Source of the DNA: Terriglobia bacterium
Lineage (GTDB): Bacteria; Acidobacteriota; Terriglobia; Acidiferrales; UBA7541
Direction: 5' to 3'
Assembly: GCA_020072765.1 (NCBI GenBank)
Contig: JAIQGD010000052.1
Span: 1-42,370, forward strand
Length of the DNA: 42,370 nucleotides
Every line of letters starts with the position of its first letter. Position 1 is the first letter of the stretch. The notes below the pieces were generated by a model. It was given only the letters and a program-made list of their open reading frames with translations. It did no database searches and was not told where the DNA came from. Position numbers and translations under genes: made by a program. Shown here one piece after another: positions 1 to 42,370 of this stretch.

Positions 1-232
1 CGAGCACCGAGGCCAGCAGCATCAGCAGGCCCTCGAACCCGTCTTGGCTGATGGCCCAGCGCTCCAGCAGCAGGGCCGCCCCCAGGCTGGCGGCGCAGGC
101 CGCCAACACGCCTGCCCACACGAAGCTCTTCAGGGCGGAGCGTCCGGTGCGATTCAGATACACCAGTACGATGCCCACGACGAGCGCGGCTTCGACGCCT
201 TCCCGGAGAGCGACTAGCAGGGCAGAGAGCAT
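1..232 (-). CDS. FTR1-family iron permease, N-terminal part (cut by window edge)
   Basis: Reading the minus strand from the ATG at 232 gives an open frame to the window edge: 77 codons beginning MLSALLVALREGVEAALVVG. FTR1/EfeU permeases carry an REXXE iron-binding motif in their first membrane helix, and REGVE is seen here at residues 10-14 inside a hydrophobic segment. Further hydrophobic segments follow (about residues 34-50 and from 63). Members import oxidised iron across the cytoplasmic membrane, usually with a cupredoxin, cytochrome or peroxidase partner. No partner is visible because the downstream side lies outside the window. It is divergent from the secretin gene. The family call is fairly firm; substrate and partners are inferred. 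Confidence 0.8.
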   Translation of the reverse strand, partial: MLSALLVALREGVEAALVVGIVLVYLNRTGRSALKSFVWAGVLAACAASLGAALLLERWAISQDGFEGLLMLLASVL

Positions 233-269
233 AATTTCCAGTGGCAAACCAGTTGCAACTGACTTTCCC

Positions 270-299
270 AGTCTAGCCCCCGGCCTCCTCATAAATCAA
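270..299 (-). promoter_or_regulatory. Sigma70-type promoter for the FTR1 gene, with a palindrome at the start point
   Basis: On the minus strand, TTGATT (299-294) and TAGACT (275-270) are separated by 18 nt. The predicted start point is about 262, 30 nt before the ATG at 232. A 10-bp perfect palindrome, AGTTGCAACT (251-260), sits at or just past that point and could be an operator. It does not resemble a Fur box. Recognised by eye only. Confidence 0.45.
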
Positions 300-411
300 G
301 AAGTTTTACGCCCTCGGGAACGATGCTTTCCTCCGGATGGCCGCATCTTAGTCCCGGGGGCCTGCCGGAGTAGCGCTCTAGCCTGGACGCGCCGGGCATG
401 GGCATTCCCTG

Positions 412-417
412 TACAAT
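412..417 (+). promoter_or_regulatory. -10 box (TACAAT) before the secretin gene
   Basis: TACAAT at 412-417 lies 18 nt before the ATG at 436, so the leader would be only about 12 nt. No good -35 hexamer is seen at 16-18 nt spacing, and no Shine-Dalgarno sequence precedes the ATG. Confidence 0.35.
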
Positions 418-435
418 AGCCATCCGGCTGATGCC

Positions 436-3400
436 ATGACAAGGCGACACCCATCACTAATCCGTGCCGGGGCCGCTGCCCTGGTACTGCTGCTTCCGGT
501 CACGTCGATCTGTCCGTTGCTCGCGGGGGCCCAGGCAGCGGCCGCGCCCAACGCGCCTGCACAATCGCGGCCGGCCGGTCCCACGATCAAGCCGGATGCC
601 AGGAAGGCCCGGGAAGCCTACCAGCAGGGCCTCCGCGCCGAACAGAAGCAGGATTGGCAATCGGCTCATGCCGCCTACTCCGATGCGGTGAACTGGGCGC
701 CCGAGAACCGCGAGTATCAGCTGCGGCGCGAGATTGCCAAAAGCCGCCTGGTGCAGGAGAAAATGGACGCCGCGGAGCGCGACGCCGTTTCCGGCCGCCT
801 GGACGCTGCGCGCAAGGAACTGGTGTCCGCCAGTTACCTCGACCCGTCGAACGCCGTGGTGCGCGAGCGCCTCGCGGAACTGGCTGCCGCTGAGCCGGGC
901 ACCGTCCGCGAGGCGCACGAGCCGGATCTGGCGGGACAATTGCACCTCGCCTACCAGCCAGGGACGCGCAGCTTCGACTACCGGGGGGATACCCAGGGGG
1001 CCTATCGGGAGATCGCGCGCCAGTTCGGTGTGGAGGCTGCGTTCGACGTGGACCTGCTGGCCCGGCCGGTCCGCTTCCGCATGGACAACATCGATTTCCT
1101 GACGGCCGCGCGGCTATTGGGCGAGATGACGAGGACGTTCTGGCGGCCTCTGACGCGCCGCCTTTTTTTCATCACCGAAGACTCCCCGCAGAAGCGCCGC
1201 GAATATGAGCCCTCCATCGTGCGCACCGTGGTGCTTCCCGCCTCGCAGACGCCGGAGCAGATGACCGAGCTTTTGCGCCTGGTCCGCGAGGTCACCGGGA
1301 TCACGCGCGCGGACCTGGACGCGCACGACCGCACGCTTACGCTGCGCGCTTCGCCCCGCGCCATCGCCCTGGCCGCCGATCTGATCGACGACCTGGAAAA
1401 GCCGGCGGGAGAACTGATTCTCGAGATCGAAATTCTCGAAGTGGATCGCAACTACGCGCGCCAGCTGGGCATTACGCCGCCCCAAGGGGCTCAGGTGTTC
1501 ACGTTCAGCGCCCAGCAGATTCAGGAGGCGGCATCGTCCTACGCCGGGCTCCTCAACGTCATCGAGCAGGTCTTCGGGGCGTCGGCGAGCTCCGCGTTTC
1601 CGCCGCTGCTCGCTTTCGGAGGCGGGCGGACTACTTTTCTGGCCACCCTGCCGGGCGCCGCGGCGAACTTCTCGCGGATGCTGTCGCTGGTGCGCCATGG
1701 CCGGCGGATTCTGCTGCGCGCGCAGGATGGCCGCGCGGCCACGTTCTTCGTCGGCGACCGCATTCCCGTGACGCTGTCCCAATATGCGGCGAGCCTGCTG
1801 ACGGGATCGATCGGCGGCGCCAGCGGTTTGGTGAAGCCGATCACGAATTATGCGGCCGGAACTGCGCCGTCCTTCATGGCCACCGCCAGCCTGCGCGGCG
1901 ACGGTATCAACGACCTGATCGTGGCGAACGCGGCCGACAGCACCATCTCGGTCCTGCTCGGAGACGGCCAGGGCGCTTTCGCGTCCCAGGTAACCTACCC
2001 GTCCGGCACGCAGCCGGTTTCCATCGCCACCGGACAGTTCAACAACAGCACGGCCCTCAGAAACAGCGACAGCTTCCTGGACCTGGCGGTTGCCAACCAA
2101 GGCGCCAACACGGTTTCGATCCTGCTCGGCAATGGCGATGGCACCTTCCGGCCGAAAACCGATATCCCCACGGGGACGGCGCCCGTTTCGGTGATTGCGG
2201 CGGACTTCCATGACCTGGCTGGGACGGGTTTCACCGATCTGGCGGTCGCCAACCAGGGCGACGACACGATTTCGATCTTTCAAGGCAACGGCGACGGCAC
2301 CTTCAAGACGCCGACGCTGGTCCACCTTCCGGCAGGCTCTGCGCCGCGCGCGCTGGCGGCGGCCGACCTGAACAGGGACGGCCACATTGACCTGGTGGTT
2401 GCGGATCAGGGCCACAACACGGTCTCCGTTTTTCTCGGCAACGGCGATGGAACCTTTCAGGCGCCCACCGATTACCCCACGGGTAACTCTCCGGTGTCCG
2501 TGGCTCTGGGAAGCTTCACCGGGAACGGCGCCCTGGATATCGCCGTGGCCAACAGCGGAAACTCCGTGACCGTGTACTTTAACCAGTTGAGCAGCACCTC
2601 CGTGCCGCTGGGCCAATTCGTTGCGGGACCGACTCGAGATTTCGCGGCCGGCAACGGCCCCACCTCGATTGTGGTGGCCGACTTCAATGGCGACGGGAAC
2701 GCCGATCTCGCGGTCTCGGACCAGGCAGACAACGCCATCACCATTCTGTTGAACGCCGGCAACAAGCTCTTCACCGCTCTGCCCCAATTGCCGGTGGGGA
2801 CGGCACCGGCCTCGATCGCGGCGGCCGATTTCAACGGGGATGGCAGGCCCGACGGCGTCACGGCGGACAGCGGAGCGGCGGAAGCCACCGTCATTCTCAA
2901 TTCCACGAGCTTCTTTGGCGCGGGCATCAGCTCGATTGGCACGCCCTTCCCCGGTGTCCAATATCTCGATATCGGACTGAAGGTGAAAGCCACGCCGCGC
3001 ATGCATCCCGATGGCGACGTCACTCTGCAGCTGGGCTTCGATATCAGCAGCCTGACCTCGCAAAGCTTCAACACCATTCCCGTCATCCGCAGCGAGTCGC
3101 TGAATCAGACGGTGCGCTTGAAGCAGAACGAAACCGCGGCGCTGGCCGGTTTCCTGCAATCGCAGGTGAGCAATTCCATCACCGGCGCCCCCGGAATCGC
3201 CGGACGGCCGGGCATCGGCTGGCTGGGACAGAATCAGCTCGTGCAGAAGCAGGACAGCGAGTTATTGATTCTCGTCACGCCTCGTTTGGTCCGCCTGGCG
3301 CCTCACCCGGACCACGCCATTTATGTCGGCCATGGTTCTCTAGACGGCGCCAGCGCCGCTGCTCCCGGACTGTTCTCCATGCCGCAGCCGCAGCCACCCC

Positions 3401-3450
3401 CGGCGCAAGCTCCCCCGGTCTCGCAGCCGGTGCCGCCCTCCGAGCGTTAG
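436..3450 (+). CDS. Type II/III secretin-family protein with TPRs and an internal FG-GAP propeller
   Basis: 1004 residues. Order seen: signal peptide (about 1-36); two or three TPR-like helical repeats (about 55-150); a secretin N-domain region (about 170-330) with the typical ring-building pattern ending in LILEIEILEVDRNYARQLGI; first part of the secretin barrel domain, ending FFVGDRIPV (437-445); seven FG-GAP/VCBS-type repeats (about 470-828); then the rest of the secretin domain, from VQYLDIGLKVKATPRM (841 on) through LLILVTPRLV; and a Pro-rich tail. Secretins form outer-membrane multimeric channels in type II, type III and type IV pilus systems. The barrel's two conserved halves are both present, so the propeller is an insertion, not a replacement. 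No other secretion gene is adjacent. The pathway it serves is unknown. The start at 436 gives a full signal peptide. Confidence 0.85.
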   Translation: MTRRHPSLIRAGAAALVLLLPVTSICPLLAGAQAAAAPNAPAQSRPAGPTIKPDARKAREAYQQGLRAEQKQDWQSAHAAYSDAVNWAPENREYQLRREIAKSRLVQEKMDAAERDAVSGRLDAARKELVSASYLDPSNAVVRERLAELAAAEPGTVREAHEPDLAGQLHLAYQPGTRSFDYRGDTQGAYREIARQFGVEAAFDVDLLARPVRFRMDNIDFLTAARLLGEMTRTFWRPLTRRLFFITEDSPQKRREYEPSIVRTVVLPASQTPEQMTELLRLVREVTGITRADLDAHDRTLTLRASPRAIALAADLIDDLEKPAGELILEIEILEVDRNYARQLGITPPQGAQVFTFSAQQIQEAASSYAGLLNVIEQVFGASASSAFPPLLAFGGGRTTFLATLPGAAANFSRMLSLVRHGRRILLRAQDGRAATFFVGDRIPVTLSQYAASLLTGSIGGASGLVKPITNYAAGTAPSFMATASLRGDGINDLIVANAADSTISVLLGDGQGAFASQVTYPSGTQPVSIATGQFNNSTALRNSDSFLDLAVANQGANTVSILLGNGDGTFRPKTDIPTGTAPVSVIAADFHDLAGTGFTDLAVANQGDDTISIFQGNGDGTFKTPTLVHLPAGSAPRALAAADLNRDGHIDLVVADQGHNTVSVFLGNGDGTFQAPTDYPTGNSPVSVALGSFTGNGALDIAVANSGNSVTVYFNQLSSTSVPLGQFVAGPTRDFAAGNGPTSIVVADFNGDGNADLAVSDQADNAITILLNAGNKLFTALPQLPVGTAPASIAAADFNGDGRPDGVTADSGAAEATVILNSTSFFGAGISSIGTPFPGVQYLDIGLKVKATPRMHPDGDVTLQLGFDISSLTSQSFNTIPVIRSESLNQTVRLKQNETAALAGFLQSQVSNSITGAPGIAGRPGIGWLGQNQLVQKQDSELLILVTPRLVRLAPHPDHAIYVGHGSLDGASAAAPGLFSMPQPQPPPAQAPPVSQPVPPSER
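1843..2919 (+). other. Seven FG-GAP/VCBS repeats inserted in the secretin domain
   Basis: Codons 470-828 of the secretin gene. Seven units of about 45-60 residues share the pattern: (Y/D)xxGxxPxSxxxADxNxDGxxDLxVANxxxxTVSVxLGNGDGTF. Units begin near residues 470, 517, 575, 628, 677, 733 and 783. Several carry NGDGN or NRDGH-type calcium-binding loops. FG-GAP repeats build beta-propellers, and seven is the usual blade number, so this stretch probably makes one complete propeller. Its ends would lie close together and could sit on a loop between two barrel strands. The repeat count is seen; the fold is inferred. Confidence 0.75.
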
Positions 3451-3570
3451 TGGACGGTCTGGCCGACGCTTCTGGCCCCGTGAGGCGAGTCGCCCGCGTT
3501 GCTCCGCCGATCACATCCGCCGCACGCCGGGCCCGGAGTTGAGCGGGTGATGCGTGTACACTAGATGAGT

Positions 3571-3576
3571 TAGACT
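3571..3576 (+). promoter_or_regulatory. -10 box (TAGACT) six nt before the hydrolase ATG
   Basis: TAGACT at 3571-3576 would place the start point on or next to the ATG at 3583, giving a leaderless transcript. A second -10-like TACACT lies at 3557-3562. Neither has a clear -35, and no Shine-Dalgarno sequence precedes the ATG. Confidence 0.35.
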
Positions 3577-3582
3577 GCGCTG

Positions 3583-4596
3583 ATGTCCTGGTTCGAGCAA
3601 ACAATCCGCCGCTACGAGCACATGCGCTGGGCGCAGGAGCCCAACCGCCCCGTCCGGCCGTTTTCCTGGGGGCTGGAACATATCGGCGGCGATGCCGGCG
3701 AACCCGACCCCCGCGGGTTCCTGGACCGTTTTGTCGGAGAAACCTTGGCGCGCAGCAGCGACTGGTACGGTGTGACGCCCGCCGAGGATTACACGCTGCG
3801 GGACAACGTCCTCACGTTCACCAGTCAGATCGCTTCGCCCTGGCCGGAAAACAATCGCGTCTACGGCCAGCTATTTCCCGCGAGCCGCCGCGGCCCGGCC
3901 GTCGTCGTCCTCGCCCAATGGAACGCGCGCTGGGAGGAACAGCAAAACGTCTGCCGCTGGCTGAATCGCATGGGCATCACCGCCGTCAAAATCAGCCTGC
4001 CGTATCACGATAAGCGCGCCGTTCCCGGCCATCCCCGCGCGGACCATCTGGTCGGCGCCAATGTCGGCCTGACCCTGCAGGCCAATCGCCAGGCGGTCAC
4101 CGACGTGCGCCGCACCCTGCGCTGGCTCGAGCAGCAGGGCTACGACCGCCTCGGAATCCTCGGCACCAGCGTCGGCTCCTGCATCGGATTCATCACCATG
4201 TGCCACGAGCCCGCCCTGCGCGCCGGAGCGTTCCTGCACGTCTCCACCTACTTCGGCGATGTGGTGGCCAACGGCCTCACCACCATCAACGTCTGGGAAT
4301 CGCTGGCCACCCAACTCTCCCACGACGATGTGCGCCGTTACTGGTCGCCCATCAGTCCCTTTCCGTACGTCTCGAAACTCCAGGGCGCGCCCAAGGACAT
4401 CCTCCTGATCAGCGGCCGCTACGACCCCACCTTCTGGCCGGAGTTCACCGACGCGTTCCTGGCGGAAATTCGTGACGCCGGCGTGGATTTCGAGAGCCTG
4501 TCGCTGCCGTGCGGCCACTATTCCCTCGGCGTCGCGCCCTTCAGCTATATCGTCGGCTATCGCTTCGGCACCTTCCTCCGTCGATCCCTGGCGTAG
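3583..4596 (+). CDS. Alpha/beta hydrolase (ABHD18-like)
   Basis: 337 residues without a signal peptide. The core fold follows from AVVVLAQWNARW (strand and oxyanion region), the nucleophile elbow GTSVG with Ser196, an acid candidate Asp281 in SGRYDP, and the catalytic His312 in CGHYS. All three members of the Ser-Asp-His triad are therefore present. A long N-terminal part (about 1-100) precedes the hydrolase core, as in the ABHD18-like group. The substrate is unknown; esters or lipids are plausible for the superfamily. It stands alone between the secretin gene and the small 4771 gene. The ATG at 3583 is the first start in frame and lies just after a -10-like box. Confidence 0.75.
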   Translation: MSWFEQTIRRYEHMRWAQEPNRPVRPFSWGLEHIGGDAGEPDPRGFLDRFVGETLARSSDWYGVTPAEDYTLRDNVLTFTSQIASPWPENNRVYGQLFPASRRGPAVVVLAQWNARWEEQQNVCRWLNRMGITAVKISLPYHDKRAVPGHPRADHLVGANVGLTLQANRQAVTDVRRTLRWLEQQGYDRLGILGTSVGSCIGFITMCHEPALRAGAFLHVSTYFGDVVANGLTTINVWESLATQLSHDDVRRYWSPISPFPYVSKLQGAPKDILLISGRYDPTFWPEFTDAFLAEIRDAGVDFESLSLPCGHYSLGVAPFSYIVGYRFGTFLRRSLA

Positions 4597-4770
4597 CCTA
4601 CCGTGTTTCTGTGTGGCGATATCGCCCAAGGGCTCTGTGCCGATGCGGCACAGCATCGCCGGTCCGCTGCACCAATGCGCGTCATTTCACTGCTTACCGC
4701 GTGCTCTGGTGAGGAGGCCGGCTAAAGCCCGAAGCAGCGTTGCCGATGAGCCAGTGAGAGGTAATCCACC

Positions 4771-4974
4771 ATGGCAAACCCAGTGAGCACTGTGTCGAGC
4801 AGCCAGCAGGCCGCGCACGTTGAGGCGGCTCAGGCTGCGCAGGCCAGGCAAGCTTCCCAGCAGAAACCGGCGAACCCCGCCGCCCCTCAGGACACCGTGA
4901 AGATCAGTGCCGCGGGCCGGGCCGCCAGCCAGGCCGGTTCCGTCGACAGCGATCACGACGGCGACAGCAAATAG
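4771..4974 (+). CDS. Very small Ala/Gln-rich protein, function unknown
   Basis: 67 residues, 35% or so Ala/Gln, with no membrane segment and no cysteine. It reads as a low-complexity helical N-terminal half, then the string DTVKISAAGRAASQ (about 42-55), and an acidic Asp/Ser-rich tail. A Shine-Dalgarno-like GAGAGG lies about 8 nt before the ATG, and a terminator-like hairpin follows the stop, so it looks like a real monocistronic gene. The DTVxIS motif recalls short segments in flagellar or anti-sigma-type small proteins, but this is too weak to assign a function. Confidence 0.55.
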   Translation: MANPVSTVSSSQQAAHVEAAQAAQARQASQQKPANPAAPQDTVKISAAGRAASQAGSVDSDHDGDSK

Positions 4975-5004
4975 CAGGCCGCAAGTCCCAGGACAATCAC
5001 GCAC

Positions 5005-5034
5005 AAGCCCGCTCCGCTCGTCCGGGGCGGGCTT
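5005..5034. terminator. Hairpin between convergent genes
   Basis: AAGCCCGCTCC (5005-5015) pairs with GGGGCGGGCTT (5024-5034), an 11-bp stem with one G-U pair and an 8-nt loop. It lies between the small gene ending at 4974 and hutH ending at 5058 on the other strand, so it could stop transcription both ways. There is no long T-run. Confidence 0.5.
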
Positions 5035-5057
5035 CGGGCCGCACGCGCGGAAGAGCG

Positions 5058-6575
5058 TCAGCGCACCAGCGCGCTGAGCGTGCCGCCGGCGATCTCGCGC
5101 GCCAGCAGCTCAATATCCGGCGCCAGCGAGCGGTCCGCGTCCACGCGTTTGGAAATCGCGCGCACCCTATCGTAGGCCTTGCCGGTCTCCGCTCCGGTGC
5201 GCAACGGTGCGAGCAGGTCGATCCCCTGGCAGGCCGCCAGGAGCTCGATCGCCAGGATGCGGCGCACGTTGGCAAGCATCGGCTCGATCCGGCGCGCCGC
5301 TCCCATGCCCATGGACACGTAGTCTTCCTGGTTCCCGGACGTGGGAATCGAATCCACCGAATGCGGCGCGGCCAGCGCCTTCAACTCACTGGCCAGCGCG
5401 GCGGCCGTCACCTGCAGGATCATGAATCCGGAATTCAGTCCCGCCTCGCGCACCAGGAATGCCGGCAGGCCGCTGGTCTGCGGATTGGTCATCTGCTCGA
5501 TGCGCCGCTCGGAAATCCCTCCCAGCGTGGCCAGCGAGACAGCCATGTGATCGGCGGCCATGGCCAGCGGCTGCCCGTGAAAGTTTCCGCCAATGATCAC
5601 CTCGCCGGTGTCGGCGAAGACCAGGGGATTGTCGGTGGCGCTATTGAGCTCGATGGTGAGCGTTGCGCGCACGTGCCCCAGCGCATCGCGCACCGCTCCG
5701 TGCACCTGCGGCGCGCACCGCAGGCTGTACGGGTCCTGCACGCGGCGGTCCTGCGCGGGCGAGCGGTGCGATTCGCGGATTTCGCTGCCTCGGCTCAGCC
5801 GCTCGATGTGGCGCGCCGTCGCCGCCTGCCCCGCGTGGGGGCGCACTCGCGCGATGCGCGCATCGAACGCCGCGGGACTGCCGCGCAGCGCATCGAGCGA
5901 AAGCGATGTGGCCACGTCCGCGGTGTCCACGGCGATTTCCGCTTCGCGCAGAGCCAGCGCCAGAAGCGCCAGCATCGCCTGCGTCCCGTTGAGCAGCGCC
6001 AGGCCCTCTTTGGCTTCCAGCACCACCGGAGCGACTCCCGCCGCGCGCATGGCTTCGCCGCCCGGCATCCGGCGCCCTTCGAAGATGGCTTCGCCCTCGC
6101 CGATCACCACTTGCGCCAGATGCGCCAGCGGAGCCAGATCGCCCGACGCTCCCACCGAGCCCTGCGAGGGAATCACCGGATGCACGCCGCGGTTCAGCAT
6201 GGCCGCGAGCGTCTCCGCGATCACCGGCCGCACGCCCGAAAATCCCTTGGCCAGCGCGTTGGCGCGGAGCGCCAGCATGGCGCGCGTGGCGGGCTCGCTG
6301 AGCGGCGCGCCCACTCCGCACGCGTGGCTGCGCACCAGATTCAGCTGCAGGTGCCGGATTTCGGCGGCCGAAATGCGCGTGCTGGCCATTTTCCCGAAGC
6401 CCGTGTTGACGCCGTAGACCTGCGTCCCCGATTCGACCACGCGCTCGATGACCGCGCGGGAGGCGTTCATCCGCTCGCGCGCCTGCGCCGGAATCTCGGC
6501 CGCCGCGCCGTCGAATACAATGCGGTGCAGATCCTCGAGCGTAAGGTGCTCGCCGTCGATGGGTATCGCGCTCAT
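5058..6575 (-). CDS. hutH: Histidine ammonia-lyase
   Basis: 505 residues, the usual length. It converts L-histidine to trans-urocanate and ammonia in the cytoplasm, the first step of histidine breakdown. The tripeptide Ala143-Ser144-Gly145, in GSVGASGDLAPL, is the precursor of the MIO electrophile. YGVNTGFG (Tyr54), the GNFHGQP segment and QEDYVSMGMGAARR near the C-terminus are all family signatures. It is the last gene of the leftward run and starts 4 nt after the thioesterase stop, so it is probably co-transcribed. No hutU, hutI or hutG is in the window. Confidence 0.96.
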   Translation of the reverse strand: MSAIPIDGEHLTLEDLHRIVFDGAAAEIPAQARERMNASRAVIERVVESGTQVYGVNTGFGKMASTRISAAEIRHLQLNLVRSHACGVGAPLSEPATRAMLALRANALAKGFSGVRPVIAETLAAMLNRGVHPVIPSQGSVGASGDLAPLAHLAQVVIGEGEAIFEGRRMPGGEAMRAAGVAPVVLEAKEGLALLNGTQAMLALLALALREAEIAVDTADVATSLSLDALRGSPAAFDARIARVRPHAGQAATARHIERLSRGSEIRESHRSPAQDRRVQDPYSLRCAPQVHGAVRDALGHVRATLTIELNSATDNPLVFADTGEVIIGGNFHGQPLAMAADHMAVSLATLGGISERRIEQMTNPQTSGLPAFLVREAGLNSGFMILQVTAAALASELKALAAPHSVDSIPTSGNQEDYVSMGMGAARRIEPMLANVRRILAIELLAACQGIDLLAPLRTGAETGKAYDRVRAISKRVDADRSLAPDIELLAREIAGGTLSALVR

Positions 6576-6579
6576 GGTG

Positions 6580-6993
6580 CTACGCCCGGCCGGGCGGAAA
6601 ATACTTCCGGTACTTTTCGGGAAGCGACCGCGGCCGGCCCTGCCGGTCGCAGATGACGTGCATGGTCTCGCCCGTGGCCACCACCTCGCCCGAGGCCTGC
6701 TGGACGATTTCGTATTCGAACGAGATGATGCGCCGCTTGGATTCGCTGACGCGCGTGCGAATGGTCAGCAGGTCGTCGAAGCGCGCCGGATTCTTGTAGC
6801 GGCACGACGCTTTGGCCACCACCAGCATGCTGTCGTCGTCGATCTCCATGCGCTTGTATTCGAATCCGAGCCGGCGGCAGAACTCCACGCGGCCGATCTC
6901 GAACCACGTGAAGTAGTTGCCGTAGTACACCACGCCCATCTGGTCCGTCTCGGCGTAGCGCACGCGCACCGTTGTTTCCGCGTAATCGCTCAT
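6580..6993 (-). CDS. YbgC/4HBT-family acyl-CoA thioesterase
   Basis: 137 residues with a single hot-dog domain. The signature VRYAETDQMGVVYYGNYFTWFEIGR contains the Asp (residue 17) used for catalysis in the 4-hydroxybenzoyl-CoA thioesterase/YbgC group. It should hydrolyse short or aromatic acyl-CoA esters; the exact substrate cannot be read from sequence. The ATG at 6993 (MSDYAETT) is chosen because the longer frame upstream runs through the 3' end of the hydratase gene in another frame and has no homology. It lies 7 nt after the hydratase stop and 4 nt before hutH. Confidence 0.88.
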   Translation of the reverse strand: MSDYAETTVRVRYAETDQMGVVYYGNYFTWFEIGRVEFCRRLGFEYKRMEIDDDSMLVVAKASCRYKNPARFDDLLTIRTRVSESKRRIISFEYEIVQQASGEVVATGETMHVICDRQGRPRSLPEKYRKYFPPGRA

Positions 6994-7000
6994 TGGATGT

Positions 7001-7768
7001 TTATTCCCCGGCCCATTTCGGCGCGCGTTTTTCGAGAAACGACGATACGCCCTCGCGAAAGTCCGCCGTCGAGCGGATCTCCGCGTTTTCCCGCACCGCC
7101 ATCTCGACTTCCCGGTCGAGCGCCGCCTCATCGTAGCGCAGGAGCAGCCGCTTGGTGCGCGCGATGGCTTCCGGGCTGGCGGCGAGCAATTGGCCGGCAA
7201 TCGCCCGGGCGCGAGCGGCCAGCCTCTCGGCCGGCACAATCTCCGTCACGAGTCCGAGGCGCAATGCTTCGCCCGCTTCGATGATGCGCCCGCTCAGCAG
7301 CAAGTCGCGCGCCGCCTTCTCGCCGATCTGCCGCCGCAGAAACACCGAGACGATCGCGGGAGCGAAGCCGATTTTCACCTCGGGATAGCCGAACGTCGCC
7401 TCCGGCGCGGCCAGCGTGAAATCGGCCAGCGTGGCGATGCCGCATCCTCCGGCGATGGCCGGGCCGTTGACCGCCGCGATCAGCGGCTTGGGAAAGCTGT
7501 GCAGGCGGCGAAAGAAGACCGCCGCGCGCCGCGAATCCTCCAGGTGCTCGGCGGGCGACATGGCCGCGGTCGCCCGCAGCGCATCGAGGTCCATCCCGGC
7601 GCAAAACGCCTTTCCCGCGCCGGTAACAATGGCGGCGCGAGCCGGACTCGCCTCCGCTTCCCGGAGGGCGGCGAGCAGGTCGTCCATCATCTGCATGGAG
7701 ATGGCGTTGCGTTTCTCGGGACGCGCCAGCGTGATGGTGGTGATGGCGCCCTCGCGCGCGAGCGTCAC
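7001..7768 (-). CDS. Enoyl-CoA hydratase/isomerase family, LiuC-like (methylglutaconyl-CoA hydratase)
   Basis: About 255 residues of crotonase fold. RPEKRNAIS, GKAFCAGMDLDAL (oxyanion loop) and NGPAIAGGCGIATLADF are seen. The first catalytic Glu of classical crotonase (GGGxE) is Gly here, while the second is kept in FGYPEVKIGFAPAIVSVF. This EVxIGxAPAxxSxF pattern matches, from memory, bacterial LiuC-type 3-methylglutaconyl-CoA hydratases. The neighbours (MCC beta type and HMG-CoA lyase type) point the same way. Start: the frame is open back to a GTG at 7837, but that codon lies in a dispersed palindrome (7832-7852) and its extra residues have no hydratase similarity, so I prefer the GTG at 7768. 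No Shine-Dalgarno sequence decides this. Confidence 0.85.
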   Translation of the reverse strand: MTLAREGAITTITLARPEKRNAISMQMMDDLLAALREAEASPARAAIVTGAGKAFCAGMDLDALRATAAMSPAEHLEDSRRAAVFFRRLHSFPKPLIAAVNGPAIAGGCGIATLADFTLAAPEATFGYPEVKIGFAPAIVSVFLRRQIGEKAARDLLLSGRIIEAGEALRLGLVTEIVPAERLAARARAIAGQLLAASPEAIARTKRLLLRYDEAALDREVEMAVRENAEIRSTADFREGVSSFLEKRAPKWAGE

Positions 7769-7831
7769 GGTGAGGAAGAGAAGAAGGCAGACCGTTAGTT
7801 TCTTGAGGATGCTGTGGCCGGTTTTCCGTAG

Positions 7832-7852
7832 GGGCACGGCACTGCCGTGCCC
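7832..7852. repeat. Perfect palindrome, dispersed intergenic type
   Basis: GGGCACGGCA (7832-7841) and TGCCGTGCCC (7843-7852) are 10-bp arms around one base. It lies between the HMG-CoA lyase and hydratase genes. The G+C make-up and TAGGGG flank (7829-7834) resemble the element at 37,355-37,394. Confidence 0.7.
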
Positions 7853-7933
7853 GCCTTCAGCTCATCGTGCGATTCCGACGCACCCGCACACATCACTTCG
7901 CTTTTCATCCGATGTTCTTGTGAAGGTGTCCGG

Positions 7934-8815
7934 CTAATTCGGCCGCGGGGCTTCCGCGTCGTGCGCGTATGTCTCGCGCAACGCGCCGGTCATGGCGCAA
8001 GCGATGGCCAGCGACTTCGCATCGATGCCGGTGGCCACGCCCCGCGCTGCTAACGTCGTCAGCACCGTCTCGGTGGCGATGTTGCCCACCAGCGCATCGC
8101 CTGCGAATGGGCAGCCGCCCAGGCCCGTCAGCGCGCCGTCGAAGCGCCGGCAGCCCGCCTCGTAGGCCGCCAGAATCTTTTCGGCGGCGCCTTCCGGCCG
8201 GCTGTGCAGATGCACGCCGATCTCCACGCCCGCCACGCAGTCCTTGACGGCTCGGTAAAGGTCCGCGACATCCTCCGGCGACGCCGCTCCCACCGTATCC
8301 GCCAGCGACACGGTGCGCACGCCCGCGCCCTTGAGCCACACCAGCGTCTCCTCGACGATCTCCGGCCCCCACGGCTCGTCGTAGGGATTGCCGAAAGCCA
8401 TCGAGATGTACACGACCAGCCGCCGCCGGGCGGCCTTCGTGTCGCGCTGCATCTTTTCGACCAAGGTGCGCGTCTCCGCGCGCGACATGTTCACATTCGC
8501 CCGCCGAAAATAGGCCGAGATCGAGTACGGGTAGCCGATCGTGGTCACGCCGGGAGTCGCCAGCGCGCGTTCCAGCCCTTGCTCGTTCACCACAATGCCG
8601 ATGATCTCCGGCGCCTCGCCCGAAGGCAGCCGCGCCTGCGACACCTGCTGCATCACCGCCTCGCTATCGGCCATCTGCGGCACATGCTTGGGCGAAACGA
8701 AGCTCACGGCGTCAATATGCTGAAATCCGAGCGCCACTAATCCCGCCAGGTATTTGATCTTCTCTTCGGTGGGGATAATCTTCTGCAATCCCTGCCACGC
8801 ATCCCGCGGCTTCAC
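7934..8815 (-). CDS. Hydroxymethylglutaryl-CoA lyase-like protein
   Basis: 293 residues, a DRE-TIM metallolyase. It should cleave HMG-CoA to acetyl-CoA and acetoacetate, the last step of leucine breakdown. Seen: PRD (Arg4-Asp5) at the very N-terminus, SFVSPKHVPQMAD, metal-binding HLH (His202, His204), and the signature GLGGCPFAGDALVGN with Cys235 and Asn244. Oddities: the protein starts almost at the PRD motif, the usual PRDGLQ is PRDAWQ, and the Glu that follows it in classical enzymes (VIEATSFVSP) is Asp35 here (HIDAVSFVSP). Its GTG start overlaps the stop of the carboxyltransferase by 4 nt (GTGA), which suggests translational coupling. A related lyase activity on another CoA ester cannot be excluded. 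Confidence 0.88.
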   Translation of the reverse strand: MKPRDAWQGLQKIIPTEEKIKYLAGLVALGFQHIDAVSFVSPKHVPQMADSEAVMQQVSQARLPSGEAPEIIGIVVNEQGLERALATPGVTTIGYPYSISAYFRRANVNMSRAETRTLVEKMQRDTKAARRRLVVYISMAFGNPYDEPWGPEIVEETLVWLKGAGVRTVSLADTVGAASPEDVADLYRAVKDCVAGVEIGVHLHSRPEGAAEKILAAYEAGCRRFDGALTGLGGCPFAGDALVGNIATETVLTTLAARGVATGIDAKSLAIACAMTGALRETYAHDAEAPRPN

Positions 8816-10521
8816 GTCTGCAAAACTCCCGTCTTGAATTCAGCGACGACAGAATTAAGCGAGGCCGATTCCAGCGCCTCGATCAGTGCCTCGCGGGTAT
8901 GCGCCGGATCGATGATGGCGTCGACCCAGAGGCGGGCGGCGGCGTAACGCGGGTCGGTCTGGTGCTCGTAGGTGGCGCGGATCGATTCGCGCAACTCCTT
9001 TTTCTCAGCGGGACCGAGTTTCTTTCCTTCGCGCTCCAGCTGCTTGACCTTGATTTCGACCAGGGTCTCGGCGGCCGAATCGCCGCTCATCACGGCGTAA
9101 CGCGCCGTCGGCCAGGCGAACATGAAGCGCGGATCGTAGGCCTTGCCGCACATCGCGTAGTGCCCGGCGCCAAAACTTCCGCCGCAAATCACCGCGATCT
9201 TGGGCACCACGCTGTTGGCCACCGCGTTGACCATCTTCGCGCCCGCGCGGATGATTCCGCTCCACTCGGCTTCCTTGCCGACCATGAAGCCGTTCACGTC
9301 GTGCAGGAAGATCAGCGGCACCAGGTGCTGGTTGCAGTCGAGGATGAACCGCGCCGCTTTGTCCGCCGCCTCCGTGTAGATCACCCCGCCGAACTCCAGG
9401 CGTTTTTCTCCCGTGCCGGGGGCGGGGACGGTAACGCTTTTCTTCTGGTTGGCGACGATGCCCACGGCCCAGCCGCCGATCCGCGCGTAGCCGCACACCA
9501 CCGTCTGGCCGGATTCGGCGCGGTACTCGTCGAAGCGGCTGCCGTCCACGATGCGCGCCAGAATCTCGCGCACGTCGTATTGCCGCGACGCGTCGCCTGA
9601 AAAAATGCCGTAAATCTCCTCGGCCGGATGCGCCGGCGCTTCCGCGGTTTTGTGGTCGAACGGGGCGCGCGGCGGATGTCCCATCTTATCCACCAGGGCG
9701 CGAATGCGTTCCAGACAAGCGGGGTCGTCCGGCTCGCGGAAGTCGACGGTGCCGCTGGTTTGCGCGTGCATCTTCGCGCCACCCAGTTCCTCGGCGGAGG
9801 TTTTCTGCCCGATGGCCGCCTGGACCAGCGCGGGTCCGGCGAGAAACAGCCCGCTGCCCTCGGTCATCAGGATGTGGTCGCACATCACCGGCAAATAGGC
9901 GCCGCCCGCCACGCACATGCCCATGATCGCGGTAATCTGCGGGATGCCCATGGCGCTCATCACCGCGTTGTTGCGGAAGACGCGCCCGAAGTCGTCCGTG
10001 TCGGGGAACACGTCCTCCTGCAGCGGCAGAAAGACGCCGGCGGAATCGACCAGATAAATCGTCGGGATGCGGTTCTCGATGGCGATGTTTTGCGCGCGAA
10101 TCACTTTCTTGGCGGTGAGTGGGAAAAACGCCCCCGCCTTCACCGTGGCGTCGTTGGCGATGATCATCATGCGCCGCCCCGCCACGCGGCCCAGGCCGGT
10201 GATCGTTCCCGCGGCGGGCGCGCCGCCCCACTCCTCGTACATCTCCCAGGCGGCGTAGAGGCCGAGCTCGAAGAATTGCGTGCGCGGGTCGATCAGCCGG
10301 GCGATGCGCTCCCGCGCGGTGAGCCGGCCCTTCTTGTGCTGCGATTCAATGGCTTTGGCGCCGCCGCCCTGGCGGATGGTTTCTTCCTGATTCTTGATCT
10401 CCGTCAGGCGGTCGATCATGTCGCGGCTGTTCTTGAGGAAGGCCGGGGATTGCGGATCGGCGGTCGTCCCGATCGGCGAGCCGGCCGCGCGCGAAGTTTC
10501 GCTGTTGGATTTGCTTGGCAT
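8812..10521 (-). CDS. Acyl-CoA carboxylase carboxyltransferase (methylcrotonyl-CoA carboxylase beta type)
   Basis: 569 residues, with the N- and C-terminal crotonase-like halves of the biotin carboxyltransferase family. KKGRLTARERIARLIDP, VAGGAYLPVMCD, FLAGPALVQAAIGQ, EFGGVIYTEAADKAARFI and GGSFGAGHYAMCGKAYDPRF are seen. These strings are closest to methylcrotonyl-CoA carboxylase beta (LiuB) and geranyl-CoA carboxylase beta. It transfers carboxyl from biotin to 3-methylcrotonyl-CoA, giving 3-methylglutaconyl-CoA, the substrate of the neighbouring hydratase. The biotin carboxylase/BCCP alpha subunit is not in this window. The first 30 residues are low-complexity and may not be needed. Confidence 0.9.
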   Translation of the reverse strand: MPSKSNSETSRAAGSPIGTTADPQSPAFLKNSRDMIDRLTEIKNQEETIRQGGGAKAIESQHKKGRLTARERIARLIDPRTQFFELGLYAAWEMYEEWGGAPAAGTITGLGRVAGRRMMIIANDATVKAGAFFPLTAKKVIRAQNIAIENRIPTIYLVDSAGVFLPLQEDVFPDTDDFGRVFRNNAVMSAMGIPQITAIMGMCVAGGAYLPVMCDHILMTEGSGLFLAGPALVQAAIGQKTSAEELGGAKMHAQTSGTVDFREPDDPACLERIRALVDKMGHPPRAPFDHKTAEAPAHPAEEIYGIFSGDASRQYDVREILARIVDGSRFDEYRAESGQTVVCGYARIGGWAVGIVANQKKSVTVPAPGTGEKRLEFGGVIYTEAADKAARFILDCNQHLVPLIFLHDVNGFMVGKEAEWSGIIRAGAKMVNAVANSVVPKIAVICGGSFGAGHYAMCGKAYDPRFMFAWPTARYAVMSGDSAAETLVEIKVKQLEREGKKLGPAEKKELRESIRATYEHQTDPRYAAARLWVDAIIDPAHTREALIEALESASLNSVVAEFKTGVLQT

Positions 10522-10528
10522 GGCCGCG

Positions 10529-10942
10529 TCAGTTTCCCGGCCGCGCGGGAGCGTGGCGCTGGAGGATGAAGTCCACGATCGACTGCGTGGTCGTTCCCGG
10601 CAGGAAAATCTCGGCGATGCCCGCCTTCTTCAGTTCCGCAATATCCGCCTCCGGGATGATGCCGCCCACCAGGACGGTGACGTCGCTCATGCCCTTGGCG
10701 CGCAGCAGGTCGAGCAGCCGCGGGCACAGCGTGTTGTGCGCCCCGGACAGGATGGATAGGCCGATGACGTCCACGTCCTCCTGCGCCGCCGCCGAGGCGA
10801 TCATCTCCGGCGTCTGGCGTAGTCCCGTGTAGATCACTTCCATGCCTGCGTCGCGCAGGGCCCGCGCAATCACCTTGGCCCCGCGATCGTGCCCGTCCAG
10901 CCCCGGCTTGGCAATCAGCACGCGTATCTTCTTCTCTGGCAT
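10529..10942 (-). CDS. B12-binding small subunit of an acyl-CoA mutase
   Basis: 137 residues, a stand-alone cobalamin-binding domain. The B12 signature is complete: DGHDRG (DxHxxG, His coordinates cobalt) at about residues 16-21, LSILSG at about 62-67, and VGGIIP at about 93-98. Such a subunit pairs with a catalytic TIM-barrel subunit in split mutases. The catalytic subunit at 17,002 lacks a B12 domain, so this is its likely partner, although it is 6 kb away on the other strand. It lies 7 nt before the carboxyltransferase gene. GA-rich sequence precedes the ATG at 10942. Confidence 0.93.
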
Positions 10943-10952
10943 TTTCTCTTCT

Positions 10953-11037
10953 CTGCGTCCTCTGTGGCGCGACTCCTCTTTTGCTTTATCGCTGCCTTCT
11001 CTGTGCTCTCTGTGCCGCCTCTGTGTACTCTGTGTTT
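10953..11037. repeat. CTCTGTG-rich repeated intergenic stretch
   Basis: Between the phoH stop and the B12-subunit start, the plus strand shows about seven near-copies of CTCTGTG or CTCTGCG. No gene is visible here. The stretch at 18,795-18,951 has a similar but not identical vocabulary (TCTGTGTTCATCTGTGG). Confidence 0.6.
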
Positions 11038-11065
11038 CAGCGGCGTAAGCTCATCGCGCCGCTCG

Positions 11066-12127
11066 CTACTCGCGAGGGAGTTTTTCAGCGGCGGCTTTGG
11101 CGGCGGCGCCGTTGGGGCGGCGGGGAGCGCCGGGGTGGGTGGTGCCGTATTCGTCGTAGGCCTTAATGATGCGCTGGACCAGGCTGTGGCGCACCACGTC
11201 GCGCTCATCGAAATAGATCAGCGAGATGCCTTCGATCTTGCCCACCACCTCGATGGCCTCGATCAGGCCCGAGCGGCGCGCGTCGGGGAGATCGATCTGC
11301 GTGATGTCGCCGGTGATGACCGCCTTGGAATTGAATCCCAGGCGCGTCAGGAACATTTTCATCTGCTCGCTGGTGGTGTTCTGCGCCTCGTCGAGGATGA
11401 CGAACGAGTCGTTCAGCGTGCGCCCGCGCATGAAGGCCAGCGGCGCGACTTCGATGATGTCCTTTTCCACGAAGCGCTCGAGCTTGTCGGCGTCCAGAAG
11501 ATCGTGCAGCGCGTCGTACAGGGGGCGCATGTACGGGTCGACCTTCTCCCGCAGCGTGCCGGGGAGAAAGCCGAGGCGCTCGCCGGCTTCGACCGCGGGC
11601 CGCGCCAGAATGATGCGGTTGACCTGCTTGGCCAGCAGCGCGGAAACGGCCATGGCCACGGCGAGATAGGTTTTTCCCGTTCCGCCCGGTCCGATGGCGA
11701 AAACCATGTCGTAGTTTTCCAGCGCCTCGATATAGCGCTTCTGGTTGGCGCTCTTGGGCGCGACGCTTTTCCGGCCAAGCACCCGCGTGTGCGCCGTCGA
11801 GAACGTGCCGTGCAGCGCCGCGGCCGGCTCTTCGGACGCCACGCGGAGCAGCGCCTTCACTTCCTGGCTGCTGGGGATCTGGCCCTGGCGCACGCGCGTG
11901 TTGTAGGAATCGAGGATGCGGGCGGCGCGCTCCACCTGCGACGGCTCGCCTTCGATCTCGATGTCGCGGTCGCGCAGATGCGTGCGGACGTGCAGGGAGG
12001 ACTCGAAAAACTTGAGGTTTTCATCGAGAGGGCCGAAGAGCTCGGTGATGCCCCCGGCCATGCGTACGGTTTGTTTCATCAAATTTGGCGGCCCCAAGCC
12101 TCCGGCGTGTTCAATTCTGCCTTTCAT
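11066..12127 (-). CDS. phoH: PhoH-like ATPase
   Basis: 353 residues. An N-terminal KH-like region (about 35-85, [22 protein letters not shown]) precedes the PhoH ATPase core, with Walker A GPGGTGKT (146-153) and Walker B/DEAQN (246-250). PhoH proteins are cytoplasmic ATPases linked to RNA metabolism; in many genomes the gene precedes ybeY, which is not seen here. The ATG at 12127 would be at the very transcription start of the promoter at 12133-12161 (leaderless). An internal ATG at 12079 ([10 protein letters not shown]) fits the usual family start equally well, with a leader of about 47 nt. The C-terminal Ala/Pro tail is variable. Confidence 0.92.
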
Positions 12128-12132
12128 CAGGT

Positions 12133-12161
12133 AGCCTAGCGCGGGCCGGAAGGACGGTCAA
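12133..12161 (-). promoter_or_regulatory. Promoter for phoH
   Basis: Minus strand: TTGACC (12161-12156), 17 nt, TAGGCT (12138-12133). The start point falls at about 12127, the A of the upstream candidate ATG. Confidence 0.5.
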
Positions 12162-12281
12162 GACGCCGTGGAACAATTCACAGTTGAGTAACCAAGCCGG
12201 CCGGGGAACACGACGCGCGTTCCCCACAATCCAGGCGTGGGCTGGCCCGGCATCCCATCGAATGTCGCGCGCGATCCACGA

Positions 12282-12863
12282 TCAGCGGTTGGCCGGCGCG
12301 AACTGCACCTTGGGGACCTCGCGCGCGGCCTGGGGCGCGGCAAAGTAGGCGTCGTTGCGCTGGAATCCGCCCCAGCGGGCGAAGATATTGTTGGGGAACA
12401 GGCCGATGAAGGTGTTGTAGGCCTGCAGGGCGTCATCGTAGCGCTTGCGTTCGACGGCGATGCGGTTTTCGGTGCCGGCGAGTTCGTCCTGCAAGCGCAT
12501 GAAATTTTCGTTGGACTTGAGCTGCGGATAATTTTCGACGATGAGGAGCAGGCGGCCCAGAGCGCCGTCGAGCTGTCCGTTGGCGGCGATTTTGTCCGCG
12601 GGAGTGCGCGCGCCCAGCAGGGCGGCGCGGGCCTTGGCGATGTCGCCGAAGACGGTTTGCTCCTGCGCGGCGTACCCCTTGACGGTCTCGACGAGGTTGG
12701 GAATCAGGTCGGCGCGCCGCTGCAGGACCACGTCCACCTGCGCCCAGTCCGAGCGGACCGCTTCGTTGAGGGGCACTATCTGATTGCGCGCCGCGACATA
12801 CATCCCGCCCACCAGCAGGCCAACTACCAGCACCGCCACGAGCACCGCCACGAGGTATTTCAT
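12282..12863 (-). CDS. lemA: LemA-family membrane protein
   Basis: 193 residues. One N-terminal membrane helix (about 3-25) is followed by a long helical domain with the LemA signature: RNQIVPLNEAVRSDWAQVDV, RRADLIPNLVETVKGYA and ENYPQLKSNENFMRLQDELAGTENRI. LemA proteins are membrane-anchored coiled helical proteins whose cellular role is poorly understood; they often sit beside TPM-domain genes, as here. A GGGAGG six nt before the ATG at 12863 decides this start over the ATG at 12869, which would abut it. It follows the nucleotidyltransferase gene by 38 nt. Confidence 0.95.
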   Translation of the reverse strand: MKYLVAVLVAVLVVGLLVGGMYVAARNQIVPLNEAVRSDWAQVDVVLQRRADLIPNLVETVKGYAAQEQTVFGDIAKARAALLGARTPADKIAANGQLDGALGRLLLIVENYPQLKSNENFMRLQDELAGTENRIAVERKRYDDALQAYNTFIGLFPNNIFARWGGFQRNDAYFAAPQAAREVPKVQFAPANR

Positions 12864-12901
12864 GAGCATCCTCCCACTAGAAATCCAGCATACAACTTTC
12901 G

Positions 12902-13618
12902 TTACCGCGCTTCGAGGCGCCGGTCCACTTCGTTGGTCACCACCTCGACGAATTCCAGATACATCTGGAGCATCTCGTCGACCTCCAGCGTGCGCTCTTT
13001 GCGCTTGCCTTCCCGGAAATCGAGGAGCGCGTGAAACGCGGAGGGATTGGCGCCGCTCAGAGCGGCCATGCCGTCCACGGCTTCGCGCATGGTGTGGACC
13101 TCGGGTTGGCCGGTGGCCAGCAGGGCGTGGCGGAACAGCACGCAAAACGCCGAGACGGACGACAGCATGATGCCGAGATGGATTTTCCGCTTGCGCGGGG
13201 CCACCAGGATGGCCTGGCGCAGGCGCAGCCAGCCGGTGCGCAGTTCGCGTTCGACCTGCAGGCGGTGCATGTGCATGGGCACTTCGAACTGTTCCAGAAA
13301 GTCGGCGCCGAACAGCATGCGATGGTGGCGCTTGATGTCGAGCAACTCGATGGCAAACACGTCGGCGGAGCGGACCAGCTCATCGAGCGTGAAGATGAGG
13401 GGAATGCGATTGCCCTCGCGCGTCCACCACTCGGCGACCGGATGAAGCTGTTCGAGTTCGGCGGCGCCCGCGGCTCCCACGACGCACAGAATGTTCAGGT
13501 CGGAGTGCTTGGCGATGAACTCGCCGGTCACGGCCGAGCCGTACAGCACCGCGGCCTTCAAGTTATCGCCCGCGGCCTCGGTGAGGCGCTTTACGAGTTC
13601 GGTCAGCTTGGCTTCCAT
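12902..13618 (-). CDS. Nucleotidyltransferase-fold protein
   Basis: 238 residues. The N-terminal part has a pol-beta-like signature: LYGSAVTGEFIAKHSDLNILCVV (about 25-47), i.e. GS followed by DxN. The second metal-binding Asp of the usual DxD is Asn here, so catalysis is uncertain. The C-terminal half is helical (about 120-235) with no motif I recognise. It lies between lemA and the TPM gene on the same strand, with gaps of 38 and 74 nt, so the three are probably one transcription unit. Function is not known; nucleotide transfer to a protein or small molecule is only a family-based guess. Confidence 0.75.
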   Translation of the reverse strand: MEAKLTELVKRLTEAAGDNLKAAVLYGSAVTGEFIAKHSDLNILCVVGAAGAAELEQLHPVAEWWTREGNRIPLIFTLDELVRSADVFAIELLDIKRHHRMLFGADFLEQFEVPMHMHRLQVERELRTGWLRLRQAILVAPRKRKIHLGIMLSSVSAFCVLFRHALLATGQPEVHTMREAVDGMAALSGANPSAFHALLDFREGKRKERTLEVDEMLQMYLEFVEVVTNEVDRRLEAR

Positions 13619-13692
13619 GTGTCAGAACACCTCGGCCATAGACTCACCTGCTATTGCGAAACTTTGCTTCTACAGCCCGGATCGCGCGGTCC

Positions 13693-14500
13693 TCACCAAC
13701 TGCCGCCGGCTCCGCCCCCGCCAAACGACCCGCCGCCAAACCCGCCGAATCCTCCGCCACCACCACCGAAACCTCCGCCGCCAAAACCTCCGCCGCCAAA
13801 CCCGCCGCTCATCATGGGCCCCATCCACCAGCCGCCGCCTCGCCGGCGCGACTGCGGGCCGACGCTCGTGCTCAAGGCGGCTCGGATCACATAGTACAGA
13901 AAGAAAATGCCCAAAAATATGACGATGGGCGGAATCCGCGGGAAGCCGGGTTCGAGTTCCGGAGATGGAGGAGCCGAGCCGGTCAGCGTGATGCCGCGAT
14001 CCGCGGCGATGACATCTGCGACCCGCCGGGTCATCAGCAGGACAGCGGCGTCGTAGTTGTTCGTGCGCAGATACGGGACCGCTTCGCGGCCGAACCCGCC
14101 CATCGTCGACGGCCAGAAGAATCAGCACCCCGCGATTGCTGGCTTTCGGGCCGATGCCCAGCCGCGTGGCCAGGTCTAACGAATACTCCTCGATGGCCCG
14201 GCCTCCGAGCGATTTGATGGTGACGACGGCAATCTGCGCCTGGGCCTTCTGGTCCACTTCGGTGCACAGCGCCGTGAGCTGGTCGCGCACCGCGGGGCTA
14301 AGGACGCCGGCGAAGTCGCTGACGTACCCTTGCACCTTGAGCTGCTCGGGGGCCTGCGCGGCGGCCGCGTGCGCGGCGAAAAACAATCCGATGGCGAGAC
14401 ACGCGGCGCGAGCCAGGCGGCAGGTTGGCGCGGCAACGCCGGTCCTTCCCCGGAGGGGCGGGCGTGGGGCGCGGCGGATTGGGAGCGCGTCCGGGAACAT
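13693..14500 (-). pseudogene. TPM-domain secreted protein, broken by a frameshift and small deletion
   Basis: The minus-strand frame from 14500 has a signal peptide (about 28-52) and the first part of a TPM (DUF477) domain, VQGYVSDFAGVLSPAVRDQL to NRGVLILLAVDDGR. It then loses homology. A second frame, open from 14103 to the stop at 13693, picks up with GREAVPYLRTNNYDAAVLLMTRRVADVI, a membrane helix (IPPIVIFLGIFFLYYVI) and the Gly/Phe-rich tail typical of TPM proteins. At the junction (about 14095-14110) the usual RIEVGYGLEG...DGFAG block is missing, so about 50-60 nt plus the frame were lost. The result is either a real inactivating deletion or an assembly error. The neighbours lemA and the nucleotidyltransferase are intact. 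Confidence 0.8.
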
Positions 14501-14523
14501 GAGTGATCGAGGCGTGCTCGTGC

Positions 14524-14553
14524 ATGGTAGAGCGAGCGGGTGACGAGTGTCAA
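14524..14553 (-). promoter_or_regulatory. Promoter for the TPM-nucleotidyltransferase-lemA unit
   Basis: Minus strand: perfect TTGACA (14553-14548), 18 nt, TACCAT (14529-14524). The start point is about 14517, 17 nt before the ATG at 14500. Confidence 0.6.
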
Positions 14554-14610
14554 CGCGCCAGCGGCTGCGGCAACGGTGCCCCCGCCACGAAAGGCGACCC
14601 GGCGGCGCAA

Positions 14611-14639
14611 TTGTTACGCGCCGGGCGCGATGCTACACT
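14611..14639 (+). promoter_or_regulatory. Extended -10 promoter for the TolC gene
   Basis: TTGTTA (14611-14616), 17 nt, TACACT (14634-14639), with TGC just before the -10. The predicted start near 14646 gives a leader of about 197 nt to the ATG at 14843. The gene-free 14,501-14,842 stretch therefore holds two divergent promoters; I see no clear riboswitch or attenuator in the leader. Confidence 0.65.
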
Positions 14640-14842
14640 CGCGTGCCGGTGCCGGCGCGCGCGCGAATTCGCCCGGGTACAGGCATCCCAGTTCCCGCTG
14701 CTACGTCCAATGGGGGGGAGGCCGGCGCCCGCCCCGCCCAGCACACACGCAATTGTTTATGAAACAAATTGCTACCGCCACACGTTTCAATAACTTAGGC
14801 TTCTGCACGCAGGGAGCCCGCTGCATTTCGGAGAGGAAGAAC

Positions 14843-16801
14843 ATGATGAATGGAAGCTTCAGGCACGCCGCGATCGCGCTGTTGACGGCCGCTTCGCTGA
14901 TGGTTTCGCCCGTCTACGCCCAATCCCAGGACGCACCCGCCCCGGCCACGCCGCCGGCCGCGCCGGCCCGGGCATCGGGCCAAGCCCGCAACCTGAAGTT
15001 TTCCGCGGGGCCCGACTATTCGAAAGGGCCGCGGTGGTTTCCCGATATCACCGCGCCCTACCGGCCACTCAAGATGGCGGAGCCGCCGCTGGCCAATTCG
15101 CCGCGCGTCGGCCAGCTTATCCAGGACGGCCAGCTGATGCTGAGCCTCGAGGACGCCATTTCGCTGGCGCTCGAGAACAACATGGATATCGCCGTGCAGG
15201 AATTTACGCCCTGGCTTGCCCAAGCCGCTCTGCTGCGGGCGAAATCGGGGATCAATAACAAGACGCAGTTCGATCCGTCCTTCACCGGCAATCTGAGCAT
15301 GGAGGAACAGACCCTCCCCGTGAACAATCCGTTCTTTGCCGGGCTCGGACTGGGATCGGCAGCGACCGCGCTGATCAACCACAGCACCGTCGGAAACTTC
15401 GGCTACACGCAGGGCTTCCACACTGGAACGCAGGTCCAGGTGGCGTTCAACAACACGCGTTCGTCGACCACCTCCGCGTTCAATTCCTTCAACCCCTCGG
15501 TGCAGTCCTCGCTGCAGGTCCAGGTGACCCAGCCGCTGCTGAACGGTTTTGGGAAGCTGGCCAATACGCGCTACATCCTGGAGGCGAAAAACACCGTCAA
15601 GGTGGGCGAGTCGCAGTTCTCGCAGCAGGTGATTGCGACGGTCACCCAGGTGGCCACCGATTACTGGGAGCTGGTGTACGCGCGCGAGAGCGTCAAGGTG
15701 CAGGAAGCGGCGGTGGGGGTCTCGAAGAAGCTCTATGAGGACAACAAGAAGCAGCTGGAGATCGGGACGATGGCTCCGCTCGACGTCCTCACGGCGGAAT
15801 CGCAACTCTCCACCGACCAGCAGAACCTGATCGTGGCGCAGACCACGCGGCTGCTCGATCAGACCAAAGTGCTGAACGACATCACCAAAGATCCGCTGGC
15901 CGGGCCGCTGGCCGCCATCGACATCATTCCCACCACGCCCATCGCCCTGCCGGAGGTCACCGAAACGATTTCCATGCAGGATGCCATGCGCGAAGCCTGG
16001 CAGAAGCGGCCGGAAATCCAACAGGCGGACCTGAACCTGAAGAATGCCGGGATCGAGGTCAAGGCCACGCGGAATTCGCTGTTGCCGTCGCTGAGCATTT
16101 TTGGGATGTACAACACCACCGGCCTCGACGGAAACGCCGTCGCGCGAACGCCGACGGGCGTTGTGCCGAATCTGGCCAGCCAAATTCTGGATTCGACCGG
16201 CGCGCCCGCACTGGTCGGCGGCCTGCCCATTTATGTGGAGACGCCCACGTACGCGTTCACGCCCGTGCCCGGCGGCATCGGCGAGTCGTGGGACCAACTG
16301 GCTCACAGCCGCTACCCGACGTTTCAGGGCGGCATCAATCTGACGCTGCCGGTGCGCAACCGCGCGGCGCAGGCCGATAGCGCCACGGCGCTGCTCAATC
16401 AGCGGCAGCAGGAAGCGAGGTACCGCCAGCTGCAGAACGCCATCTTCCTGAGCGTGCGCAATGCGCAGATCGCGCTGGCGCAAGGACGCGGACAGGTGGC
16501 CGCCGCGGAAAAGGCGCGGTCGCTGGCGCAGCAGACGCTCGATGACGAGCAGAAGAAATACCAGCTCGGCGCTTCGACCAGCTACCAGGTCGTCCTGCGT
16601 GAACGCGACTTGACCCAGGCGCAGGGCACGGAATTGCGCGCGCGCATCAACCTGATCGAGGCCGAGGCCAGCTTCAACCAGGCCATGGGCCGCACGCTCG
16701 ACGTCAACCACATCGTCGTGGCTGGCGCTCGCCCCGCCGGCCCCGCGTACGTCCCGAACATCCCGGGCGCGCCGGACGCCGCAGCGGATACGGGAAACTG
16801 A
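14843..16801 (+). CDS. TolC-family outer-membrane efflux protein
   Basis: 652 residues. A signal peptide ends at about residue 26 (VSPVYAQS). The TolC repeat pattern is seen twice: LSLEDAISLALENNMDIAVQ and later MQDAMREAWQKRPEIQQADLNLKNAGIEVKATRNSLLPSL, each followed by long helices (QQVIATVTQVATDYWELVYARESVKVQEAAVGVSKKLYE...; LSVRNAQIALAQGRGQVAAAEKARSL). TolC-type proteins form trimeric outer-membrane exit ducts for RND, ABC or MFS pumps. No pump or adaptor gene is adjacent. The ATG at 14843 is chosen because GGAGAGGAAG precedes it at good spacing; the frame is open 303 nt further upstream, but that part lies across the promoter. At 652 residues it is longer than classical TolC. Confidence 0.92.
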   Translation: MMNGSFRHAAIALLTAASLMVSPVYAQSQDAPAPATPPAAPARASGQARNLKFSAGPDYSKGPRWFPDITAPYRPLKMAEPPLANSPRVGQLIQDGQLMLSLEDAISLALENNMDIAVQEFTPWLAQAALLRAKSGINNKTQFDPSFTGNLSMEEQTLPVNNPFFAGLGLGSAATALINHSTVGNFGYTQGFHTGTQVQVAFNNTRSSTTSAFNSFNPSVQSSLQVQVTQPLLNGFGKLANTRYILEAKNTVKVGESQFSQQVIATVTQVATDYWELVYARESVKVQEAAVGVSKKLYEDNKKQLEIGTMAPLDVLTAESQLSTDQQNLIVAQTTRLLDQTKVLNDITKDPLAGPLAAIDIIPTTPIALPEVTETISMQDAMREAWQKRPEIQQADLNLKNAGIEVKATRNSLLPSLSIFGMYNTTGLDGNAVARTPTGVVPNLASQILDSTGAPALVGGLPIYVETPTYAFTPVPGGIGESWDQLAHSRYPTFQGGINLTLPVRNRAAQADSATALLNQRQQEARYRQLQNAIFLSVRNAQIALAQGRGQVAAAEKARSLAQQTLDDEQKKYQLGASTSYQVVLRERDLTQAQGTELRARINLIEAEASFNQAMGRTLDVNHIVVAGARPAGPAYVPNIPGAPDAAADTGN

Positions 16802-16825
16802 TCTCCTCGCAGCTGTTTTTAGGAG

Positions 16826-16878
16826 GCCGGGGCTTCAGCCCCGGCGTTCAGGCTTCTTCTTAGGGGGCTTTAGCCCCT
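16826..16878. repeat. Two GC-rich hairpins of the dispersed GGGGCTNNAGCCCC type
   Basis: GCCGGGGC-TTCA-GCCCCGGC (16826-16845) and GGGGC-TTTA-GCCCC (16864-16877). They follow the tolC stop and may end its transcript. Related palindromes occur at 30,521, 31,422, 34,314 and 34,354. Confidence 0.65.
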
Positions 16879-16945
16879 GAAGTTCCCTGAGACCTCTTTT
16901 TCCGCACCCTGTTCAGCCTGCGTCGCAACACGTTCGCCTCTCTCC

Positions 16946-16974
16946 TTGTTGCGCCATTCCCCTTGCCATAGAAT
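16946..16974 (+). promoter_or_regulatory. Promoter for the mutase gene
   Basis: TTGTTG (16946-16951), 17 nt, TAGAAT (16969-16974). Predicted start about 16981, 21 nt before the ATG at 17002. Confidence 0.6.
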
Positions 16975-17001
16975 GGCGGCACGACGGGCGCGCGTGCCGC
17001 C

Positions 17002-18747
<1,746 letters not shown>

Positions 18748-18794
18748 CGGCGGGCCACCTTCATCGCCCCCCGGCTCCGCGCGCGCATCCCCTG

Positions 18795-18951
18795 TAGCTC
18801 TTGCATATCTGCGTTTATCTGTGTTCATCTGTGTTCATCTGTGGATTCCTCTCTCTTTGCCTTCTGCGTGCCGTCACTGCATCTCTGCGGTGCAAACCTT
18901 CTCTCGCTAGCTCTTGCATATCTGCGTTTATCTGTGTTCATCTGTGGATTC
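18795..18951. repeat. Direct repeat of about 45-53 bp between mutase and meaB
   Basis: Copies at 18795-18847 and 18908-18951 share TAGCTCTTGCATATCTGCGT and the following TTATCTGTGTTCATCTGTGGATTC; the first copy has an extra 10-nt TGTTCATCTG unit. The stretch between is CT-rich. No gene is visible in the 217 nt between the two coding regions. Confidence 0.85.
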
Positions 18952-18964
18952 AATTCTTCCGCCC

Positions 18965-19921
18965 ATGGCCACGCAGATCGAAAACTGGGCCCAGCAAATC
19001 CGCGCGGGAGACGTCCGCGCGCTCTCCCGCGCCGTCACCGCCATCGAGAACCGCGCCCCGGAAGCCGAGCAACTCCTCGAAAAACTTTTTCCCTACACCG
19101 GCCGCGCCTGCCGCATCGGCATCACCGGCGCGCCGGGAACGGGGAAGAGCACTCTGGTGGACCGCCTCGCATCCTGCTATCGCGGCCAGGGCAAAAGCGT
19201 GGGGATTATCGCCGTCGATCCCTCGAGCCCCTTCACTGGAGGCGCCATTCTCGGCGACCGCATCCGCATGCAGGGGCTCGCTACCGACGAAGGCACGTTC
19301 ATCCGCTCGATGGCCACGCGCGGCTATCTGGGCGGCCTGGCGCAAGCCACCGGCGACGCCGCTCTGGTTCTCGACGCCGCCGGCAAGGACATGATTCTGG
19401 TCGAGACCGTCGGCGTGGGGCAGGGCGAAATCGAAGTCGTGCGCCTCGCCGACTGCACGCTCGTGGTCCTGGTGCCGGGGATGGGCGACGACGTGCAAAG
19501 CCTCAAGGCCGGGCTCATGGAGATCGGCGACATTTTTGTCCTCAACAAGTCCGACCGCGAGGGCGCCGACCGCTTCGAGCAGCAGTTGCGCGCCATTCTC
19601 GATATCGTCCCCGGCCGCGCCGGCTGGAAGCCCCCTATCGTGCGCACCGTCGCCACCGAAAACACCGGCGTGGACGAACTCGCCCGCCAGATCGCCCTCT
19701 ACCGCGACCATTTCGAAAAAGCCCACGACCGCCCCGCAAGGGAATTGGCCTACTGGAAGGAATGGCTGCTGCGCCTGCTAGAACGCCGCCTCGTCGAGCG
19801 CGTCCTCGACAAGCGCATCAGCGACACCGAGTTCGAAGCCCTAGCCGCCCAAGTCGCCGCCCGCAAGAAGGACCCCTACGCCGCCGTAAAAGAAATCCTC
19901 TCCCGCGCCGGAATCTCCTAA
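18965..19921 (+). CDS. meaB: MeaB/ArgK-type GTPase, chaperone of the B12 mutase
   Basis: 318 residues of G3E-family GTPase. Walker A is GAPGTGKST (about 57-65). It is followed by IIAVDPSSPFTGGAILGDRIRM, ETVGVGQGEIEV (switch region) and NKSD (GTP specificity, base recognition). MeaB loads adenosylcobalamin into the mutase and protects it from inactivation. Its place directly after the mutase gene supports that role. The ATG at 18965 (MATQIENWAQQI) is chosen; earlier starts fall in the direct repeat at 18,908-18,951. Confidence 0.95.
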   Translation: MATQIENWAQQIRAGDVRALSRAVTAIENRAPEAEQLLEKLFPYTGRACRIGITGAPGTGKSTLVDRLASCYRGQGKSVGIIAVDPSSPFTGGAILGDRIRMQGLATDEGTFIRSMATRGYLGGLAQATGDAALVLDAAGKDMILVETVGVGQGEIEVVRLADCTLVVLVPGMGDDVQSLKAGLMEIGDIFVLNKSDREGADRFEQQLRAILDIVPGRAGWKPPIVRTVATENTGVDELARQIALYRDHFEKAHDRPARELAYWKEWLLRLLERRLVERVLDKRISDTEFEALAAQVAARKKDPYAAVKEILSRAGIS

Positions 19922-20030
19922 TGCGTCCAGGGAACAGGTTGTTATGGGATCAGCAAGATCAAAGGCGAAAGCCATGGGCACCCGCCTTCTGCCAACCGAA
20001 TTTGACCGCGCCGCGAAAATCAACCCTTGT

Positions 20031-20252
20031 TCAGAGGTTCCTTAAGCTCTTGCGAGCTAGCTCTTCCAGATACCGTTGATGGGCGAGAGTATTCCGCCAT
20101 GCATAAACAGCGCAACCGCCGAAGGCCAAGAAGGCGAGCCAAGCTCTGCTATTACCACCCAAAGCATCAATGAGTCCGGCCAGAGCCATACCCGTAAGGA
20201 ACAAGCTCATGATAGTCTTACCCACTGGCGTTCTTGCTGCGATGTACGGCAT
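20031..20252 (-). CDS. Small two-helix membrane protein, unknown
   Basis: 73 residues: two hydrophobic segments (about 13-32 and 37-52) separated by a short polar turn, then a charged tail (YLEELARKSLRNL). A GGGAG lies 7 nt before the ATG at 20252, which supports translation. I recognise no family. GC is lower than in the flanking genes, as in the next gene upstream. It follows that gene on the same strand after 89 nt. Confidence 0.5.
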   Translation of the reverse strand: MPYIAARTPVGKTIMSLFLTGMALAGLIDALGGNSRAWLAFLAFGGCAVYAWRNTLAHQRYLEELARKSLRNL

Positions 20253-20341
20253 GACTTTCTCCCTCGGCGGCCTGTGCGTTTGTCCAGTTCGCGGATCGGT
20301 CCTAGATACTCCGCTGGGCCATACTGAACCTCAGCCAGCGC

Positions 20342-20941
20342 CTACTGTTGGCACGCAGTGCGAGCGCTGCCTATTTCATTTCCGCTCTTGTCTTTTTTAT
20401 TCACGACTACGATGTGAACACCTCTTTGTTGGAGATGTTGCAATTCCGGCCCCTTGTACTTCACTCTTACCTCAGAAGGCGAGAGATTGTACGAGTCCCG
20501 ATATTCGTATCGCCCGCCGCTAAAAGTCGCACCGGCTGCAAGTCCGATACCGCCCGTCAACACACCCGCAACCATTGCATTCCTGAACCGGTGTCCCTCA
20601 GCGCTGGTTACAATCAGGCACTGTTTAGGTGCATTGCTGACAACCGCCGGAGTCGCAACCGCTGCGGGCGATGGCTGTGCCGCAGACGGAACAACCGGGG
20701 CTGATTTAGGGTCGCCTACCGGCGCGGAAACGAGTGCAAACGACGGTTGAACGAGTGCATACGTAACCTGTCGGCACGCTCTGCCGTTGACGACCGTTTC
20801 GTCCGGTCCTATGTAGTTGCCGCTTGAGGCCAGATCGTGACATTGCATCTGAATCGTTGTCTGCTGCTGTGCTGCTGGCTGCTGGGCTGGAAGCGCCAAG
20901 GCGAACGTCGAGGCCAACAGGAGTGCGAGGGCGAGTCTCAT
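20342..20941 (-). CDS. Secreted hypothetical protein with glycine-zipper segment
   Basis: 199 residues. Signal peptide (about 1-20, cleavage near LPAQQ). The mature part has three segments: one with two cysteines (QCHDLAS...GRACRQV), a Pro/Ala-rich middle, and a Gly-zipper-like stretch NAMVAGVLTGGIGLAAGATFSGG ending in GRYEYRDSY. A C-terminal VHIVVVNKKDKSG and a last cysteine follow. AAGGAG sits 8 nt before the ATG at 20941, which decides that start over a 38-residue longer frame. No family recognised. An envelope location is likely from the signal peptide and the glycine-rich segment. Confidence 0.6.
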   Translation of the reverse strand: MRLALALLLASTFALALPAQQPAAQQQTTIQMQCHDLASSGNYIGPDETVVNGRACRQVTYALVQPSFALVSAPVGDPKSAPVVPSAAQPSPAAVATPAVVSNAPKQCLIVTSAEGHRFRNAMVAGVLTGGIGLAAGATFSGGRYEYRDSYNLSPSEVRVKYKGPELQHLQQRGVHIVVVNKKDKSGNEIGSARTACQQ

Positions 20942-21493
20942 TTTCAGTGCTCCTTTGAGAATAGGCACGCCCACAACTCTGAGCCATAGAACCGACGAGC
21001 ACGATAGTACTTTGCCTTTAGAGTAAATAGACAGCACAGTGCCGCGGGTGGCCAACTGTTTCGCGCTGCCGAAGTGAACGCCTCTCGATTTTGGGGGTGG
21101 CCCATCCCTTCAGTTTTTGATGGGGTGGGACGGTTTTCGATTTCTCGCCTCGAACTCTTACTTCGGCCGCGAATTTGGTGTGCACACGCTCTCCTCGCCA
21201 TGCGGATGGAGTCGACGACTGCTCCATAACCACAATTTCGGGACCGCGCGACGACCGGGGCTGGGAAAGGGTGCTGGGCGGCGCAAAAAGTGCCAAATTG
21301 AGGCATTTTAGGGGGCGTTAAGGGGCCTTAATTGCATCCACGTGGAAGGAATTAGAAGCTTCGATGTGGAAGTAGTTTTCAGGGGCGGCGCGGCGGAATT
21401 GGGCGACTGGGTGATTTGAACTTTCCACTTTCCCCTGCTAACTTCTTACATCTGCATGTTTGTCGCTGCGTTTGTGATTTTTCTGGGAGACCG
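20942..21493. other. Lower-GC gap without a convincing gene
   Basis: About 550 nt. Short open frames exist on both strands, but none has a Shine-Dalgarno start or a recognisable protein. It holds fragments of dispersed type, e.g. GGGTGGCCCATCCC near 21,095 with a partial complement near 21,120, and TAAGGGGCCTTAA near 21,320. Confidence 0.5.
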
Positions 21494-22330
21494 ATGAAGC
21501 TCGGAGAGCTCGAATTCCACGTCGTGCGGGCCGGGCACGTGCGGCTCGATGGGGGAGCGATGTTTGGCGTGATTCCGCGGCCGCTGTGGGAGAAGAAGAT
21601 TGCTCCCGACGCGCGCAACCGGATCACGCTGGCGATGAACTGCCTGCTGATCCGCGCGGGCGGCAAACGCATCCTGGTGGACACCGGCGCGGGCGATAAG
21701 CTGAACGCCAAGCTGTGCGACATCCATGGCCTCGACGGGCACTTTCTTGGCGACGGCCTGCAAAGCCGGGGCGTGCGTCCCGAGGACATCGACATCGTTG
21801 TGAACACGCATCTGCACTTCGATCATTGCGGCGGCAACACGCGCATCGAAAAGGACAAGGTCGTGCCGGCATTTCCCAACGCGCGCTACCTAATTCAGCG
21901 CGGCGAATTCGAGCACGCCGTGGAGCCGTGCGAGCGCGACCGCGCCAGCTATTTTCCGGACAATTACGCGCCGCTGGAAACCGCGGGCGTGCTGTCGTTT
22001 CTCGATGGCGATCATGCGATCGCGCCGGGCGTCGAAGCGGTGCGCGTTCCGGGCCACAACGCGGACATGCAGTGCATCAAGCTGACGGGCGGCGGCCAGA
22101 CCGCGTTTTTCTTCGCCGATCTGGTGCCCACCACGGCGCATCTCCCGCTTCCGTGGATTATGGGGTACGATCTTTACCCGATGACGACGCTGGAAAACAA
22201 GAAGCGGTGGATTCCCGAGGCCGTCCGGGAAGGCTGGCTCGCGCTATTCGCGCACGACGCGCGCGTGCCCGCCGCCTACGTGCGCGAGCGCGGCAACCAG
22301 TGGGAAGCGGAACCGGCCTCGGCCGATTGA
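21494..22330 (+). CDS. MBL-fold hydrolase, lactonase (YtnP/AttM)-like
   Basis: 278 residues. The zinc site is clear: THLHFDHCGG (HxHxDH, about 108-113), then VPGHNADM (third His) and the Asp in FFADLVPT. The opening NCLLIRAGGKRILVDTGAGDKL is typical of the lactonase-like branch, which hydrolyses lactone rings such as acyl-homoserine lactones. The substrate here is unproven. The ATG at 21494 with GGGAGA just upstream is chosen over a 26-residue longer frame. It is the first gene of a rightward run with mtnP (24-nt gap) and a PfkB kinase. Confidence 0.85.
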   Translation: MKLGELEFHVVRAGHVRLDGGAMFGVIPRPLWEKKIAPDARNRITLAMNCLLIRAGGKRILVDTGAGDKLNAKLCDIHGLDGHFLGDGLQSRGVRPEDIDIVVNTHLHFDHCGGNTRIEKDKVVPAFPNARYLIQRGEFEHAVEPCERDRASYFPDNYAPLETAGVLSFLDGDHAIAPGVEAVRVPGHNADMQCIKLTGGGQTAFFFADLVPTTAHLPLPWIMGYDLYPMTTLENKKRWIPEAVREGWLALFAHDARVPAAYVRERGNQWEAEPASAD

Positions 22331-22353
22331 GGTTGAAAATTTCAGGAGCACTC

Positions 22354-23247
22354 ATGCCCAAAGCGAAGAAGACGAAATCCAGGCAGGAGCCGGTGAAGAT
22401 CGGCATCATCGGCGGCAGCGGCCTGTACACCATGGCGGGCCTCACCGACTCGCGCGAAGTGCGCGTGAAGACGCCGTTCGGCGATCCTTCCGACGCGATC
22501 GTCACCGGCAATCTCGAAGGGCGGCGCGTCGCTTTTCTTTCGCGCCACGGCCGCGGCCATCTGTTTTCGCCGAGCGAAATCAACTACCGCGCCAATATCT
22601 GCGCGCTGAAAATGCTGGGCGTCGAGCGGATTATTTCGGTGAGCGCGGTGGGCTCGTTGCGCGAGAATCTGCCGCCGCTGGATTTCCTGATTCCCGACCA
22701 GTTTTTCGACCGCACGCGCGGGCGCATCGCGACGTTCTTCAGCGGCGGGATCGTGGCCCATATCACCTTCGACAAGCCCACGTGCCCGGCGCTGTCCGAG
22801 CACCTGGCGGGCGCGTGCGACCGCGCGGGCGTCAAGGCGCATCGCGGCGGCACCTACGTGTGCATGGAGGGCCCGCAATTTTCCACGCTGGCCGAATCCA
22901 ACACGTATCGCCAGCAGCGCTTCGACGTGATCGGCATGACCAACCTCACCGAGGCGAAGCTGGCGCGCGAGGCGGAGATTTGCTACGCCACGCTGGCGAT
23001 GATCACCGATTACGATTGCTGGCATCCGCAACACGACGCCGTGACGCTGGATGAGATCATCGGCAACCTGAACAAGAACGCCGAAAACGCGCAGCGCGCC
23101 ATCCGCGAGGCCGTGCGCGGGCTCGATGGCGCGCGGACGTGCAAATGCAGCTCCGCCCTGGCCCACGCGGTGCTCACCGACCGCGCACGCATTCCGGCCG
23201 CGACGAAGAAGCGCCTGGCGCCGATCATCGGCAAATACATTTCGTAG
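22354..23247 (+). CDS. mtnP: S-methyl-5'-thioadenosine phosphorylase
   Basis: 297 residues. It splits methylthioadenosine with phosphate into adenine and methylthioribose-1-phosphate, salvaging the by-product of polyamine synthesis. Seen: IGIIGGSGLY (phosphate-binding), SRHGRGH, SPSEINYRANI, GGTYVCMEGPQFSTLAES and MTNLTEAKLAREAEICYATLAMITDYDCWH. The last two strings are those of MTA-type rather than purine-nucleoside-type enzymes. About 20 extra Lys-rich N-terminal residues precede the core. AGGAG precedes the ATG. No mtnA follows, so the fate of methylthioribose-1-phosphate is not shown by the window. Confidence 0.94.
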   Translation: MPKAKKTKSRQEPVKIGIIGGSGLYTMAGLTDSREVRVKTPFGDPSDAIVTGNLEGRRVAFLSRHGRGHLFSPSEINYRANICALKMLGVERIISVSAVGSLRENLPPLDFLIPDQFFDRTRGRIATFFSGGIVAHITFDKPTCPALSEHLAGACDRAGVKAHRGGTYVCMEGPQFSTLAESNTYRQQRFDVIGMTNLTEAKLAREAEICYATLAMITDYDCWHPQHDAVTLDEIIGNLNKNAENAQRAIREAVRGLDGARTCKCSSALAHAVLTDRARIPAATKKRLAPIIGKYIS

Positions 23248-23306
23248 TGGCGGCAGACACCAACACAGAGCTGTGCGAAGCAGCCTGCTGAGAACACGGA
23301 GAGCTC

Positions 23307-24215
23307 ATGTCACTTCTCGTCGTCGGATCGGTTGCCTTTGATGACATCGAAACGCCGTACGGCCGGGCGCAGCGCACGCTGGGCGGCGCGGCGAGCTATT
23401 TCGCGCTGGCCGCCAGCCACTTCACGCCGGTGCGCATGGTGGCCATTGTCGGAGACGATTTCACGGACAAGGAGAAGGCCGTCTTCCGCGGGCGCAAGAT
23501 CGATCTGACGGGCCTGGAGCACGCCTCCGGCAAGACGTTTTTCTGGGCGGGGCGTTACAGCCTGAACATGAACGAGCGGACGACGCTGGCGACCGAGCTG
23601 AACGTGTTCGCCGGGTTTCGCCCCACGCTGCCGGACCCGTATCTGGACTCGTCCTACATTTTTCTCGGCAACATCGATCCGTCGCTGCAGCGGTCCGTGC
23701 TCAAGCAGGTGAAGCGCAAGCCGAAGGTCGCCGGCCTGGACACCATGAATTACTGGATCGAGGGCACGCCCGCCGAGCTGCGCGAGACGCTGAAGCACGT
23801 CGATATCCTGACCATCAATGACGACGAGACGCGCCAGCTGACCGGCGAGCACAACCTGCTGCGCGCCGCCAAACACGTGTTCAAGATGGGCCCTCGCACA
23901 CTGATCATCAAGCGCGGCGAGCACGGCGCGCTCATGATCCACGACGGGTTTATTTTTTCGGTGCCCGCCTTTCCGCTGGAGGAGGTGCGCGACCCGACCG
24001 GAGCGGGCGACACGTTTGCGGGCGGCTTCATGGGGTATCTGGCGGGGGCGGGGCGCGCCAACGAACAGACGCTGCGCTCGGCGATGGTGTATGGCTCGGT
24101 GCTCGCGAGCTTCACGGTGGAGCGATTCGGCGTCGAGCGGCTGGCGAGCGTCACGCGCAAGGAGATCGTGGCTCGGGCCCGGCGCTTCGCACGCCTGACG
24201 ACGTTCAAGCTGTAG
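23307..24215 (+). CDS. PfkB-family sugar/nucleoside kinase
   Basis: 302 residues, ribokinase fold. LGGAASYFALAASHF is the N-terminal signature; DPTGAGDTFAGGFMGYLA carries the catalytic Asp and anion hole; LTINDDETRQLTG is the family's internal motif. It phosphorylates a sugar or nucleoside hydroxyl from ATP. The substrate is not evident. Lying 59 nt after mtnP it may act on a product of nucleoside salvage, but that is inference. GGAGAG precedes the ATG. Confidence 0.85.
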   Translation: MSLLVVGSVAFDDIETPYGRAQRTLGGAASYFALAASHFTPVRMVAIVGDDFTDKEKAVFRGRKIDLTGLEHASGKTFFWAGRYSLNMNERTTLATELNVFAGFRPTLPDPYLDSSYIFLGNIDPSLQRSVLKQVKRKPKVAGLDTMNYWIEGTPAELRETLKHVDILTINDDETRQLTGEHNLLRAAKHVFKMGPRTLIIKRGEHGALMIHDGFIFSVPAFPLEEVRDPTGAGDTFAGGFMGYLAGAGRANEQTLRSAMVYGSVLASFTVERFGVERLASVTRKEIVARARRFARLTTFKL

Positions 24216-24309
24216 CAGTGGCGGCATAGCGCTTTTCGAGAGGGCCCTGGCGTACTCCGTGTGACCCGCAAGGGGTGTAGAATCCGCGTAGGATGCGGAA
24301 GGGGGCACG

Positions 24310-24975
24310 ATGCTGCATGGCCTGAACACCTACGAGATCACGCGGCTTCTGGTGGCGGCGGTGCTGGGCGGCGCCGTTGGCCTGGAGCGCGAACTGAGCC
24401 ACAAGCCCGCCGGGATTCGCACCAACATGCTGATCTGCCTGGGCGCGGCGCTGTTCACGATTCTTTCCTACGACATGGCGAGCGCGTTCGGCGGAGATCA
24501 TACGCGCATCGCCGCGCAGATCATTCCCGGAATCGGATTCATCGGCGCGGGTGTGGTGATTCGCGAGCGGGGGACGGTGATCGGCATCACCAGCGCGGCG
24601 ACGATCTTTGTGGTGGCCAGCATCGGCATGGCGGTGGGTGCGGGGATGTATGGCATCGGCGTGGTGGCCGCGGCGATCCTGCTGGCGTCGCTGGTGGTGA
24701 TCGGCCGGCTGGAGCAGCGGTTTGGCCTGCACCTGCGGCTGATGAATTTTCGCGTGACGGCTACGAGCGACGATATCGCCGAGCGCGTCCGCCGGATCGT
24801 GGACGAACTGGGAATCACCACGCGGAGATGGAACACGCACCGGACCGACGGATCCCTGCTGGCGGAATTTGAGGCCGAGGTCACCGTGCCCCAGGAGCGC
24901 GATCTGGTGACGCGGCTGAGCGCCCTGAACGCCCACTGCGAGGCCCGCCCCATACGCCCGGTGACCGCGCTGTAG
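24310..24975 (+). CDS. MgtC/SapB-family membrane protein
   Basis: 221 residues. Four or five hydrophobic helices (about 9-25, 40-55, 68-85, 92-110, 115-132) with the MgtC signatures GGAVGLERELSHKPAGIRTNML and IPGIGFIGAGVVIRERGTVIGITSAATIFV. A soluble ACT-like C-terminal domain (about 143-221) follows. MgtC proteins sit in the inner membrane and affect Mg2+ starvation and F-type ATPase activity in pathogens; roles elsewhere are unclear. GGAAGGGGG precedes the ATG. Confidence 0.92.
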   Translation: MLHGLNTYEITRLLVAAVLGGAVGLERELSHKPAGIRTNMLICLGAALFTILSYDMASAFGGDHTRIAAQIIPGIGFIGAGVVIRERGTVIGITSAATIFVVASIGMAVGAGMYGIGVVAAAILLASLVVIGRLEQRFGLHLRLMNFRVTATSDDIAERVRRIVDELGITTRRWNTHRTDGSLLAEFEAEVTVPQERDLVTRLSALNAHCEARPIRPVTAL

Positions 24976-25036
24976 CGCGCGGCATTTTCGGTGAAGATGC
25001 CGCCGGCAACCCTTCGGGCGCATCCCGAATCCGAAG

Positions 25037-25066
25037 TTGACGTGCCGCACAGCGGGATGCTATCAA
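25037..25066 (+). promoter_or_regulatory. Promoter before the IPT/TIG lipoprotein gene
   Basis: TTGACG (25037-25042), 18 nt, TATCAA (25061-25066), with TGC before the -10. Predicted start about 25073, leader about 112 nt. Confidence 0.45.
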
Positions 25067-25184
25067 TCTTGTGTATTGGGCAGGGGGAGTTGCCGGCGGT
25101 CTGCTGTTTCCCTCGTTCCGCTTTCCCGGCTGCTGGTGGCGGGCGGCTTCGGGATCCGCATGAAAATTCGCAAGGAGGCAGGGC

Positions 25185-26117
25185 TTGAAGCGATTGCGCT
25201 GGGCCGCACTGTCGGTAGCAGGAATGATCGGGCTCTTGGGAGGGTGCGGCAGCAAGAGCGGGACGTCTGCGTTTAACCCCACGCCTATTATCACCAATCT
25301 GTTTCCGTCGAACATCACGGCGGGCAGCCAGAATTTCACGCTGTTTATCAAAGGGACGGGATTCATTTCCACCGGGCAGGGCGTGTCGTTCGGCTACTGG
25401 AACGGCGCGGCTCGTTCCAGCACGTACAACGCCGGGACGGGCGAGCTGATGGTGTTGATCCCCGCGTCGGACGTGGTGAATCCCGGGCTCGTGCAGGTGA
25501 CGGTGTTTAATCCCGCGCCGGGCGGCGGGACGTCCGGGGCGATCAGCTTCAATATCGAAGCGCTGCAGCCGGGTGCGCCCGCGATTGGGTCGTTTTCTCC
25601 GCCGAGCGCGACGGCAGGCGGGCCGAACTTCACCTTGACGGTGAATGGCTCAAACTTCGCGGCGAACGACGTGGTGACGTGGAACGGCAGCGAGCGCACC
25701 ACCACCTACCTGACGGCGAATCAGGTGACCGCCGCGATTACATCGCAGGACATTCTGACGGCGGGTTTCGGCAGCGTTTCGGTGAGCACTCCCGGACTGG
25801 TCGTGGCCTCGCCGTCGCTGACCTATCCGGTCAACGGGCCGAACAATCCGGCTCCGTCGATCGGGTCGCTTTCCCCGGCGAGCGTGCCGGCGGGCGGGAC
25901 GGATCTTGAGGTGGCCGTGAGCGGCTCGGGATTCGTGGATGGTTCGGTGGCGGAATGGAACGGGAACCCGCTGGCGACGGCGTACGTGAGCGGCTCGCGC
26001 CTGATGGTCTTGATTCCCACCGCCAACATGGTATCCGCGGCCACGCCGAGCATCACGGTGACCAATCCCGCGCCGGGCGGCGGCACGTCGGCAGGCGTCA
26101 CGTTCACGGTGCAGTGA
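25185..26117 (+). CDS. Lipoprotein with three IPT/TIG domains
   Basis: 310 residues. A signal sequence ends in LLGGC, with Cys21 as the lipid attachment residue. Three Ig-like IPT/TIG domains follow (about 28-125, 128-212, 215-310), each opening with P(xx)I-S-PSxxTAGGxxFTLxVxGSxF and closing with a TNPAPGGGTS-type turn. These domains occur in cell-surface binding proteins; the ligand is unknown. The start is TTG at 25185: AAGGAGG lies 7 nt before it, and no ATG in frame would give a signal peptide. The protein should be anchored to a membrane facing the periplasm or surface. Confidence 0.85.
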   Translation: MKRLRWAALSVAGMIGLLGGCGSKSGTSAFNPTPIITNLFPSNITAGSQNFTLFIKGTGFISTGQGVSFGYWNGAARSSTYNAGTGELMVLIPASDVVNPGLVQVTVFNPAPGGGTSGAISFNIEALQPGAPAIGSFSPPSATAGGPNFTLTVNGSNFAANDVVTWNGSERTTTYLTANQVTAAITSQDILTAGFGSVSVSTPGLVVASPSLTYPVNGPNNPAPSIGSLSPASVPAGGTDLEVAVSGSGFVDGSVAEWNGNPLATAYVSGSRLMVLIPTANMVSAATPSITVTNPAPGGGTSAGVTFTVQ

Positions 26118-26191
26118 GCGGCGCGACTCCCGGCGGCAGGGCGCGCGCCGGGAAGTGGTAACTCTTAACGCTCGCCGTGTGTCGCGGCGTC

Positions 26192-26220
26192 TGGACGCGG
26201 CGGCAAAAATTCCTTATTCT
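26192..26220 (+). promoter_or_regulatory. Promoter for the murein-recycling genes
   Basis: TGGACG (26192-26197), 17 nt, TATTCT (26215-26220). The start point near 26227 leaves only about 6 nt before the ATG at 26233. Confidence 0.5.
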
Positions 26221-26232
26221 CGATTGCGCCAG

Positions 26233-27180
26233 ATGCCGCCACCTCTCAAGCCTCCTGCGCTGCGCCCGGGCGACCGAATCCGCATCCTCTCGCCCGCCAG
26301 CCCCGTGAAGCCGGATCACCTGCAAAACGGCTGTGAGGAAATTGCGCGGCTGGGCTATGCGCCGGTGATGGACCGCGCCAGCGTGCTGGCGCAGGAGAGC
26401 TATTTCGCCGGCTCGGCGGAAGCGCGGCGCGGTGCGCTGGAAGCGGCGCTGGCGGAAGCTGACTCGCGCGCGATTTTTTGCTCGCGGGGTGGATACGGTT
26501 CCAATTATCTCCTCGAGGGCTTGCGGGCCGCGCCCGGCGCGCCGAAGATTCTGCTGGGATCGAGCGACATCACTTCACTGCAGATATTTTTCTGGCAGAG
26601 ATTCGGCTGGGTGACGTTCTACGGCCCCATGGTGGCGCAGAATTTCGATCGCGGCGCCGGCGCATCGCACGGCTACGACCGCGCCAGTTTCACGCGCGCG
26701 GTCACGGAAACGAAGCAAGGGTGGACGCTCGCTCTGGAAGGGGAGGCGCTCGTGTCTGGGACCGCTGAAGGCGTGCTGCTCGGGGGATGCCTGACGCTGG
26801 TCGAGGCGGCGCTGGGGACTCCGTGGGAACTCGATACGCGCGGGGCGATCCTGGTGATCGAGGACCGCGGCATGAAACCGTATCAGGTGGATCGCGCGCT
26901 GGTGCATTTGCGGCAGGCGGGAAAATTGCGCGAGGCGGCCGGGTTGGTCCTTGGCGATTTTCCGGAGTGCGAGCCGCCGGCGGGGGGCGAAAGCGTCCGG
27001 GACGTCGCGCGACGGATTCTCGGGCCGCTGGGCCTGCCGATGGTTTGGGGCGCGCCGGTGGGGCACACGGCGCGGGCCGCGCTGACGCTTCCGCTGGGCG
27101 TGCGCGCGCGACTGTCCACAGTAGCGGCAGGGAGCGCGCCGCCGACGCTGGAAATTCTGGAACCCGCGTGCGCGCCATGA
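26233..27180 (+). CDS. LD-carboxypeptidase (muramoyltetrapeptide carboxypeptidase, S66)
   Basis: 315 residues. It removes the terminal D-Ala from the recycled tetrapeptide L-Ala-gamma-D-Glu-mDAP-D-Ala. The S66 motifs are seen: RPGDRIRILSPASP, FCSRGGYGSNYLL, the nucleophile region LLGSSDITSL, LVIEDRGMKPYQVDRAL with the catalytic Glu, and PVGHTARAALTLPLGV with the catalytic His. The protein has no signal peptide, as expected for a cytoplasmic recycling enzyme. The ATG at 26233 is chosen because a promoter ends just before it; the frame runs 26 residues further. It overlaps mpl by ATGA. Confidence 0.92.
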   Translation: MPPPLKPPALRPGDRIRILSPASPVKPDHLQNGCEEIARLGYAPVMDRASVLAQESYFAGSAEARRGALEAALAEADSRAIFCSRGGYGSNYLLEGLRAAPGAPKILLGSSDITSLQIFFWQRFGWVTFYGPMVAQNFDRGAGASHGYDRASFTRAVTETKQGWTLALEGEALVSGTAEGVLLGGCLTLVEAALGTPWELDTRGAILVIEDRGMKPYQVDRALVHLRQAGKLREAAGLVLGDFPECEPPAGGESVRDVARRILGPLGLPMVWGAPVGHTARAALTLPLGVRARLSTVAAGSAPPTLEILEPACAP

Positions 27181-28619
27181 CCTCGGGACTTTCCAAGCCG
27201 GCCATCCGGCACGTTCACCTGCTGGGCATCGGCGGGGCCGCCATGGCTCCGGTGGCGGGCATGCTGGCCGAGCGCGGCTTTCGCGTGACCGGCTCCGACG
27301 TCAACGTGTATCCGCCGGCCTCGACGCTGTTGCGCTCGCTGGGCATTTCGTGGAACGAGGGCTACCGCGCGGAAAATCTCAAGCCCGCGCCGGATCTGGC
27401 CGTGATTGGCAACGCCATTTCGCGCGGCAATCCGGAGTTGGAGCACATTCTGGACGAGCGGATTCCGTACTGCTCGATGCCGCAGTTGCTCGAGGAATAC
27501 TTTTTGCCGGGGCGCAGTTCGATTGTGGTGGCGGGGACGCACGGCAAGACCACGACCACGGCGATGCTGGCGTGGATCTTTCAGACCGCCGGGCGCCGGC
27601 CGGACTTTCTGATCGGCGGGGTGGCGCCGAACTTCGGCGACCGCAGCTACAGCCTGGGCGGCGGCGAAGAGTTCATCATCGAAGGCGACGAGTACGACAC
27701 GGCCTTTTTTGACAAGGCGCCAAAATTTCTGCACTATCATCCCGAGGAACTGATCCTCACTTCGCTGGAATACGACCACGCCGATATTTATCCCGATCTC
27801 GCGTCGATCGCGCTGCAGTTTCGCCGCCTGGTGAACCTGGTGCCGCGGCGGGGCCGCATTCTGATCTGGGGCGAGAGTGCCGAGCTGAAAGAGGTCACGG
27901 CCAAGGCGTTCTGCCGCGTGGAGACGTTTGGGCTGACGCCGGAGTGCGACTGGTGCGCGGGGGATATCTTGTGGCAGGACTCGGCGACGGAGTTCCGCGT
28001 CGCGCATCGCGGGAGAGAGGCGGCGCGCATTCGCATTCCGGTCGCGGGACGCCACAACGTGCTGGACGCGCTGGCGGCCGTGGCGCTGGCGCACGGCCGG
28101 GGCGTCGAGCGGGAAGCGATCGAGCGCGCGCTGGGCACGTTTGAGAGCGTGCGGCGGCGCATGGAGATCAAGGGAGAAGCCGGGGGCGTGCTGGTGGTCG
28201 AGGATTTCGCGCACCATCCCACCGCCATCCGGCTGACCATCGAGGCGGCGCGGACGCGCTGGCCGGGGCGCAAGATCTGGGCGGCGGTGGAGCCGCGCTC
28301 GAACACCATGCGGCGCAAAGTGTTTCAGGAAGCGCTGCCCGACGCGCTGGCGCTGGCCGACGGCGTGCTGTTGGGGCCCGTCAGCCGCGCGCAGTTGATC
28401 GAGGAGAAGGACCGGCTGTCGCCCGAAGCCATCGCCGCGGCGACGCGCGCCCGCGGCTGCGTAGCCCAGGCTTTTGGCGCCACGGAAGAAATTGTGGAGT
28501 ATCTGCTGGAGAAGGGCGCGGCCGGGGACATGGTCCTGATCATGTCCAACGGGAGTTTCGACGGCCTCACCGGGAAGCTTCTGGAAAAGCTGGCCGGCCG
28601 TGCCGGTGGGCGCGCATGA
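27177..28619 (+). CDS. mpl: UDP-MurNAc:tripeptide ligase
   Basis: 480 residues, a Mur ligase. Mpl joins the recycled tripeptide L-Ala-gamma-D-Glu-mDAP to UDP-MurNAc. Seen: HVHLLGIGGAAMAPVAGML (UDP-binding N-domain), ATP loop AGTHGKTTTT (119-128), EGDEYDTAFFDKAPKFLHY, which is the Mpl/MurC-type central motif, and VEDFAHHPTAIRLTI with VEPRSNTMR near the C-terminus. The last two strings favour Mpl over MurC. It directly follows the LD-carboxypeptidase, which makes its tripeptide substrate, and the two genes overlap by 4 nt (ATGA). Confidence 0.94.
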   Translation: MTSGLSKPAIRHVHLLGIGGAAMAPVAGMLAERGFRVTGSDVNVYPPASTLLRSLGISWNEGYRAENLKPAPDLAVIGNAISRGNPELEHILDERIPYCSMPQLLEEYFLPGRSSIVVAGTHGKTTTTAMLAWIFQTAGRRPDFLIGGVAPNFGDRSYSLGGGEEFIIEGDEYDTAFFDKAPKFLHYHPEELILTSLEYDHADIYPDLASIALQFRRLVNLVPRRGRILIWGESAELKEVTAKAFCRVETFGLTPECDWCAGDILWQDSATEFRVAHRGREAARIRIPVAGRHNVLDALAAVALAHGRGVEREAIERALGTFESVRRRMEIKGEAGGVLVVEDFAHHPTAIRLTIEAARTRWPGRKIWAAVEPRSNTMRRKVFQEALPDALALADGVLLGPVSRAQLIEEKDRLSPEAIAAATRARGCVAQAFGATEEIVEYLLEKGAAGDMVLIMSNGSFDGLTGKLLEKLAGRAGGRA

Positions 28620-30460
28620 AGCGTTGGTCCGGCAGCGCCGTTTGCGGTGATGGGATGTGGCGGGCGGTTTGTGTGGCGCTGTTTGCGTGCGTGCTGATGT
28701 TGGCCGCGGCGGGGCCGGCGGGCGCCACGATTCGGTACCAGGTATCGCTGGCGCATCCCGAACAGCACGTGTTGCACATTGCCATGACGGTCGAGGCGGA
28801 GCGGCCGGAGATCGTGGTGGCCATGCCCGCGTGGAACGCGATTTATCAGGTGCGCGACTTCGCCTACCGCGTGCGCGGCCTGCATGCGGTCGCGCACAGC
28901 ACGGGATCGCTGGGGCTCTCCGTACAACCGATCGACAAACAGACCTGGCGGATCTCCATGCCACCGTCTCAGGCGCAGCCTGTGCATGACGACGTGGAGA
29001 TCGACTATGCGGTGGAATGGGACGAGCCCGGGCCGTTCAACTCGCAGCTCAACGCGCATCACGCGTTTCTGAATTTTGCGGAGATCCTGCTGTACGTGCC
29101 GGAGCGCCGCGCCGAGGCGGCGGAGGTCACGTTCACGGACGTGCCCGAGGGATGGCGGGTGGCCGCGGAGCTTCCCGGCGGTGCGCGGGCGAACTCGTTC
29201 GCGGCGAGCGGGTACGACGCTCTGGTCGACGCGCCGGTGGAGGCGGGGAAATTCTCGCAGTTCGAATTCGACAACGCCGGGGCGCACTTCCGCGTGGTGG
29301 TGGACGCGGAGAAGTGGGACAAGAAATTCCTGGAAGATTGCCTGCGCGCCATCACGAAGTACGAACTGCAACTGATGGGCGGCGCGCCGTTCGATTCCGC
29401 GCGCAAGGAGTACACGTTTATTTTTCACGTTGGCCGGTACGCCGAAGTGGGCGGGGGCGGGATGGAGCACTCGAATTCGACCGCGATTGCCGACACGTCG
29501 GTGGCAAATGCCGCGGCGCTGGCCGCGCATGAATTCTTCCACGCGTGGAACGTCAAGCGCATTCGTCCGCAAGCGTTGGAGCCCGTGGATTACACGCGGG
29601 AGCAGTACACGCGCGCGCTGTGGTTCGCCGAAGGCGTCACCAGCGCGTACAGCGCCTATACGCTGGAGCGCACGGGGCTGTGGCCGAAGAGCCAGTTCTA
29701 CGGCGACCTGGCGTGGCAGATCGAGCAGCTGGAAGGGCGGCCGGCGCGGAAATGGCAGAGCGCGGAAGAATCGAGCCTGGATACGTGGCTGGAAAAATAT
29801 GATGCCTACAGCGCTCCCGACCGCAGCATCTCGTATTACAACAAGGGGCAGCTTCTCGGCGTGTTGCTCGACCTGACGATTCGGGAGGCCACCGAGAATC
29901 GCAAGTCGCTCGACGACGTGCTGCGGCGGCTGTACGCCGGGTACGCGCAGCAGCACACCTTCTACAAGGAGAGCGAAGGGGTTCGCGCCGCGGCCGAGGA
30001 AGTGGCCGGCACGAGCCTGGAGGATTTTTTCAGGCGGTACGTCGTGGGGACGGAGGATATTCCCTACGACTCGTTTCTCGCGCTGGCCGGTCTGGCTCTG
30101 AAGGTGGAAGCCCTGCAGACGGCCGACATCGGATTTTCGCCCGCCAGCGCGTTTGAGATGCGGCTCGGCGTGGCTTGGGTCGAGCCGGGAGGGCCGGCGG
30201 AAGCCGCCGGATTGCGGGTGGGCGATACCGTGGTCGAGTGGAACGGCAAGGCCGCCACCTGGGCCGACGTGGCGGCGCTGCAGAATCTTTCGCCGGGGGA
30301 GAAGGTGGCGCTGCGCGTGGAGCGCGACGGCGAAAAGCTGACGATTTCCTACGCGCTGGGCACGGCCACGAGGATGCGCTATTCCATCTCCGAGATTCCG
30401 CATGCCTCCAGCCGCCAGCGACGCATCCGCGAAGGCCTTCTGCGGGGCAGCACCGACTGA
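28616..30460 (+). CDS. M61 (glycyl aminopeptidase) family metallopeptidase with PDZ domain
   Basis: 614 residues. A signal peptide (about 14-37) leads to an M61 N-terminal beta domain, the zinc motif HEFFH (305-309) in AAHEFFHAWNVKRIRP, and the third ligand region WFAEGVTSAYSAYTL. A C-terminal PDZ domain (about 505-590) carries WVEPGGPAEAAGLRVGDTVVEWNG. M61 peptidases cut N-terminal Gly or Ala residues; this one should act outside the cytoplasmic membrane. Its ATG overlaps the mpl stop (ATGA). Whether it serves murein recycling or is merely co-transcribed is unclear, since the other two enzymes are cytoplasmic. Confidence 0.92.
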   Translation: MKRWSGSAVCGDGMWRAVCVALFACVLMLAAAGPAGATIRYQVSLAHPEQHVLHIAMTVEAERPEIVVAMPAWNAIYQVRDFAYRVRGLHAVAHSTGSLGLSVQPIDKQTWRISMPPSQAQPVHDDVEIDYAVEWDEPGPFNSQLNAHHAFLNFAEILLYVPERRAEAAEVTFTDVPEGWRVAAELPGGARANSFAASGYDALVDAPVEAGKFSQFEFDNAGAHFRVVVDAEKWDKKFLEDCLRAITKYELQLMGGAPFDSARKEYTFIFHVGRYAEVGGGGMEHSNSTAIADTSVANAAALAAHEFFHAWNVKRIRPQALEPVDYTREQYTRALWFAEGVTSAYSAYTLERTGLWPKSQFYGDLAWQIEQLEGRPARKWQSAEESSLDTWLEKYDAYSAPDRSISYYNKGQLLGVLLDLTIREATENRKSLDDVLRRLYAGYAQQHTFYKESEGVRAAAEEVAGTSLEDFFRRYVVGTEDIPYDSFLALAGLALKVEALQTADIGFSPASAFEMRLGVAWVEPGGPAEAAGLRVGDTVVEWNGKAATWADVAALQNLSPGEKVALRVERDGEKLTISYALGTATRMRYSISEIPHASSRQRRIREGLLRGSTD

Positions 30461-30520
30461 TATGTTGCCTGCATGCACTCGCGGTTCCAACAGTTTGCGG
30501 AAGAAGTCAAAACCGGTGCC

Positions 30521-30581
30521 TCAGGGGTTAAAACCCCTGATGAAAGAGCGTGTCTTATGTCGGAGCTGGAAGCTCCGACCC
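30521..30581. repeat. Dispersed palindrome and hairpin pair
   Basis: TCAGGGGTTAAAACCCCTGA (30521-30540) is a perfect palindrome. Next is GTCTTATGTCGG (30552-30563) and a hairpin CGGAGCT-GGA-AGCTCCG (30561-30577). GTCTTATGTCG recurs at 31,448. It fills the gap between the peptidase and acyltransferase genes. Confidence 0.75.
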
Positions 30582-30640
30582 CCTAAAATGCCCCTTCTCC
30601 CGCAGCCCGCTATGGGGTTCACGTTGAACTCGTTCTCGTC

Positions 30641-31390
30641 ATGATCCGCACCTGCGCTGTCGTCGCGTTTATGGCTCTGGGGATTGTTCTCGTCTTCCCG
30701 TGGCTGATCGTGTGGAGTCTGCTGGTGGGCAACCCGGAGCTGCTGTACGCCACGGCGACCCGGGCGATTCGGGTGGCGTGCCGGATGGCCGGACTGCGCA
30801 TCCGCGTCGAAGGCCTGGAAAAAATTCCGCCGCGCGCGTGCATCTTCGCGGCCAACCACGCCTCGAACCTCGATCCGCCCGCGCTGGTGGCCGTGATTCC
30901 GCGCCGGGTGTCCTTCCTTGCCAAAAAGGAGGTTTTCCGCATTCCGATTTTGGCCACCGCGATGCGCGTGGCGCAGTTTGTCCCCGTGGACCGCGCCAGC
31001 CGGGAAGCCGCCACGGCCAGCGTGGACATCGCCGCGCGGCGCTTGAAGGAGGGTCTGTCGTTCGCGGTGTTTCCGGAGGGCACGCGCAGCCCCGACGGCC
31101 GAATGCGGCCTTTCAAGAAGGGCACGTTTGTGATGGCGATTCAGGCCGGGGCTCCGGTGGTGCCGGTGTCGATCGTGGGGGCGCAGAACCTGATGCAGAA
31201 AGGGAAGTGGACGCTGCGTCCGGGCGAGGTGACCATCCGCTTCGGGCCGGCCGTGGACGCCTCCGAGTACACCCTCGATCGCCGGGGGGAACTGCTGGCC
31301 CGCGTCGAGTCGCTGGTCGCCGCCGGATTGCCTCCCGAGCAGCAGCCTGCCGCACCATCACCTGCCGCAAATTCCTCTCCCGCCGAGTAA
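30641..31390 (+). CDS. 1-acyl-glycerol-3-phosphate acyltransferase family (PlsC-like)
   Basis: 249 residues. N-terminal membrane anchor (about 3-27). Motif I NHASNLDPP (HX4D, about 72-80), motif III FPEGTRSPDG (about 145-154) and PVVPVSIVGA (motif IV) are complete. It should add a fatty acid to lysophosphatidic acid in phospholipid synthesis at the inner membrane. An Ala/Pro-rich tail follows. No Shine-Dalgarno sequence is obvious at the ATG; TTG or GTG alternatives do not improve the fit. Confidence 0.92.
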   Translation: MIRTCAVVAFMALGIVLVFPWLIVWSLLVGNPELLYATATRAIRVACRMAGLRIRVEGLEKIPPRACIFAANHASNLDPPALVAVIPRRVSFLAKKEVFRIPILATAMRVAQFVPVDRASREAATASVDIAARRLKEGLSFAVFPEGTRSPDGRMRPFKKGTFVMAIQAGAPVVPVSIVGAQNLMQKGKWTLRPGEVTIRFGPAVDASEYTLDRRGELLARVESLVAAGLPPEQQPAAPSPAANSSPAE

Positions 31391-31411
31391 CCCGGGCGAG
31401 GACCGTTGCAG

Positions 31412-31516
31412 GGAGCTTCAGCGGCTAAAGCCGTTCTCATTTTGTGGGTCTTATGTCGCGGTCCCGACTGCTGTCCGGGACGCAAGCGGCGCGCTGAAGC
31501 CGCGACCCACAAAGAA
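31412..31516. repeat. Dispersed inverted-repeat cluster
   Basis: A small hairpin CGGCT-AA-AGCCG (31422-31433), then a large inverted repeat: TTTGTGGGTC (31440-31449) and CGCGG (31457-31461) pair with CCGCGACCCACAAAG (31500-31514). It includes the shared GTCTTATGTCG word. No gene is visible in the 191-nt gap. Confidence 0.7.
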
Positions 31517-31564
31517 TCTCGAGTTACCAAACACACTCTACATTCCAAGCGGCTCGGATTTTGC

Positions 31565-31573
31565 TGTTATACT
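31565..31573 (+). promoter_or_regulatory. Extended -10 (TGT-TATACT) for a leaderless gene
   Basis: TATACT (31568-31573) is preceded by TGT. The ATG of the MBL gene begins 9 nt after it, so the transcript should start at or within 2 nt of the ATG. No -35 is clear. Confidence 0.55.
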
Positions 31574-31581
31574 GCCGTTTA

Positions 31582-32280
31582 ATGCCCGAACGGCTCATCC
31601 ACAAAGTGATTCCCGTCGGATTGTTGCAGTGCAATTGCTCGATTCTTGGCGACGCGGAGACGCACGAGGCGATCGTGGTGGATCCCGGCGACGAGGTGGA
31701 TTACATCCTCGAGATTCTCCGCCAGGACAACCTCAAGGTGATGGCCATCGTCAGCACACACACGCACATTGACCACGTCGGCGGCCTCGCGAAGCTGCAT
31801 CGCGCCACGGGAGCGCCCGTCCTGATCCACAAGGACGATCTCCACCTGTATACCACGCTCGAGACTCAGGCCCAGTGGATCGGAGTGCCTACGCCGGAGA
31901 TGGTGCGCATTGACGATTTTGTGAAGGAAGGCGACAAACTGCGCTGGGGCGGGTTTGCGGCGCAGATTCTGCACACGCCCGGCCATACGCAGGGGAGCAT
32001 CAGCCTCGTTGTGGAACCCAATGCCGCCCCGCACCCACACGATCACGCCCACGCTCACCCGCCCGATCATGCGCCGGCGGTGCCGCGCCTGCTGGCGGGC
32101 GATACGCTGTTTCAGGGCAGTATCGGCCGCACCGATCTGCCCGGCGGGTCGTATCCGCAGATTATGAAGTCGATTCACGAAAAACTTCTCGTCCTTCCCG
32201 ACGAAGTCGTGGTCATTCCCGGCCACGGCGATCCCACCACCATCGGTGAGGAGCGCGAACACAATCCCTTTCTCCGCTGA
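31582..32280 (+). CDS. MBL-fold hydrolase, glyoxalase II-like, with His-rich loop
   Basis: 232 residues. Metal site: THTHIDHVGG (HxHxDH), HTPGHTQGS, GDTLFQGSIGRTDL and the last His in PGHGDPTT. This is the YcbL/GloB-like set; such enzymes hydrolyse thioesters such as S-lactoylglutathione, or persulfides. An unusual loop of about 20 residues, PHPHDHAHAHPPDHAPAVPR (about 152-171), with six His, sits between strands near the third ligand and could bind or store metal. Start at 31582: the earlier TTG lies upstream of the -10 box and would not be in the mRNA. Confidence 0.9.
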   Translation: MPERLIHKVIPVGLLQCNCSILGDAETHEAIVVDPGDEVDYILEILRQDNLKVMAIVSTHTHIDHVGGLAKLHRATGAPVLIHKDDLHLYTTLETQAQWIGVPTPEMVRIDDFVKEGDKLRWGGFAAQILHTPGHTQGSISLVVEPNAAPHPHDHAHAHPPDHAPAVPRLLAGDTLFQGSIGRTDLPGGSYPQIMKSIHEKLLVLPDEVVVIPGHGDPTTIGEEREHNPFLR

Positions 32281-32587
32281 GGCGTATCCGGTTGCGATGC
32301 GAGGAAGGGGGCGGAAAAGCCCCACCCTTAGCACAGTTCGCGAAGGATGGGGCACCCGCAGAACATACTCCCGCAACATACTCCCGAGTACAGTACCGCG
32401 CTGGTATGATGTGCCGCGTGGGTTAGGATCAAACCGCGGGCCGAGAGGCGGGCAAAGCTGAGCCACCCGCCGACCAGTTGTACTGAGAGCTTGTGGGAGC
32501 AGGAATGGAAAGGCGTGTTCAAGATGTATAACCCGAACGGTCGCGGATATGCGGATGGAAGCATCATCCACGCTGGAGCCACGAGCT
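32281..32587. other. Gap with dispersed repeat, tandem 13-bp repeat and -10 box
   Basis: About 300 nt without a gene. It holds a CCCCACCC/GGATGGGGC pair (about 32,319-32,352), then AACATACTCCCGC twice in tandem (32362-32386), then an extended -10 TGG-TATGAT (32402-32410). The tandem repeat covers the -35 position of this -10 and could be a binding site for a regulator of the next gene. Confidence 0.45.
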
Positions 32588-34036
32588 ATGCTTCGAGCGA
32601 AGCCCAATAAATTTCTCCTCTTGGCGGCCGTGGTTCCTGTTGTGGCCTTTGCCTTGAGCGCCGGGCCGGCGGATTCAACCTTCCGCAACCTCGGGATGTC
32701 AAAGCTGGATTCGACCATCAGCTGTATTCAGAGCGTGTTTGGCAAACCCGCAATTTGGGATTCCAGTGTTAGATATTGGATGGACTTCACTCTCTCACCG
32801 TGTCCGGACTCCCAGAGCGCACTGGAGCAAGCCTTGGCTGAGCAAGGTGTCCGCGTGTTCGACGCGCAGGACTTTGCATTCATCGCTGACGCATTGCTTT
32901 GGCGACCCCGCGACCCGAACGCCGATGTCCATCCGCACGCCGTCCTCAAATGGAACTCGATTAAGATTCATTTCAATCTACAGAAGCTTTACGAGAAGGA
33001 CGAACTGCCGGAAGGAGCCCCCCAGATCGCAAGCGAGATTCTGAAATCGGCGAGGATGATCCCCTTCAATATGAGCATGCTGAACAACGACGGCTTTCCC
33101 ACACCTGGCGCAGTGGAAACGAGCCTCAATATCGCAATTTGGGAGGGAAGGCTGGGAGGAGAGAAAGGTGAAGCACAGTCGCTTGTCGCGCTGATTCATG
33201 CTCAGCCTCACTCCTCTACGGCAAGACTCGTTTATGGAGAAATGCGCGAGCGGCGCTACGTAATGCTCTGGGACTCTCCGTTGTTCAACATTCTGAACGG
33301 GAACATTCATTTCGAGGACGTGAACGGAGACGGACAGAAAGAAATTGTGATCGACTCCATGACATATGGAAATCGGGAGTATCCCATATTGGTTGTGTTC
33401 GACAGGTCGGGCAAAGAGCTAACGCGGCAGAAGATGTGCCTGACGGACTTCGGTTTCACTGGCGGGTATGGTGCAGAAGACGGTGTATGTGCCATCTATG
33501 GAACAGATATTTCGTTCAGCGAAAACGAGGAGGGGCCAAAAGACATTTACGTCACGAATTGGGACGACAACCAAAATCATGTCTTCAAGCTCTTGAATAG
33601 CATTTATGTCCCCGGCCCTCCCGCGCCTGGGCCATTTCCTCCTGCTCCTCCGCCACCGCCCCTTCCCCCAGATCCAGCCCAGCTAAACCAGGAAGGCCTG
33701 GAACAAATGCGGACGAGGAATTATGTGTCGGCACGAATCAAATTTGAGCAGGCATCGCTTCTGGCGGGCGACAAGAATCCGGAGTACGCCGACAACCTCG
33801 GATTCGCCTTTTACAGGGAGGGGAAGTACGATTTATCACTTTATTGGTTTCAGAAAGCCATCCAACTCGATCCGAAGCGGGTCGTTACCTACATGAATCT
33901 CGGCGATGCGCTTGTGAAAGTGAATCGCAACGCCGAAGCGCGCGACGCCTACAAGAAGTATCTGGAACTCGCCCCCAACTCCAAATCCGCTCCCGACGTG
34001 CAGAAGAAGCTCGACGCCCTGTCACACACGCCTTGA
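32588..34036 (+). CDS. Secreted TPR protein with an FG-GAP-like segment
   Basis: 482 residues. Signal peptide (about 1-30), a large unassigned domain (about 35-350) with one FG-GAP-like calcium segment (FEDVNGDGQKEIVIDS, about 239-254), a Pro-rich hinge (VPGPPAPGPFPPAPPPPPLPP), and three TPRs at the C-terminus (about 378-480). The large domain resembles nothing I know. GC is clearly lower than in the flanking genes, as also near 20-21 kb, suggesting later arrival. Start at 32588 gives a clean signal peptide; starts at 32549 or 32555 would add 11-13 residues. Confidence 0.7.
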   Translation: MLRAKPNKFLLLAAVVPVVAFALSAGPADSTFRNLGMSKLDSTISCIQSVFGKPAIWDSSVRYWMDFTLSPCPDSQSALEQALAEQGVRVFDAQDFAFIADALLWRPRDPNADVHPHAVLKWNSIKIHFNLQKLYEKDELPEGAPQIASEILKSARMIPFNMSMLNNDGFPTPGAVETSLNIAIWEGRLGGEKGEAQSLVALIHAQPHSSTARLVYGEMRERRYVMLWDSPLFNILNGNIHFEDVNGDGQKEIVIDSMTYGNREYPILVVFDRSGKELTRQKMCLTDFGFTGGYGAEDGVCAIYGTDISFSENEEGPKDIYVTNWDDNQNHVFKLLNSIYVPGPPAPGPFPPAPPPPPLPPDPAQLNQEGLEQMRTRNYVSARIKFEQASLLAGDKNPEYADNLGFAFYREGKYDLSLYWFQKAIQLDPKRVVTYMNLGDALVKVNRNAEARDAYKKYLELAPNSKSAPDVQKKLDALSHTP

Positions 34037-34100
34037 GTGTCGGTTCGAGCGCGACGCAGGCTGGAATCCCGCTGCGGCCGTTGAGGGCTCTCGGTCCTGG

Positions 34101-34118
34101 GATGGTTCTAGAACCATC
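34101..34118. repeat. 18-bp perfect palindrome
   Basis: GATGGTTCTAGAACCATC reads the same on both strands with no spacer. It lies 64 nt after the TPR gene stop in a 464-nt gap that has no gene. It may be an operator or a short element. Confidence 0.7.
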
Positions 34119-34313
34119 TATTGCTGGCTATGGAACATGGGGTGGGACGCTGCTTTACTCCACTTGGGGCGCGCTAGATAATTCGCATGGTTGTTTACGG
34201 TGCGCGGTGCCAGCGGGCAATGGCGGGGCCGGCGGAATCGGCGCGGTAGCGGTGTCTACGGCCGGGTCCGGGGCTTGCCGGCTTAGCAGGCTGCTGAGGG
34301 AGTCGGTGCCAGG

Positions 34314-34373
34314 CTTCAGGGGTTAAAACCACTGAAGAAGGTGCAGGGTGTTCGGCGGGGTTGAAACCCCGCC
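34314..34373. repeat. Two dispersed palindromes
   Basis: CTTCAGGGGTT-AA-AACCACTGAAG (34314-34337, one mismatch) and GGCGGGGTTGAAACCCCGCC (34354-34373, perfect arms). Same family as 30,521. The rest of the gap to 34,500 shows another inverted pair, GGGTCA (34457) with GGGGTGACC (34486), and no coding region. Confidence 0.75.
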
Positions 34374-34500
34374 CTTCCGTCCTGTGGCGGCGCACCCGTG
34401 AAGTGGGTGGCGGGCAACGGAAGTGCCATGGAGGCAGGCACGCGGCCAGCGGCCGCGGGTCAATTTTTGGGACTCATGACATTCGCGGGGTGACCTACAC

Positions 34501-35026
34501 ATGAGACGTTCCGATTTAGTGCGAGCACAAACCAAGGGGAAGATGGCGCGGACTTCGCAGATCGTGTTTGGCGAGCGGCAGCATCTGCTGCGCGTGCTCG
34601 ATTCGGTGGAGCGGAGCGCGCTGCCGGCGGCCCGGCGCGAGCAGGAGGCGCGGGTGATCGAGCAGTTGATCCACGCGCGGACGCAGGAGCTGAACCGGAT
34701 CAATGCCGGGTGGGACGAAAAAGTGGCGACGGTGCTGAGCGCGGGAGACGCCGAAGGAAGATTACTATTTGCTGCGGCTGATCAGCGAGCATCCGAAGGT
34801 GGCGCCGAAGACGCTGACGCGGCTATCGCACCATCCCTACGCGGCGATCCGCGAGAATATCGCGCGCCATCCGAACACGGACGGGCCGACGCTTTCGCGC
34901 CTGAGCCGCGACCGCAGCCAGCCGCTGTGGTACCTGGTGGCCTTCAATCCCAACGCGCCCGGACCGCTGCGCAAGAAGTTGCAGGAGCGCATGCGGCGTC
35001 TGGGCGAAAAGCCCGCCACCCAGTAG
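34501..35026 (+). pseudogene. LRV-type (leucine-rich repeat variant) protein split by a frameshift
   Basis: Two parts in different frames. The first, from 34501 (or ATG 34543, MARTSQIVFGE), is helical and runs to VATVLSAGD near 34750. The second, in the next frame, reads PKDYYLLRLISEHPKVAPKT, then LSHHPYAAIRENIARHPNTD and LSRDRSQPLWYLVAFNPNAP to the stop at 35026. The repeating AIRENIARHPNT / WYLVAFNPNAP units fit LRV-type helical repeats. A one-base gain or two-base loss near 34,746-34,752 rejoins both parts smoothly. The longer frame 34501-35856 is an artefact of this shift joined to the next gene. Function unknown. Confidence 0.65.
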
Positions 35027-35037
35027 GGCGGCGCGGA

Positions 35038-35856
35038 GTGTCCAGCGAGGCATCCGCATCCGGCAAGGCCTTCGCGTGGGATGCGCGGGATTACGCGCGC
35101 AATTCGCGCATCCAGGAAGAGTTCGGGCGGAAGCACATCGAATTGCTGGAACTCTCCGGCGGCGAAGCCGTGCTGGACATCGGCTGCGGCGATGGAAGAT
35201 TGACCGCCGTGCTGGCGCAAAGAGTGCCGCGCGGCCGGGTGGTCGGCATCGACAGCTCGCCGGAAATGATCGCGGCGGCCCGGGAAACGCAGCAATCCCT
35301 CCATTCCCATCTCACCTTTGAAACGATGGACGCGACGGCGCTGCCATTTCACGCCGAATTCGACCTGGTTTTTTCGACCTCCGCGCTGCACTGGGTGAAA
35401 GATCATCTGGCCGTGCTGCGGGGCATTGTTCAGGCCCTCAAGCCTCGGGGAGATCTGCATCTCACGTTTGGAGCACGGGGCACGCTGGGAGGGCTGCAGG
35501 AAGTTCTGAACGCGGTCATGCGGGCGCCGACGTGGAGGGCTCGTTTTCAGGGTTTTGAGAGCCCCTACGGCTTTTACGGGATGGAGGAGTACGGGCCGTG
35601 GCTGGAGCAGTGCGGATTCATCGTGGAGCGGCTGGGGGTGGTGGAGCGCGATGTGGCGCATGCGGGCCGGGAAGCTTTCGAGGGTTGGCTGCGCACCACG
35701 GGAATGCCGTATGCGGAGCGGATCGAGGCGGAGAAGCGTCCGGCGTTTCTGCGCGAAGTGATCGATCGCTATGTCGAGCGGAGCCCCATGGATGCTGAGG
35801 GTGCGATCCACGTTCCGATGGTCAACCTGGTGGTGAAGGCACGGCGGCGCGATTAG
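35038..35856 (+). CDS. SAM-dependent methyltransferase (trans-aconitate methyltransferase-like)
   Basis: 272 residues, class I methyltransferase. SAM-binding VLDIGCGDG (45-53), GRVVGIDSSPEMI (motif II), FETMDATALPF and FDLVFSTSALHWVKDH (motif IV). The Y/R/Q-rich N-terminus (ARDYARNSRIQEEFG), the LHWV segment and the C-terminal EAFEGWLRTTGMPYAERI fit the Tam group. Substrate is unproven. Start: GTG at 35038, 12 nt after the stop of the broken gene; there is no ATG before the conserved N-terminus, and GGCGG lies upstream. Confidence 0.82.
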   Translation: MSSEASASGKAFAWDARDYARNSRIQEEFGRKHIELLELSGGEAVLDIGCGDGRLTAVLAQRVPRGRVVGIDSSPEMIAAARETQQSLHSHLTFETMDATALPFHAEFDLVFSTSALHWVKDHLAVLRGIVQALKPRGDLHLTFGARGTLGGLQEVLNAVMRAPTWRARFQGFESPYGFYGMEEYGPWLEQCGFIVERLGVVERDVAHAGREAFEGWLRTTGMPYAERIEAEKRPAFLREVIDRYVERSPMDAEGAIHVPMVNLVVKARRRD

Positions 35857-35881
35857 CGGCGTGCGGAGAAGGTTGTTTGCG

Positions 35882-35981
35882 TGTCATCCCGAGCGGAGCG
35901 AGGGATCTCTCTTCGGACTGGCCGTCAGCGATGCGCGCGCACGAAGAGAGATTCCTCGTCGCTTCGCTCCTCGGAATGACA
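35882..35981. repeat. Large inverted repeat between convergent genes, copy 1
   Basis: Left arm TGTCATCCCGAGCGGAGCGA and on to CTCTCTTCG (35882-35915); right arm CGAAGAGAGATTCCTCGTCG and on to GGAATGACA (35942-35981). The arms are complementary except for about six extra bases in the right arm. The loop is about 26 nt. A second, decayed copy is at 39,622-39,752. It may act as a two-way terminator. Confidence 0.9.
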
Positions 35982-36013
35982 GGATCGTGGCTTGTGGCGC
36001 AAGCTGTTAGGGC

Positions 36014-36646
36014 TTAGCGGCGTGGCGTGGCCGGAGAATCGGCGGCGACGGCGGCGAGGATCTGCTGGACGTAGTTGCGCGTTTCGCGGAACGGGGGCAC
36101 ACCGCCATAGCGGTCGACCATCTCCGGGCCGGCGTTATAGGCGGCCAGGGCCAGGCGGAGATCGCCGCGGTAGCGGTCGAGGAGTTCCTTCAGGTAGCGC
36201 GTGCCGGCGTCGATATTGGCGGCGGGATCGAAGGCATTGGCCACGGCGTAGTGCGCCGCGGTCTTCGGCAGCAACTGCATCAATCCGAGGGCCTGTTTGC
36301 GCGAGACGGCCTGCGGATTGAAGTTGGATTCCGCCGCAATCACCCGCCGGATGAGTTTTTCGTCCACGCCATGTTTTTGCGCGGCGGCCCGGACCAGGTC
36401 GCCGTAAGGGGCCTGGGGAGCTGCCGGCAGAGCCTGAAAAGTGTCTTCCGGTTCGATGCTGGCCAGATCGCTGGCCGCAATGTCCACCATGCCGCCGGTG
36501 ACCGCGAGGAGCACGCGATCGCCCTTGCGTTCATACCCGGCGACATGCAGCCGCACGCCCGAGCGCAGCACGGCGTAATCGGCGCGCGCCCGAGGAGCCG
36601 CGAGCGCAGCTAGGACGACAACGCCGCAGATGGCGCCGCGTCTCAT
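36014..36646 (-). CDS. Lytic transglycosylase (SLT domain)
   Basis: 210 residues. Signal peptide (about 1-22), a short SH3-like or LysM-like region (about 25-65, YERKGDRVLLAVTGGMVDI), then an SLT domain (about 80-205). Catalytic Glu106 is in IAAESNFNPQAVS, followed by ALGLMQLLPKTA and AYNAGPEMVDRYGGVPPF. It cleaves peptidoglycan between MurNAc and GlcNAc in the periplasm with 1,6-anhydro formation. Its ATG overlaps the DinB stop (ATGA). The products could feed the murein-recycling enzymes at 26-29 kb. Confidence 0.93.
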   Translation of the reverse strand: MRRGAICGVVVLAALAAPRARADYAVLRSGVRLHVAGYERKGDRVLLAVTGGMVDIAASDLASIEPEDTFQALPAAPQAPYGDLVRAAAQKHGVDEKLIRRVIAAESNFNPQAVSRKQALGLMQLLPKTAAHYAVANAFDPAANIDAGTRYLKELLDRYRGDLRLALAAYNAGPEMVDRYGGVPPFRETRNYVQQILAAVAADSPATPRR

Positions 36647-37254
36647 GGGGCTGGAGGGCGGTTGGCAGCGGGACGCGGACGGCTGGCGGGCGGAACCAGG
36701 CCGTTCATGCGCAGGTATTCGACGACCTGGCCGTAATGATCCATGACATGCACGGAGGCAAAGCCGGCGAGCGCCAGCGGCGTCTTCAGAAACGGTATGG
36801 GCGGAGTCTTCACCGTGGCCAGCGCATTCTCCGGTGTGATCGTGGCGATAGCCTTGTGCCCGAGCGCGAACGAATCGCGCAGGTATTTCACGATCTGTTC
36901 CTTCGTCTGAATCGAATCGGGGCCGTTGGAGCCTTCGCCTTCGGCCGGGCCCGTCGAGACGGCTTGCCCGAGAATCGCGCCGAAAAAGCGATTGTTGGAT
37001 GCGGCGACGTGCTTCACCTGCTGGGCAAAGGTGCGCACGCCTTTGAATTCGCCGCTGGTGGGGGCGAAGGAATACTTGTCTTCGGGCATGGCCTCGGCGG
37101 CGGAGACAAATTCCATCTCGACGATGGAAAGCTGAAAATCGAGTGTCGAAGCAATCGTGGGATTCTGGGGGCCTGCCGGCATCTGCGCCGGGGCGGGTGC
37201 GCTGCTCGCCAAACTGATCACCAAAAGCGCTGCTATTCCGATCCAGACCTTCAT
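36643..37254 (-). CDS. DinB-family protein, exported
   Basis: 203 residues. Signal peptide (about 1-24), then a four-helix DinB/YfiT-like domain. Histidines that could bind metal are in FAQQVKHVAASN and HVMDHYGQVVEYL. DinB-like proteins include thiol S-transferases and proteins of unknown role; an exported form is unusual. A Pro/Arg tail ends the protein. GGGGG precedes the ATG by 6 nt. It is translationally coupled to the transglycosylase gene. Confidence 0.82.
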   Translation of the reverse strand: MKVWIGIAALLVISLASSAPAPAQMPAGPQNPTIASTLDFQLSIVEMEFVSAAEAMPEDKYSFAPTSGEFKGVRTFAQQVKHVAASNNRFFGAILGQAVSTGPAEGEGSNGPDSIQTKEQIVKYLRDSFALGHKAIATITPENALATVKTPPIPFLKTPLALAGFASVHVMDHYGQVVEYLRMNGLVPPASRPRPAANRPPAP

Positions 37255-37354
37255 TCAAACCCCCTTATAGGCTTATTTCGTAGATTTTTATCTGCTACGG
37301 ACGAGCATGCGGTTCCACAAATGGCCTGCAAATCTTCCTGCTTGGCAGGGCGCA

Positions 37355-37394
37355 GCCCCGATTGACTGCATCGGGGCGCAGCAAGCAGCGCCCC
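37355..37394. repeat. Overlapping palindromes
   Basis: GCCCCGAT (37355-37362) pairs with ATCGGGGC (37370-37377), and GGGGCGC (37373-37379) pairs with GCGCCCC (37388-37394), so two exclusive hairpins share bases. It lies in the gap between DinB and HAD genes. Confidence 0.7.
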
Positions 37395-37417
37395 TACAAC
37401 AAACGACGAGCCGCGAG

Positions 37418-38257
37418 CTATTCGCCGAAGACATGGCGGCGAATGGCCCGGGCGACACCGCATTCGTCGTTGGACAGGGTAACGCGCCAGCCGAGCGATT
37501 TCAACTCGGGGACGGCATTGCCCATCAGAACGGGCAGGCCGGCGAATTCGAGCATTTCGCGGTCGTTCCAATTGTCTCCCAGGGCCATGATTTCTTCGCG
37601 GGCGATGCCGCGCTGACGGGCCCAGCCGGCCAGCGCCGCGCCCTTGTTCACTCCGGGACGCAAGACGTCGACGAGGGACAGGTTTCGATCTTCGTATTCG
37701 GTGACGGCGAGGGTGAAGGCTCCGGCGATGGGCAGATGTTCGAGCAGGCGCTTGGCCTCCCGCATTTTGTGGCACGCGCCGACGTACATGATCTGAATGG
37801 GGTCGTCGCCATCCAGACAGTTGGCCAGGGGAGCTACTTCGGCGATGTATTCGCGGTTGCGGCGGAAATATCCGCCGCGGACGGGATCGTCCCAGTCCAC
37901 GCGTTCGAGAATGACCTGGCGGGCGCGGGGGCGGTCGAAAAAGACGGCGGCGTCGGAGCGGAACTCGGGAGTGAATTCGAGCACTTGGCGCGCGGTCTGG
38001 GCGGGAAGAAGCAGGCGCTGGTGGGTCTGGCCGGTTTTGGATTTGATGAGCGCGCCGTTGTTGACGATCAGGTGGAGGTCGCAGGGCAGGGCGTCGGCGA
38101 CGGCGCGGGCAAAGTCGAAGCGGCGGCCGGTGACGAGCAGGATTTCGATGCCGCGCGCGGCGGCTTCGGCAATGGCGCGCGCGTTGTTCTCGGGCAGTTC
38201 GGTGCGGCTATCGAGCAGCGTGCCGTCGATATCCATGGCGATGAGCCGGATGGGCAT
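37418..38257 (-). CDS. HAD-superfamily phosphatase, Cof type
   Basis: 279 residues. Motif I is IAMDIDGTLLDS (Asp9, Asp11 nucleophile pair), motif II is LLVTGRR, and motif IV is MALGDNWNDREMLEFAG. The C2B cap (about 85-195) marks the Cof/YidA group, which removes phosphate from sugar phosphates, FMN or HMP-PP. No clear substrate. Start: ATG at 38257. The frame runs 35 codons further, but the -10 box at 38264-38269 lies inside that part. Confidence 0.9.
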   Translation of the reverse strand: MPIRLIAMDIDGTLLDSRTELPENNARAIAEAAARGIEILLVTGRRFDFARAVADALPCDLHLIVNNGALIKSKTGQTHQRLLLPAQTARQVLEFTPEFRSDAAVFFDRPRARQVILERVDWDDPVRGGYFRRNREYIAEVAPLANCLDGDDPIQIMYVGACHKMREAKRLLEHLPIAGAFTLAVTEYEDRNLSLVDVLRPGVNKGAALAGWARQRGIAREEIMALGDNWNDREMLEFAGLPVLMGNAVPELKSLGWRVTLSNDECGVARAIRRHVFGE

Positions 38258-38263
38258 AGGCCT

Positions 38264-38269
38264 ATTGTA
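38264..38269 (-). promoter_or_regulatory. -10 box (TACAAT) for a leaderless HAD gene
   Basis: Minus-strand TACAAT is 6 nt before the ATG at 38257, so the start point falls on the ATG itself. No -35 and no Shine-Dalgarno sequence are seen. Confidence 0.55.
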
Positions 38270-38345
38270 CATGCTGGGCGGGGCGGCGGCCGGGCCGCCG
38301 AGGTGCGGGGACGGCGCGGGGCGAAAATAGAGTGCGCGAAGCTGA

Positions 38346-38374
38346 TTGGCGGTGCTGCGCACGTTTGCTAGAAT
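38346..38374 (+). promoter_or_regulatory. Promoter for tRNA-Ala
   Basis: TTGGCG (38346-38351), 17 nt, TAGAAT (38369-38374), with TGC before the -10. The start point near 38381 lies 6 nt before the tRNA. Confidence 0.7.
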
Positions 38375-38386
38375 GAAAAGCGCGGT

Positions 38387-38462
38387 GGGCGTGTAGCTCA
38401 GTTGGGAGAGCGCCTCGTTCGCAACGAGGAGGCCGCCGGTTCGAGCCCGGCCACGTCCACCA
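38387..38462 (+). tRNA. tRNA-Ala (anticodon CGC)
   Basis: 76 nt with CCA encoded. Acceptor GGGCGTG/CACGTCC (one G-U), D-arm with AGCTCAGTTGGGAGAGC, anticodon stem CCTCG/CGAGG around the loop TTCGCAA (anticodon CGC, codon GCG), T-arm GCCGG-TTCGAGC-CCGGC, discriminator A. GCG is a common Ala codon in this high-GC sequence. It stands alone downstream of a good promoter. Confidence 0.97.
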
Positions 38463-38559
38463 TCTCCCGCGGTTTGCGCCGGCAGGCGCCAGGCTAGACG
38501 TCCCAGGCCTCGGCGATGCGCCTTTCTCTCGTTATTTCCTTCGATTCGGATTCCTCCGT

Positions 38560-39564
38560 GTGAAACCGTCGGATCCGCCGGTACATGCCCGATGCGAAAG
38601 CCTGCCCGGTTGCGCTGCGCGGGAGCGGCGCGCCGCTAGAAATAGGTTGCGCGGGTGGCGGATGCTTGGATTACTATTGAAGTACGGTGGAGAATATGCG
38701 CAGCCAGCTCGGATGGTGTGTTGGCAGCGGGAGGAGCCGCCAACGGTTCCCGTATGGGCGCAACTGGCCAAAGACCCCTTCGACGGCATGCCGGGGAAGC
38801 CTGGGTCATCTGGAACACCATCGACAAAGAACCCTGCGGCGGGCGACATGGCGCCCATAGTGGGCACAGGTCCGGATTCCGGCGACGTCTATCAGCTCAC
38901 GAATGCGGAAGCGTGTAATTCGTGGACGGAGTCCGGGTTGCACAGCCCGGCGGTGAGCGTGGCGCGGCTGCGCATCCCGGGCAAGGCCGCGAGCCAATAT
39001 CAGAAGGCGTGTGGGGCGCTGAAGGACAAGAAGTTGTCCGTGGCCGAGGAGCACGCGCGCAAAGCCATTGAGGTGTACCCGGACTATGCGGCGGCGTGGG
39101 TGGTGCTGGGCCAGATTCTGAACGAGGAGCACAAGACCGAGGACGCGCGCGGCGCGTGCCTGCAGGCGCAGCGGGTGGATGTCGGCTATGTGGCGCCGTA
39201 TCTGTGTCTGGCGGAATTTGCGGCGCAAGCGAAGGATTGGCAGGAAGTAGGAAGGCTGGCCGTGCGGGCGCTGGACCTCGACCCGGTGAACAATTTCTAC
39301 GCGCTGTACTACAGCGCGAGCGCCGCGTTTTACAGCGATCGCCCCGCCGAGGCGGAAGCCAAGGCGCTCGACGCCGTCAAACTGGACAAGTGGAACCATC
39401 TGCCGCAGCTGCATATGCTGCTGGCGCGCATCTACGCGGGCAACGGGGATGCGCGCGGCCAAGCCGCTCAGTTGCGGCGGTATTTGAAACTGGCCCCCAG
39501 CGCCGAGGATTCCGCCGAGGCCAGGCAGACCCTGGCCAAGCTGGAAGCGGCGCCACCGAAGTAG
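38560..39564 (+). CDS. TPR protein, probably exported; N-terminus uncertain
   Basis: 334 residues as the longest frame. From about residue 140, four TPRs: AASQYQKACGALKDKKLSVAEE, YPDYAAAWVVLGQILNEEHK, YVAPYLCLAEFAAQAKDWQEV and NNFYALYYSASAAFYSD, then a last one to 330. Before them lies a Pro/Gly-rich stretch (KDPFDGMPGKPGSSG) and the block DVYQLTNAEACNSWTESG. Function unknown; TPRs imply protein binding. The first about 65 residues are poor. VPVWAQ looks like a signal-peptidase site, but no hydrophobic core precedes it in frame. A better start signal (GTGGAG, ATG 38696, -10 TACTAT at 38672-38677) is in another frame, so a small indel near 38,700-38,750 is possible. Confidence 0.7.
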   Translation: MKPSDPPVHARCESLPGCAARERRAARNRLRGWRMLGLLLKYGGEYAQPARMVCWQREEPPTVPVWAQLAKDPFDGMPGKPGSSGTPSTKNPAAGDMAPIVGTGPDSGDVYQLTNAEACNSWTESGLHSPAVSVARLRIPGKAASQYQKACGALKDKKLSVAEEHARKAIEVYPDYAAAWVVLGQILNEEHKTEDARGACLQAQRVDVGYVAPYLCLAEFAAQAKDWQEVGRLAVRALDLDPVNNFYALYYSASAAFYSDRPAEAEAKALDAVKLDKWNHLPQLHMLLARIYAGNGDARGQAAQLRRYLKLAPSAEDSAEARQTLAKLEAAPPK

Positions 39565-39621
39565 ACAAAGCACTCCGCAGGAAATCGATTCACACTGCCA
39601 TGGCGACCTGACTGGCTCTGT

Positions 39622-39752
39622 CTGCCATTCCGAGGAGGGGAGCGACGAGGAACTTCTCTTCCAGCGGCCGCGTCGCCGGGAGGCAGATGAAGAGGTCCCT
39701 CGTTCCGCAAAACCATCCGGAACGCCAACAACGCGCTGCGCTCGGGATGACC
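39622..39752. repeat. Large inverted repeat between convergent genes, decayed copy 2
   Basis: Left arm TGCCATTCCGAGGAGGGGAG and on to CTTCTCTTCC (39622-39661); right arm from GATGAAGAGGTCCCTCGTTC to CGCTCGGGATGACCCC, with about 35 extra bases inside. Same family as 35,882-35,981. The 318-nt gap between genes contains nothing else I can identify. Confidence 0.8.
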
Positions 39753-39882
39753 CCAAGAATTTTCTTTGCATGCTCTGAAGCTGTGATCCAGCGAGTATTT
39801 TGCGGTGAGACACGTCAGAACGCAGGGCGGAGAAGCGGCTGAAGTGCAAGATGGGAGAAGCCCGGCGGAGAAGAGCGACTAG

Positions 39883-41523
39883 CTAGGGTTTTTCGGGGGC
39901 GACGGCCTGGCGTTCGGCCACGATCTTGCGGGCGTTGGTGTACAGGGCCTTGGCCTGGGGCATGGACTCGACGGCCTTGTCCAATTGCGGATCGTTTTCG
40001 AGGGCCACTTTGTAGCCTTCGTTGAGGCCGAAGACGGTGGTAAAGACCTCGCGCTTGATCTGCCATTTCAACCAGGGAAGATTCTGCTGGATGTCGGGCT
40101 CGGTGAAGGGAACGTGGTGGTCGGCGAGAAACTTGCGCAAGCGGGCCAGCACCGCGTCGTCGGCGACAAACTCCTTGGTGACGGCGGGCTTCTCGCCCAG
40201 ATAGAAGCGCACGAAATCGCCGACGCCCTGGGCAAAGGGATAAAACACGCCGCGCCGCTCGAGTTGCTCCTGGAAATCATTGGGTTTCGGCGCCGCCACG
40301 GCGACGTCCGGCGTGATGCCGCCCCCACCGTATACTTGGCGGCCGCCGTCGGTCAGCTTGACCTCAGGGGCGCGGGGCGGCTTGGGGTTGTAATGGTAGT
40401 CGTAGAGAGTTTCGTTGGTGTAATCGCGCTGGATGAGGCGGCCGCTGGGGGTGTAATAGCGCGCGGTGGTGAGCAGCAGGGCGGTGTCCGAGCCCACCTG
40501 GAACTGGGTTTGCACCAACCCCTTGCCGAAACTGATTTCCCCGACGATCAAGCCGCGGTCGTGATCCTGGATGGCGCCGGAAACAATTTCCGAGGCGGAG
40601 GCGCTCTGCCCGTTGACGAGCACGACCAGGGGCAGGGCCAGGCCCTGATTGCCACGATCGGCGTAGTAGCGCCTTTCCGAAGAGGCCCGGCCGCGGTGCG
40701 AGACAACCAGTTCGTTCTTGTCCAGAAACATGTCGGCCATGCCCACGGCCTGCTTGAGCAACCCGCCACCGTTGTTGCGCAGGTCGATGATCAGGCCCTC
40801 AAGTTTGGCGCTGTCGAGGTGGCGGAGGGCGTCGGCGAGATCGCTATCGGTGGTCTCATTGAAGGTCGAGACGCGCACGTAGCCGATTCCCGGCCTGACC
40901 ATGGTGAAGAACTCGACGCCGGGGCGGGGGATTTCATCGCGCACGACGGTGACTTCGATGGGTTTGTCCCAGCCTTCGCGCCCCAGGGAAATCCGCACGG
41001 GGGTGCCCTTGGCGCCCTTGAGCATGTCGGCGACTTCGGTGGTGGTCAGCCCGGTGCAGCTCTTGCCGTCCACCTTGAGGATGATATCGCCGGGGCGAAT
41101 GCCTGCTTTATAGGCCGGGGAGTTGACGAAGGGCGACTGGACGACGGTCTGATTTTCGCGCTGGGTCACGACCATGCCCACGCCGTAGTATTTGCCTTCC
41201 TGCTCTTCGCGGAACAGGGCGTACTGCTTGGGATCGAAAAAGTTCGAATGAGGATCGAGGACGTGCAGCATGCCGGGGATGGCGCCGTCGTAGATGGCTT
41301 TATCGCTATCGACCGGGTCGGCGTAGTTCTGCTCGACGATGGAGAGGACGTGGGTGAAGCTGCGGACCGAATCCTCGAGGTCGTCCGATCCGGCGGCCGT
41401 GGCGCGGACCGCGGGGCCATAGATGCCGCCGAGCAGCGCCGACACCGCCAGCACCAGCACCAGCAGCAGCGCACCGCGCGCCGAGCCGGTTGGACTTGGG
41501 GAGGATTTCATCTGGGATCTCAT
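39883..41523 (-). CDS. S41 C-terminal processing peptidase (CtpA/Prc type)
   Basis: 546 residues. Membrane anchor or signal (about 15-38). PDZ domain (about 95-180) with KAGIRPGDIILKVDG. Protease domain (about 195-375) with catalytic Ser309 in GQSASASE, Asp320 in QDHD and Lys334 in SFGKG, the Ser-Lys dyad of Tsp. It degrades or trims exported proteins in the periplasm. A C-terminal helical part (about 400-540) is longer than in plain CtpA. Start: the ATG at 41523 is used because the -10 box lies at 41540-41545; ATG 41511 is a close second. It is divergent from the tat gene. Confidence 0.93.
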   Translation of the reverse strand: MRSQMKSSPSPTGSARGALLLVLVLAVSALLGGIYGPAVRATAAGSDDLEDSVRSFTHVLSIVEQNYADPVDSDKAIYDGAIPGMLHVLDPHSNFFDPKQYALFREEQEGKYYGVGMVVTQRENQTVVQSPFVNSPAYKAGIRPGDIILKVDGKSCTGLTTTEVADMLKGAKGTPVRISLGREGWDKPIEVTVVRDEIPRPGVEFFTMVRPGIGYVRVSTFNETTDSDLADALRHLDSAKLEGLIIDLRNNGGGLLKQAVGMADMFLDKNELVVSHRGRASSERRYYADRGNQGLALPLVVLVNGQSASASEIVSGAIQDHDRGLIVGEISFGKGLVQTQFQVGSDTALLLTTARYYTPSGRLIQRDYTNETLYDYHYNPKPPRAPEVKLTDGGRQVYGGGGITPDVAVAAPKPNDFQEQLERRGVFYPFAQGVGDFVRFYLGEKPAVTKEFVADDAVLARLRKFLADHHVPFTEPDIQQNLPWLKWQIKREVFTTVFGLNEGYKVALENDPQLDKAVESMPQAKALYTNARKIVAERQAVAPEKP

Positions 41524-41539
41524 CACGCGCCAGAACACA

Positions 41540-41548
41540 AGTATAGCA
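41540..41548 (-). promoter_or_regulatory. Extended -10 promoter for ctp
   Basis: Minus-strand TGC-TATACT (41548-41540). Its -35 position (about 41563-41568) overlaps the -35 of the divergent tat promoter, so the two may compete. Confidence 0.6.
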
Positions 41549-41564
41549 CAGTCGTTTCGCGCGT

Positions 41565-41593
41565 TTGACACGCCCCGGGCCCTCTTCTATTAT
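41565..41593 (+). promoter_or_regulatory. Near-consensus sigma70 promoter for the TatA/B gene
   Basis: TTGACA (41565-41570), 17 nt, TATTAT (41588-41593), the best promoter in the window. Start about 41600, 32 nt before the ATG at 41632. Confidence 0.8.
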
Positions 41594-41631
41594 GCGACAA
41601 TGGTGCGGAGGAAGCGGCCACACAGTTCCCC

Positions 41632-41967
41632 ATGCTGAGCATCCCTCATCTCATCGTGATTTTCGTTGTCGCGCTGATTATTTTCGGGCCCGAGAAACTT
41701 CCCGAGCTGGCGCGGAACCTCGGCAAGGTGATGGCCGAGTTTCGGCGACACACGGGCGACCTGCGCTCGAATTTCGAGGGACACATGCGCGACCTGGAGC
41801 GCGAGGCGCAGGAGCGCCGCATCGCGGGAGCCGCGGCGGCGGCGAGCGCGCCGGCGCCGCGGCCAAGCGAGCCGGAGATCCTGCCGGCCGCCGGAACCGT
41901 GACCGCCGACCGCCCCAACGCCGCGGCGATCGCCGAGCCGCCGCCACCGGAGACCGATCCGGCCGAT
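41632..41967 (+). CDS. TatA/TatB-family translocase subunit (3' end unclear)
   Basis: The first 35 residues, MLSIPHLIVIFVVALIIFGP followed by EKLPELARNLGKVMAEF, have the Tat signature: a short membrane helix, FGPEKLPEL hinge and an amphipathic helix (about 24-43). A charged helical and Ala/Pro-rich tail follows to about residue 112. This small protein builds the twin-arginine translocon that exports folded proteins. FGPEKLPELAR favours TatB-like naming, but TatA cannot be excluded. No tatC is in the window. Oddity: the frame has no stop codon before the window edge, so it would run at least 400 nt through maoC in another frame. I end it where MaoC begins. A lost stop or small indel is likely. 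Confidence 0.8.
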
Positions 41968-42370
41968 GGATGTCTCGAGCCCAGGCTCCGGCACTGCAAT
42001 ACGGACCGTCACCGAGGCGGATGTCACTGCGTTCGCCATGCTCTCCGGGGATTACGACGAGATCCACACAAACGAGGACTTCTGCAAGCGCGAGTCGGCC
42101 TACAAGACCCGCATCGCCCATGGCATGCTCGGCCTGAGCCTTGTCGAGGGCCTGAAGAAGCGCATCCCGGCCTTCGCCGACACCCGCTACATCGCGTCGC
42201 TGGAGTGGAACTGGAAATTTACCGGGCCGATCTACATCGGGGACAGCGTGCACGTCAAGTTCCGGATCGCCAAGATGCGGGAGAGCAAGTCGAGGCCCGA
42301 CCGGGCCATCATCTGGGAGAGCAATCAGATGATCAACCAGCGGGGCGAGGTGGTCCAGGAGGGCGAGCAC
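41966..42370 (+). CDS. MaoC-like hydratase/dehydratase, 3' end outside window
   Basis: 135 codons from the ATG at 41966, open at the edge. Hot-dog fold motifs of the MaoC/R-hydratase group: FAMLSGDYDEIHTNEDF with the catalytic Asp and His (normally D-x-x-x-x-H), and YKTRIAHGMLGLSLVEG. Later GDSVHVKFRI matches the strand that follows. It should hydrate enoyl-CoA or a similar acyl-thioester. The start overlaps the end of the Tat frame by 2 nt as drawn; no Shine-Dalgarno sequence is clear. The next in-frame ATG (42039, in the catalytic loop) is too late. Confidence 0.85.
   Translation, partial: MDVSSPGSGTAIRTVTEADVTAFAMLSGDYDEIHTNEDFCKRESAYKTRIAHGMLGLSLVEGLKKRIPAFADTRYIASLEWNWKFTGPIYIGDSVHVKFRIAKMRESKSRPDRAIIWESNQMINQRGEVVQEGEH

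Follow-up and report, generated by a model that had tools for sequence, protein, structure and literature searches.

Domain organization of an orphan secretin

The analysed window, a stretch of 42,370 nucleotides taken at its full length, carries close to its start a secretin gene whose features are collected in Table 1. The encoded protein begins with a signal-peptide-like segment (residues 1-34), in which no obvious lipobox was seen, followed by a TPR-type domain, two periplasmic domains and a secretin barrel that is interrupted by a β-propeller. An antisense open reading frame of 681 aa (1114-3159, minus strand) runs across the same region and was provisionally attributed to high GC content. 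A gene fusion or mis-assembly artefact was excluded, since many genomes, and also three separately titled MAGs, carry the same uninterrupted frame.

Table 1. Features of the secretin gene, with positions in the window and residues of the encoded protein.
Feature	Position	Strand	Basis or remark
Orphan secretin gene with propeller in central gate	436..3450	+	1004 aa, one open frame
Signal-peptide-like N-terminus, residues 1-34	436..537	+	Sequence; AlphaFold2 (AF2) helix 9-18, low pLDDT
TPR-type helical domain, residues 55-152	598..891	+	AF2 helices; NCBIfam TraC and Amuc_1098 N-terminal matches
N0-like periplasmic domain, residues 178-248	967..1179	+	AF2 model; L144 model matches
Secretin N-type (ring-building) domain, residues 261-321	1216..1398	+	Weak Secretin_N match 273-324; fold
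Secretin barrel part 1, residues 326-447	1411..1776	+	Inner-barrel strands 419-430 and 435-446 lead into gate
Gate pivot glycine 1, G440 = XcpD G466	1753..1755	+	5wln alignment, PMC10550240
Gate arm and flexible tether 1, residues 448-466	1777..1833	+	pLDDT <50 at 449-466
Seven-bladed FG-GAP/VCBS propeller, residues 467-826	1834..2913	+	Pfam, AF2, structure matches
Flexible tether 2, residues 827-840	2914..2955	+	pLDDT <50 at 828-839
Secretin barrel part 2, residues 841-955	2956..3300	+	PF00263; PilQ, GspD and SctC model matches
Gate pivot glycine 2, G847 = XcpD G496	2974..2976	+	5wln alignment, PMC10550240
Proline-rich C-terminal tail, residues 956-1004, predicted disordered	3301..3447	+	Sequence, AF2

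The secretin domain (PF00263) is recognized at residues 832-953 (profile positions 43-169; E 1.7e-24, 86.7 bits against a cut-off of 27.5). This hit covers only the second part of the domain, since the insert separates it from the first, which lies upstream. A sequence-only reading of this DNA had placed the split between FFVGDRIPV (residues 437-445) and VQYLDIGLKVKATP (residues 841-854), and both motifs lie where it put them. In an AlphaFold2 monomer built on an alignment of 44 homologues (pTM of the full model 0.46) the barrel is undisturbed, with strands 419-430, 435-446, 841-856, 861-878, 881-896, 901-916 and 933-953 all present.

A structure search with the full model was filled by matches to the propeller, and an insert-less relative (L144) was therefore modelled to test the secretin part. 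The L144 model displayed the same barrel strands and matched PilQ, GspD, InvG and pIV; its N-terminal regions matched N0 of PilQ (4ar0), EscC N0-N1 (3gr5) and, for the TPR region, a BamD-like fold (Z about 10). The window protein reached neither the GspD equivalog cut-off (67 versus 351 bits) nor that of PilQ (61 versus 284 bits), scores that are both lowered by the insert and by missing domains. By analogy with other secretins, it would be expected to assemble into a 12-15-mer.

The FG-GAP repeats reported earlier at 1843-2919 (residues 470-828) are present, although their limits shift slightly, to 1834-2913 (residues 467-826). Between the two secretin motifs, Pfam reports FG-GAP_3 with E 2.6e-51 (172.5 bits against a cut-off of 26.9, with six stretches passing individually) and FG-GAP with E 2.8e-15. 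The count of seven units agrees with the AF2 model, in which the inner strands start at residues 478, 527, 583, 637, 686, 742 and 791; blade 5 is degenerate. The model also bears out the idea of a closed propeller that sits on a loop with its ends meeting. Indeed, strand 469-473 forms the last strand of blade 7, giving a Velcro closure. The propeller is modelled with pLDDT values mostly >90 and is flanked at both ends by low-confidence tethers. Structure comparison matched residues 466-832 to the propellers of integrin-alpha and aldos-2-ulose dehydratase (Z about 34, rmsd 2.7-2.9, about 330 residues).

The propeller (36.0 kDa) is very acidic, with a pI of 4.05. The DxNxDG Ca2+ loops between strands A and B are intact in blades 4, 6 and 7, and a loose form of the motif occurs 1-8 times, mostly 3-6, per propeller among 45 orthologues. 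The best reading of these sequences is a predicted Ca2+-binding propeller of the VCBS/integrin-alpha type. Members of this group (PF13517, PF01839; integrin alpha4beta7) share with it the seven blades, the A-B Ca2+ motif, the C-D GxGxGxF motif and the Velcro closure; unlike these relatives, the window propeller is placed inside a membrane-channel loop.

Orthologue entropy shows conservation within the propeller on the inner strands and the C-D-loop side, while the B-C loops (2.07 bits), D-A' loops (2.11 bits) and strand D (2.24 bits) are the most variable elements. The strand order has both tethers leaving from the C-D-loop side, which suggests that the variable face is directed away from the gate. 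This outward face (loops B-C and D-A') is likely to be the binding face, and relaxed constraint would account for the divergence of the exposed loops equally well. Sugars had been proposed as possible ligands, an idea that gained no special support here: the GW motif found in the D-A' loop of the sugar-binding propeller relatives tachylectin and PVL (PMC8023676) is absent, and the loops read xGxxP instead.

The insertion site in the central gate

The gate site was read from an alignment of the window protein to XcpD/XcpQ (5wln chain). Two pivot glycines bound the central gate of XcpD (residues 466-496), whose tip carries T477 and S480 (PMC10550240). Positions 432, 443, 446 and 462 of 5wln are G, T, S and G, and adding 34 gives the published XcpD residues G466, T477, S480 and G496. 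In this alignment the loop bearing the propeller is the central gate (Gate 1), with the insert at its tip between the pivot glycines, and the term 'gate', already used for the insert in the sequence-only reading, is thus anatomically right (PMC10550240). The propeller starts about 27 residues past pivot 1 and stops about 20 residues ahead of pivot 2, and G440 is invariant in the homologue alignment. From pivot to pivot there are 31 aa in XcpD, 41 aa in the GspD-like paralogue of the same host, 41-46 aa in insert-less relatives and 385-453 aa in whole insert-bearing genes. This anatomy is well supported.

The double-walled barrel strands, pivot glycines, N-type and N0 domains and central gate are shared with XcpD/GspD of type II secretion (5wln, 5wq7) and PilQ of type IV pili (6w6m). 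In GspD and PilQ, however, the gate loop is a domain-free segment of about 30-45 residues, whereas the window protein has a 360-residue propeller at the gate tip; it also differs in its N-terminal TPR repeats and in having no adjacent system genes. The cap or top gate of Vibrio-type GspD is likewise an optional extra closure within a secretin. That top gate is a β-hairpin at the apical lip, between alpha10 and alpha11 (PMC10550240), whereas in the window protein a folded domain extends the central gate; the insert sits between the central-gate pivots and no apical-lip insertion of the Vibrio type was found. PilY1 of type IV pili offers a further parallel, being a Ca2+-dependent propeller that works alongside a secretin-based machine (PMC8833165); PilY1 is a separate pilus-tip protein and not part of the secretin, and the likeness is one of parts, with homology not implied.

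Distribution, history and genomic setting

Gate lengths were compared in 43 homologues and then in twelve more. The insertion proved to be conserved in place and length, with dozens of genomes carrying it at one site. Together with the intact barrel strands, this runs counter to both outcomes that the sequence-only reading had named as refuting. Candidatus Acidiferrum and related uncultured Acidobacteria from soil make up the host family, which includes Candidatus Acidiferrum typicum (L006, identical to L168 of genome G094). An orthologue is present in 84 of its 89 genomes, and the long gate in 12 of its 13 genera; genus g10 alone (two genomes) has short-gated proteins, of 618-620 aa. Syntenic orthologues with a short gate are also found in the two other families of the order. 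With or without the insert, the orthologue locus is flanked, within the limits of the contigs, by EfeU plus an ABC transporter and, at the opposite end, by truB-rbfA-infB-nusA.

A tree was calculated from 400 columns, with the insert left out and with outgroups that lack it. Two changes are needed to place the insert on this tree. Since g10 is nested inside the family (support at the nearest fork 94/90), one gain on the family stem, followed by long retention and one loss in g10, is well supported. That g10 dropped the insert and yet kept the gene indicates that the insert is not essential to the pore.

The loss in g10, together with the variable exposed loops and strand D (entropy about 2.1-2.2 bits), would suit a neutral passenger, in which a closed propeller is tolerated in an exposed loop and drifts there without a role. 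This is very unlikely. Near-constant length and seven-blade spacing are kept in 12 of 13 genera, the fold and the Ca2+-loop residues are conserved, and neutrality is hardly to be expected of so bulky a group at the seal of a pore.

Two relatives carry Ig-like domains inside the propeller, three Big_2 domains in L174 (G064:C136; 697 aa from pivot to pivot) and two He_PIG domains in L178 (G067:C92; 607 aa), so that a domain is nested in a domain that is itself nested in a secretin gate. Such additions require free space around the propeller. One orthologue (L148, G007:C432) is divided into two frames of 183 and 803 aa, by either a frameshift or an assembly error.

Outside this family, no propeller-secretin junction was found among the matches listed for 396 genomes of the phylum, with at most seven candidates scored per genome. 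Inspection of ten further secretins, mostly of unusual length, showed short gates in nine; for the tenth (L181) the match was located outside the barrel. A pattern scan covered genome contigs, and none of 77 further loci encoding similar FG-GAP proteins had a relative of the window secretin. In the open-licence literature and databases searched, no description was found of a secretin with a propeller, FG-GAP or VCBS repeats, or a gate insertion.

No pilus, secretion or platform genes lie beside the gene, either in the window or at the loci of relatives, and the window gene is thus an orphan secretin. The label 'secretion system' is therefore unproven. The host has three other secretins: one of Tad type beside its ATPase (contig C62), a PilQ beside PilM (C131) and a GspD-like protein beside a pseudopilin gene (C99). 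The last of these (L003) matches a cohesin-like domain at its C-terminus (PF00963, E 3.5e-5). An F-E-PilM-like platform is encoded on host contig C119.

The lack of an ATPase or platform near this orphan gene, in a host whose other secretins adjoin their own machinery, would fit a surface adhesin or receptor, in which the secretin mainly anchors a ring of VCBS propellers and transports little or nothing. Moreover, in binding proteins VCBS propellers are often combined with Ig-like domains (PMC8023676), a pairing also seen in L174 and L178. The retention of N0, the N-type domain and the two pivot glycines nevertheless speaks for a gate that works and opens, and a simple anchor needs no gate site; a role as anchor is accordingly judged unlikely.

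Upstream of the gene in relatives, and in a second copy of the gene start at a contig end of the same assembly (L163, G000:C120:1-1115), lie a conserved divergent FTR1/EfeU iron permease with a cysteine-rich C-terminal extension and a MacB-like ABC permease with its ATPase. This cluster may be akin to FTR1-P19-type iron uptake clusters, which it resembles. The second copy, which repeats the gene start and EfeU fragment of window positions 1-996 with 95-98% identity, points either to variant strains within the assembly or to duplication of the end. A functional tie to EfeU is not claimed: the gene order is conserved, but several insert-bearing loci have no adjoining EfeU. Downstream (3451-8815), the gene is followed in the window by an RcgR-type hydrolase and hutH, as against truB-rbfA-infB-nusA in nearly all relatives; the host truB lies on a separate contig (C47), which points to rearrangement or an assembly join.

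Space at the pore and a model for the gate

Protein occupies a volume of 1.21 cubic Å per Da, and a propeller is about 3 nm thick. The 36.0-kDa propeller would thus fill about 43,500 cubic Å, and 15 copies about 653,000 cubic Å. In pIV the inner barrel is 90 Å wide, and the barrel plus N3 is 96 Å high (PMC8563730); a cylinder of 90 Å × 96 Å holds at most about 611,000 cubic Å. The pivot glycines lie about 8 nm apart across the pore, and an outward flip of the gate loops has been proposed (PMC7545093); 14 subunits would have an arc of about 1.8 nm each. Both the volume and the arc are too small, and the propellers cannot therefore all fit inside if a normal secretin ring forms.

With regard to membrane side, substrate and function, we infer a working model to which a probability of roughly 0.5 is given: each subunit would carry its propeller on two flexible tethers, and the propellers together would form a gate-linked crown or stopper with ligand-coupled gating. 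Too bulky for the lumen, they would stand as a crown, or as a stopper or plug, at the gate and beyond the lip, the simplest arrangement. Such a crown would most likely be extracellular, the side to which open gate loops swing. As the propellers are tied to the gate hairpins, ligand binding, propeller packing or both would be coupled to opening and sealing of a channel that would carry some cargo. It counts against this model that the locus has no linked gene for a cargo, platform or partner.

The main rival would be a periplasmic cluster, in which the propellers sit below the gate in the vestibule, as a plug or as a substrate receptor that recognizes cargo before export. Tethers of about 18 and 12 residues permit either side and could equally let the propellers hang into the periplasm; the propellers would fold there ahead of ring insertion, and the N0 and N-type rings provide a vestibule. 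Crowding arises here again, however, with a pIV channel about 74 Å wide at N3 (PMC8563730) and with relatives that add about 200-300 residues of Ig-like domains per subunit, and the proposed opening of the gate loops is outward (PMC7545093). We regard this placement as doubtful, though conceivable. Also doubtful is a ligand-gated outer-membrane receptor channel, in which a ring of 12-15 external integrin-like propellers, one per gate loop, would open or close the central gate upon binding of an external ligand or Ca2+, for uptake or controlled release.

In the crown or stopper model, a propeller on the gate loop would change both the opening of the pore and what it may bind. How secretin gates open and how tightly they close is an open question, so far probed by point mutations and cysteine locks in the short loop. 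The family offers a natural matched pair for gate movement, channel capacity and sealing, with gates of about 41 aa and about 400 aa. Overall, a 36-kDa folded domain has been carried on the gate loop across a bacterial family and removed again in one genus, which suggests that secretins may bear a built-in binding crown.
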